From a virus: 38,706 bases of DNA. Position numbers and translations under genes: made by a program. The DNA is taken from positions 1 through 38,706 of IMG/VR virus record IMGVR_UViG_3300030104_002809; one strand, 5' to 3'. The notes beneath the pieces were generated by a model. It searched no databases, was not told the DNA's origin, and was given only the letters and a program-made list of their open reading frames with translations. The first letter of the stretch is position 1. Each line of letters opens with the position of its first letter. Shown in pieces: positions 1 to 38,706 of this stretch.

Positions 1-1
1 T

Positions 2-43
2 AAAATGGCTGAGTTAGAAGAGGAATCAATGCCTTGGGATTAA
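2..43 (+). CDS. 3' end of a truncated gene with acidic C-terminus
   Basis: Only the last 13 codons are inside the window. The reading frame ends in an acidic tail (LEEESMPWD) whose TAA shares its last base with the ATG of the next gene. Acidic tails closing on an aromatic/Pro motif are typical of single-stranded DNA-binding proteins, where the tail recruits replication partners, so an SSB-like protein is one possibility. This is an inference from very few residues; no fold can be seen. An in-frame ATG lies at 5 but is more likely internal. Confidence 0.4.
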   Translation, partial: KMAELEEESMPWD

Positions 44-315
44 TGAGTGCGGCTTGGAAGAAGAAAAAAGTTAATATTGTAGGTCCTGATTGGACTGATG
101 AAAATAGAAAAGCCTATAGTTGGTGTATAAACAATGGAATTAAAATATCTCCATGGGCAGCAAGTAGTGATAGAGATAATTATTTTTGGTGGATAGATGT
201 AGATGTTAATGGAGCTAAAAAAAGATCACCATATAAATATAACGGAAAACAAATCAACGCTAAAATATTTGAATTATATAGATTTTATTATGATAAAAAC
301 AAAAAGAAACTTTGA
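43..315 (+). CDS. conserved hypothetical phage protein, 90 aa
   Basis: I do not recognise a named family. The protein is rich in aromatic residues (four Trp in the first half, a Tyr-rich C-terminus) and Lys, with no membrane segment or signal peptide. The ATG at 43 is preferred over an in-frame TTG at 34 because it overlaps the upstream stop as TAATG, the coupling used throughout this window. Its 3' end overlaps the start of the thymidylate-synthase-like gene by 26 bases. The neighbourhood (DNA and nucleotide enzymes) suggests an early, DNA-related role, but nothing in the sequence proves it. Confidence 0.7.
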   Translation: MSAAWKKKKVNIVGPDWTDENRKAYSWCINNGIKISPWAASSDRDNYFWWIDVDVNGAKKRSPYKYNGKQINAKIFELYRFYYDKNKKKL

Positions 316-943
316 TACAGCAAGTGATGCTTTTGATTATTTTTATAAAAAAATAAACAACGATGGTTTAAAGTTTGATAATACAAAGGCTTTATTTAAT
401 GTAGGTTTTTATATTAAAAATCCTTTAAACAATCACATATTAGACGAAGATAGACAGTGGAACTGGGAATATGCAGATGCTGAATGGAAATGGTACCTAT
501 CAGGAGATCCTAACATAATTAAGTTAGGCCAAATATACGGTAAGATACCACCAATATGGGAACGAATGGCAGATAGCAATGGTAATGTAAATAGTAATTA
601 CGGTTATCAATGGGAACGTGATCATCAATTAGATTATGTTGTAGCTAAATTAAAAGATAATCCTAATACTAGACATGCAGCTATAAGTATTTATGATGCT
701 AAAGAATGGAAAAAATATCGTAAAGATACTCCTTGTACTTATGCAGTTCAATTTACTGTATTAAATAAAAAGCTTTATATGTCTGTTGTAATGCGTTCTA
801 ATGATCTCTGGTACGGTTTCTGTAATGATCAGTACTGTTTTTCAAAGCTACAAGAATTAGTTGCAGAGAGAACAGGATATAAGGTTGGTACATATTTTCA
901 TTATGCGCACAACCTACATTTGTATAACGATAAATTAAAATAA
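290..943 (+). CDS. thymidylate synthase-fold enzyme, possibly dCMP hydroxymethylase
   Basis: The 217-aa protein has the thymidylate synthase fold. Visible landmarks are E65 in EWKWYLSGD, W90 and YGYQWE (104-109), an Arg in NTRHA (128), the catalytic nucleophile C149 in TPCTYAVQF (the usual PCH has Thr instead of His), the phosphate-binding RSND (169-172) and HLY (210-212). Such enzymes transfer a one-carbon unit from methylenetetrahydrofolate to C5 of dUMP or dCMP. Counting from the conserved Gly of the RSxDxxxG block, the position that is Asn in dUMP enzymes (N177 in E. coli) is D180. Asp there is the known hallmark of dCMP-specific enzymes such as T4 gp42, so dCMP hydroxymethylase is plausible; an adjacent Asn179 makes the alignment ambiguous. 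An in-frame start at 203 is rejected because it adds 29 non-homologous residues inside the upstream gene. MazG-like genes follow directly. Confidence 0.88.
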   Translation: MIKTKRNFDTASDAFDYFYKKINNDGLKFDNTKALFNVGFYIKNPLNNHILDEDRQWNWEYADAEWKWYLSGDPNIIKLGQIYGKIPPIWERMADSNGNVNSNYGYQWERDHQLDYVVAKLKDNPNTRHAAISIYDAKEWKKYRKDTPCTYAVQFTVLNKKLYMSVVMRSNDLWYGFCNDQYCFSKLQELVAERTGYKVGTYFHYAHNLHLYNDKLK

Positions 944-944
944 T

Positions 945-1712
945 ATGTATTATTTATACCACATACCGGGTAAAAAGATTGGTGTAACACGTAATCTTAA
1001 TAATCGTGTTACGTTAATTCAGGGCTATGGCCCTAGTGAATATGAAGTTCTTGATCGATCGAATGATATAGATTATATATCAGACAAAGAGATAGAACTT
1101 CAAAAGTCTTACGGCTATAAGGTCGATAGAAAGAAATATAAAAATTTATTTAAGAAAATGAAAATAAACGTAACAGAACAAACTTCAACTTTTGCAGTTC
1201 CTTTAAACAAATTAAAAGAACATCTAGTAGACAACATAGGAATGTCCTGGGAAACATCTCACGGCACTTTTGAATTAGATATGCAAACAATCACATGGAT
1301 AACAGAAAACGCGATAACGTCAATGTATAACGATAAGAGATCGTATATTTATAATAAAGCTTTTGCTAATTATTTTAAAGCTGTAAGATACTTTAAACCT
1401 TGTAGTAAAAAACCTTTAAAGATGTTTGAGCAAATAAGAGATTGGGCTAGAGAAAGAGGTCTTTATGAAAAAGGAGATGTAAACACTCAATACATCAAGC
1501 TTCAAGAAGAAGCTGGTGAGCTTGCTAAAGCTTTATTAAAAGACGATCAACCAGAAGTTATAGATGCTATTGGAGATATGGTAGTTGTATTAACTAACTT
1601 AGCTCATCAAAGAGGTGTACATATAGAAACTTGTATAGCTGAAGCTTATAAAGTGATTAGTAAAAGAACAGGTAAAATGATTAACGGAACATTTGTAAAA
1701 GATGAAAATTAA
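945..1712 (+). CDS. GIY-YIG-like N-domain fused to MazG-like pyrophosphohydrolase
   Basis: This 255-aa protein appears to have three parts. Residues 1-70 look like a diverged GIY-YIG nuclease domain: YYLYHI, then KIGVTRNLNNRV with the expected Arg, and a Glu in DKEIEL (47-52). Residues 75-155 are not recognised. Residues 158-255 are a MazG-type all-alpha NTP pyrophosphatase: EEAGE (188-192) and EVIDAIGD (204-211) supply the acidic Mg2+ ligands of the EExxE and ExxD motifs. MazG-like enzymes hydrolyse (d)NTPs to monophosphates and, in phages, can clean the nucleotide pool (T4 dCTPase belongs to the same superfamily). The gene starts one base after the upstream stop. The nuclease part lacks the textbook signature and may be inactive. 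Confidence 0.8.
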   Translation: MYYLYHIPGKKIGVTRNLNNRVTLIQGYGPSEYEVLDRSNDIDYISDKEIELQKSYGYKVDRKKYKNLFKKMKINVTEQTSTFAVPLNKLKEHLVDNIGMSWETSHGTFELDMQTITWITENAITSMYNDKRSYIYNKAFANYFKAVRYFKPCSKKPLKMFEQIRDWARERGLYEKGDVNTQYIKLQEEAGELAKALLKDDQPEVIDAIGDMVVVLTNLAHQRGVHIETCIAEAYKVISKRTGKMINGTFVKDEN

Positions 1713-1989
1713 AACAAAAGATAAAATCGTTCAACAAGTCTTAAGAAAGATGGATGAACGAAGCCTTGTAGGTCAGAAAAAATATGGGGCTACGATGATG
1801 CAAGAAATAGAAGGTCAAGAAAAAGATCTTAACCGATTCCTAGTTGATGTACAAGAGGAATTAATGGATGCATTATTATATATTGAAGCAGCTAAAAGAT
1901 GTTTACAAGATGAAATAGAAGAGGTTGTTTACAATAAGTTTACTAAAGATGTAACTAATATAAAAGTAAATGAAGAAGAAATACTCTAA
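1702..1989 (+). CDS. small all-alpha NTP pyrophosphohydrolase-like protein
   Basis: A 95-aa helical protein with QEELMDALLYIEAA at 51-64, the acidic helix pattern (E52, E53, D56, E62) of the MazG/dUTPase all-alpha superfamily, preceded by a GQKKYG segment (24-29) often seen in short phage members. It probably hydrolyses a deoxynucleoside triphosphate; the substrate cannot be read from sequence. It overlaps the preceding MazG-like gene by 11 bases and the following nuclease by 20, so the three are translated as one block. Two MazG-like proteins in a row is unusual and fits an unusual nucleotide pool. A purely structural helical protein is the alternative. Confidence 0.65.
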   Translation: MKIKTKDKIVQQVLRKMDERSLVGQKKYGATMMQEIEGQEKDLNRFLVDVQEELMDALLYIEAAKRCLQDEIEEVVYNKFTKDVTNIKVNEEEIL

Positions 1990-2452
1990 AAAACGCGGTC
2001 CAGTCCGATCTAAGAAAACTAAGCACGATGGTATTCAGTTTGCTTCAGGACTAGAAGTTTATATGTATAAAGCTTTAAAAGAAGCTAATATAGTAGCGGA
2101 ATACGAACCAACAAGTTATACTTTAATGGAAAGGTTTGATTTTGAAGGCGCGTCATATGAAAGATGTAGCAATGGTAAAGGAGAATTTAAAAACAGAGGA
2201 TGTAAGACGATATTACCTATAACATATAAACCAGATTTCGTAGGTAGAGATTTTGTAATTGAATGTAAAGGAAGAGCTAATGAGTCTTTTCCTTTACGTT
2301 GGAAATTATTTAAATCTTGGATGTCTTTACACGCAAACAAAATGACTTTGTTTAAACCTCAAAACCAAGCTGAATGTGATCTTACTATAAGATACATTAA
2401 AGAGATGAGAAAAAACCATAGAAAAAATGCAAAGAAACAAACAGGCCTCTAA
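1970..2452 (+). CDS. T7 endonuclease I-like PD-(D/E)XK nuclease (Holliday junction resolvase)
   Basis: This 160-aa protein shows the catalytic set of phage T7 endonuclease I: FASGLE with E29, an EYEPTSY strand, TYKPDF with D89, and VIECKG with E98 and K100, matching E20/D55/E65/K67 of the T7 enzyme in order. T7 endonuclease I cuts branched DNA during recombination and before packaging and helps degrade host DNA. About 25 extra residues, including C66 and C78, lie between the first Glu and the Asp. The N-terminus is very basic (KKKYSKKRG). A related phage family of recombination nucleases (DUF1064/RusA-like) is the alternative label. It overlaps both neighbours and sits in the early nucleotide/DNA operon. 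Confidence 0.85.
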   Translation: MKKKYSKKRGPVRSKKTKHDGIQFASGLEVYMYKALKEANIVAEYEPTSYTLMERFDFEGASYERCSNGKGEFKNRGCKTILPITYKPDFVGRDFVIECKGRANESFPLRWKLFKSWMSLHANKMTLFKPQNQAECDLTIRYIKEMRKNHRKNAKKQTGL

Positions 2453-2588
2453 ACATTTAGCTAGAACTAAATATAAAGAACGTAAAATAGAATCTTATAT
2501 TAAATGGACGGTAAATAAAAGAGGTTATTTAAAATGGAAAGATCTTGTTAGGATACACGATCAATATAATATTAAATGTTATGATTAA
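2427..2588 (+). CDS. small basic protein, 53 aa
   Basis: A short frame of 53 codons starts with ATG inside the end of the resolvase gene (26-base overlap) and stops across the ATG of the next small gene. The product is strongly basic (Lys/Arg-rich, two Trp, several Tyr) with no Cys pair or membrane segment. The tight double overlap and complete filling of the gap between neighbours support it being real. Function unknown; a nucleic-acid-binding accessory is a reasonable guess from charge only. Confidence 0.6.
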   Translation: MQRNKQASKHLARTKYKERKIESYIKWTVNKRGYLKWKDLVRIHDQYNIKCYD

Positions 2589-2736
2589 AAAACATACAGG
2601 ATGGGAAATGTCAGCCGGAGTATTTCCTGGTATATTATTCGGCATTAGAACCTATGAAGAGGGTGATAAACAAGTAGATCACGTGTTATATTTAGGTTTT
2701 ATAGATATTTGTTTAACTTTATATTACGATGAATAA
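2581..2736 (+). CDS. small hypothetical protein, 51 aa
   Basis: Starting from the ATG at 2581, which overlaps the preceding stop region, this frame encodes 51 aa with a mixed hydrophobic/aromatic C-terminus (HVLYLGFIDICLTLYYDE). A longer in-frame start at 2545 would run back into the previous gene and is less likely. It ends in TAATG, sharing a base with the next gene. I do not recognise it; there is no clear membrane helix. Confidence 0.6.
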   Translation: MIKKHTGWEMSAGVFPGILFGIRTYEEGDKQVDHVLYLGFIDICLTLYYDE

Positions 2737-2864
2737 TGGCAAAAAGAATAGCAATATCAACATACATAATTAAACATAAGAAAAGAAGACCTGGTGTTCA
2801 TTCTAAAAACGCCTCCAAAGGACAAACAGGTTATAAAAAACAATATAGAGGCCAAGGACGCTAA
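2736..2864 (+). CDS. tiny basic protein with KKRRPGVHSKN motif, 42 aa
   Basis: This 42-aa frame is linked by TAATG overlaps on both sides: its ATG shares a base with the previous stop and its own stop shares a base with the ATG of the ribonucleotide reductase beta gene. It is extremely basic, with KKRRPGVHSKN in the middle and an Arg/Gly C-terminus (YKKQYRGQGR). From memory, proteins of this look recur in marine phages, but no function is known to me. The charge suggests RNA or DNA binding. The perfect fit between its neighbours makes it a convincing gene despite its size. Confidence 0.7.
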   Translation: MAKRIAISTYIIKHKKRRPGVHSKNASKGQTGYKKQYRGQGR

Positions 2865-3859
2865 TGGGAATACCACTATTTACAGAAAGAATACCATATA
2901 AACCTTTTGAATATCCTGAGTATTATACTGAGGGTTGGTTAAAACAAGCACAAGCATTTTGGTTACATACAGAAATACCTATGAGTGGTGATGTCAAAGA
3001 CTGGAATGAAAAACTAACTCCAGCAGAGAAAAACTTAGTAGGTAATATATTATTAGGTTTTGCACAAACAGAATGTGCAGTAAGTGATTACTGGACGCAA
3101 AACGTCGTATCATGGTTTCCTAAACATGAGATACAGCAAATGGCTATGATGTTCGGCTCACAAGAAACAATACATGCTGTAGCTTACAGTTATTTAAATG
3201 AAACACTTGGACTCGAAGATTATGAAGCTTTTTTACACGAGCCTGCAACCGCTGCAAGGTTTGATAACCTGGTTAGTTATGTCGGGTCCGATCCTGTTGG
3301 TATTGGTAAGTCTCTTGCTACTTTTTCTGCTTTTGCTGAAGGGGTTAGTTTATATTCTGCCTTTGCTGTATTATATAGTTTTCAAATGAGAAACATGCTA
3401 AAAGGTATAGGACAACAAATGAAGTGGTCTGTAAGAGATGAATCGTTGCATAGTAAAATGGGTTGTCAATTATTCAGACATATGTGTTCTCAAATACCAG
3501 GATTAAAAGAAGAATGCGAGCCACATATATATTTAGCTGCATTAGAAATGCATAATGCAGAAATGTCTTATATTACTAAAATGTTTGAAGCCGGTGATAT
3601 AGAAAACTTAACAGCTTATGACTTACAACACTTCATCAAAAAAAGAGTCGGTGACAAGCTTGCAGAGCTCGGATATACCGAAAGAAAATACAAACAGTGG
3701 GACTGGACAGAAAAGTCTTATGACCAAAAGTCAATTGATAAAATGGCTTGGTTCGACCATCTTACTGGGGGTCACACTCACACTGATTTTTTTGCTATTA
3801 GGCCGACTGATTATAGCAAAGCAAATGAAGGAGAAGATTTTGAAGATATTTGGGAATGA
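2864..3859 (+). CDS. nrdB: class I ribonucleotide reductase, beta subunit
   Basis: This 331-aa protein is the di-iron radical-generating subunit of ribonucleotide reductase, which together with NrdA converts ribonucleoside diphosphates to deoxy forms for phage DNA synthesis. Metal ligands are visible in order: E70 in AQTEC, E101 and H104 in QETIHAVAY, E159 in FAEGVSLY, and E193 and H196 in RDESLH. Y108, seven residues after E101, matches the radical tyrosine (Y122 in E. coli). The first ligand is Glu where E. coli has Asp. The acidic C-terminal tail (EGEDFEDIWE) is the usual docking peptide for the alpha subunit. Length is normal for the family. The alpha subunit gene lies two small genes downstream in the same operon. 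Confidence 0.96.
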   Translation: MGIPLFTERIPYKPFEYPEYYTEGWLKQAQAFWLHTEIPMSGDVKDWNEKLTPAEKNLVGNILLGFAQTECAVSDYWTQNVVSWFPKHEIQQMAMMFGSQETIHAVAYSYLNETLGLEDYEAFLHEPATAARFDNLVSYVGSDPVGIGKSLATFSAFAEGVSLYSAFAVLYSFQMRNMLKGIGQQMKWSVRDESLHSKMGCQLFRHMCSQIPGLKEECEPHIYLAALEMHNAEMSYITKMFEAGDIENLTAYDLQHFIKKRVGDKLAELGYTERKYKQWDWTEKSYDQKSIDKMAWFDHLTGGHTHTDFFAIRPTDYSKANEGEDFEDIWE

Positions 3860-4101
3860 AAAGAAGATTACTAAAACTAATAGCGACAACTAAAAAACTG
3901 ACGCCACTTGAAAAAATGTCAACTCGTATAGGATATATGGGTGCTGGTTTTCTAGTGGCTGCTCAGTGGACTATAGAACCCACGTTATATATAGCTGGTT
4001 TTATATGTGTTATGATACAAACAGCTGCTAGAAAACAATGGAACTTAGTAGCTTTAAATATTAATGGCTTATTTGCCTGGACAAAACATTTAATATCATG
4101 A
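3856..4101 (+). CDS. small inner-membrane protein, 81 aa
   Basis: The start ATG at 3856 overlaps the NrdB stop as ATGA; an in-frame TTG at 3850 is less likely. The N-terminus is basic (MKRRLLKL), followed by one or two hydrophobic segments: about 27-41 (IGYMGAGFLVAAQW) and 45-60 (PTLYIAGFICVMIQTA). The protein is therefore predicted to sit in the cytoplasmic membrane. Lying between the two reductase genes it is unexpected; nothing links it to reductase function except position. Unknown family. Confidence 0.65.
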   Translation: MKRRLLKLIATTKKLTPLEKMSTRIGYMGAGFLVAAQWTIEPTLYIAGFICVMIQTAARKQWNLVALNINGLFAWTKHLIS

Positions 4102-4325
4102 AAGAAAATAAATTAATTTTAATGCAAAAAAAAATAGATAAATTAACAAATGTTGTTAATGGTTTAATACAAAAATTACAACAAGTAGATATGATGTCTA
4201 AAGGTACTTTAACGGCTTTTCAATTACATATAGGTGAAGATACTTGGAAAAAGTTAGTTGAAGAATTACAAGATGTAGAAAAAAGAACTCAACCCGAAAA
4301 AAAGTTTGAAACAGATGTGGAATAA
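4098..4325 (+). CDS. small coiled-coil protein, 75 aa
   Basis: A soluble 75-aa protein with an N-terminal heptad-like helix (QKKIDKLTNVVNGLIQKLQQ) and an acidic/basic C-terminal helix. Its ATG overlaps the previous stop as ATGA, and its 3' end overlaps the NrdA start by 11 bases, so it is translationally linked to NrdA. No family recognised; it could oligomerise or act as an accessory to a neighbour. The function is not readable from the sequence. Confidence 0.65.
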   Translation: MKENKLILMQKKIDKLTNVVNGLIQKLQQVDMMSKGTLTAFQLHIGEDTWKKLVEELQDVEKRTQPEKKFETDVE

Positions 4326-6039
4326 TGAATGGAAAAAAGGAGTTGATTACCCAAGTTGGGGAGACACTGATGTATACAGAAAAACTATAGGTGGAGGTTA
4401 TTTATATAACGGTGAAACACCTAAAGAAGCTTATGAACGTGTTTGTTATCACGTTGCTAGACGTTTAGAGCGTCCGGAATTAGCTAAAACTTTTTTTGAT
4501 TATATATGGAAAGGTTGGTTGTGTTTAGCTTCTCCTGTGTTATCTAATACAGGTACAGACAGAGGTTTACCTATATCTTGTTTTGGAATCGATGTTGCAG
4601 ATAGTATATGGGACATTGGCCAGAAAAATTTAGAAATGATGCTATTAGCAAAACACGGAGGCGGGGTTGGTATTGGTATTAATCAAATTCGTCCTGCCGG
4701 AGCAAATATAAAAGGAAATGGAACATCTGATGGAGTTGTGCCTTTTTGTAAGATCTACGACTCAACTATACTTGCAACGAACCAAGGATCTGTCCGAAGA
4801 GGAGCTGCAAGCGTTAATATTAATATTGAACACTCCGATTTTGAAGAGTGGTTGGAAATACGAGAACCTAAAGGAGACATTAATCGTCAATCCCTCAACT
4901 TACACCAGTGCGCTGTGGTCGGCGACAAGTTTATGCGAAGAGTTGAAAACGGAGATAAAGCAGCGAGAAGATTATGGGGAAAGTTATTACAAAAACGTAA
5001 AGCAACTGGAGAACCTTATATTTTATTTAAGGGAAATACAAACAAAAGTAACCCAACAGCTTATAAAAAACATGGGTTAAAAGTACATATGACGAACATA
5101 TGTTCTGAGATTGTATTACATACAGACGAATCTCATAGTTTTGTTTGTTGTTTATCATCATTAAACTTAGCTAAGTATGATGAGTGGAAAGGAACAAATT
5201 TAATATATGATTCAATCTGGTTTTTAGACGGTGTCTTAGAAGAATTTATACAAAAATCAAAAGGTAAAGTTGGATTTCATAATTCAGTTAGATCAGCAGA
5301 AAAAGGAAGAGCATTAGGTTTAGGCGTTTTAGGTTGGCATACTTATTTACAGGAAAAAGGTTTACCATTTGAAGGATTATTATCACAATATGAAACAAGA
5401 AAAATATTTAGTCAAATTAAAATCGAGTCTGAAAGAGCTTCAATGGCTCTCGCAGAAACTTTTGGAGAACCTCTTTGGTGTGTTGGTACTGGTTTACGTA
5501 ACACCCATTTACGCGCTATTGCTCCTACTGTTAGTAATTCTAAGCTTAGTGGAAACGTTAGTCCAGGTATTGAGCCGTGGGCCGCTAATGTATTTACAGA
5601 GCAAAGTGCTAAAGGAACTTTTATTAGAAAAAATCCAACTCTTAAAAAACTATTACGCAAAAACAAAATAGATAATGAAAAGATATGGAATAAAATATTA
5701 AAAGACGGAGGATCAGTACAAGGAGTAAAAGAACTTAATAAAGTTATGGTTGGACCTTATAATGATATACCAGCTAAAGATGTTTTTAAAACATTTAAAG
5801 AGATTAATCAATTAGAATTAATTAATCAAGCAGGTATTAGACAGCAATACATAGATCAATCAGTTAGTTTAAACTTAGCTTTTCCTAGTGTTGCTACACC
5901 TAAGTGGATTAATAAAGTACATTTTGAAGCTTGGAAAAAAGGTATTAAAACCTTATACTACACTAGAACTGAGTCAGTATTACGTGGAGATATTGCTGAA
6001 CAAGCAATGGACGAAAGCTGTCTTAGTTGTGACGGATAA
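4315..6039 (+). CDS. nrdA: class I ribonucleotide reductase, alpha subunit (short form)
   Basis: This 574-aa protein is the catalytic subunit of ribonucleotide reductase. From the ATG at 4315 (an upstream TTG at 4306 is less likely) one sees SPVLSNTGTDRGLPISCFG with redox C89, the active-site NICSE (N261, C263 thiyl Cys, E265), the partner Cys in FVCCLSSLN (278-279), APTVSNSKLSGNVSPGIEP, the radical-transfer pair Y548-Y549 in KTLYY, and a C-terminal CLSC (569-572) that re-reduces the active site. It is much shorter than E. coli NrdA (761 aa) and has no N-terminal ATP-cone, so the dATP off-switch of overall activity should be missing, as in many phage reductases. It closes the + strand operon and is followed by paired terminators. 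Confidence 0.95.
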   Translation: MWNNEWKKGVDYPSWGDTDVYRKTIGGGYLYNGETPKEAYERVCYHVARRLERPELAKTFFDYIWKGWLCLASPVLSNTGTDRGLPISCFGIDVADSIWDIGQKNLEMMLLAKHGGGVGIGINQIRPAGANIKGNGTSDGVVPFCKIYDSTILATNQGSVRRGAASVNINIEHSDFEEWLEIREPKGDINRQSLNLHQCAVVGDKFMRRVENGDKAARRLWGKLLQKRKATGEPYILFKGNTNKSNPTAYKKHGLKVHMTNICSEIVLHTDESHSFVCCLSSLNLAKYDEWKGTNLIYDSIWFLDGVLEEFIQKSKGKVGFHNSVRSAEKGRALGLGVLGWHTYLQEKGLPFEGLLSQYETRKIFSQIKIESERASMALAETFGEPLWCVGTGLRNTHLRAIAPTVSNSKLSGNVSPGIEPWAANVFTEQSAKGTFIRKNPTLKKLLRKNKIDNEKIWNKILKDGGSVQGVKELNKVMVGPYNDIPAKDVFKTFKEINQLELINQAGIRQQYIDQSVSLNLAFPSVATPKWINKVHFEAWKKGIKTLYYTRTESVLRGDIAEQAMDESCLSCDG

Positions 6040-6040
6040 T

Positions 6041-6072
6041 AAAAAAAAGGGCTCTCGTAATGAGGGCCCTTT
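6041..6072 (-). terminator. rho-independent terminator of the leftward (structural) operon
   Basis: On the - strand a 9-bp stem AGGGCCCTC / GAGAGCCCT (one G-U pair, loop ATTAC) is followed at once by a run of U (eight A on the + strand at 6041-6048). It lies beyond the stop of the last - strand gene at 6121, so it would end the long leftward transcript. On the + strand the hairpin is followed by only a few T, so it works mainly leftward. Confidence 0.8.
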
Positions 6073-6089
6073 CTTGTTACAGGAATTTT

Positions 6090-6112
6090 TGGGTATGGTG
6101 CCCATTTTTTTT
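6090..6112 (+). terminator. rho-independent terminator of the rightward nrdA operon
   Basis: On the + strand TGGGTA / TGCCCA forms a 6-bp stem (one G-U pair) with a three-base loop, followed by eight T at 6105-6112. It lies 50 bases after the nrdA stop and ends rightward transcription just before the convergent gene at 6121. The short loop is tight, but the T-run right after the stem is typical. Confidence 0.7.
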
Positions 6113-6120
6113 ATTCCTAG

Positions 6121-6444
6121 TTATTTTTGAGATATTAAAAAATATATTCTATTTTGAATTTCTTCTTTTGTTGCTGTTATTTTAAAACTTAAATCAGCTT
6201 TCCATTGACCCCTTGGTTTACCATTCTTATCTAACAATATAATTAAAGGAACTGATTTTATTTGTTCCTTTAAAGCAGGCGCTTGGTCTTCTAATAATGC
6301 GTATTGTATTTTTGCTTCTTTTATACCTCTTAAATCAAAATTATTTGATTCATTCCATTTAGCATTTATATGCATTAAAGTGTACTCTTGTGCTGTCGCT
6401 ATAAAAGCAAACAACAATAATATAATTGTAATTAAATTTTTCAT
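6121..6444 (-). CDS. exported thioredoxin-like protein lacking catalytic cysteines
   Basis: This 107-aa protein begins with a signal peptide (MKNLITIILLLFAFIATA, cleavage expected after A18), so the mature domain of about 89 aa should be periplasmic. The rest follows the thioredoxin pattern: a first strand into NAKWNESNN, a central helix, then SVPLIILLDKNGKP with the family's cis-Pro at P66, and GQWKADL. Where thioredoxins carry WCxxC the sequence is W30-N31-E32-S33-N34, both Cys replaced by Asn, so it cannot do disulfide exchange. It is the last gene of the - strand operon, overlapping its upstream neighbour by four bases (ATGA). A binding or envelope-lysis role is possible; the fold call rests on pattern reading. 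Confidence 0.75.
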   Translation of the reverse strand: MKNLITIILLLFAFIATAQEYTLMHINAKWNESNNFDLRGIKEAKIQYALLEDQAPALKEQIKSVPLIILLDKNGKPRGQWKADLSFKITATKEEIQNRIYFLISQK

Positions 6445-6740
6445 TTGTTATAAACTTTATCTTCTAATTTTTCTATTGATTCTTTATTCTCTAAAATATC
6501 TTCTTTTAGTCCTTCTGTGGATTTTTCTATTTGTAGAATAGTCGAACGTATCAACTCATCTTTAAGTTGAAATTCCATTTGTTTTACGAACTCCTCAGGT
6601 GCGACCTGATTTTTTAATTGTTCAATATCACCTTGTAGAGTAAACCACATGCTTGCTAAAGCTATTACACCTCCAACTATCATCCCAATAGTTTTAAGGT
6701 CTAGTTGTACTTGAGTGTCTTCTCCTATTTGTGTTGCCAT
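6441..6740 (-). CDS. single-TM coiled-coil protein, paralogue A
   Basis: A 99-aa protein with an N-terminal cytoplasmic stub, one transmembrane helix (about 18-36, IGMIVGGVIALASMWFTL) and a charged coiled coil to the C-terminus ending EDKVYNK. The layout is shared with the gene just upstream (6744-7043): the same LDLKTI lead-in, the GG in the membrane helix, and the closing K(L/I)EDK(V/I)Y. The two are therefore tandem paralogues. Topology resembles an inner-membrane spanin or a membrane anchor, but no family is certain. The gene lies in an envelope-directed set with a lipoprotein and an exported thioredoxin-like protein. Confidence 0.7.
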   Translation of the reverse strand: MATQIGEDTQVQLDLKTIGMIVGGVIALASMWFTLQGDIEQLKNQVAPEEFVKQMEFQLKDELIRSTILQIEKSTEGLKEDILENKESIEKLEDKVYNK

Positions 6741-6743
6741 ATT

Positions 6744-7043
6744 TTATCTTCTATAAATTTTATCTTCTATTTTATCTAAACGTTTATCATGATCTTCAGC
6801 AAGTTTATCCATCATTTCTTCAAGATACACTAGCTTTTGTTCTATAATCTCATGCGATTGTGCCGGAGGTAATTTTTTTGCTTCTTCAATACCAGCTTTA
6901 TTCAACTGAATCTGCTCAGTTAAAGTAGTATAAGTCATTGTTATAGATATTAAACCACCTAAAATTAAAATAATAGTTTTTAAATCTAAATTTAAGTCTG
7001 GCTTTCCATCGCCGTCTATATCTACACCTACTTCTTTTTTCAT
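6744..7043 (-). CDS. single-TM coiled-coil protein, paralogue B, with DxDGDG loop
   Basis: The sister of the next gene downstream: 99 aa, LDLKTI followed by one transmembrane helix (about 24-42, ILILGGLISITMTYTTL) and a coiled coil ending IEDKIYRR. Its N-terminus carries DIDGDGKPD (8-16), the spacing of an EF-hand/dockerin-type Ca2+-binding loop, which paralogue A lacks. If real it would bind Ca2+ on whichever side of the membrane the N-terminus faces. Role unknown; spanin-like or membrane-tether functions are guesses from topology. Confidence 0.7.
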   Translation of the reverse strand: MKKEVGVDIDGDGKPDLNLDLKTIILILGGLISITMTYTTLTEQIQLNKAGIEEAKKLPPAQSHEIIEQKLVYLEEMMDKLAEDHDKRLDKIEDKIYRR

Positions 7044-7054
7044 ATTTAACCCAT

Positions 7055-7741
7055 TTATTTTTTGCTCTTTAATAAAATACTACCAGATTGTCGAGCGGTT
7101 ATATCTGGAGCTGATCTTGAGTTGTTATTTGTAAAATTATTATTTATACTGCGTCCTTTATTAGGATCTATTCTTGGTGTAAATCTAGGTTCGCTGTAGT
7201 TACGTTTACTATTATTGTTCCGACCATTGTTTATAGTAATATTAGGATTTTCTTTTACTATAGTTTTTAATTTATTATAAACTTTATCTATATTACTTTT
7301 TCTTTTTTTAATCACTATAGTATTTGATAACCTTCTTCCATTCATAAATGCACCATCCCCATGCCAAGCATAAGTTTTTGGCCAATAAGAATAATAACTA
7401 GGCACATACCATTTATATCCCCACCAATTATACGAATTAAATCCCCAATCCCACCAAATCTCATGTCTATTCCAATAAAAATCAAAGCTAGAAAAGTCTG
7501 TTTTAAACATGTAGTTTTGGCTATAATATTCATTATACCAAGATCTAGGTTGATTTACAGCAAAAGTTATATAGTTTTGTCTAAACAACCAATCTGTTTG
7601 CATCTTACGTTTTAATTCATAAGATGATGTAATAGTTTGAAAATAATTTTTTTGTGGTTCGTATGATGATAATTTATAAGTTCCACAACTAGCAACAACC
7701 AGCGTTACCGTTACAAAAAGGACAATTTTCCATAATTTCAT
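7055..7741 (-). CDS. phage-encoded lipoprotein rich in Trp and Tyr
   Basis: A 228-aa protein with an SPII signal peptide: basic start, hydrophobic core, and lipobox VVASC with the acylated Cys at 19. The mature part is packed with Trp/Tyr between about 65 and 130, then turns basic and Asn/Arg-rich (NNGRNNNSKRN and similar) towards the C-terminus. It should be anchored in the periplasmic or outer face of the envelope of a Gram-negative host. Phage lipoproteins can block receptors against superinfection (as T5 Llp does) or act as outer-membrane spanins; neither can be shown here. It stands first in the envelope-directed group at the end of the late operon. Confidence 0.75.
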   Translation of the reverse strand: MKLWKIVLFVTVTLVVASCGTYKLSSYEPQKNYFQTITSSYELKRKMQTDWLFRQNYITFAVNQPRSWYNEYYSQNYMFKTDFSSFDFYWNRHEIWWDWGFNSYNWWGYKWYVPSYYSYWPKTYAWHGDGAFMNGRRLSNTIVIKKRKSNIDKVYNKLKTIVKENPNITINNGRNNNSKRNYSEPRFTPRIDPNKGRSINNNFTNNNSRSAPDITARQSGSILLKSKK

Positions 7742-7854
7742 TTTTTAGTTGTTAAAGACTTTAATATTTTATCTATTTTAAGAGCTTGAGCTCTGTGCAT
7801 TTTAGATGCTTTTTTTAATTGAGTTGATATTGATTTTAATTTTTTTGAATCCAT
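7738..7854 (-). CDS. small basic helical protein, 38 aa
   Basis: A 38-codon frame on the - strand whose TGA overlaps the lipoprotein ATG as ATGA. The product is a Lys-rich amphipathic helix (STQLKKASKMHRAQALKID) without Cys. It fills the otherwise empty space between the lipoprotein gene and the basic protein gene at 7866. Function unknown. Small size keeps confidence moderate, but the coupling and coding-like composition support it. Confidence 0.6.
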   Translation of the reverse strand: MDSKKLKSISTQLKKASKMHRAQALKIDKILKSLTTKK

Positions 7855-7865
7855 ATTTATAGTTT

Positions 7866-8240
7866 TTATTCTCCACATTTCTTACTTGGATCACCAACCT
7901 GTCTCCAGTCTTGTTTAACCCAATCTTTTAAACCTTTGCTAGCAGTACCGCTAACATTACTTTTACTTGATCTTTTATATTTACCTTTGCTTGCCGCTGA
8001 TTGTTTTGCATTAATAACTTTTTGTCTTTCTGATTTACTCATGCTAGCTATTTTAGCTTTAGGCAAACATACTTTTCTAGTTCCACCACCTTTGGTTCCT
8101 TTTGCAGGACCATTGCTTTTTTTAGCAGGAGCACAGCTACCTTTTTCATAAGCTTTTTTACCTTTAACAGGCTTATAACCATCCCAACATCTTGCTGGAC
8201 CACTCTTTGTAAAAGGAGATGTTAATTGTTTATATGGCAT
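7866..8240 (-). CDS. basic Cys-containing protein with C-terminal WVKQDW motif
   Basis: This 124-aa protein is Lys/Gly/Ser-rich. It has an N-terminal CWDGYKPVKGKKAYEKGSC block (18-36), a central KVCLPKAKIASMSKSER stretch and a C-terminal GLKDWVKQDWRQVG followed by a Cys. From memory these motifs recur in small proteins of marine phages and of large algal viruses (a DUF5872-like C-terminus), where they are thought to be virion or DNA-associated. The three Cys-bearing motifs hint at metal or disulfide stabilisation. It overlaps the PAP2 gene start region by 11 bases. Confidence 0.7.
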   Translation of the reverse strand: MPYKQLTSPFTKSGPARCWDGYKPVKGKKAYEKGSCAPAKKSNGPAKGTKGGGTRKVCLPKAKIASMSKSERQKVINAKQSAASKGKYKRSSKSNVSGTASKGLKDWVKQDWRQVGDPSKKCGE

Positions 8241-8784
8241 CTTTTTTTATTTTATAATGTTTATATAAAGCTTGACCTAGTTCTTTTCCATTTTGGCTAT
8301 CAGAATCATAATGAAGTCTACCTATGTTTCTACTTAAAGATACATTATTTGCTTCCTTCATTATTTGTGATCTTAAATTAGGATACATATCACTTAATAC
8401 TAATCCTAAAAGCTCTGCTTGAGCTGAATGACCTGAAGGGTATGATTTAGTTTTTGCAGTATCTAAATCTACAATATCTAAATCTATATTATAATTTTTA
8501 GCAACTTCTTTTGGTCTAGGTCTGTTGTGATAATTTTTTAATTTTAATATTAAATCTTCAGTACCGTTTAATAAATCTATAACAAAATCTTCTGGAAATT
8601 TTCTACCAAACTTTTTAACTATGTTTTTAAAAACCTTAGGTATATTATCATAATATTTAACAAACTTTTTATTATGATAAAGACTTTCTATTTGTTTTAT
8701 TTCTTTAAAAGTTTTCAAAGAATTATCAGAAGCAGGTTTTTTATTTTTAAATTTTATTAAATTAAAATCATTAAAAATATTCAT
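8230..8784 (-). CDS. PAP2-family (acid phosphatase/vanadium haloperoxidase fold) enzyme
   Basis: This 184-aa protein has the complete catalytic signature of the PAP2 superfamily: KLKNYHNRP (K81, R88, P89), YPSGH (P116-H119) and SRNIGRLHYDSD (S151, R152, H158, D162), spaced as KxxxxxxRP / PSGH / SRxxxxxHxxxD. The family removes phosphate from lipids (phosphatidic acid, undecaprenyl pyrophosphate) or small soluble substrates by way of a phospho-histidine. There is no signal peptide and no clear membrane helix, so this one looks soluble and cytoplasmic or virion-borne. It sits among small late basic proteins rather than metabolic genes. Substrate unknown. Confidence 0.9.
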   Translation of the reverse strand: MNIFNDFNLIKFKNKKPASDNSLKTFKEIKQIESLYHNKKFVKYYDNIPKVFKNIVKKFGRKFPEDFVIDLLNGTEDLILKLKNYHNRPRPKEVAKNYNIDLDIVDLDTAKTKSYPSGHSAQAELLGLVLSDMYPNLRSQIMKEANNVSLSRNIGRLHYDSDSQNGKELGQALYKHYKIKKDAI

Positions 8785-8945
8785 CTTTTACAATTTTGCA
8801 TATTGATAAACCAATTAGCTAATTGAACATCCCTTTTAGTCGCTTTTGGTCTTGCTTTTAATTTTTTAACCTTACTACAAGTAACATCACCTCCATAAAG
8901 TTTATTTATACGAGCTTTTAAAACACCTCTATAAGCTTTTGCCAT
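8781..8945 (-). CDS. small basic protein with LANWFI motif, 54 aa
   Basis: A 54-codon frame coupled on both sides: its ATG shares a base with the stop of the 78-aa gene upstream (TAATG) and its TGA overlaps the PAP2 ATG (ATGA). It is Lys/Arg-rich with two Cys (C23, C52) and a C-terminal VQLANWFINMQNC. The same C..LANWLIKSR-like element occurs in the upstream protein at 8945-9181, so the two look like distant paralogues. Probably a late, nucleic-acid-associated or virion protein; function not known. Confidence 0.68.
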   Translation of the reverse strand: MAKAYRGVLKARINKLYGGDVTCSKVKKLKARPKATKRDVQLANWFINMQNCKR

Positions 8946-9181
8946 TACTTACCTAATTTTTTCATAGCTTTGTTTCTAGCACATTTCATTTTGCTAGCGT
9001 AGCTAGGATTTTTTTTACGATTAAAAACTATTTGTTGATTTAAACTACCTACAATAGCTTTTTTATTTCCTTTACGGCTTTTAATAAGCCAGTTAGCAAG
9101 AGCATCACAAGATAAATCTTTAAATTTACCTTTAGCATCAGCATATTTACTGTCTTTCCATTCAGGTCTTTCCTTAGCCAT
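8945..9181 (-). CDS. small basic protein with ALANWLIKSRKGN motif, 78 aa
   Basis: A 78-aa Lys-rich protein. LSCDALANWLIKSRKGN lies at 28-44, and a second Cys occurs in MKCARNKAMKKLGK at the C-terminus. The ATG at 9181 overlaps the upstream stop (TAATG); a start at 9187 is possible but less likely. The LANW element is shared with the next gene. Three consecutive genes of this style suggest an expanded set of small, abundant basic proteins, possibly packaged with DNA or crosslinking structural parts; this is inference. Confidence 0.7.
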   Translation of the reverse strand: MAKERPEWKDSKYADAKGKFKDLSCDALANWLIKSRKGNKKAIVGSLNQQIVFNRKKNPSYASKMKCARNKAMKKLGK

Positions 9182-9312
9182 TAACACTTACCTTTACCTT
9201 GTTGTCTTGAGGCCCACATATTAGCATAAGCTGATGGGTACACTTTAAATTTTCTCTTAGCTGCAGCTTTGCAACTAGCACTTAATTTTCTAGCTAATGG
9301 TGATTTGTTCAT
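9181..9312 (-). CDS. small basic protein with KVYPSAYANMWASR motif, 43 aa
   Basis: A 43-aa protein starting at the ATG at 9312, two bases past the end of the giant gene. A longer in-frame start far upstream would run inside the giant gene and is rejected. Its core, SCKAAAKRKFKVYPSAYANM, is a motif I associate with small proteins of marine phages and large algal viruses. It has two Cys and a high positive charge. The stop is coupled to the next ATG. Likely a late structural or DNA-associated peptide; not characterised. Confidence 0.68.
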   Translation of the reverse strand: MNKSPLARKLSASCKAAAKRKFKVYPSAYANMWASRQQGKGKC

Positions 9313-9313
9313 A

Positions 9314-12300
9314 TTATCTTGTTTTAGATTTATTTCTAGATATTGTTCTAGAAGTTGTTCTTGATTTACTTTTCTTTTTAGGTTTGTCTTTTGTCCACTC
9401 AAGTTCCCATTTTTGCCAACCAAGAGCGTTAGCAACCCTCATCCATTCTTCGTTTTCGGCATCAGAAGCTTCTTTTAAATTCTGTAATTTTCTTATACCT
9501 CTATCAAGTGGTATATTAGTAGCAGCACTAATTACTTGTCCACTAGCAAGCCAAGCTGGATTATCTAGTGACCAACCTTTTTCTCTTATTTCTTTTTTAT
9601 TCCAATCCCACGTTCTACCAGCAGATTTTAATTTACCTATTTTAGAAGATATAGGAGGTGAAATATCTAGCATTTCAATAGCAGCATCTTGAGCTTCTTT
9701 GCCTTCAGCAAGTTTCATTATAGTGTTTTTTAAAGTTGACACGGCAGCTCCATGAAAACCAACACCTCTTAATAATGAATCAGCCATACCATTTACAATA
9801 CCAGTATATTTTTTGTTTTTCTTTTCTTCGTCTGGTTCTTCGTCAGCAAAAGCCATAGCAAATAAAGCTTGTTGTAAAGCGTTAAATATTACATTTTGTA
9901 TAAAACCATAATATAATATCTTAGATATATTGGTTTTGTCATCTCCTCGGCGATTCTTAAGATCGCTAGCGGCTTTTTGCATTAATCTTGCATACTGTGC
10001 TGGGGTGTTTGCAAAAGCTAATATAATACGCCCCATTGGACCCGCTTGTTGTTGGCTAATTCTATCAGGTCTACTTGATTGTTGGTTTTCTTCTGCTATT
10101 TCTCTAAAATCTTGAAACGCTTGAGCTTCAGCTTCTTTGTCTGATAAACCTTCTTTCTTTAAACTTTTGTATCTATTTCTATAAAATGTAGCACCACCTG
10201 AGGCAATAGCAAAACTATCTGCTATCTGTGTAGGTAAAAAACCTAACTTTAATATTTTACTAACAAAAGCTTTAGCTTTGTTTTTAGATTCAGCTGCAAT
10301 TTCAGCAATGTCAGCTTCACTAACATTTATTTTTAAACCATTACGTCTTTCAACTAAGTAATCAGAGTTCATAAGTTTAATTACATCACTCCAATATTGT
10401 GGTTGATTACCAAATGCAGCCGCTGCTTTTAATGGGTTGTTGTCTGTAAAGTTTACAAAGTTAACAGCTGATATAGTTTGAAGAACAGCTGATCTCATGT
10501 TAAAGAACATAATAGCACCAACAGAATTATTAATCCAATCAATAAATCTACCAGTTAATGTATCACCTTTAAAACCTCTATTGCTACCAGTTCTCATACG
10601 ACCGAGCATGTTTTCTAAAGCATCTCTGTAACCTTTACCAAAAGCAGCTTCAAGCTTATTCATGTTTTCTTCTGTAAAAACTTCATTAACATTGTTTTGC
10701 CATTGTTGTAAGTATTTAGCTCTAACAACAGTATTTAAACCTGAAAGCAAATCAGTTGTGATAGTACCAGCTAACCAATTATCTCCGGGTTTAGGGTAAC
10801 CATTATCTTTATTTATTGCTATAAGTTCATTAGCAAATGTAACTAAGTTTTCATCTGCAGTAACATAATCTTCTAATATTTTTTGATCAGCTTTAGATAA
10901 ACCGGGCACAGTCATACCTTGTTGTATCCATGTGTAAACTCTAACAGCGTTACCTACAGTGTAAGGTTCACCAGTTATTTTTTTGTTTAAGTCTTTAGGG
11001 CTAACGCCTAATAATTTTTTTAAAGCTTTAAAGTCATTAGCCAAAGCAACTCTTGCGTTTGATATATCTATATTAGCTCTAGCAAATGGATCTAAAAAGT
11101 TTTCTTTTACCCAAGCTATAGTTTCATCACCTTTTTTACCTTTACCAGCAAAGTATCTAGTTAAACCTACAAAGTCTTGAGCAGATGGTGGTATACCTAA
11201 TAAATCAAATCTACCTTTATTAGCTCCCACTGCTGTTGCTTTTGTTCTACCATATCTTTTTTCCGTACCAATACCTGTGGCTCTTTCTATTATATCATTA
11301 AAATCTTTATTAAGATTTTTTGATTTACTAAATTTAATTCTAGCTTCTTGAGCTTCAGTATCTAAACGTTGCATTTCGTTTAAAACTTCTTGATTTGTAG
11401 TTGATTTAGAAAATTTAGCATTAATTACTGGTGGTAATATTTTTTCATTATAAACCTTAGCTTTTTCTTCAGATTTTTCTAAAGCTTCTTGCCTAGCTTC
11501 ATTAATAGCATAGTCAACCATAGTTTCTTCATATGACTTACCATCAAACCCTACAACATTATTAATATCTTTTCTTTCTAAAAACTTAATTCTATTTCTA
11601 TTTGTAGGATTATTTTGACCACCTTTTTTGTCTATTACTTTGGTTAATTCTTTAGTTGTTAACCATTGTGTATGGTTTTTAAAAACTTTTGAAACATCTT
11701 TAATTAAAGATTCTTTGGTTGTTTTAGGATTTAGTATTATTTCTGCTAACTCAAACATTGAATTAGAACTTGGCGCTAAATGTTCTCCTTTAGATTCTAA
11801 ATAAGTTTGACCTTGTTTGGTTAGCTGAGAACCAGATTCTAAAGTAATAAAATCTAAACTTGTTAAAGCTCTTATACCTTTTACAGCATTAGTTTGTAAT
11901 TGCATTAAGTTTAAAACAGTTAAACCATCAATCTTACCATCTAAATATAAATTACCTATAGTGTTAGTTATAAATTCAGCTAATTTAATATTAGCTTCAT
12001 TAGCCGCTTCAATTTGTGGTTTTAATTTTTGAAGTTCTATTATTTTTTCTGCTTTACTTTTTTCGCTAGCTTGTATTTTATTAACAGCTTTAAATAATGG
12101 AAAAACTTTATTCATTAAACTAACATCTTCTAAATTAAAGTCTTTAGGAAGTTTACTTTTTATGTTTTTAATTGAATTTTTTATTTCTTTTAACGAATCA
12201 AAATATTCTCCTTTTGCACCTGCAATTATTTTTTTAGTTATTTTATCTTTTTTAGTAGCAGCTGGATCTAAAGCCCTGTTATAATAACCTAAAAAATCAT

Positions 12301-15300
12301 AGCCCATTATATTTAAAATATCAGAACCTAATTGTTTAATTATTGTTTTATTATCTTTGTTTAAAAGATCTTTAGAATCTTTATTGTATCTAAAAGCTCC
12401 TTGTTCTTTAAATTGTTCAATTATTTTTTTAGATATATTCTTACTATTGTAAACTAACTGTTTAAATTTTAAACCTTTTTCATCATCTATTATACCTTCG
12501 CTATATGTATCCCATATTAAATCTCTTGCTTCATCAACAAATTTTCCTTCATATTCTCCTATAAGCTTTCCTTCTTCATTAAATATATCTTCAACATTTT
12601 CTTTTTGAACTAAACTTAACAACTTTAATGAATCTTTTTCAAATACCTGTTGTGATTTAGAAAACTTAAGATCAGGGCTTCTTTCTATCTGTTTACTTAC
12701 CAGTTCTATTTCATTAGCAACAATATTGTCTTGTAATACTAATATATCTTTAAATTTATTTAAAACTTCTGGTTGCTGCAAAGTTTCCATAGTAGCATCT
12801 AAAGCATATTCTTCAGCTAATGCTTCAGCTAACGCGTCTTTTCTAGTGCCTTTAGTCGATGCGCCAACATCTCTACCTAAAAAGTAATTAATAAATTCAG
12901 CTTTAATAATATCTTTTTTCTTAAATATTTTTTTACCTTCTTTAGTTTTTTCTCTTTTACCAGTGTCTTCTGCAAATGGTCTAAATCTTTTATTTATTGT
13001 TTCTTGTGGTAACGCATTTAATATTTCTTTAAAATTATTTCTTAAAAAAGTTTCATAAGCTGTTCTTGACCCTAAAACATCTTTAGCTATAGTTGTTTTA
13101 AGTTCTGTTTTAAAAGCTTTTTTTATTGCTTTTTTAAATTTAGGAGACTGTAAAGATGGTAATTTAGTACCAAAAGTTTTTATTACTGCTTTTCTAATTT
13201 TATCTGAAGTTTTTTGATCAATTTTTATTGTTTCTCTTAAACTTTCTTTTGCTTTAGTAGGTTTTTCTACAACAGTTTCTGTAACTTCTTCTGTTGTTGT
13301 ATCTGTAACACCTCTAGCCTCTGTTACGTCTAGCTTAAATTCAGTATCTAAAACTCTATTAGAAGCTTCTATAGCTCTTGATGGTAAAAATTTATTAATG
13401 TATGCAGCTAATGGAACACCTTTGCTAGCATCATACTCAGATATTAAATCTATAATACCACGTTTACCAGTTTCTATTTCATCGGTTAATAATTGTCTAT
13501 CAAACCCAGGAGCTTCACTTCTTCTTTGTACAATTTTATTTGTAATAGGTTTAAACTTTTCTATTATTTCAAATGCACCTTCTTTACCTTTTTGTTCAAA
13601 TATAGTTTGAACAGCATCTGAATCAGCTTTAGATTCTTTTATAATAGTTTCAATTTCTTGCTCTTGTTGCTTAGGTGTAACTAATTTACCCTCAACACCT
13701 CTAGATGCAGCTTTAATTTGAGATAAACTTAAATCTCCTTTTTCAATACTAGCGTTATAATCTTTTACAAAATTATATACATCTCTACCGTTATTAAATT
13801 TAATATTAACACCTAATTTTTGCAAAGATCTTCTTATAACATCACCCATCTTAGTGAATACATTTTCGCTAAATTTAATGTCACCTGTTGCTATAGCATC
13901 AGAAAATAAAGTTAAAGCCTCTTCCATTTGAACATCTTTACTTTGATCAGCGTATTGTTCCATTCGTTTTTTAAACTTGCTATCTTTTATTTTGCTTGCA
14001 TCTATTTTATTTAACTCGTTTAATAATGCATTACCTAAGTTTATAGAAGTTTCAGGACTATCTTTAACCGTTTTATATAGTATAGCATGTAAAAACTCGT
14101 GAGCGGCAACGTTAACAGCTTTTTCTTGTTTAGCAACTTCTTTATTAATAACTATAGTTTGTTCTCCAGTATTAGGATTTTGAACTATAAAACCCTGTTG
14201 TTCAGAAGCTTTAGTAGTGTCTTGATCAGGGTTTTGTTGTTTAACAAAGTCTTCAACTTCTTTTGTTGTTTCAAAATCTTTAACTTGAACTCCTTTTATT
14301 TCTGTAGCTTTTTCTTTTATTGTTTCAGTTGATTGAGTTATTTTTTCAGCTGTGTTTCTTATATCGTAACTATCTTGCTTAGCTTTTTCTATTTCCTTAT
14401 TTAAACTTTTAATTATAATGTTTTTATTCTCTTGGGTATATTTATCTGAATTTATAACGCTTTGAATTTCTTTTTGTGAATTTTCAATTGTATTTAAGTT
14501 TAAATTAATTTGATTTATTTCACTTTCATTTAAAACATTTACTAATTCTTGGTTTTTATTATAACCAATCATTAAATCAGCTCGCAACTCATTTTGAGCT
14601 TTGTTTATTCTACCTATATCTTCTGGTGTTAAGTTTTTTCTATATTTACTAATTTCTAAATCAGCAATTTCGTTTATTGTATTTTGTATATTTTCATTTT
14701 CTGTAGATGTTCTTAAACCTACCGCTGCTTTTAAATTTCTACCCGAAGTTGTAACTACAGCAGAACCAAAAGCACCTTTTAATAAAGCTTCTAATCCGAC
14801 AGGACTGAACATTGTGTTAAACGCTTTTTTTCCTGCTTCTAAAACACTTTTATCTTTCCCTAACTCTGTGTTAAAAGTTTCTATACCGAGCTGTGCAAAT
14901 TCTGTTCCACCTTCAAACGTACTAGCTAACAACCATTGGTAAAATTGTTTTTTACTACCATAAGACATGGCATTAATATACTTCATTTGCCTATTTAAAC
15001 CAATTTTTTCTAAAGCAAACCCAAATGTTCCTAATGCTGCAGGAATAGCAACTTCAGCTTCACCTTGATCAATAAGCTCAGCACTATTTAAACCTAATCT
15101 TTGTGCTTTTTCAGAATTATAATCTTGTACCGATCTAGTTATCATTTCTGCACCTAAACCTATACCTAAAGTAGGAGCTGAAATAAGTAGAGATGAAACT
15201 ACATTTGCAGCACCGTCTATTACAGCGGCGGCGCCATACGTTAATTTTTTAACACCTTTTTTTTCTCCTAAACCAGTAAATTCAGCAACAGGAGCAGCGT

Positions 15301-16015
15301 ATGAATTAACTCTTTCTATTTCTGCTTCAGCCTCGCCTAATTTAGTATCCCAATAATCTTTATCATAATCAGACGCATATATATCATAACCATTAGTTTG
15401 TTTACCTAACCAAGCCCAAGCCCATTTCATGGTATCATCAAAAGTTGTTAATCTTCCTAGTTGATTACCTAAAGTATTTGTAATAAGTTCTAATTCACTT
15501 AACTCTTTTTCTCCTAAAGCAACTTCTTCTGCTTCTTTTACCCTTTTTTCTCTTGCTTCTATTTCACTTTTAGAAATTCTTTTAGTTTCTTCAAAAGCTG
15601 TTGTTTCAGTTAATTCACCTTCATCTCTACCGGCTAATTCAGGTTGTATTCCTTTTTCTAATAAAAATGTATTTATAAAATCTCTAGCTACTTGGTTTTC
15701 GTTTTCTCTTTCTAACTTTATTTCTTCTTCAGCTGTTTTAGCAGCTTCAGGGCTTTCAAAAGGAACAAAACTTGTATCAGGTTCTGGAATTTCACTTGGA
15801 CCTACTAAATCCGATAAACCAGGATCCGAAGGTAATGCCATATCGGATGCTATCTCTTCTCCTGCAACCGCATCCGGAACTACAGGTGTTGTCTTTACTG
15901 GTTCGCTATCTTTTATTTGATTAGATTTATTATACTCTCTAATAACTTTAGCTATATTTTCTTCAGATTCTCCAGCGTCAATCATTCTTTGAACAATTTT
16001 TTCTAACTCTTCCAT
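9314..16015 (-). CDS. giant polyvalent internal virion (ejected) protein, 2233 aa
   Basis: At 2233 aa this is the largest gene and occupies the place of the T7 gp16-type ejection protein, last of three internal-protein genes. Visible parts: an acidic N-terminus; hydrophobic Gly/Ala segments (about 258-290, 322-345, 404-435) that could insert in membrane; helical linkers; a zincin-like protease site VAAHEFLHAILYKT (HExxH at 639-643) with downstream EEALTLFSDA; a stretch at 816-890 resembling sigma-70 region 2; a long helical middle; and C-terminal alpha-helical domains (about 1570-2130) like those in large phage polyvalent proteins. The identical linker KFSKS recurs at 1117, 1534 and 1561, with KFSEN at 714. 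The tail (2211-2233) is Lys/Ser/Arg-rich. It likely enters the host with DNA. Confidence 0.85.
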   Translation of the reverse strand: MEELEKIVQRMIDAGESEENIAKVIREYNKSNQIKDSEPVKTTPVVPDAVAGEEIASDMALPSDPGLSDLVGPSEIPEPDTSFVPFESPEAAKTAEEEIKLERENENQVARDFINTFLLEKGIQPELAGRDEGELTETTAFEETKRISKSEIEAREKRVKEAEEVALGEKELSELELITNTLGNQLGRLTTFDDTMKWAWAWLGKQTNGYDIYASDYDKDYWDTKLGEAEAEIERVNSYAAPVAEFTGLGEKKGVKKLTYGAAAVIDGAANVVSSLLISAPTLGIGLGAEMITRSVQDYNSEKAQRLGLNSAELIDQGEAEVAIPAALGTFGFALEKIGLNRQMKYINAMSYGSKKQFYQWLLASTFEGGTEFAQLGIETFNTELGKDKSVLEAGKKAFNTMFSPVGLEALLKGAFGSAVVTTSGRNLKAAVGLRTSTENENIQNTINEIADLEISKYRKNLTPEDIGRINKAQNELRADLMIGYNKNQELVNVLNESEINQINLNLNTIENSQKEIQSVINSDKYTQENKNIIIKSLNKEIEKAKQDSYDIRNTAEKITQSTETIKEKATEIKGVQVKDFETTKEVEDFVKQQNPDQDTTKASEQQGFIVQNPNTGEQTIVINKEVAKQEKAVNVAAHEFLHAILYKTVKDSPETSINLGNALLNELNKIDASKIKDSKFKKRMEQYADQSKDVQMEEALTLFSDAIATGDIKFSENVFTKMGDVIRRSLQKLGVNIKFNNGRDVYNFVKDYNASIEKGDLSLSQIKAASRGVEGKLVTPKQQEQEIETIIKESKADSDAVQTIFEQKGKEGAFEIIEKFKPITNKIVQRRSEAPGFDRQLLTDEIETGKRGIIDLISEYDASKGVPLAAYINKFLPSRAIEASNRVLDTEFKLDVTEARGVTDTTTEEVTETVVEKPTKAKESLRETIKIDQKTSDKIRKAVIKTFGTKLPSLQSPKFKKAIKKAFKTELKTTIAKDVLGSRTAYETFLRNNFKEILNALPQETINKRFRPFAEDTGKREKTKEGKKIFKKKDIIKAEFINYFLGRDVGASTKGTRKDALAEALAEEYALDATMETLQQPEVLNKFKDILVLQDNIVANEIELVSKQIERSPDLKFSKSQQVFEKDSLKLLSLVQKENVEDIFNEEGKLIGEYEGKFVDEARDLIWDTYSEGIIDDEKGLKFKQLVYNSKNISKKIIEQFKEQGAFRYNKDSKDLLNKDNKTIIKQLGSDILNIMGYDFLGYYNRALDPAATKKDKITKKIIAGAKGEYFDSLKEIKNSIKNIKSKLPKDFNLEDVSLMNKVFPLFKAVNKIQASEKSKAEKIIELQKLKPQIEAANEANIKLAEFITNTIGNLYLDGKIDGLTVLNLMQLQTNAVKGIRALTSLDFITLESGSQLTKQGQTYLESKGEHLAPSSNSMFELAEIILNPKTTKESLIKDVSKVFKNHTQWLTTKELTKVIDKKGGQNNPTNRNRIKFLERKDINNVVGFDGKSYEETMVDYAINEARQEALEKSEEKAKVYNEKILPPVINAKFSKSTTNQEVLNEMQRLDTEAQEARIKFSKSKNLNKDFNDIIERATGIGTEKRYGRTKATAVGANKGRFDLLGIPPSAQDFVGLTRYFAGKGKKGDETIAWVKENFLDPFARANIDISNARVALANDFKALKKLLGVSPKDLNKKITGEPYTVGNAVRVYTWIQQGMTVPGLSKADQKILEDYVTADENLVTFANELIAINKDNGYPKPGDNWLAGTITTDLLSGLNTVVRAKYLQQWQNNVNEVFTEENMNKLEAAFGKGYRDALENMLGRMRTGSNRGFKGDTLTGRFIDWINNSVGAIMFFNMRSAVLQTISAVNFVNFTDNNPLKAAAAFGNQPQYWSDVIKLMNSDYLVERRNGLKINVSEADIAEIAAESKNKAKAFVSKILKLGFLPTQIADSFAIASGGATFYRNRYKSLKKEGLSDKEAEAQAFQDFREIAEENQQSSRPDRISQQQAGPMGRIILAFANTPAQYARLMQKAASDLKNRRGDDKTNISKILYYGFIQNVIFNALQQALFAMAFADEEPDEEKKNKKYTGIVNGMADSLLRGVGFHGAAVSTLKNTIMKLAEGKEAQDAAIEMLDISPPISSKIGKLKSAGRTWDWNKKEIREKGWSLDNPAWLASGQVISAATNIPLDRGIRKLQNLKEASDAENEEWMRVANALGWQKWELEWTKDKPKKKSKSRTTSRTISRNKSKTR

Positions 16016-16020
16016 TATTA

Positions 16021-17562
16021 TTAAGATTTTTTATATTTATTGATTAAATCTTTAGCATTAATTTTTTCTTGATCTTTTTTAAATTTTTTAGTTTTTTCTT
16101 TTATATATTTATCACTCATTTCATCAACAATTTTAGGAAATTCTAATCTAATTTTTCTTCCTTTATCATCTTTACCTACAAGATCACTTTGGTTTAATAC
16201 CTCATTAAAAAATATAGCTCTATCTTGTTTTCTATCCATATTATATCTTACTGGATCTAATGGCTCTCCCGTATCTTTATCAAACTTAGGAACAGAAATA
16301 ATTGAACCTTCTATTAAAGTTGCTTGCTCGTTAGGACCTTGGTTATATCTATTATAAGCGGAAATAGGGTCTCTGATTATTTCGTTATATATTTCTATAG
16401 CAGCTTGTTTAGGTGAAGTAGATGAAGGTGGGGTTTTAGGTTTAACTAATTGCTCAGGATTTATACCGTTTTTAAACTGTTCTTCTAATCTATTTACCAT
16501 TTTATCTTTAAATATTTTTAAAGACTCTTTATCTAAAACAGTTCCATCTTCATTACCTATTTTTAATTCAGGATCTCCTTTTTCTCTTAACACATTGTTA
16601 TAATAGCTTTCTAATTGATTAAAACCACTAGCTGGTGAATCTTGTAAATCATCTTGATTAGAATAACCAGCGATTATAGATAAAACATCTTTACCCATAT
16701 CATTTCTAAACTTTTGCATTCCTTCATCATTTAATTCATAAGTTTGAAAAACTCTACCATCACCTAATTTTTTTGTTCCTGCGGCTTTTAAATAAGCTAC
16801 CAAACCTTTATTTGAAACAAAACCATTTTTATCTAAAAGTTTCTGCTCTTGAAGTATAGCATCATTTTCAGCAGTTACACTTGGTATAATAGGGAGTTCA
16901 CTAGACATTAGAGCTCCTAAACTTTGTTGATAATCATCTGATAAATCACCAAAAGTACCACCTTTTGAATTTAAAATAATATCAAATGACCCATTTTTAT
17001 TTACAATATCTATACCTAAATCAGATGGTAAATTATTATTATAAGTAGATAGGAAAAATTTTGAAAGATTGTTATCCATTTTTTGCATATCAATACCACC
17101 TTCTGAACCACCTTTACCAGGAGTAAATCCTTTAGCAAAACTTTCTCTCATACCTTGAAAGTTTTTTAATAAATTACCCATACCACCTCCTTTAAAAAAT
17201 GATTCATAAGCTGCTAATTCTTTTTGTAACATAGCTCTTTCACTAGGGCTTTTAGCATTAAATAATCTAGCTTTTATATCAGCACCTTTATCTACCATAG
17301 CACTTAAAGCTGGTTGTAAAGCAGGTTGTATATCAAAATCTTTAGCTACTAGATCTGCAGAGTTTTGATAATCTAAATTAAACTTTATGGTGTTTTGAAG
17401 AAGTCTTTTGTTTTCTTCTTCTCTTTTCTTTCTTTCTTCTTCAGCTTTAGCACCTAATTTATTTATAACATTAGCTGTTTGATTACCTATAGTTTGTAGT
17501 GCTTGAGCATAATATTTACCACTCTCTGTATCAACGTATGTAATTGGATTTCTATAACTCAT
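16021..17562 (-). CDS. internal virion protein (T7 gp15-like position)
   Basis: A 513-aa soluble protein directly upstream of the giant protein gene (five-base gap). It opens with SYRNPITYVDTESGKYYAQA, then a long charged coiled coil (about 30-65, KAEEERKKREEENKRLL), a helical core, and a Lys-rich helical C-terminus. Its place second of three genes after the tail proteins matches the T7 gp14-gp15-gp16 series that forms the ejection tunnel. There is no obvious sequence signature tying it to gp15, so the call rests on order and composition. No enzyme motif is visible. Confidence 0.65.
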   Translation of the reverse strand: MSYRNPITYVDTESGKYYAQALQTIGNQTANVINKLGAKAEEERKKREEENKRLLQNTIKFNLDYQNSADLVAKDFDIQPALQPALSAMVDKGADIKARLFNAKSPSERAMLQKELAAYESFFKGGGMGNLLKNFQGMRESFAKGFTPGKGGSEGGIDMQKMDNNLSKFFLSTYNNNLPSDLGIDIVNKNGSFDIILNSKGGTFGDLSDDYQQSLGALMSSELPIIPSVTAENDAILQEQKLLDKNGFVSNKGLVAYLKAAGTKKLGDGRVFQTYELNDEGMQKFRNDMGKDVLSIIAGYSNQDDLQDSPASGFNQLESYYNNVLREKGDPELKIGNEDGTVLDKESLKIFKDKMVNRLEEQFKNGINPEQLVKPKTPPSSTSPKQAAIEIYNEIIRDPISAYNRYNQGPNEQATLIEGSIISVPKFDKDTGEPLDPVRYNMDRKQDRAIFFNEVLNQSDLVGKDDKGRKIRLEFPKIVDEMSDKYIKEKTKKFKKDQEKINAKDLINKYKKS

Positions 17563-17572
17563 AATTTTTTAT

Positions 17573-18541
17573 TTAATCAACAGTATAATTAGAAATATTA
17601 AAACCAGAAGCGTTACCTCCTATACTAGGACCAGTTATACCACCACTTAAACCTAAATTATAAGAAGGTATAGACGGTTTATAAATAGAATCAGAAAAAC
17701 CAGGAGTTCCAAAACTAAAATCACTAGTTGGTGGTTTAGTCCCACCTAAAGCATTACCAGCATATGCAGAGGCAATACCTCCAAGACCAGTTAACATACT
17801 ACTTGTTATAGCTGACTGATTTGCTCTAGCTGCCATAGCTTGTCTTTGAGCGCCAGATATTTGAGCAGAAACTCTATCTAATTGTTGCATTTCTCTTGCT
17901 TCACGTTGTCCAAACACAAACTGTTTACCTGCTACATCAGCCTGTTGTAATCTTTGAGCTTCACTAAGTTCTATACCTTGTAATCTTCTAGCCTCATCCA
18001 TTTTTAATCTTTGTAAACTATCTTCGCCTTGTGCTTTTAATTTTTCGTTTTGAGCTTCTTGTTGTTCTATGTTTGCAGCCACACCTTTTTTACTTTGTAA
18101 AGCGGCTTGTGCTAAAGCGGTAGCACCACCAGCGCTTGCACCGGTAGCTCTTAATGTATCTAGTGTATTTGCTAAAGCAATATCAGCTTGTTCTATTTGT
18201 ATTTCAGCTGCTTGAGTTGCCACGCCTAAATTAGCATAAGGATTTGAAACCATATTACTTAAGTCTTTTGCCATAGAAGAAACGTCTGAAACTCCGGCAT
18301 AGGGGTTTATTATAGCTTGCCTTGATTTTTCTAAACTATCAAGTTTACCTTCTAATCTTCTTTTTTCTCTTTCCGCTCTACGCCTTGCCCTTCTTGCTGA
18401 TCCTCCTCCGAACAAACCGCCAATTAGTTGAACAGCACCTCCTATTAAAGCCCCACCTACAATTGGATCTATTACGGCCATAGTAACACCATATGGGTTA
18501 CCAAAAAGCCACTCGTATATTATATTTAAAAATTCTTCCAT
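17573..18541 (-). CDS. internal virion protein with membrane-active N-terminus (T7 gp14-like position)
   Basis: A 322-aa protein with a hydrophobic Gly/Ala segment near the start (about 26-47, PIVGGALIGGAVQLIGGLFGG), a very basic patch (SARRARRRAEREKRR), then Ala/Gln-rich coiled coil to about 240 and a Gly/Ser/Pro-rich tail. This make-up (short membrane helix, basic turn, long helix) is typical of podovirus ejection proteins such as T7 gp14 and of similar proteins placed after the tail genes in other phages. It is the first of the three internal-protein genes. Assignment is by composition and position. Confidence 0.7.
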   Translation of the reverse strand: MEEFLNIIYEWLFGNPYGVTMAVIDPIVGGALIGGAVQLIGGLFGGGSARRARRRAEREKRRLEGKLDSLEKSRQAIINPYAGVSDVSSMAKDLSNMVSNPYANLGVATQAAEIQIEQADIALANTLDTLRATGASAGGATALAQAALQSKKGVAANIEQQEAQNEKLKAQGEDSLQRLKMDEARRLQGIELSEAQRLQQADVAGKQFVFGQREAREMQQLDRVSAQISGAQRQAMAARANQSAITSSMLTGLGGIASAYAGNALGGTKPPTSDFSFGTPGFSDSIYKPSIPSYNLGLSGGITGPSIGGNASGFNISNYTVD

Positions 18542-18547
18542 AATTCT

Positions 18548-20167
18548 TTAGTATGATGATTCTACAACGTCTGATGACACTGAAAATAATTCTTTTTTAG
18601 TAGTAAAATCTGAATTTACTATTTTTAATTTAACAGTTGAAAAGAAACCTTTTATTCCTGTTGATTCTTGACCAAACAATATTTCACCAGCGGTTACAGT
18701 TGAATTATTTATTAAGTTTGCAAAAAACTTATTTTCTTTTCTTTTAAAATTATTAGCAAAAATATTTGATTCTAATACAGATAGGGTATTTAAGCTAACA
18801 CCAGATGGTGCTATATATTTTGTTATCGGGACTGTAACGTCTCCAGAACTAGCGGTCATACTTTCTAATTCCCAACCATCTTGACCTTCATAGTTTATAG
18901 TTTTAAAATTCTTAACAACTGAAGGATCATTGTTTAATACAATAGTAACATTAGAATCGTTGTTAATACCGTAATATTGGCCATAATTAGATATAGACGG
19001 TGAAGCATTATGCAAATATAATCTTCCGCTAAAAAAGCTATAAAATTCACTTATTAAACTTGTTATATAAGTAGGTTCATAACTAAAGAAACTTGTCCAA
19101 CCTAAAACACCTTCATCAAAAGATAACGTTGAAGTTGGATTTGTCCAAAATATAATAGGTTGTAAAGCTGGTATTTGATTATAAATGTTTGCTGTAAACG
19201 ATGCTGGGTTTGTGGTTTGAATAACGGATAACACAGTTCCATAAAACTCACCTGTAACCTGACCAGATACAGTATATTTATAAATTTTATCACCAGCTTG
19301 AATATTACCAATACCAGCATTTAAAGTAACTGTTATGTTATTACCCACAGCCGCTGCATTTTGACCATTTTCACCTACTAATCCAGTACCTATTCTTTTG
19401 CTAGTTACAGATATTATATAGTTTTTATTATGATTATCCCATCCGCCAACAACTTTATCAGCAACCTGTAGTTGGTCTCTAAAAAAATCATGCATACCAT
19501 ATGATGATATTTCAGTTATACCATCTCTTGATAATCTTAATACTACACCTCTTTTTTTATCACTAAAATATTTTCTATAACCATATACAGCAAAACTTTC
19601 TGGATTTTTACTTATACCATACTCTCCTGCATAAGCTACGATTTGACCTATAACTAGCTGTGTAGATGTTACGGTGGCATTACCTTCAGCTGAATATATA
19701 GCGTCTTTATCTATCAATGCTTTACTAACTTTATCTTCTTGAAATATAATTAAGTTAGTGTCTTCAGCATATAATTTTTGTATAGAACCATTGGCTGGAT
19801 CAGCAGATTTAGTTATGTCTTCACTAACAGAAAACTGATTAGTATTATTAACACCTGTTCTTGAATTAAATATACCAGAATATATTAAAGAATTAAACCT
19901 ATGTTGTTGAATAGGATCTTCTTCGTCTAAATAAGCTTTAACACCAAAATCTACAGTTGTATTATTATAACCGCCTCTAATTCTAGATTCTTCTATTGCC
20001 CAGTCATTAGCCGCATCTGTTGCAAAAACAGGTACAGAAGGTATAGCACTTGTGTTTCCACCGGGAATCACATCATATGGCGCTATAGGTTGAGGGCTTG
20101 CATCAACTACATTTTTCATCTTTTTTAACCAAAAAGTATTAAAATATTTTACTTCTATTACCGCCAT
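18548..20167 (-). CDS. tail nozzle/stabilisation-like protein, second gene
   Basis: A 539-aa beta-rich protein with segments typical of beta-propeller tail proteins of Bacteroidota podoviruses: RFNSLIYSGIFNSRTGVNN, QKLYAEDTNLIIFQEDKVS, YGYRKYFSDKKRGVVLRLS and GITEISSYGMHDFFRDQ. Such proteins close the short tail and contact the channel (P22 gp10/crAss-like nozzle type). It follows the 1343-aa nozzle-like gene after 18 bases and has its own ATG and a different N-terminus (MAVIEVKYF), so it is a separate gene and not a frameshift product. In relatives the two parts may be one protein; I cannot verify this. Confidence 0.68.
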   Translation of the reverse strand: MAVIEVKYFNTFWLKKMKNVVDASPQPIAPYDVIPGGNTSAIPSVPVFATDAANDWAIEESRIRGGYNNTTVDFGVKAYLDEEDPIQQHRFNSLIYSGIFNSRTGVNNTNQFSVSEDITKSADPANGSIQKLYAEDTNLIIFQEDKVSKALIDKDAIYSAEGNATVTSTQLVIGQIVAYAGEYGISKNPESFAVYGYRKYFSDKKRGVVLRLSRDGITEISSYGMHDFFRDQLQVADKVVGGWDNHNKNYIISVTSKRIGTGLVGENGQNAAAVGNNITVTLNAGIGNIQAGDKIYKYTVSGQVTGEFYGTVLSVIQTTNPASFTANIYNQIPALQPIIFWTNPTSTLSFDEGVLGWTSFFSYEPTYITSLISEFYSFFSGRLYLHNASPSISNYGQYYGINNDSNVTIVLNNDPSVVKNFKTINYEGQDGWELESMTASSGDVTVPITKYIAPSGVSLNTLSVLESNIFANNFKRKENKFFANLINNSTVTAGEILFGQESTGIKGFFSTVKLKIVNSDFTTKKELFSVSSDVVESSY

Positions 20168-20185
20168 AATTTATTATCACTTATT

Positions 20186-23100
20186 TTAACAAGTACTTAC
20201 CTGTGTTATCTTACCATCATTTCCAGCTATTCTAAAATATTTTCTATTACCAGCTCCAGTACTACCACAATCATATGAATAATATCCTAAAGACGCTAAA
20301 GGTGATGATGCACCATTTGGTCCTTGTCTTATAATATCATTTACTGTTGGTGTTGCTGATGTTTGATTATAATATTGATTAGTTCCACAGTTAGGGTTTA
20401 TTGAACCACTAAAATGACAAGATTGATTAAAAGTTCCTGCTGGTGAAGCCGTAAAAGGAGTTCCTATAACACTTACAATAACGTTTATTTGTTGTACTTT
20501 TTCACTATAACCTCCAGCGTCTGAAAGTCTTATTGTTAAATTATAAGTACCAGCGGTAGAGTTTCCTGAAACAATTTTACTTAATTGACCATCTTGATCA
20601 ATTTCAAAATAATTACTAGAATTACCACCTTCTATGCTCCAGGTTAATTCCTCTTGATTTAAAGCAGCAACCAAAGCACCGTTTACTCCTGTTATAGCTG
20701 AACCAATATCACCTGTAAAAGCTGTTTGAACACCATTAATAGCCGGTAAAGCACTGCCTCCATTTATAACTGGTAAAACATTTTGTAAATTAAAAGTTAA
20801 TTGTAAAGGCTCGGAAACAATAGCGGGATTAGTAGCATTATTTACGACAGTAACTGTAAAAATATAGGTTCTTTTTGCTGAATCCGATGTATACACAAAA
20901 TCATTTGCAGCTGTATTATTTATAATTCCAAAATTATACAAATAAGGATCTCCACCAGTACCAGACCCTGTTCTTACTAATGTAAATCTAGAGGTAACAT
21001 CTTGGTCACTACCGTCTACAACTATACTACTACTAATGTTTGTATTAATTAAGTTGGTTCCATCTACACCCACAGGTGATAAACCTGTAATAAAGTTTCC
21101 ATTTAAAGACTCTGTTAAATTATTAGAATTAAAACTTTCAAACCCTACCGCACCGTCATAAGAAGAATTTATTTCATCATTTAAATCAGCTATTAAATCA
21201 ACAGTAGGGGTTTCCCAAAATATATCTAATAAAGAATCTTGAGGTTCCGTTTCTAATATAGATAATTGTGGTACCATTGTAGGATCTGTAACACCTACAA
21301 CTGTAGTTCCTGAGTTTAATGTTGCTAGTCTAGCTATTAAAGGATTTGTATCTAATTGATAAAAATTAGTTGACGTGGTTATATCACTTGTAGCCATCTT
21401 TAAATCATCAGCGGTTGCTATAGTATCTGCTGTAATAGATAGTGGTAATTTTTGAGTAGTGCTATTTACGGGAAAAAATTGTAAATTATCGCTTGCAGTA
21501 TTATTTACTCTACCAAATAATCTTACTGAACTTCTAAATTGTTTTTGTTGAGGACCAACTTCTGATAAATCTCTAGGTATTTTATTAATATTATCATTTA
21601 ACAATACAACATGCCCAGTTTTACCATCTTCATTAGTGGGAAATGTTACAGCAGCTTGCCCAGGATACCCATCTAAGAATCCAGGTAAATAACAATTATA
21701 ATAATCTTGTTCTTGTTGTTTTACTACTATTTTATAAGAATACCACCCTATAGGGTTTATAGTGTAAGAAATTTTATTATCAGGGCTTATAGCAGGATCT
21801 TTTAATGAATAAATATCATTATTAATCTGACCATCACATGTAACAACATATTGTGTAATAGAATATGTAATTGGGTTAATATTAGCCGCAAAAGAAGTAC
21901 TTGTATTTAATGTAAAGTTTTCAGCGTCGGTTTTAGTTGCTATAAAAAGACCTGCTGGAACTCCTGTTCCCGATAAAGTCATACCGGGTAATATAAGATT
22001 ATTACCAGGATTTGGTAAAGTAAAAGCAGTAGTAGAACTTACTATATTGTTGTTAGTAGTGGTAGTAACATTTACAACACTTGATGTTACGTTTGTTACT
22101 TTTACAAAATCTTTAAATTGTCCTCTTAAATATGATCCAACAATAGGCACATTACTTGGTCCATTTCCATTAAGTTTAAAAGTATAAGTATAAGGAGCGC
22201 TAGTTGTAATAGAAGGAGTATAACCAGCTATATTAAAACCTCCTCTTGAATCAGCATATAAACCTGGTGATCCTTGTTGAATATTTAAATTAGAGTTAAT
22301 TGGACTATTTATATTAATTTTTAATGAATCACCTAACCATTGTTTTATACTAGGGTTATTATTATCAGGATGATAAGGAGCATATATAGTGTCTCCACCA
22401 TAAACTGTTCCATCAGCAGCAACCTGTGTAGAGGTTTGTACTTGAGATAAAACAACATCTGACTGTCTACCCCATTTATCTATCAAAACAAAACCAACTT
22501 GATAATTTCTATTTTGTTTAACAGAATGATTAGGATATTCTGCCCAATTATCGTAATTTAAAGCTTGAGATTTTGGACCTATACCTACAACATAATCTAA
22601 TAACGTAGGAGGAGTATATTTGTCAATAAAATTTCCATATATAATCCTATTACCAGACGTTTCTTGAGCTAAAGCTTTTACAGGAACTTTGTCATAAACT
22701 CTCGTTATTTCAGATGGAGAAAGTGTCATGAAGGGTTTTCTTGACTGATATTGATAAGTGTATATATTAGTTGTAGTGTTATTAATCCAAGGTACTCCTG
22801 AAGCATTGTTTTCGTTAAATTTTATTGTATCAATAACTTTTACAACTAAACCATCTGATTCTTTGTATAATATATCTAAAGATTTTATTTTATAAGACCC
22901 TTCAGTCGTTGGTTGTACTTTACTTAATAAATCAGGAAAAGGAATTAATAGTTCAATATTTTGAACACCATTTTCCATAAATTCCAATATAGTACTTCTA
23001 TAAGCCTCATCTTCTTGATTTGCTAAAAAATATCCTTTTTGTTTTGGTATAAAACATATTTGAGTAAAAGGTGCCATTAAAGAATATTCCCCATCATCAT

Positions 23101-24217
23101 ATTCAAATCTATAACTTAATCTTATAAATTTACTTTCTAAATAATCCGGATCACCTGGCCAAGTAGAAGCACTACCATTATTAAAATTAAAAGTAATTTC
23201 TTCACCAGTCATAGTTGTAGATAAAAAATAAATAGTATCTCCACTTGTTAAACCTGAAACCGTAGCATTTAAAACTATGTTACTAATAGCGGTTAAAGTT
23301 ATAGTAGCATTACCTCCACCACCTGTTATAGTTATTACATCATTTATACTATATCCATCTCCTGGGTTTGCAATTGTAACACCACTAACAGCTCCAGCTG
23401 TAGTAGTTATATTAACAGTTAATCCAGTTCCACCAGCGGGAGTTACTGTTGTAGCAACACCGTTAGTATTAGTATAACCAGATCCACCAACTAAACTACC
23501 AAAAGTTGCACCACCATTTATATTAACTACATATATATAATCTTGTGGTTCTATATTTGTATTACCATATTCTACTACACTCATACCCTTTTCAATACCT
23601 GTAGTGCTAGCTACCGTTAGTGTATTACTAGATCCAGATGTTGTAGTTGTTGTATTAACCTTTTTTAAAAAGCTTATAGGTTTATATGGGTTATATTTTG
23701 CAACAGATATATCACTTTCTTGAGTATAATAAAGTCCATTATCAGCCTCATCTATGTTTATTTTTCTAGGTTGATTTCTATTATCTGTAAAAAATAATAA
23801 ACTTTCTATAACACTTATACCTAAAACAGGTTTGTTTATAGAGAAATTTAAAAAATTACCTTCTACTAATTTTGTTGCAGTTCCATTGCTATATTCAAAT
23901 ATATAACAGTTGTTTGTTGATGGTGCTAATGTAGGATTACCATTTGTATAAGGATCTGTATAATCACTTAAAAAAACTACAATACTATTTCTTTCTTCTA
24001 TAGCCATTTGACCAACTACTTCTATAGCACTATTACTTAATCCAAAATTTGATTTTAAAGTGTTGCCTAAAACAGTTTCTAAAGCGCCAATATCATCAGC
24101 CTCTGATTTACCTACAGATATGTTCTGCGCATCTCTATATTCTCCGTTAGGTATTAATCTATCATCCAAGTCTTTATTCATCTTGGATCTTAGAAAACTG
24201 TTTTTAATTTCAGCCAT
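20186..24217 (-). CDS. large tail nozzle/stabilisation-like protein with inserted and Ig-like domains
   Basis: This 1343-aa protein starts with KNSFLRSKMNKDLDDRLIPN and GEYRDAQNISV, the opening of phage tail stabilisation/nozzle proteins that form a beta-propeller ring at the tail tip; FFTDNRNQPRKINID and SYRFEYDDGEYSLMAPFTQ fit the same core. Between them (about 186-350) is an insertion containing a Gly-rich GSGYTN...NPGDGYSINDVITITGG module common in marine phage virion proteins. A second insert at about 715-775 has a PGMTLSGTGVPAG motif. The last 300 residues look like cadherin/Ig-type domains (TYNLTIRLSDAGGYSEKV) ending in a Cys-containing cap. Probable role: distal tail ring plus host-surface contact. 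Confidence 0.78.
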   Translation of the reverse strand: MAEIKNSFLRSKMNKDLDDRLIPNGEYRDAQNISVGKSEADDIGALETVLGNTLKSNFGLSNSAIEVVGQMAIEERNSIVVFLSDYTDPYTNGNPTLAPSTNNCYIFEYSNGTATKLVEGNFLNFSINKPVLGISVIESLLFFTDNRNQPRKINIDEADNGLYYTQESDISVAKYNPYKPISFLKKVNTTTTTSGSSNTLTVASTTGIEKGMSVVEYGNTNIEPQDYIYVVNINGGATFGSLVGGSGYTNTNGVATTVTPAGGTGLTVNITTTAGAVSGVTIANPGDGYSINDVITITGGGGNATITLTAISNIVLNATVSGLTSGDTIYFLSTTMTGEEITFNFNNGSASTWPGDPDYLESKFIRLSYRFEYDDGEYSLMAPFTQICFIPKQKGYFLANQEDEAYRSTILEFMENGVQNIELLIPFPDLLSKVQPTTEGSYKIKSLDILYKESDGLVVKVIDTIKFNENNASGVPWINNTTTNIYTYQYQSRKPFMTLSPSEITRVYDKVPVKALAQETSGNRIIYGNFIDKYTPPTLLDYVVGIGPKSQALNYDNWAEYPNHSVKQNRNYQVGFVLIDKWGRQSDVVLSQVQTSTQVAADGTVYGGDTIYAPYHPDNNNPSIKQWLGDSLKININSPINSNLNIQQGSPGLYADSRGGFNIAGYTPSITTSAPYTYTFKLNGNGPSNVPIVGSYLRGQFKDFVKVTNVTSSVVNVTTTTNNNIVSSTTAFTLPNPGNNLILPGMTLSGTGVPAGLFIATKTDAENFTLNTSTSFAANINPITYSITQYVVTCDGQINNDIYSLKDPAISPDNKISYTINPIGWYSYKIVVKQQEQDYYNCYLPGFLDGYPGQAAVTFPTNEDGKTGHVVLLNDNINKIPRDLSEVGPQQKQFRSSVRLFGRVNNTASDNLQFFPVNSTTQKLPLSITADTIATADDLKMATSDITTSTNFYQLDTNPLIARLATLNSGTTVVGVTDPTMVPQLSILETEPQDSLLDIFWETPTVDLIADLNDEINSSYDGAVGFESFNSNNLTESLNGNFITGLSPVGVDGTNLINTNISSSIVVDGSDQDVTSRFTLVRTGSGTGGDPYLYNFGIINNTAANDFVYTSDSAKRTYIFTVTVVNNATNPAIVSEPLQLTFNLQNVLPVINGGSALPAINGVQTAFTGDIGSAITGVNGALVAALNQEELTWSIEGGNSSNYFEIDQDGQLSKIVSGNSTAGTYNLTIRLSDAGGYSEKVQQINVIVSVIGTPFTASPAGTFNQSCHFSGSINPNCGTNQYYNQTSATPTVNDIIRQGPNGASSPLASLGYYSYDCGSTGAGNRKYFRIAGNDGKITQVSTC

Positions 24218-24219
24218 AT

Positions 24220-25647
24220 TTAGTGTTTAATCCATTTAGATTTACCCCTCATTACTTGAACTATCTGATCAAGTTTAATGTTAGATAATCTTATTTTAGC
24301 ATTTCTTAATTTAGCACTTCTCTCTTGTTTAAACCTTCTTACAATATACTCTTGTATACCAACTCTTGTAGATAGTATAGAATATAATATATGTGAATAT
24401 AAAGCTTCTTCAGCTAATTTAGGAATTCTAGCATCAAGATCATAAGCATTTCCATCAGATATATATTCCAATAAAATAAGTTTTTCTGATAAGTTACTAG
24501 TAAAGTTAAAAGTACCTTTTCTTTGATCAATTTTAAACCATCCATTTTTTTGACTTGTTTGTGGCTCTAAACCATATCGTTGACCTAAAAATGCATCATA
24601 ATAACTACGATCTAAAACATTAGCATTATTTAAATCATTTTTAAAACCTCCACTTATAAACCTAGGGTTTGTTTTATCCCATCTATCGTCAATTTCCGAT
24701 GTAACTTCTGTATTTGAATCGCTGGCATCTTGTATAGGTTTACCTTCGTTATCTTGAGCAAACGTATAATAAGGCGATTGATTTAAGTTGTTTGTAGGAT
24801 ATATAGTGTGTAAAACACCTAAACTATCAACCCAAGATAAATTAACGTAATTAACATAATCTTGAGGTATAATTAAACTCAATGTAGTTGGAACTGTAAG
24901 TTCTTGAGATTTTATACTCTTTAAAGTATCATAACTAAACTCTTGTAAACCACGTCTCGCATGAAAAATAACATCAGTTCTTTTTACACTAGGTATTAAT
25001 TTACCCGCTCCAACATAAGCTATAAGAAAATTATCAATAACATCATTTAATCTTGTATATTCATAATCACCGTGTACATCATCTAGAGTATTTTCGTTTA
25101 GTTGTATTTTTAAATAAGTGTTAATGGTTAAAGAAGCAGCAACTGTAATTATATTCTGACTAGACATCGTCCAAGGACTAGCAAATTGAAATCTTAAATC
25201 TGTAGACGGGGGAATTTGAGTTGTTATATTACAAGTTACATTAGTGTTTCCAATAGGAAGATCTGCCAAAACAGTTCCATAAACTGCACCTGTAGAAGCA
25301 TTTACAACGGTCATGTCTTTTAACACATTTGGATTAGTTACCGTTAAAGGTAAAGCTGTTGGATTACCCACGTTTACAGCTACAGCTGTATTCTTACCTG
25401 TAGTTGAAGATACCGCTGATGTTGGTGTTAATTCAGTCCAAACCTGAGCGTCAGGACTTGTGAATATTTTAAAATTGTTTAAATTATAACCTAACGATGC
25501 TGGATCTGATCCACCAAAAACCAAATTAGTATTAAATGTACTTGTAAAAGTTTGATTAATAGCAGTAGCTGGTACTGTAAACTGCTGTGCTCCAGCGTAA
25601 TATTGTCTGTTAGTTTCGGTTATTAAACCTCCATTTGGTACTGGCAT
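24220..25647 (-). CDS. head-tail adaptor/ring protein with N-terminal beta domain
   Basis: A 475-aa protein with a beta-rich N-terminal part (1-175, MPVPNGGLITETNRQYYAG and Thr/Asn-rich strands) and an alpha/beta C-terminal part containing DNFLIAYVGAGKLIP, HARRGLQEFSYDTLKS and WFKIDQRKGTFNF. The C-terminal part resembles the helical adaptor proteins that seal the portal in podoviruses (T7 gp11-like role, ring protein in crAss-like phages). Position between capsid/portal genes and the nozzle gene fits. Two bases separate it from the nozzle gene. Assignment is by pattern and order. Confidence 0.7.
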   Translation of the reverse strand: MPVPNGGLITETNRQYYAGAQQFTVPATAINQTFTSTFNTNLVFGGSDPASLGYNLNNFKIFTSPDAQVWTELTPTSAVSSTTGKNTAVAVNVGNPTALPLTVTNPNVLKDMTVVNASTGAVYGTVLADLPIGNTNVTCNITTQIPPSTDLRFQFASPWTMSSQNIITVAASLTINTYLKIQLNENTLDDVHGDYEYTRLNDVIDNFLIAYVGAGKLIPSVKRTDVIFHARRGLQEFSYDTLKSIKSQELTVPTTLSLIIPQDYVNYVNLSWVDSLGVLHTIYPTNNLNQSPYYTFAQDNEGKPIQDASDSNTEVTSEIDDRWDKTNPRFISGGFKNDLNNANVLDRSYYDAFLGQRYGLEPQTSQKNGWFKIDQRKGTFNFTSNLSEKLILLEYISDGNAYDLDARIPKLAEEALYSHILYSILSTRVGIQEYIVRRFKQERSAKLRNAKIRLSNIKLDQIVQVMRGKSKWIKH

Positions 25648-25653
25648 AATTTA

Positions 25654-26628
25654 TTATCTTTGTTGATTTATATTTTCTTGAGCAATTTGTTGAGCTGCTA
25701 CTTGTACAATTTGAGGATTTTTAACTACAACACCAGCATATAATAATATTTTTAATATTAATTCTGTTTGATCAGCTGGATGTATTTCAAAGTTAAAAGA
25801 GGTTGCTGAACTAAACACATAAGAGCTATTTGTTCCTAATGTAAAATTCCAAATAGGTGGTAAAGGTTTTCTTATATATGATAAACTTATATTGTTGTTT
25901 ATAGTAGTAGGGTAAATAGTTATTTGATTATTTTTATAAGTATATATAGGATATGTAGTTGTAGGTTTTGTTAAATTAGAACTTAACAAATGATACAAAT
26001 CTTTTGCACCTACTAATTCTACTTCTTGAGCAGGTAAAGCTCCATTTGTGTAAAATATATCTCCTAGTCTATAAAATTGTATAGGATAGTAATTTACTGA
26101 TAAAGTTAAACCTGTTAAAGGTTGAGCATGAAAATCTATATTTAAACCATTTATACTATATTCTGATGGGCTAATTAAGTTATCACCACCAAAAACTTCA
26201 ACAACTCCATTTTGAATTTGATCAGATGTAACAGTAATACCATCACCATTATTACCAATAGCATACTGAGTGGTAGCACCAGCTGTAGCAGTGGGATTTG
26301 TCACCATTCCTATAACAGAGGCTTTACCTGTGTTATGACCTAATTGTTGTGGTAAATTAAAAACGTTACTTGAAGATATTGATGTAGCGTTTCCAAACTC
26401 TTTAAATATAGAGAGTTTTTCATTTATATTGACTACTCGATCTGAATAATCGACATCGGCTTGTGGAACACGTAACTGCTGATTTAAACTATCAAAATAT
26501 GTTTCAAATATTTCTAATTGAGATTGAGCACCTATCTTATTAAATTCAACAGGTGTCATATAACCTCTCTGTTCTTTGTTTAATATTAATAAAACGGTTT
26601 GGTATACAGTATTTACGTTTATTGCCAT
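25654..26628 (-). CDS. ring/adaptor protein
   Basis: A 324-aa protein with an N-terminal helix set (VNTVYQTVLLILNKEQRGYM, then GAQSQLEIFETYFDSLNQQL) and a mostly beta middle, ending in helices (LILKILLYAGVVVKNP, QVAAQQIAQENINQQR). From memory, proteins with this opening form a ring between portal and tail in Bacteroidota podoviruses, next to the adaptor encoded downstream. No enzymatic motif. It is preceded by a 67-base gap with a large hairpin, unusual in this tightly packed operon, which suggests a separate transcript or processed 5' end. Confidence 0.65.
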   Translation of the reverse strand: MAINVNTVYQTVLLILNKEQRGYMTPVEFNKIGAQSQLEIFETYFDSLNQQLRVPQADVDYSDRVVNINEKLSIFKEFGNATSISSSNVFNLPQQLGHNTGKASVIGMVTNPTATAGATTQYAIGNNGDGITVTSDQIQNGVVEVFGGDNLISPSEYSINGLNIDFHAQPLTGLTLSVNYYPIQFYRLGDIFYTNGALPAQEVELVGAKDLYHLLSSNLTKPTTTYPIYTYKNNQITIYPTTINNNISLSYIRKPLPPIWNFTLGTNSSYVFSSATSFNFEIHPADQTELILKILLYAGVVVKNPQIVQVAAQQIAQENINQQR

Positions 26629-26645
26629 TTTAATATTTTATGTTA

Positions 26646-26681
26646 ATAGTGGTAAGGGCCACAATAGTGACCCTTCACTAT
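26646..26681 (-). terminator. imperfect long hairpin between two structural genes
   Basis: Three stacked helices separated by small bulges: ATAGTG/CACTAT, AAGGG/CCCTT and CAC/GTG around an AATA loop. It lies in the 67-base gap after the 254-aa gene stop and before the ring protein start. On the - strand it is followed by AT-rich sequence but no clean U-run, so partial termination or an mRNA processing/stability element are both possible. Confidence 0.5.
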
Positions 26682-26695
26682 ATTATAGTTACATA

Positions 26696-27460
26696 TTATT
26701 GCAACTTTTTCTGAATTGTTTTATAAACTTCTACACCTTCATCAGTTTTAAACCAAGCGGCTAAAGCTGAATATGGATTTTCATCAAATGGTATATTCAT
26801 TAATTTTCTATTATTAGATCCCCAATGAAAACTTCTTTGATCTTGAGATAGTTTAATAATACCTCTTTCTTCAGCTACGATTCCACTATTTCTTAATCCA
26901 ACATTTTCATCAGCAGCTATAGCCATAAAAGACTTTGGGTTTTTCTTTGCCATTATAAGTAGATCTCTTTTTAGTTCTTTAGAGGTTAAACTGTTAACTT
27001 TAGAACCTTGTTCTACTCTTAATACTGCTTCAGCGTGATCTATATCCATTTCTTTAGCAGTTAATAAAGCATCTATTTCCAAATTAATATCTACTAATTC
27101 ATCTTCTGCTATTACCTCTGCTTCCCATTCAGCATATACAGCATTTTTTCTTGGATGATATAATGATAATAATTTTTGTAAGTTTTGTTTTTCTTTAGGC
27201 ACAGCTAATACACCATCTTCAAATATAATATGGCCTAAAATGATTTCACCTTTTTGTTCATCTACAAGTGGTGAATTTTGATTAGTTGCATATCTTAATT
27301 CTCTTTGTTCTCCTTTTGCTTCATCAAACCACATTAATGGTGATCTTCTTGAATTTTTTGAGTGCAACGTAAAAGTTAATGGCTCTGCACCATTTAAAAG
27401 ATAATATCTTCTATCTTTTATCTCCCATTTCGGGGTTTTTAATTCTTTAGTTTTTGACAT
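26696..27460 (-). CDS. conserved phage protein downstream of the capsid gene, 254 aa
   Basis: A soluble 254-aa protein. The N-terminal half is beta-like (KWEIKDRRYYLLNGAEPLTF, GEIILGHIIFEDG) and passes into VPKEKQNLQKLLSLYHP; the C-terminal half is helical and ends PYSALAAWFKTDEG. I remember similar proteins next to capsid genes in marine phages, without a known role. It is set off from the capsid gene by a terminator hairpin and has its own AT-rich leader, so it may be expressed at a different level from capsid. A head-completion or accessory head role is a guess from position. Confidence 0.65.
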   Translation of the reverse strand: MSKTKELKTPKWEIKDRRYYLLNGAEPLTFTLHSKNSRRSPLMWFDEAKGEQRELRYATNQNSPLVDEQKGEIILGHIIFEDGVLAVPKEKQNLQKLLSLYHPRKNAVYAEWEAEVIAEDELVDINLEIDALLTAKEMDIDHAEAVLRVEQGSKVNSLTSKELKRDLLIMAKKNPKSFMAIAADENVGLRNSGIVAEERGIIKLSQDQRSFHWGSNNRKLMNIPFDENPYSALAAWFKTDEGVEVYKTIQKKLQ

Positions 27461-27488
27461 GATATAATATAATATAATTAATAAATAA
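27461..27488 (-). promoter_or_regulatory. repeated AT-rich leader upstream of the 254-aa gene
   Basis: Directly before the ATG, the - strand reads TTATTTATTAATTATATTAT and continues TATTATAT. Nearly the same 27 bases precede the scaffold gene (30233-30260), differing by one inserted base and the end points. It has no Shine-Dalgarno. It may be a late promoter, or a translation leader of the AT-rich type used by Bacteroidota. Confidence 0.5.
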
Positions 27489-27492
27489 AGAA

Positions 27493-27517
27493 TATCTCCG
27501 CCATTAAGACGGAGATA
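27493..27517 (-). terminator. terminator-like hairpin after the major capsid gene
   Basis: TATCTCCG/CGGAGATA forms a perfect 8-bp stem with a 9-base loop, 16 bases after the capsid stop. On the - strand it runs into TTCTTTATTTATT. A transcript ending here would give a separate short capsid mRNA; readthrough would supply the downstream genes at a lower level. Confidence 0.7.
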
Positions 27518-27532
27518 AACTTTAAAGCAATT

Positions 27533-29017
27533 TTACTGTTGGAATAATACGAAGTTATTCGCAGCTTGAGTAACCAAACATCTTTCAGACAACCAGTTAA
27601 CTTGCATAGCATCTAAGTTAGTAGTGTAAGCACCACCAGCAGATCCTGTGATCCAGTTTTTGTATCGTCTATCTTCAGTTTGTGAAGCTCTATATCTTAC
27701 GTGCAAGAAAGGTCTTCTAATGTTAGTACCAAGTTGTTGGTCATAAACAGTTGAAGTTCCAGCAGGTATTAATACACCTTCGATGTTACTTACAGCAACA
27801 GCACCTCTCGTAGAAGCGTCATTTAAGTATTTCCAGCTAGTTTTGTAGAAGTCATAAGAACCTCTTCTGAAACCAGAGAAACCAAGGTTAAGTGCCATAT
27901 CTTCAGAGTTTTCAAACAAACCATAAGCAACACCACCAGCTATACCACCGGAGATTTGTCCTAGCATGTCATCAAAATCTAAATCTAAGTCTCTATTTAA
28001 GAAAAGCATGTTTTCTTCGATAGCACCTTGAGTATCTAAGTTTTTAAGTACTTGATCAAAGTCAGATAAACCTGTACCAGCAGAGAAGCCAGACATAATA
28101 TTACCTCTTGCTTGGATAGCAGCAAAAAGACCTTGAGTACCTAGAGCAGCAGCTCCAGCAAAACCAAATCCTGGTACGTTAGCTACCTGAGCAGCAAAAC
28201 TTGAACCACCAGCACCTGTAGCTAGTTCACCTTCAACCATTGCCATTTCTAAATAGTCATCAAATCTTAGTCTTGTTTCAGACTCAGACTTTAAATACCA
28301 AAGGTATCCTGATGTACCATCTTCAGTAGCAACTTCTACCCAACCAATCTGAGCCATATCAGAACCATTGATTTCAAAAGAATCTTTGATTATAATAGGG
28401 TTGTTTGAATATTGAGTAAATGTTGGTTGTATAGACTTATAAGTTCCTGCATTACCAGCAGCATCTATAGGTCCATTAGATCCTTTAGCGAATAAAGAAC
28501 CATAAACAAACATTTTTAAGTTTGTAGCTCCAACTCCTAAAGCATCAAAGTTAGCAGCAGTAAAAGGATAAGCAATTACTCTTTGTCCTATACCAGCAGC
28601 TACACTACTTCTAACAACAGCTTTAATTGTAACACCAGTAGATGGGTTCATAACAACTATTGTGTCGTTAGGAAAAATAGCGTTGGCAACCGCAGGGGTA
28701 CCACCTAATGCAAATTCTAATTGAACAGAACCTGCACCACCAGTTTGGTTTACATTGTCATAAGAAATATGTAATCTATTTTGCTCAGACCAGATAACCT
28801 GATCAGATGTCATTGGCATTTCAGCGCCAACCATTCTAAGGAAACCGTTTAACGTTCTGTTTCCATATCTTTCTACCTCTTGTTCGTAAACTTCAGGTAG
28901 GTACTGCTGGATAAAATCATTTGCACCACCAGTATTAAACGCTAAGTAGTTACCCTGTAGCGCTAATTGTTGTTGAGAAGGTACTATACTTCCAAACACA
29001 GGAGAAATTTGTCCCAT
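27533..29017 (-). CDS. major capsid protein
   Basis: A 494-aa protein lying after portal and scaffold genes, with the look of an HK97-fold capsid subunit: helical N-arm (FIQQYLPEVYEQEVERYGNR), a beta/alpha core with a Gly-rich insertion domain (about 130-205), RLRFDDYLEMAMVEGEL for the spine-helix region, and a C-terminal beta stretch (RRPFLHVRYRASQTEDRRYK). It builds the icosahedral shell. The size is somewhat above the minimal HK97 subunit, with the extra in the middle. It has its own terminator-like hairpin downstream, as expected for a protein needed in hundreds of copies. The fold is inferred, not proven. Confidence 0.85.
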   Translation of the reverse strand: MGQISPVFGSIVPSQQQLALQGNYLAFNTGGANDFIQQYLPEVYEQEVERYGNRTLNGFLRMVGAEMPMTSDQVIWSEQNRLHISYDNVNQTGGAGSVQLEFALGGTPAVANAIFPNDTIVVMNPSTGVTIKAVVRSSVAAGIGQRVIAYPFTAANFDALGVGATNLKMFVYGSLFAKGSNGPIDAAGNAGTYKSIQPTFTQYSNNPIIIKDSFEINGSDMAQIGWVEVATEDGTSGYLWYLKSESETRLRFDDYLEMAMVEGELATGAGGSSFAAQVANVPGFGFAGAAALGTQGLFAAIQARGNIMSGFSAGTGLSDFDQVLKNLDTQGAIEENMLFLNRDLDLDFDDMLGQISGGIAGGVAYGLFENSEDMALNLGFSGFRRGSYDFYKTSWKYLNDASTRGAVAVSNIEGVLIPAGTSTVYDQQLGTNIRRPFLHVRYRASQTEDRRYKNWITGSAGGAYTTNLDAMQVNWLSERCLVTQAANNFVLFQQ

Positions 29018-29035
29018 AATTAATAATTTTTAGTT

Positions 29036-30232
29036 TTAGTTAAATTTTCTTGTTTTAATCTTCAATTTTGAAGAATCAAGACCGCTTACACTTTTAACTT
29101 TAAACCCTCCAACCATAACTTCTCCAGTGGGCGACGGCCTACTGTCTTCTGTTATATTTTTGGATTTAGCAACAAGATCTTTAGTAGCATCGGATTTACC
29201 TTGCTCATAAAAATGTTTTGCAATTGAGTCAACATTGTCTGCGGCATACATAGCTTTGTGATAACCTTTAACATCTTTTACATTACCTTTTGAATCTAAG
29301 AACTTCTTAATTGTGTTTGTAATATTTGATTGTTTAGTTGCAACCTCATCAGGGTTTTTAACTCCGTATCTAAATTTCTTTTCACCGACTTGGAAATCAA
29401 AACCTTTGAAATCATCAGTAAAATATTTTTTAGTATTAGATTTAAAATCTTCATGTTGTTGTTGAGCTGTGTTTTGCTCTTCATTATAGCGGTTAAAAAA
29501 GTCCATAGCTTTTTGTTGGTCTTGTGTAATACCAGGTCTCAACTTGATTTCCTCGTAATATTTACTTTTTAAACCTTCTAAATGCTGTTTTGCTTTTGCA
29601 ACCTCTTCTTTATAAGCGAGTTTTTTCTTACGAATATCTCGCTCCTCGTCTACTTCTTCATCAAAAGAAAAATTATCTTCAATCATAAAGTTAACTTCTT
29701 CTGATGTTAAGTGTGACTTGGCTTGTTTATAATATTCTCTTAATAGAGAATCATTATCTACGTTAGAATAATCTGCATTAAGTCTAACATAGTCTTCTAA
29801 TGTACCACCTGTTTCTTTCATAAAGTCTACGACTTTTTCGATGTTTTCAGGTAGTTTAGCTATTTCTCTTGACTCTTCTGGAGTAGGAGTAATAACTTTT
29901 TCTTCAATTTTTTCACCTAATTCTACAATATCTTCTTCTAGTTTTTCTTCTGTAGGCTTTTCTTCTTCAACAACCTCTTCGATTATTGGCTTTTCTTCTT
30001 TATCTTCAGGAACCTTTTCGGGCTCTGATATTGGTTTGTCCACTTGAGGGCTATTTCCGGTTTGTTCTTCCATAGCCACCTCCTTTGTTTCTCCGACTTG
30101 AACGGCATCTTTTTGTTCTTCTTTTGGTTGATTAATTTTAGATAAATCTACTTTAATAGGCTCATCTTTTTTCACTAGTTTTCTAGGCCTTTTAACTTTA
30201 AAAGTACCCTCTTGTTTAACTTGTTCTGACAT
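29036..30232 (-). CDS. scaffolding protein
   Basis: A 398-aa highly charged protein immediately upstream of the capsid gene. Residues 1-35 are basic (KRPRKLVKK), 35-130 are almost entirely Glu/Lys/Pro/Val repeats (EEVVEEEKPTEEKLEEDIVE), followed by helical coiled-coil regions (about 185-260) and a basic C-terminus ending SKLKIKTRKFN. Low complexity, acidic middle and basic C-terminal capsid-binding tail are the hallmarks of tailed-phage scaffolds, which guide procapsid assembly and then leave. No protease gene is visible nearby, so exit without cleavage is likely. Confidence 0.8.
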   Translation of the reverse strand: MSEQVKQEGTFKVKRPRKLVKKDEPIKVDLSKINQPKEEQKDAVQVGETKEVAMEEQTGNSPQVDKPISEPEKVPEDKEEKPIIEEVVEEEKPTEEKLEEDIVELGEKIEEKVITPTPEESREIAKLPENIEKVVDFMKETGGTLEDYVRLNADYSNVDNDSLLREYYKQAKSHLTSEEVNFMIEDNFSFDEEVDEERDIRKKKLAYKEEVAKAKQHLEGLKSKYYEEIKLRPGITQDQQKAMDFFNRYNEEQNTAQQQHEDFKSNTKKYFTDDFKGFDFQVGEKKFRYGVKNPDEVATKQSNITNTIKKFLDSKGNVKDVKGYHKAMYAADNVDSIAKHFYEQGKSDATKDLVAKSKNITEDSRPSPTGEVMVGGFKVKSVSGLDSSKLKIKTRKFN

Positions 30233-30260
30233 AATATAATATAATATAAATTAATAAATA
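30233..30260 (-). promoter_or_regulatory. repeated AT-rich leader upstream of the scaffold gene
   Basis: Sequence directly before the scaffold ATG. On the + strand it contains ATATAATATAATATAA followed by an ATTAATAAATA stretch; the same 16 bases and TTAATAAATA precede the 254-aa gene at 27461. Recurrence at two structural genes suggests a shared control element for late expression. Confidence 0.5.
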
Positions 30261-30262
30261 GT

Positions 30263-32665
30263 TTATTGCGGTTCAAACTGCTCTAAACCAAATCCGCCTA
30301 AATTATCATTTCCAGCAGATTCAAAATCTGTAGGTAATAAATCATTTTGACGTTGTTCAATCATTTTTGATTGTTGTGTTGCTTGTATTTTTGTTCTTTT
30401 ATCTTTACGATCTTCTATAAATTGTTCTTTTTCTCTCATTTTAGAAGCATCTGCTTGAGCTAATTGTAATTGATAATTAAACTCTTCAGCCATTAATTGC
30501 TTTTTAATTAATGCTTCCTGTTCCATTCTTTGTATTTCAAACTGAGATTTTGCTTGTTCAATTTGTATTTTTGTATTAGCTAAAGCTTCCTGTTTTTGAA
30601 CTTCGTTCATAGCCGCTTGTTCAGAAGCTTGAGCATTAGCTTGAGCTTGAGCTTGAATTTGTTGTTGTTGAGCAGCTTGATCTTGTTTTTGCTTTTGTAT
30701 TCTTCTGTATTTTAATATTTGATTAGCTAATTGAATGTTTTTAACTTCTCTTATATCAATAGCATCTTCTAAGTATATTTGGCCACTTTGTAAAGCTACT
30801 TGTATATTTTGTTCTAATTTAGCTTTTTCCTCATCATCAGGCTCTAGTTCCATGTAAATACCAAAATCATATAAATGAAGATTTTTTAATTCTTCTAAAT
30901 TTTGAGTATTAGTTAATGATATGCTTTGCATTAAAGCTTGTTTAGTTAAATCAAATTCTAAAGCATCAGCTAATCTTAATGATATATTTTCACAAGTTCT
31001 TAAAGTTAAGTATAAGCTAGCATCTAATATATGTTTTGTTGCAATATTAGAAGCATTGGCAGCCATTTTTTGCAATCCGACTAAAGAGTCTTTGTCTGGT
31101 AAACTGCCATCACGTGCTTCATTAAGACCCGTTACATCTCTTATCATTTGTAGGTAATACTGATAAGTATTTATTAGTGAAGATATTTTTCCATTAGCAC
31201 TTGAGGTTTGTAATTCTTGTATAGGTACTTTACCTCTATTAGGGTCACCATCTTGAGTTAAACTTCTACCAACTATACTACCAGTTTGAAAATACATGTT
31301 TAACGCCTCTTGCGGATTATAATTAGTACCATTACCTAAATCAACTTCTGCTAAACCATCTACATCTACAAAAACACCATCTGGTACCATTCTAGCAATT
31401 ACTTGTTGAAGTTTCAAAGAAGTTAATTGTATTGAATCAGCAAAACCAGTTATTCTACTAACTAAAGATTCTATACGCCCTTGATATAAATTAGGTGAAC
31501 ATATAACATAATTCATTTTAACCTTAGTTAAATCACTTTTAGGTCTAGTCATATTTTCTGCTAATTTCCACTCTAGCATTTGTGGAACACCCATTACTTT
31601 AGCACCACTAAATAATACTTCTATTGATCTTGATATTCTATCAAAATTATCACTTTCTGGTGGATTAAAAGTATCCGGCTTTTCTAATGTTTTTTCTAGA
31701 CCTGTATCTGTTTTTTTAATTTTAAAAACTTGATCAATAAACGTTTTATATTCAAAAAACAATATTTGTACTAAATCATTATCGTAATTAGGATTAGCAA
31801 TATAACCATCTCTACCTGGATACCTAACCATCTTTTCTAATTCTTCATCTGTAAGGTATGGAAACCTTTTTTTAATCTCAGCTAGTGTCATAGACTTTAT
31901 TTCGCCTACATAATATACATCTTCAAAATTAGGATCATTAGTGTACGAATAAACTAAATTAGCAGGATCAACATAATCTACTACAACACCCTCTGATTTA
32001 TTAAAACTTGTTTTAACGGCTCCAATACCAATAGTAACTATATCTTCAATTATTCTTTTTTTAGTTAATTGATATTTATTAAAAGCCAATGTATTATTTA
32101 TAGCTTCTTCTTCAGCAATTTCTACAGACTGCTTATAATTAAGCTGCATGTGTATTTCTAGTTCTTCTTTAGATTGTGGTAATACTTTTGGATCTGAATT
32201 ATATAAATTCATACCAGTTGTTTGTTGTATATTATCAAGATATTCTTTAGCCATCATATCTCTATATATACTACTTACATAATCAGTTCTTTGTTTTAAA
32301 GAAAAAGGATCTTGAGCATAAGCATTTAAATCATATTCTTTAGATGAAATACCATTTACAACTATATCTACAAATTTAGGTATGATAGCAACTGGTTTCC
32401 AGTCTAAATTTAAATAAGATAAATCACCATTAATAGATAATTCATCTTTATATTTTTGTACGTTTTGTTCTCCTCTAGCGTATAATCTTAAATTGTGAAA
32501 GTTTTCATAACCTGTGTTCCATCTGCTACCATTTACTCTACCTCCTCTAAACCATTCATATTCAATAGCTTGCCCAACTAATAATCCATATTCTAAACTT
32601 TTCTTTTCCTCCTCAGATACCATCTGACTTGGAAACGCACTATTAATACCAGTGTTTAATTTCAT
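30263..32665 (-). CDS. portal protein with long coiled-coil C-terminus
   Basis: An 800-aa protein next to the large terminase (4-base ATGA overlap). It begins with a helical region and YARGEQNVQKYKDEL and NLDWKPVAIIPKFVDIVVNG, followed by alternating helices and strands (stem and wing), VSRITGFADSIQLTSLKLQQ, and a Q/A-rich region (about 660-790, QAAQQQQIQAQAQANAQA) that would form a long coiled coil or barrel. The portal is the dodecameric ring at one capsid vertex through which DNA enters and leaves. The size (about 800 aa) is large, similar to crAss-like and P22-type portals with extended barrels. Confidence 0.88.
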   Translation of the reverse strand: MKLNTGINSAFPSQMVSEEEKKSLEYGLLVGQAIEYEWFRGGRVNGSRWNTGYENFHNLRLYARGEQNVQKYKDELSINGDLSYLNLDWKPVAIIPKFVDIVVNGISSKEYDLNAYAQDPFSLKQRTDYVSSIYRDMMAKEYLDNIQQTTGMNLYNSDPKVLPQSKEELEIHMQLNYKQSVEIAEEEAINNTLAFNKYQLTKKRIIEDIVTIGIGAVKTSFNKSEGVVVDYVDPANLVYSYTNDPNFEDVYYVGEIKSMTLAEIKKRFPYLTDEELEKMVRYPGRDGYIANPNYDNDLVQILFFEYKTFIDQVFKIKKTDTGLEKTLEKPDTFNPPESDNFDRISRSIEVLFSGAKVMGVPQMLEWKLAENMTRPKSDLTKVKMNYVICSPNLYQGRIESLVSRITGFADSIQLTSLKLQQVIARMVPDGVFVDVDGLAEVDLGNGTNYNPQEALNMYFQTGSIVGRSLTQDGDPNRGKVPIQELQTSSANGKISSLINTYQYYLQMIRDVTGLNEARDGSLPDKDSLVGLQKMAANASNIATKHILDASLYLTLRTCENISLRLADALEFDLTKQALMQSISLTNTQNLEELKNLHLYDFGIYMELEPDDEEKAKLEQNIQVALQSGQIYLEDAIDIREVKNIQLANQILKYRRIQKQKQDQAAQQQQIQAQAQANAQASEQAAMNEVQKQEALANTKIQIEQAKSQFEIQRMEQEALIKKQLMAEEFNYQLQLAQADASKMREKEQFIEDRKDKRTKIQATQQSKMIEQRQNDLLPTDFESAGNDNLGGFGLEQFEPQ

Positions 32666-34884
32666 CTATTAATTATTTTTGATTTATCACCTTTATTGTC
32701 ATATTTAGAAAAGCTTAAATTAACAACTTGTTTTATAGTTTCGGCAACAGGTCTATATTTATTTTTATTACAAGCCATAATCGCTAAACCAGAACTTATT
32801 GAAGCATCGTGTTTAGTTCTATTATTAATATCAAAAGCAGCCCAGTCTTCTAGTGTTTTTTGAAAATACATAGTGCCATATTGTTCATTATTGTAACCTA
32901 CAAACATTTCAATATAAGCTTCTATGGCCGCAGCGTGTGCTTGTTTTATGTCTTCACTTGAATTAGGTATACCACCTATTTCTTTTTCAGTAATTGATAA
33001 TTTATATAAAGTTTTATCAGGTCTATTCATAGAGAAACCTCTATAACCTCTTCTTTTAAAATAATACAATAATCTAGGTTTATTGTTTTCTGCAAGCAGC
33101 GGCATACCATAAAAATGACAAGCCATTAAAACATCTTCAAAAAATATCTCTGCTGTTTGAGGCCTAGATATATATTCTAAAAAAAATAAATTTGGTGGAC
33201 AATCGTCCATTGTAAACTTAGTTAAACCGTGTAAAGAGCCTTTTGATCCTCTACCGTCTACAGTTCCTGATATATCATATGAGTCACATCCAAAAGCTCC
33301 CATATGTTCGTTTGCAGGATATTTAGCTCCGTTTTTTATTAAAACTCTATTCTGTTGATCTTCTTTTGGAACCCAAGATACTAAAAATCTACCTTGTTTA
33401 CTAGGTACAAACATTACTTGTGTATCTTGTATACCTTCTTTCCAATGAAAATTACCTTGTGTAATAACGCCTGAATATTTTAAACCTTCGTTATAATCTA
33501 TTTGTTCATAAATCTTAGTTAGATTAAATAAAGATCTTTTTGTTTCATCTCTGAACGCGTGTTTTTCAGTACGTGGAAATTGTCTATATAATTCATTAAG
33601 TGCATCAGGATCATCCTTAAGGCCATCTACTTCATTCTCCCAGTGCTGTACAACCCCGATTTCAATCTTTTGACCATCGATTCCCTTAACTTGTTGTTGC
33701 GGAGTGTCAAAGACAGGGTATCCATAAGTATCAATGTATCCTTCGTAGTTCCATTCCATAGGTATAAACAAAGAATATAATCCTGAGCTAGTCTGTCCGT
33801 TGCGGTTTCTTTTTGTAACGTCTGAGTCATAATATATTTTTTTGTAATTTCTACCACCTTTATCAAGAGCATTGCTCGTTGATCCCATCATACATTTACC
33901 TATAATTCTACTACCTAATCTTAACGTTGTTTTTGTAACCCTCCAGTTGTTGAGGATGTTTTCTGGCTTTTCCCATTTACCCGCCTCATCATGTACAAGT
34001 AGCGCGAGTTTTTCTCCGTCATAGGAGTTGTCTCCTGTGTTTTTCCAATCAATAGTTGTATCGAGTCCAACGATTTCTTCAATTTGTTCATTATTGTCAA
34101 GTTTTTTTCTAGTAAATCTTGACGCCGGTACTCTATATGCGAGTTCCGTTTTTGGTCTATCCATACCATCTTGGATCGGCTTGAAGAAGAACGGATAATT
34201 AACTGAGATTGGTACGATTTTATCGGTAAACATTTTTTTAGCATCAGCCCCAGACTTTGATAAGACGCCGAATCTAGCATCGCTCGATATTGTGGCCATG
34301 TTAACAGTTTCGCCTGATGCCATAAAAGAGAATCCTGAACGTCTGTTCTTAAGATAACACATTCCGTAGCATCTTGTATCTGCTTTGCAAGCTTCCCAGA
34401 ATATGAAGAATAATCTGTTTGCTTCCCTAAAATCTGCTTGCCCAACATCAATCTTTGACCACTGCAAATACATGTAGTGAGTACCAGTAAGATAGGTAGG
34501 CATACCTTTGTTATAAAACCAAAAACCTTCATCTCTTCTTTTAAATTCTTTATCGATGTAATCGTATAATTTTTCTTTGAATTGAACTGGGTAAGCTTTC
34601 CAATCAAATATTGTTTTAATTTGTTTTAATTCTTTTTTATATTTAAATACTTCCCAATATTGTTCTAATTTTTTATTAGATCTTTTATGTGGGTTATCTA
34701 CTAAAGGTAAAGCTATTTGTAAATTTTGTATTTCATATATTTCACCTATTTGCCCTGTTTTAGATATAACAATAATATCATATTCTTTGTTATAACCGTA
34801 TTCCCATTTTTTAGATTTATTTAATCTTTTTATTACATGGGGTTTAATAGGTTCTATTATTTTATATAAAGTTTGCTTGTACAT
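32662..34884 (-). CDS. terL: terminase large subunit
   Basis: A 740-aa packaging motor protein. The ATPase half has a Walker A-like KNRRSGFSFM (179-188), Walker B LALLVHDE (293-300) and the coupling motif GSTSN (334-338). The nuclease half shows acidic residues D534/D537 in FGCDSYDIS, E599 in LAENNK and D693 in KHDASISSGLAI, matching the RNase H-like pattern that cuts the concatemer. The Walker A lysine is replaced (S-G-F-S rather than G-K-S). It is the first gene of the head block after the small subunit (TAATG overlap) and is followed by the portal. Confidence 0.93.
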   Translation of the reverse strand: MYKQTLYKIIEPIKPHVIKRLNKSKKWEYGYNKEYDIIVISKTGQIGEIYEIQNLQIALPLVDNPHKRSNKKLEQYWEVFKYKKELKQIKTIFDWKAYPVQFKEKLYDYIDKEFKRRDEGFWFYNKGMPTYLTGTHYMYLQWSKIDVGQADFREANRLFFIFWEACKADTRCYGMCYLKNRRSGFSFMASGETVNMATISSDARFGVLSKSGADAKKMFTDKIVPISVNYPFFFKPIQDGMDRPKTELAYRVPASRFTRKKLDNNEQIEEIVGLDTTIDWKNTGDNSYDGEKLALLVHDEAGKWEKPENILNNWRVTKTTLRLGSRIIGKCMMGSTSNALDKGGRNYKKIYYDSDVTKRNRNGQTSSGLYSLFIPMEWNYEGYIDTYGYPVFDTPQQQVKGIDGQKIEIGVVQHWENEVDGLKDDPDALNELYRQFPRTEKHAFRDETKRSLFNLTKIYEQIDYNEGLKYSGVITQGNFHWKEGIQDTQVMFVPSKQGRFLVSWVPKEDQQNRVLIKNGAKYPANEHMGAFGCDSYDISGTVDGRGSKGSLHGLTKFTMDDCPPNLFFLEYISRPQTAEIFFEDVLMACHFYGMPLLAENNKPRLLYYFKRRGYRGFSMNRPDKTLYKLSITEKEIGGIPNSSEDIKQAHAAAIEAYIEMFVGYNNEQYGTMYFQKTLEDWAAFDINNRTKHDASISSGLAIMACNKNKYRPVAETIKQVVNLSFSKYDNKGDKSKIINR

Positions 34885-35156
34885 TATTTAGATCTTCTTT
34901 CTGCAAACCCACTAAAAGTTTTTTCTTTTTTATCAACCTGCTTGTTATCTAAAATATTGTTTTCTTCTTCAATACGATTAAGTATTTCAAAAGCATCAAA
35001 TATAGCAAGCTTCTTTGTAGCTGCAGCATTTTTTAATCTATCTGCAGATATGTCATCATCTGAATCAACAATAGCTTCTTTAGCTACTTTTATTAATTCC
35101 TCAACTGCTCTGTGCCCAGCTTGGATTATACTCAACTTCGTTTCCTTGACGTTCAT
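34884..35156 (-). CDS. terS: putative terminase small subunit
   Basis: A 90-aa helical protein ending one base into the large terminase gene. Sequence: KLSIIQAGHRAVEELIKVAK, an acidic DSDDD, then AAATKKLAIFDAFEILNRIE and a charged coiled coil. Short helical proteins in this place usually recognise the packaging site and stimulate the large subunit. No DNA-binding motif is certain. The start lies 56 bases inside the upstream gene; no later Met exists near the start, and the first residues fit the helix. Confidence 0.6.
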   Translation of the reverse strand: MNVKETKLSIIQAGHRAVEELIKVAKEAIVDSDDDISADRLKNAAATKKLAIFDAFEILNRIEEENNILDNKQVDKKEKTFSGFAERRSK

Positions 35157-35706
35157 ATTTTATTACAATATCATTAGATTTCATACAATAAAGACGTTTA
35201 CCATCTACGATAAACTCAAACTCACCAAAAGGTTTATATCCTATAACGTCTCCCTCGGTTATTTCTAGCGCTTCTAACGCACTATTACCATATTTTAATA
35301 CTCCAATAAGACCTTGTTCTAACCAGTTGTGTATTTCAACATTATCTCTAAGTGGTGCTACAAAACATCTATCATTAAAAGACATCCATTTGTTGTTTCT
35401 TTTATAAAGATAAATTTGATCTTTATTTACAAAATATAAACCATCTTTAAAATATGATTTACTATTTTTTTCATCACCCCTTATATTATACCATCTTCTA
35501 AAAACATTATGATGAATCATAATTAAATCACCTTTTTTTATTGTAGTTTTATAAGCTAAAGGAACTTGTATAACTTTAGCTATATTGTTAACTGATTTAA
35601 AGGTTTCTATCTGAGTGTTTATTATAAGGCTTTTGTCACCTACTTTAACTTTATTATTATATCGTTCACCATAAGGTTTAACAATAAAATCAAATAAACT
35701 TTTCAT
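35101..35706 (-). CDS. tandem GroES-like (co-chaperonin) domain protein
   Basis: This 201-aa protein seems to hold two beta-barrel units of the GroES type. Unit 1 (about 40-103): VIQVPLAYKTTIKKGDLIMI, then DGLYFVNKDQIYLY. Unit 2 (about 133-185): IGVLKYGNSALEALEITEGD, then FEFIVDGKRLYCMKSNDIVI. In each, a strand, a (K)xGD turn and a final (D)G..(F/C)...(D)I strand recur as in GroES. Phage co-chaperonins such as T4 gp31 help fold the capsid protein with host GroEL; this gene sits before the head genes. The N-terminus has KPYGERYNNK. The fold is inferred from pattern; another beta-barrel is possible. Confidence 0.6.
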   Translation of the reverse strand: MKSLFDFIVKPYGERYNNKVKVGDKSLIINTQIETFKSVNNIAKVIQVPLAYKTTIKKGDLIMIHHNVFRRWYNIRGDEKNSKSYFKDGLYFVNKDQIYLYKRNNKWMSFNDRCFVAPLRDNVEIHNWLEQGLIGVLKYGNSALEALEITEGDVIGYKPFGEFEFIVDGKRLYCMKSNDIVIKYERQGNEVEYNPSWAQSS

Positions 35707-35933
35707 TAGTATTCTAAATCATACTCAACGGATATTGCCATGTTAGAATTAAATTTCTTCCACGGCAATACCTCGTCATTTTTTTTGATAAAAATATTAT
35801 AAGAATTGTCTTTAGAATCAGAAAGTATATGTGATATTGTATGACCACCATATACCGACTGCCCTATCGAATAGTGCATTGCATCGGTTTTGTAGTCAGA
35901 ACCAATACTTATCTTTCTAATTACAGATGACAT
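35706..35933 (-). CDS. conserved small hypothetical protein, 75 aa
   Basis: A 75-aa protein, not recognised beyond a general likeness to small marine-phage proteins opening SVIRKISIGSDYKTDAMHYS. Mixed beta character (ISHILSDSKDNSYNIFIKK), no Cys, no membrane segment. It is coupled to both neighbours (shared TAATG with the 85-aa gene upstream and with the GroES-like gene downstream), so it belongs to the same transcript. Function unknown. Confidence 0.65.
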   Translation of the reverse strand: MSSVIRKISIGSDYKTDAMHYSIGQSVYGGHTISHILSDSKDNSYNIFIKKNDEVLPWKKFNSNMAISVEYDLEY

Positions 35934-36190
35934 TATTTCTTATCTTCTTGTTCTTTTTCGATTGGAGTAAAAGAACCATCTTCTAAATTAATATTTATAG
36001 ATCCGTACTCTTTCTCTAATTCTTTTTTAAAGTCCTCAGTTTCTTTGTTAACTTCATGAAACTTCGCTAATATTGCGGTTTTTTGGGCCTCTAAAAATCC
36101 AACTTCATTTAAAAGTTTATTTAACTCTTTTTGAAAGTCCTGAATTTTTTTCAGTTGGTCTTCGGTAATCATTTGTTTTGCTTCACTCAT
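35933..36190 (-). CDS. coiled-coil protein, 85 aa
   Basis: An 85-aa protein that is almost entirely one or two charged helices (about 10-62: LKKIQDFQKELNKLLNEVG, KFHEVNKETEDFKKELEKEY) followed by SININLEDGSF. The helix-turn-helix coiled-coil layout resembles prefoldin-like or small virion assembly factors. A 56-base AT-rich gap separates it from the holin gene upstream, and the ATG lacks a Shine-Dalgarno. It may start a transcription unit leading into the packaging genes. Unknown function. Confidence 0.65.
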   Translation of the reverse strand: MSEAKQMITEDQLKKIQDFQKELNKLLNEVGFLEAQKTAILAKFHEVNKETEDFKKELEKEYGSININLEDGSFTPIEKEQEDKK

Positions 36191-36246
36191 TTTAATTGAA
36201 TTTAATTTAGTTATTTATTTTATATTAATATAGTTACAGGTTTTAT

Positions 36247-36708
36247 TTATTTTTTAAATAAACTTGTAGCCTTTTCAGTCGTGCGTCCGCCGAAATAGGC
36301 TAAAACAACGGACATCATTACTTTTTCAAAAGTATCATTCCATGTTTCACCTATATGGAATGGTATTGATTCTACACTATCTAATATACCGGCTAATGAG
36401 AATATAATAATACACCACACTAAAACTAGAGGGCGTACATTTTTAGAAAGCCAAGAATCTGATAAGCTATCTGCTTGCCATCTAGAGGTGATACTTTCCA
36501 TTTCTTTATTTTGTTGATCAAATATAAGTTGTTGTAATTTTATTTTATCTTCACTACTTACGTCAGATTTACCAATAGCAGCAATAGCTTCAGAGGGTGA
36601 AGTTACACCACTTAGCACGTTGCCTAGAGCAGGATTAACTAATGAAGCTGCACCAAACAATAGTTTACCCACTGTAGTGTCTTTAAATTTTTTCTTAGGT
36701 TTAGACAT
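36247..36708 (-). CDS. putative holin (GTA-type 3TM holin family)
   Basis: A 153-aa protein with a soluble helical N-terminal half containing TSRWQADSLSDSWLSKNVRP, followed by two clear transmembrane helices (about 92-110, RPLVLVWCIIIFSLAGIL, and 128-143, EKVMMSVVLAYFGG). The RWQAD...SWLSKNVRPL block before the first helix is the signature I associate with the gene-transfer-agent holin family, which permeabilises the inner membrane for lysis. It ends in a basic tail (FKK). The gene just upstream encodes an HExxH protein, so the two may form a lysis module. Confidence 0.78.
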   Translation of the reverse strand: MSKPKKKFKDTTVGKLLFGAASLVNPALGNVLSGVTSPSEAIAAIGKSDVSSEDKIKLQQLIFDQQNKEMESITSRWQADSLSDSWLSKNVRPLVLVWCIIIFSLAGILDSVESIPFHIGETWNDTFEKVMMSVVLAYFGGRTTEKATSLFKK

Positions 36709-36710
36709 AA

Positions 36711-37019
36711 TTATCCTGCTTTATAAGCGGGTTTTTCCCACGGTAATTTTTTATTACTTTCGTTAAATTCTTTTCTTGGATATTTTTTACCTTTCCAATA
36801 TACATTTTCATCATCATAATCTAACTCTCCACTTTTCATTTGATCTATATGTACGTTTTCATGATCAATAGTGTCTTGAATTTGTATTGGATCAGTTAAA
36901 TTTTTGTTTAACAAAATATTTCCTCTTTTATCAGCTCTACCCATTACATTTTCTTCCATAGGCATATTGACTATTGGAGTTGCATTTTTTTTATAAGGTG
37001 GAACTAATTTAAAACTCAT
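36711..37019 (-). CDS. small zinc metallopeptidase-like protein (HExxH)
   Basis: A 102-aa protein with DTIDHENVHIDQ: HExxH at 53-57 (H53, E54, H57), the zincin zinc-binding motif. A later Glu in LPWEKPAY (E95) fits the third ligand of the short gluzincin pattern, where a Glu near the C-terminus follows the HExxH by about 40 residues. The protein lacks a signal peptide. Positioned two bases before the holin, it could be a peptidoglycan endopeptidase working as the lysis enzyme, since no lysozyme- or amidase-type endolysin is visible in the window; a virion protease is the alternative. The function is inferred from motif and place. Confidence 0.72.
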   Translation of the reverse strand: MSFKLVPPYKKNATPIVNMPMEENVMGRADKRGNILLNKNLTDPIQIQDTIDHENVHIDQMKSGELDYDDENVYWKGKKYPRKEFNESNKKLPWEKPAYKAG

Positions 37020-37168
37020 TTTCTTGGAAACATTTTATTTAATGCTGTTTTACGCTGCTCACAGCCACAGGGTATGTTTAAACCCTGTGAAACTGTGTCA
37101 ACGAGTTTTTTGATTCCAGTTGCTTTGGTGAATTTTTCAATATCGTCTCCTAAGCCTCTAGATTTCAT
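37016..37168 (-). CDS. small CGC-motif protein, 50 aa
   Basis: A 50-aa protein coupled on both sides: its ATG shares a base with the upstream stop and its TGA overlaps the HExxH gene ATG. A helix (DDIEKFTKATGIKKLVDTVS) leads into LNIPCGCEQRKTALNKMFP. The C-G-C followed by a basic helix suggests metal binding or a short structural motif. I associate this pattern with small conserved marine-phage proteins without known function. Its place next to the lysis-like genes does not itself show a lysis role. Confidence 0.68.
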   Translation of the reverse strand: MKSRGLGDDIEKFTKATGIKKLVDTVSQGLNIPCGCEQRKTALNKMFPRK

Positions 37169-37515
37169 TATGAAATAGCAACTTGGCTAAATACTACAAA
37201 AGTAAGGGCTTGACCAGTACTACTAACTGTAGCTGGCACACCACCTACTTTTGATACACCGTTACCTGGATTTCCAGAATAAGCATCTAAAATAGCGTCT
37301 AATACTGAGAAACCACTTGCAGCAGCAGTGTGAGTAAGTTGTAATTCAACACCATCTTGCATGATGATTGCTGATTTTGTTGTTGGATTTGTTTGAGGAG
37401 CTCCAACAGTTCCTTGGTGAATTAATACGATGTCGCCTTTATCAATTACAAATTTATTTGTATTTGATGTTGCAGCTGATCCACCTGTGATTGGTATTTC
37501 TAAATAACCTCCCAT
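37168..37515 (-). CDS. beta-rich small protein, probably structural, 115 aa
   Basis: A 115-aa protein rich in Gly, Thr, Ser and Val, without charged clusters: ITGGSAATSNTNKFVIDKGD, GVELQLTHTAAASGFSVLDA, then QALTFVVFSQVAIS. Such composition is typical of beta-sandwich capsid-decoration or minor virion proteins. Upstream is a 69-base leader with inverted AT repeats. It lies among small late proteins. I do not recognise a family; the structural label is inferred. Confidence 0.55.
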   Translation of the reverse strand: MGGYLEIPITGGSAATSNTNKFVIDKGDIVLIHQGTVGAPQTNPTTKSAIIMQDGVELQLTHTAAASGFSVLDAILDAYSGNPGNGVSKVGGVPATVSSTGQALTFVVFSQVAIS

Positions 37516-37584
37516 AATAATTGTTTTTTTGTTTGTTAATAATTAATTGTTAATTGGTGTACTCGTAATGGTTTGTTGGTTTTA

Positions 37585-37944
37585 TTATTTTTTATCTTTA
37601 TAAGCTGGCATAGATTTCTTATCTTTGTAAGCCGGCATAGATTTTTTATCTCCATATTTTTTTGGAGCTAAATCACCACTACCTTTTCCATCTACAGCAT
37701 AATCTGGAACCATTTTTCCATCTGGTCCTTTTACCATATTTTTAGATTTAGGCATACCTTTTTCTTTGTATTTAGGCATAGCTTTTTCTGACTTGTATTT
37801 AGGTGTTGCCATGAATTTACCTTTTGAGTGACTACCTGAAATTATTTTACCAGGTCCTGGCATTCCGCCTGGAAATGATTCAAGATCTTTAGCTTCTTTA
37901 CCACCACCATGCATTTTTGGAGGCATTTTTTCCATTTTGTTCAT
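37585..37944 (-). CDS. Lys/Pro/Met repeat protein with KxMPxYKxK units
   Basis: A 119-aa low-complexity protein. The N-terminal third is Met/Gly/Pro-rich (MHGGGKE, FPGGMPGPGK). It then has variations of one unit: ATPKYKSEK, AMPKYKEKG, MPKSKNM, and, at the end, an exact nine-residue repeat KKSMPAYKD twice (100-117). The C-terminal repeat is encoded by a 27-bp tandem DNA repeat. It has no Cys or membrane segment and is strongly basic. It may be a flexible virion linker or nucleic-acid-binding tail; nothing proves a role. Repeat number probably varies between relatives. Confidence 0.65.
   Translation of the reverse strand: MNKMEKMPPKMHGGGKEAKDLESFPGGMPGPGKIISGSHSKGKFMATPKYKSEKAMPKYKEKGMPKSKNMVKGPDGKMVPDYAVDGKGSGDLAPKKYGDKKSMPAYKDKKSMPAYKDKK
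37594..37647. repeat. 27-bp direct tandem repeat (two copies)
   Basis: Two adjacent 27-base copies (37594-37620 and 37621-37647) differ at only three positions. They encode the doubled KKSMPAYKD of the Lys/Pro/Met-rich protein on the - strand. The few differences are synonymous, suggesting a duplication kept under selection for the peptide. It is not spaced like a CRISPR. Confidence 0.8.
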
Positions 37945-37945
37945 A

Positions 37946-38164
37946 TTATTTATTGTGTTTCATGTGTTTAGACAAAAAAGTGTGATCGTGTTTAATGTCT
38001 CCAGCTAATTTAGAGATGTGTTTTTCATCAGCCGTTTGATTAATATCTTTGTATTTACCTCCTTTTTTTTGATCATCTAAAACATCTCTTTTTAAATAAT
38101 CGATGTGTGCTTTATCGTCTTTAATAGCAGACTTCACATTACGCATTGTAATTTTTGTATCCAT
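37946..38164 (-). CDS. small Lys/His-rich protein, 72 aa
   Basis: A 72-aa helical protein with KDDKAHIDYLKRDVLDDQKK in the middle and a His/Lys-rich C-terminal end (GDIKHDHTFLSKHMKHNK). No Cys, no membrane segment. It is separated by one base from the repeat protein and by three from the gene upstream, so it is in the same transcript. Function unknown. The His cluster could bind metal, but this is only suggested by composition. Confidence 0.62.
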   Translation of the reverse strand: MDTKITMRNVKSAIKDDKAHIDYLKRDVLDDQKKGGKYKDINQTADEKHISKLAGDIKHDHTFLSKHMKHNK

Positions 38165-38167
38165 TTT

Positions 38168-38368
38168 TTATTTTTTAGTTTTACAACCGAAGTTTTTTGC
38201 GTAGTTTGCCATTTTAACTACCGATTCGGAATATTTTTTAGTATTACTCATAACAGAACTTGCTGCTGAGCAAGCATCTTTAAAGCCATTTTTTTTGGCC
38301 CATTTAGTAAACTTACCTTTGTTACTTTCCTTTATTTCAGGAAATTTTTTTAATAGTGGTGATCTCAT
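38168..38368 (-). CDS. small basic protein with KWAKKNGFKDACSAAS motif, 66 aa
   Basis: A 66-aa protein with KFTKWAKKNGFKDACSAASS and VMSNTKKYSESVVKMANYAK, ending NFGCKTKK. Two Cys (33 and 62) and many Lys. Its style matches the small basic Cys proteins at 8781-9312, and from memory a similar motif recurs in marine phages and large algal viruses. Because these genes flank the whole virion block on both sides, a packaged or capsid-associated role is possible. Not characterised. Confidence 0.65.
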   Translation of the reverse strand: MRSPLLKKFPEIKESNKGKFTKWAKKNGFKDACSAASSVMSNTKKYSESVVKMANYAKNFGCKTKK

Positions 38369-38369
38369 T

Positions 38370-38705
38370 TTAATCTAGTGCTAATAAACCTGAAACACCG
38401 CCTGCGACAGAATTAACTTGTACTACTGAAACTGGTAGTACAAATCCTTGAGCAGGATTAGTAAAGGTTAGTTGTTTGTTGTCTATCGTTGTAACTGTAA
38501 CAGAAGGAAGAACTGTATATGAGAATGTTAATATAGAAGCATCCGCTATACCACCTCCAGGTACATTTGTTACTAATTCTAAAGAAGTTGAACTATTAAT
38601 ACTGTCAACTAAACCAAGTGAAACACCATCATCAAAAGCAGTCATACCAGCTTTAACATATGGATTACTTATTTTCCAAGTTACAGTTTTTTGAGCAGCA
38701 GAAGC
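38370..38705 (-). CDS. partial beta-rich protein, cut by the window edge
   Basis: The frame runs open to the right edge of the window, so the 5' end is missing; 111 residues are visible. An internal Met at the codon ending 38645 is not needed as start because KTVTWKISNPYVKAGM reads in frame before it. The visible part is beta-like and Val/Thr/Ser-rich (LELVTNVPGGGIADASILTF, TTIDNKQLTFTNPAQGF). Likely a virion or decoration-type protein by composition and company; no family recognised. Confidence 0.6.
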   Translation of the reverse strand, partial: ASAAQKTVTWKISNPYVKAGMTAFDDGVSLGLVDSINSSTSLELVTNVPGGGIADASILTFSYTVLPSVTVTTIDNKQLTFTNPAQGFVLPVSVVQVNSVAGGVSGLLALD

Positions 38706-38706
38706 A

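What the first reader, a model, noticed from the sequence alone, without database searches (positions are those of the whole stretch)
290..1989. Candidate cytosine-modification cassette: TS-fold enzyme with Asp at the dUMP/dCMP switch, followed by two MazG-like proteins
Seen: in RSNDLWYGFCND the residue four after Gly176 is D180 (codon 827-829), the position that is Asn in dUMP enzymes (E. coli N177). Known: Asp there sets dCMP specificity in T4 dCMP hydroxymethylase, and dCTP-destroying all-alpha pyrophosphatases (T4 gp56 superfamily) accompany such pathways. Here two MazG-like genes follow immediately. Inference: the phage may replace or decorate cytosine in its DNA.
Basis: partly seen in the sequence, partly recalled or inferred. 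Interest (0 to 1): 0.75.

Follow-up and report, generated by a model that had tools for sequence, protein, structure and literature searches.

The report
Phage enzyme for hydroxymethylating cytosine nucleotides
A marine flavobacterium-type phage carries an enzyme built like the one phage T4 uses to make hydroxymethyl-cytosine, so its DNA probably carries altered cytosine; close relatives replace this gene, in the same place, with a different enzyme predicted to make methyl-cytosine instead.

Summary
ORF 290-943 encodes a 217-aa thymidylate-synthase-fold protein whose D180 (codon 827-829) aligns without a gap to T4 dCMP hydroxymethylase D179 and E. coli ThyA N177. D180 is present in 169 of 169 relatives that could be read, while residue 179 varies (N, I, V, Y), so N179 is not the switch. 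Its closest solved structure, by sequence and by fold, is T4 dCMP hydroxymethylase, and a tree groups it with T4 gp42. It keeps T4's hydroxylation residues and those that the flavin-type dCMP hydroxylase lacks, and has no ThyA folate tail. Best reading: a dCMP 5-hydroxymethylase. The next gene has a C-terminal MazG/PRA-PH domain and is adjacent in 80 of 80 relatives; the second downstream gene was not confirmed as MazG. Unexpectedly, in sister phages the same slot holds a full-length ThyA-like protein. All 48 carry Asp at position 177, against Asn in all 28 readable ThyA-like relatives outside this neighbourhood. These are predicted dCMP methylases, like those of the XP12 group, and the two enzymes never co-occur. 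The locus is therefore an exchangeable dCMP-modification slot. Modified cytosine in the DNA itself is inferred, not shown.

The parts
290..943 (+). dCMP 5-hydroxymethylase-like protein, 217 aa (TS fold, no ThyA-type C-terminal folate tail)
   Evidence: Pfam PF00303 E 2e-27; best PDB sequence hit T4 dCMP hydroxymethylase E 7e-19; AF2 pLDDT 92, top Foldseek hits 1b49/1b5d T4 dCMP hydroxymethylase; tree with T4 gp42 98/93
827..829 (+). codon of D180, the dCMP/dUMP switch residue (= T4 D179, E. coli ThyA N177)
   Evidence: invariant in 169/169 readable relatives
734..736 (+). codon of C149, catalytic nucleophile (= T4 C148)
   Evidence: invariant in A1
725..727 (+). codon of D146 (= T4 D145, water-activating residue; Leu in ThyA)
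   Evidence: invariant; T4 D145N abolishes activity (PMC6400193)
593..595 (+). codon of S102 (= T4 S94, water-coordinating residue)
   Evidence: invariant; PMC6400193
945..1712 (+). 255-aa protein: weak GIY-YIG-like N-terminus, unknown middle, C-terminal MazG/PRA-PH pyrophosphohydrolase domain; candidate dCTPase
   Evidence: Pfam PF01503 7e-7, PF03819 1e-4; directly downstream in 80/80 marine relatives and beside both slot variants
1702..1989 (+). 95-aa helical protein with invariant EExMD motif; MazG-like nature not demonstrated
1970..2452 (+). DUF1064 protein (PHROG Holliday junction resolvase family), conserved neighbour
   Evidence: PF06356 3e-7, phrog_190 6e-12
2864..3859 (+). NrdB, ribonucleotide reductase small subunit, conserved neighbour
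   Evidence: PF00268 1e-52
4306..6039 (+). NrdA, ribonucleotide reductase large subunit; only the barrel and all-alpha domains hit, no ATP-cone
   Evidence: PF02867 6e-94, PF00317 3e-10

Best explanation
The 217-aa enzyme is a folate-dependent dCMP 5-hydroxymethylase of the T4 gp42 type. D180 binds and protonates cytosine, C149 attacks C6, methylene-THF supplies the carbon, and a water held by S102, Y104 and D146 attacks the exocyclic methylene to give 5-hydroxymethyl-dCMP. That would be phosphorylated and built into phage DNA, shielding it from host restriction. The MazG-domain protein next door probably lowers the competing dCTP pool. Shown by sequence and model: fold, residues, clade, conserved linkage, and same-slot exchange with an Asp-bearing ThyA-type enzyme. 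Inferred: catalytic activity, MazG substrate, and presence of modified cytosine in the DNA.
For: T4 dCMP hydroxymethylase is the best PDB match by sequence and by fold; the tree groups the FCND clade with T4 gp42 at 98/93. D180 is invariant in 169/169 while 179 varies. T150 replaces ThyA H147, the other position tied to cytosine modification in MetaGPA (PMC8670742). S102, Y104 and D146 match T4 S94, Y96 and D145, whose mutants lose activity (PMC6400193; alignment). S170 and R128 match the deoxy-preferring enzymes rather than MilA's A176/K133 (PMC5175136). There is no C-terminal folate tail, as in T4 dCH. T4-type beta-glucosyltransferase homologues lie about 0.7-0.9 kb upstream of FCND-clade enzymes in L167-L170 and L183; ATCCB and vipetofem relatives are followed by genes annotated beta-glucosyltransferase. 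PF01503 co-occurs with TS in cytosine-modified contigs (PMC8670742). The slot is exchanged with ThyA-like proteins that have Asp177 in 48/48.
Against: No biochemical or mass-spectrometric data. No dNMP kinase, glycosyltransferase, dCMP deaminase or DNA polymerase was detected in the lineage, so host kinase and polymerase would have to accept the modified nucleotide. H129 replaces the second phosphate-binding Arg (T4 R124), though other hydroxymethylase relatives also vary there. Absence of DHFR does not discriminate, because the predicted methylase phages lack it too.
Confidence: 0.8

Rival explanations
1. dCMP 5-methylase: the enzyme methylates dCMP (XP12-like) and the phage DNA carries 5-methylcytosine.
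For: Same Asp switch; ThyA-type enzymes with Asp introduced at 177 make 5-methyl-dCMP (cited in PMC8670742); sister phages carry a ThyA-type Asp enzyme in the same slot.
Against: The window enzyme lacks the ThyA C-terminal tail, has D146 and S102 like T4, and falls on the hydroxymethylase side of the tree, whereas the XP12-group and slot ThyA-D enzymes fall on the ThyA side. T4-type beta-GT homologues occur beside FCND-clade relatives.
Confidence: 0.1
2. Flavin-dependent dCMP hydroxylase (5-hydroxy-dCMP synthase, RB69 type).
For: Same superfamily, short protein, Asp at the switch; RB69-type structure 9iqc is also a fold hit.
Against: RB69ORF048c (the protein of 9iqc) has lost T4 E60, D171, G175 and Y218 (F, N, V, F), while the window keeps E65, D172, G176 and Y212, the folate-chemistry residues. 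No sugar-pathway genes were seen in the lineage.
Confidence: 0.03
3. An ordinary dUMP thymidylate synthase or dUMP hydroxymethylase despite the Asp.
For: The Pfam, PHROG and NCBIfam family names are all thymidylate synthase.
Against: NCBIfam scores are far below the curated cut-offs (81 against 327 bits), as for T4 gp42 itself; Asp is invariant; D179N in T4 costs up to about 3600-fold in kcat (PMC6400193); host ThyAs keep Asn.
Confidence: 0.04
4. CMP (ribo) hydroxymethylase, MilA-like.
For: MilA is the second-best PDB family.
Against: MilA's ribo-determinants K133 and A176 are R128 and S170 here, the deoxy type.
Confidence: 0.03

Closest known systems
T4 gp42 dCMP hydroxymethylase (PDB 1b49, 6a9a)
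   Same: Fold; catalytic Cys, Glu, Asp switch, water-binding Ser/Tyr/Asp; no ThyA-type tail
   Different: About a third identical over the aligned part; 217 instead of 246 aa; His for the second phosphate Arg; no glucosyltransferase or dNMP kinase detected in the lineage
Asp177 thymidylate synthase homologues of cytosine-modified virome contigs (MetaGPA, PMC8670742)
   Same: Asp at 177, non-His at 147, co-occurrence with PF01503 PRA-PH domain
   Different: There also with carbamoyltransferase and deaminase domains; the flavophage lineage and the in-place exchange with ThyA-type enzymes are not described in the passages read
XP12-group phages (DLP4, AAT-1; XP12 itself has 5-methylcytosine for cytosine)
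   Same: TS homologue with Asp next to a nucleotide pyrophosphohydrolase
   Different: ThyA-side, with C-terminal extension, GLPYD motif, DHFR and dCMP deaminase; resembles the alternative occupant of the slot, not the window enzyme
Bacteroides phage BF486P2 gene 32 (annotated dCMP 5-hydroxymethyltransferase)
   Same: 45% identical, FCND motif, same clade
   Different: Different genome context; carries a second, degenerate TS paralogue
MilA CMP hydroxymethylase (PDB 5b6d, 5jnh)
   Same: Hydroxymethylase residues and Asp switch
   Different: Ribo-type K133/A176; long C-terminal helical region

Membership tests
T4-type dCMP 5-hydroxymethylase | TS fold with catalytic Cys and Glu | tested here: met
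   AF2 pLDDT 92 and Foldseek; C149, E65
T4-type dCMP 5-hydroxymethylase | Asp at the ThyA N177 position | tested here: met
T4-type dCMP 5-hydroxymethylase | Ser94/Tyr96/Asp145 water site for hydroxylation | tested here: met
   S102, Y104, D146, all invariant in the family
T4-type dCMP 5-hydroxymethylase | No C-terminal folate-capping tail | tested here: met
   ends 5 residues after Y212
T4-type dCMP 5-hydroxymethylase | Monophyly with T4 gp42 | tested here: met
   98/93; T4 gp42 is a long branch, and the join was unresolved when other long-branch rows were included
T4-type dCMP 5-hydroxymethylase | Makes 5-hydroxymethyl-dCMP | not testable with these tools
   needs an enzyme assay
Thymidylate synthase ThyA | Asn177, His147, C-terminal tail | tested here: not met
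   D180, T150, no tail; NCBIfam score far under cut-off
Flavin-dependent 5-hydroxy-dCMP synthase (RB69, 9iqc) | Loss of the folate-chemistry Glu/Asp/Gly/Tyr set seen in RB69ORF048c | tested here: not met
   E65, D172, G176, Y212 kept
MilA-type CMP hydroxymethylase | Lys133 and Ala176 | tested here: not met
   R128, S170
MazG/PRA-PH pyrophosphohydrolase (gene 945-1712) | Pfam MazG-superfamily domain above cut-off | tested here: met
   PF01503 29.9 against 21.3 bits; PF03819 22.6 against 22
MazG/PRA-PH pyrophosphohydrolase (gene 945-1712) | dCTP as substrate | not testable with these tools
   inferred from linkage only
MazG-like (gene 1702-1989) | MazG-superfamily domain or fold | tested here: inconclusive
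   no family hit, weak model without fold match
XP12-type dCMP methylase | ThyA-side enzyme with C-terminal extension and Asp | tested here: not met
   window on the hydroxymethylase side; met by the alternative slot occupant

The most novel reading that the evidence does not exclude
The locus is an exchangeable cytosine-modification slot. In one lineage of marine flavophages the dCMP hydroxymethylase (5hmC type) and an independently evolved ThyA-type dCMP methylase (5mC type) are repeatedly swapped between the same flanking genes, so closely related phages would carry chemically different cytosines, plausibly to escape modification-dependent restriction. The MazG-domain protein serves either chemistry.
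Probability: 0.6. Interest if true: 0.75.

Novelty: new variant of a known kind. Interest (0 to 1): 0.62.

Why it matters
Asp at the TS switch is an established sign of cytosine-modifying phages, but the proof usually comes from single, unrelated phages. Here one abundant marine lineage offers a natural experiment: neighbours with alignable DNA on both sides of the slot carry either a predicted hydroxymethylase or a predicted methylase, always with Asp. That makes the switch rule, the hydroxymethyl-versus-methyl determinants (tail, T4 D145 and S94 positions) and the pressure from modification-dependent restriction directly testable in existing virome data. It also suggests that 5hmC-type DNA is common among marine phages related to those of Flavobacteriia.

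Tried and rejected
N179 as the switch: rejected, because it varies to I, V or Y while D180 does not. Flavin-type hydroxylase: rejected by residues. DHFR absence as evidence for hydroxymethylation: rejected after a control, since predicted methylase phages lack DHFR too. MazG presence as a diagnostic: weakened, since elemo phage, where no TS homologue was found in the 40 kb read, has its own PRA-PH gene. Thymidylate kinase search (PF02223): uninformative for T4-type dNMP kinase, because it does not ring in T4 either. A search for relatives of the L204 GIY-YIG-MazG protein gave only two loci. No paper on this lineage's base modification was found in the held library; Lee et al. 2025 on 5-hydroxycytosine is not held. 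Fold search of the 95-aa protein gave nothing.

Full report
WHAT WAS CLAIMED AND CHECKED. The ORF, the motif RSNDLWYGFCND and the GAT codon at 827-829 are there. Pfam gives PF00303 at E 2e-27; the next gene has a MazG/PRA-PH domain (PF01503 E 7e-7); the 95-aa gene has no MazG hit.

PLACEMENT OF D180. phmmer against PDB chains puts T4 dCMP hydroxymethylase first (E 7e-19) and MilA CMP hydroxymethylase next, before any ThyA, with GFCND over T4 GFRND without a gap. An alignment with T4 gp42, E. coli ThyA, SPO1 dUMP hydroxymethylase, MilA and phage relatives gives D180 = T4 D179 = ThyA N177. Among 80 marine relatives residue 180 is Asp in all and residue 179 is N in 73, I in 6 and V in 1; among 80 relatives of the Bacteroides phage BF486P2 enzyme it is Asp in all; among 10 MAG contigs it is Asp in the 9 readable.

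CHEMISTRY. The T4 ternary structure and mutants assign S94, Y96 and D145 to the water that makes the hydroxymethyl group, and note that T4 dCH lacks the folate-capping tail of ThyA (PMC6400193). The window has S102, Y104 and D146 at these places, invariant in 48 aligned relatives, and ends five residues after Y212. The MilA work assigns ribo- versus deoxy-preference to K133/A176 versus R/S (PMC5175136); the window has R128 and S170. MetaGPA found positions 177 and 147 to be the two most associated with cytosine-modified contigs, and the PRA-PH domain co-occurring with TS (PMC8670742); the window has D180 and T150 and a PRA-PH neighbour. The AlphaFold model (pLDDT 92) finds T4 dCMP hydroxymethylase first in the PDB.

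THE FLAVIN RIVAL. The fold search also returned 9iqc, a riboflavin-dependent monooxygenase with dCMP. It is the protein of RB69ORF048c or nearly so, and a 2026 paper names the Mosigvirus enzyme 5-hydroxy-dCMP synthase (PMC13390438). RB69ORF048c has F, N, V and F where T4 has E60, D171, G175 and Y218; the window keeps E65, D172, G176 and Y212. The window is the folate type.

PHYLOGENY. With RB69ORF048c and a degenerate paralogue left out, the hydroxymethylase side (window, T4 gp42, MilA, ATCCB, vipetofem, SPO1) separates from the ThyA side at 100/99. The FCND clade joins T4 gp42 at 98/93 and is itself 95/94. In an earlier tree that included those rows the T4 join was unresolved, so the exact sister is less sure than the side. 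Within the FCND clade, loci L167-L170 and L183 carry homologues of T4 beta-glucosyltransferase (E 1e-15 to 1e-19 for the three compared) about 0.7-0.9 kb upstream, and the ATCCB and vipetofem relatives are followed by annotated beta-glucosyltransferases. Such enzymes need a hydroxymethyl acceptor (established for T4).

NEIGHBOURHOOD. The window is a 38.7-kb virus record. Its structural proteins are related to Flavobacterium elemo, Cellulophaga and Maribacter phages. Ten further genomes keep the neighbourhood primase-helicase, TS, GIY-YIG-like/MazG, 95-aa, DUF1064, NrdB, NrdA, with ligase, pyrimidine-dimer glycosylase, sigma-like factor, ERF and exonuclease upstream. MazG lies directly downstream of TS in 80/80. 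Pfam scans of nearly all proteins of one genome with end repeats (G009) found no glycosyltransferase, deaminase, DHFR, kinase or DNA polymerase; family searches of 12 records found no PolA, DHFR or deaminase. Unglucosylated 5hmC is therefore the simplest product, with host kinase and polymerase doing the rest. This is inference.

THE UNEXPECTED PART. Searching from the MazG neighbour gave 82 loci, of which 73 have the FCND enzyme (71 within 60 bp) and 9 do not. In all of those nine except L245, which begins inside MazG, the same slot holds a ThyA-like protein with PPCH and a C-terminal tail but with GLPYD, i.e. Asp for Asn177 (L236 is cut at its N-terminus and L274 is broken by a frameshift or assembly error). 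A search from that protein gave 48 loci with the MazG neighbourhood: 44 read Asp by pattern and the remaining four read GLPYD on inspection, so 48/48. Of the 32 relatives without that neighbourhood, 28 could be read and all 28 have Asn. No locus has both enzymes; ten FCND genomes have no ThyA-like gene and sixteen GLPYD records have exactly one PF00303 gene. The ThyA-like slot enzyme is closest to ordinary ThyA (E 3e-70 to Elizabethkingia ThyA) and forms a 100/100 clade inside the Asn-bearing ThyA side, so its Asp arose independently. Phages DLP4 and AAT-1, relatives of the 5-methylcytosine phage XP12, also have GLPYD. The slot enzyme is therefore predicted to be a dCMP methylase.

EXCHANGE. 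DNA of the two kinds of phage aligns on both sides (for example L317 against L004: 74% over 5.7 kb upstream, 73-92% downstream) but not across the slot and part of the small ORF before it; the downstream match starts at the MazG start codon. On trees of neighbour proteins the slot type changes at least 6 times (primase-helicase) or 13 times (NrdB); these are quick trees, and recombination can inflate the counts. The two occupants come from different TS subfamilies yet share Asp at the switch, which is strong comparative evidence that the slot handles dCMP.

WHAT IS NOT SHOWN. Activity, the substrate of MazG, and the state of cytosine in the DNA. The 95-aa protein remains unassigned. DHFR absence was checked as a discriminator and failed, being absent in both groups.

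VERDICT. The window gene is a new member of the dCMP hydroxymethylase family. The exchangeable slot is a new arrangement, at the level of a new variant of a known kind.

Noticed in passing
L251:3153-4001, L252, L253, L274, L278, L283, L305, L311-L356, L359, L362 (same slot as window 290-943): Full-length ThyA-like protein with Asp at position 177 (GLPYD) in place of the window enzyme; predicted dCMP methylase.
   Followed up: yes
window 945-1712: Fusion-like protein: GIY-YIG-like start (weak), unknown middle, MazG domain at the C-terminus; no record in the phages collection covers 80% or more of it.
   Followed up: partly
G009 (L111-L114), G013 and other full-length relatives: No DNA polymerase found by Pfam in G009 and no PF00476 in 12 records, although primase-helicase, ligase and RNR are present.
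   Followed up: partly
L082:17156-17917 (Bacteroides phage BF486P2 gene 27): Second TS homologue annotated as dCMP hydroxymethyltransferase lacks the catalytic Glu (L57) and the Gly before the switch (L165) but keeps Asp; perhaps a degenerate or differently acting paralogue.
   Followed up: no
L111:12104-16513: C-terminal crAss-phage muzzle domain (PF25729, E 3e-11) in a structural protein of this flavophage lineage.
   Followed up: no
window 6441-6740 and 6744-7043: Two adjacent 99-aa proteins fall in one similarity cluster, apparently a tandem duplication.
   Followed up: no
window 34-315: Small ORF before the TS gene (phrog_5945, unknown function); the unalignable stretch in sister phages takes in part of its counterpart.
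   Followed up: partly
MW202828.1 (L124:8958-9632): A podovirus of the same structural lineage carries an annotated flavin-dependent thymidylate synthase (ThyX).
   Followed up: no
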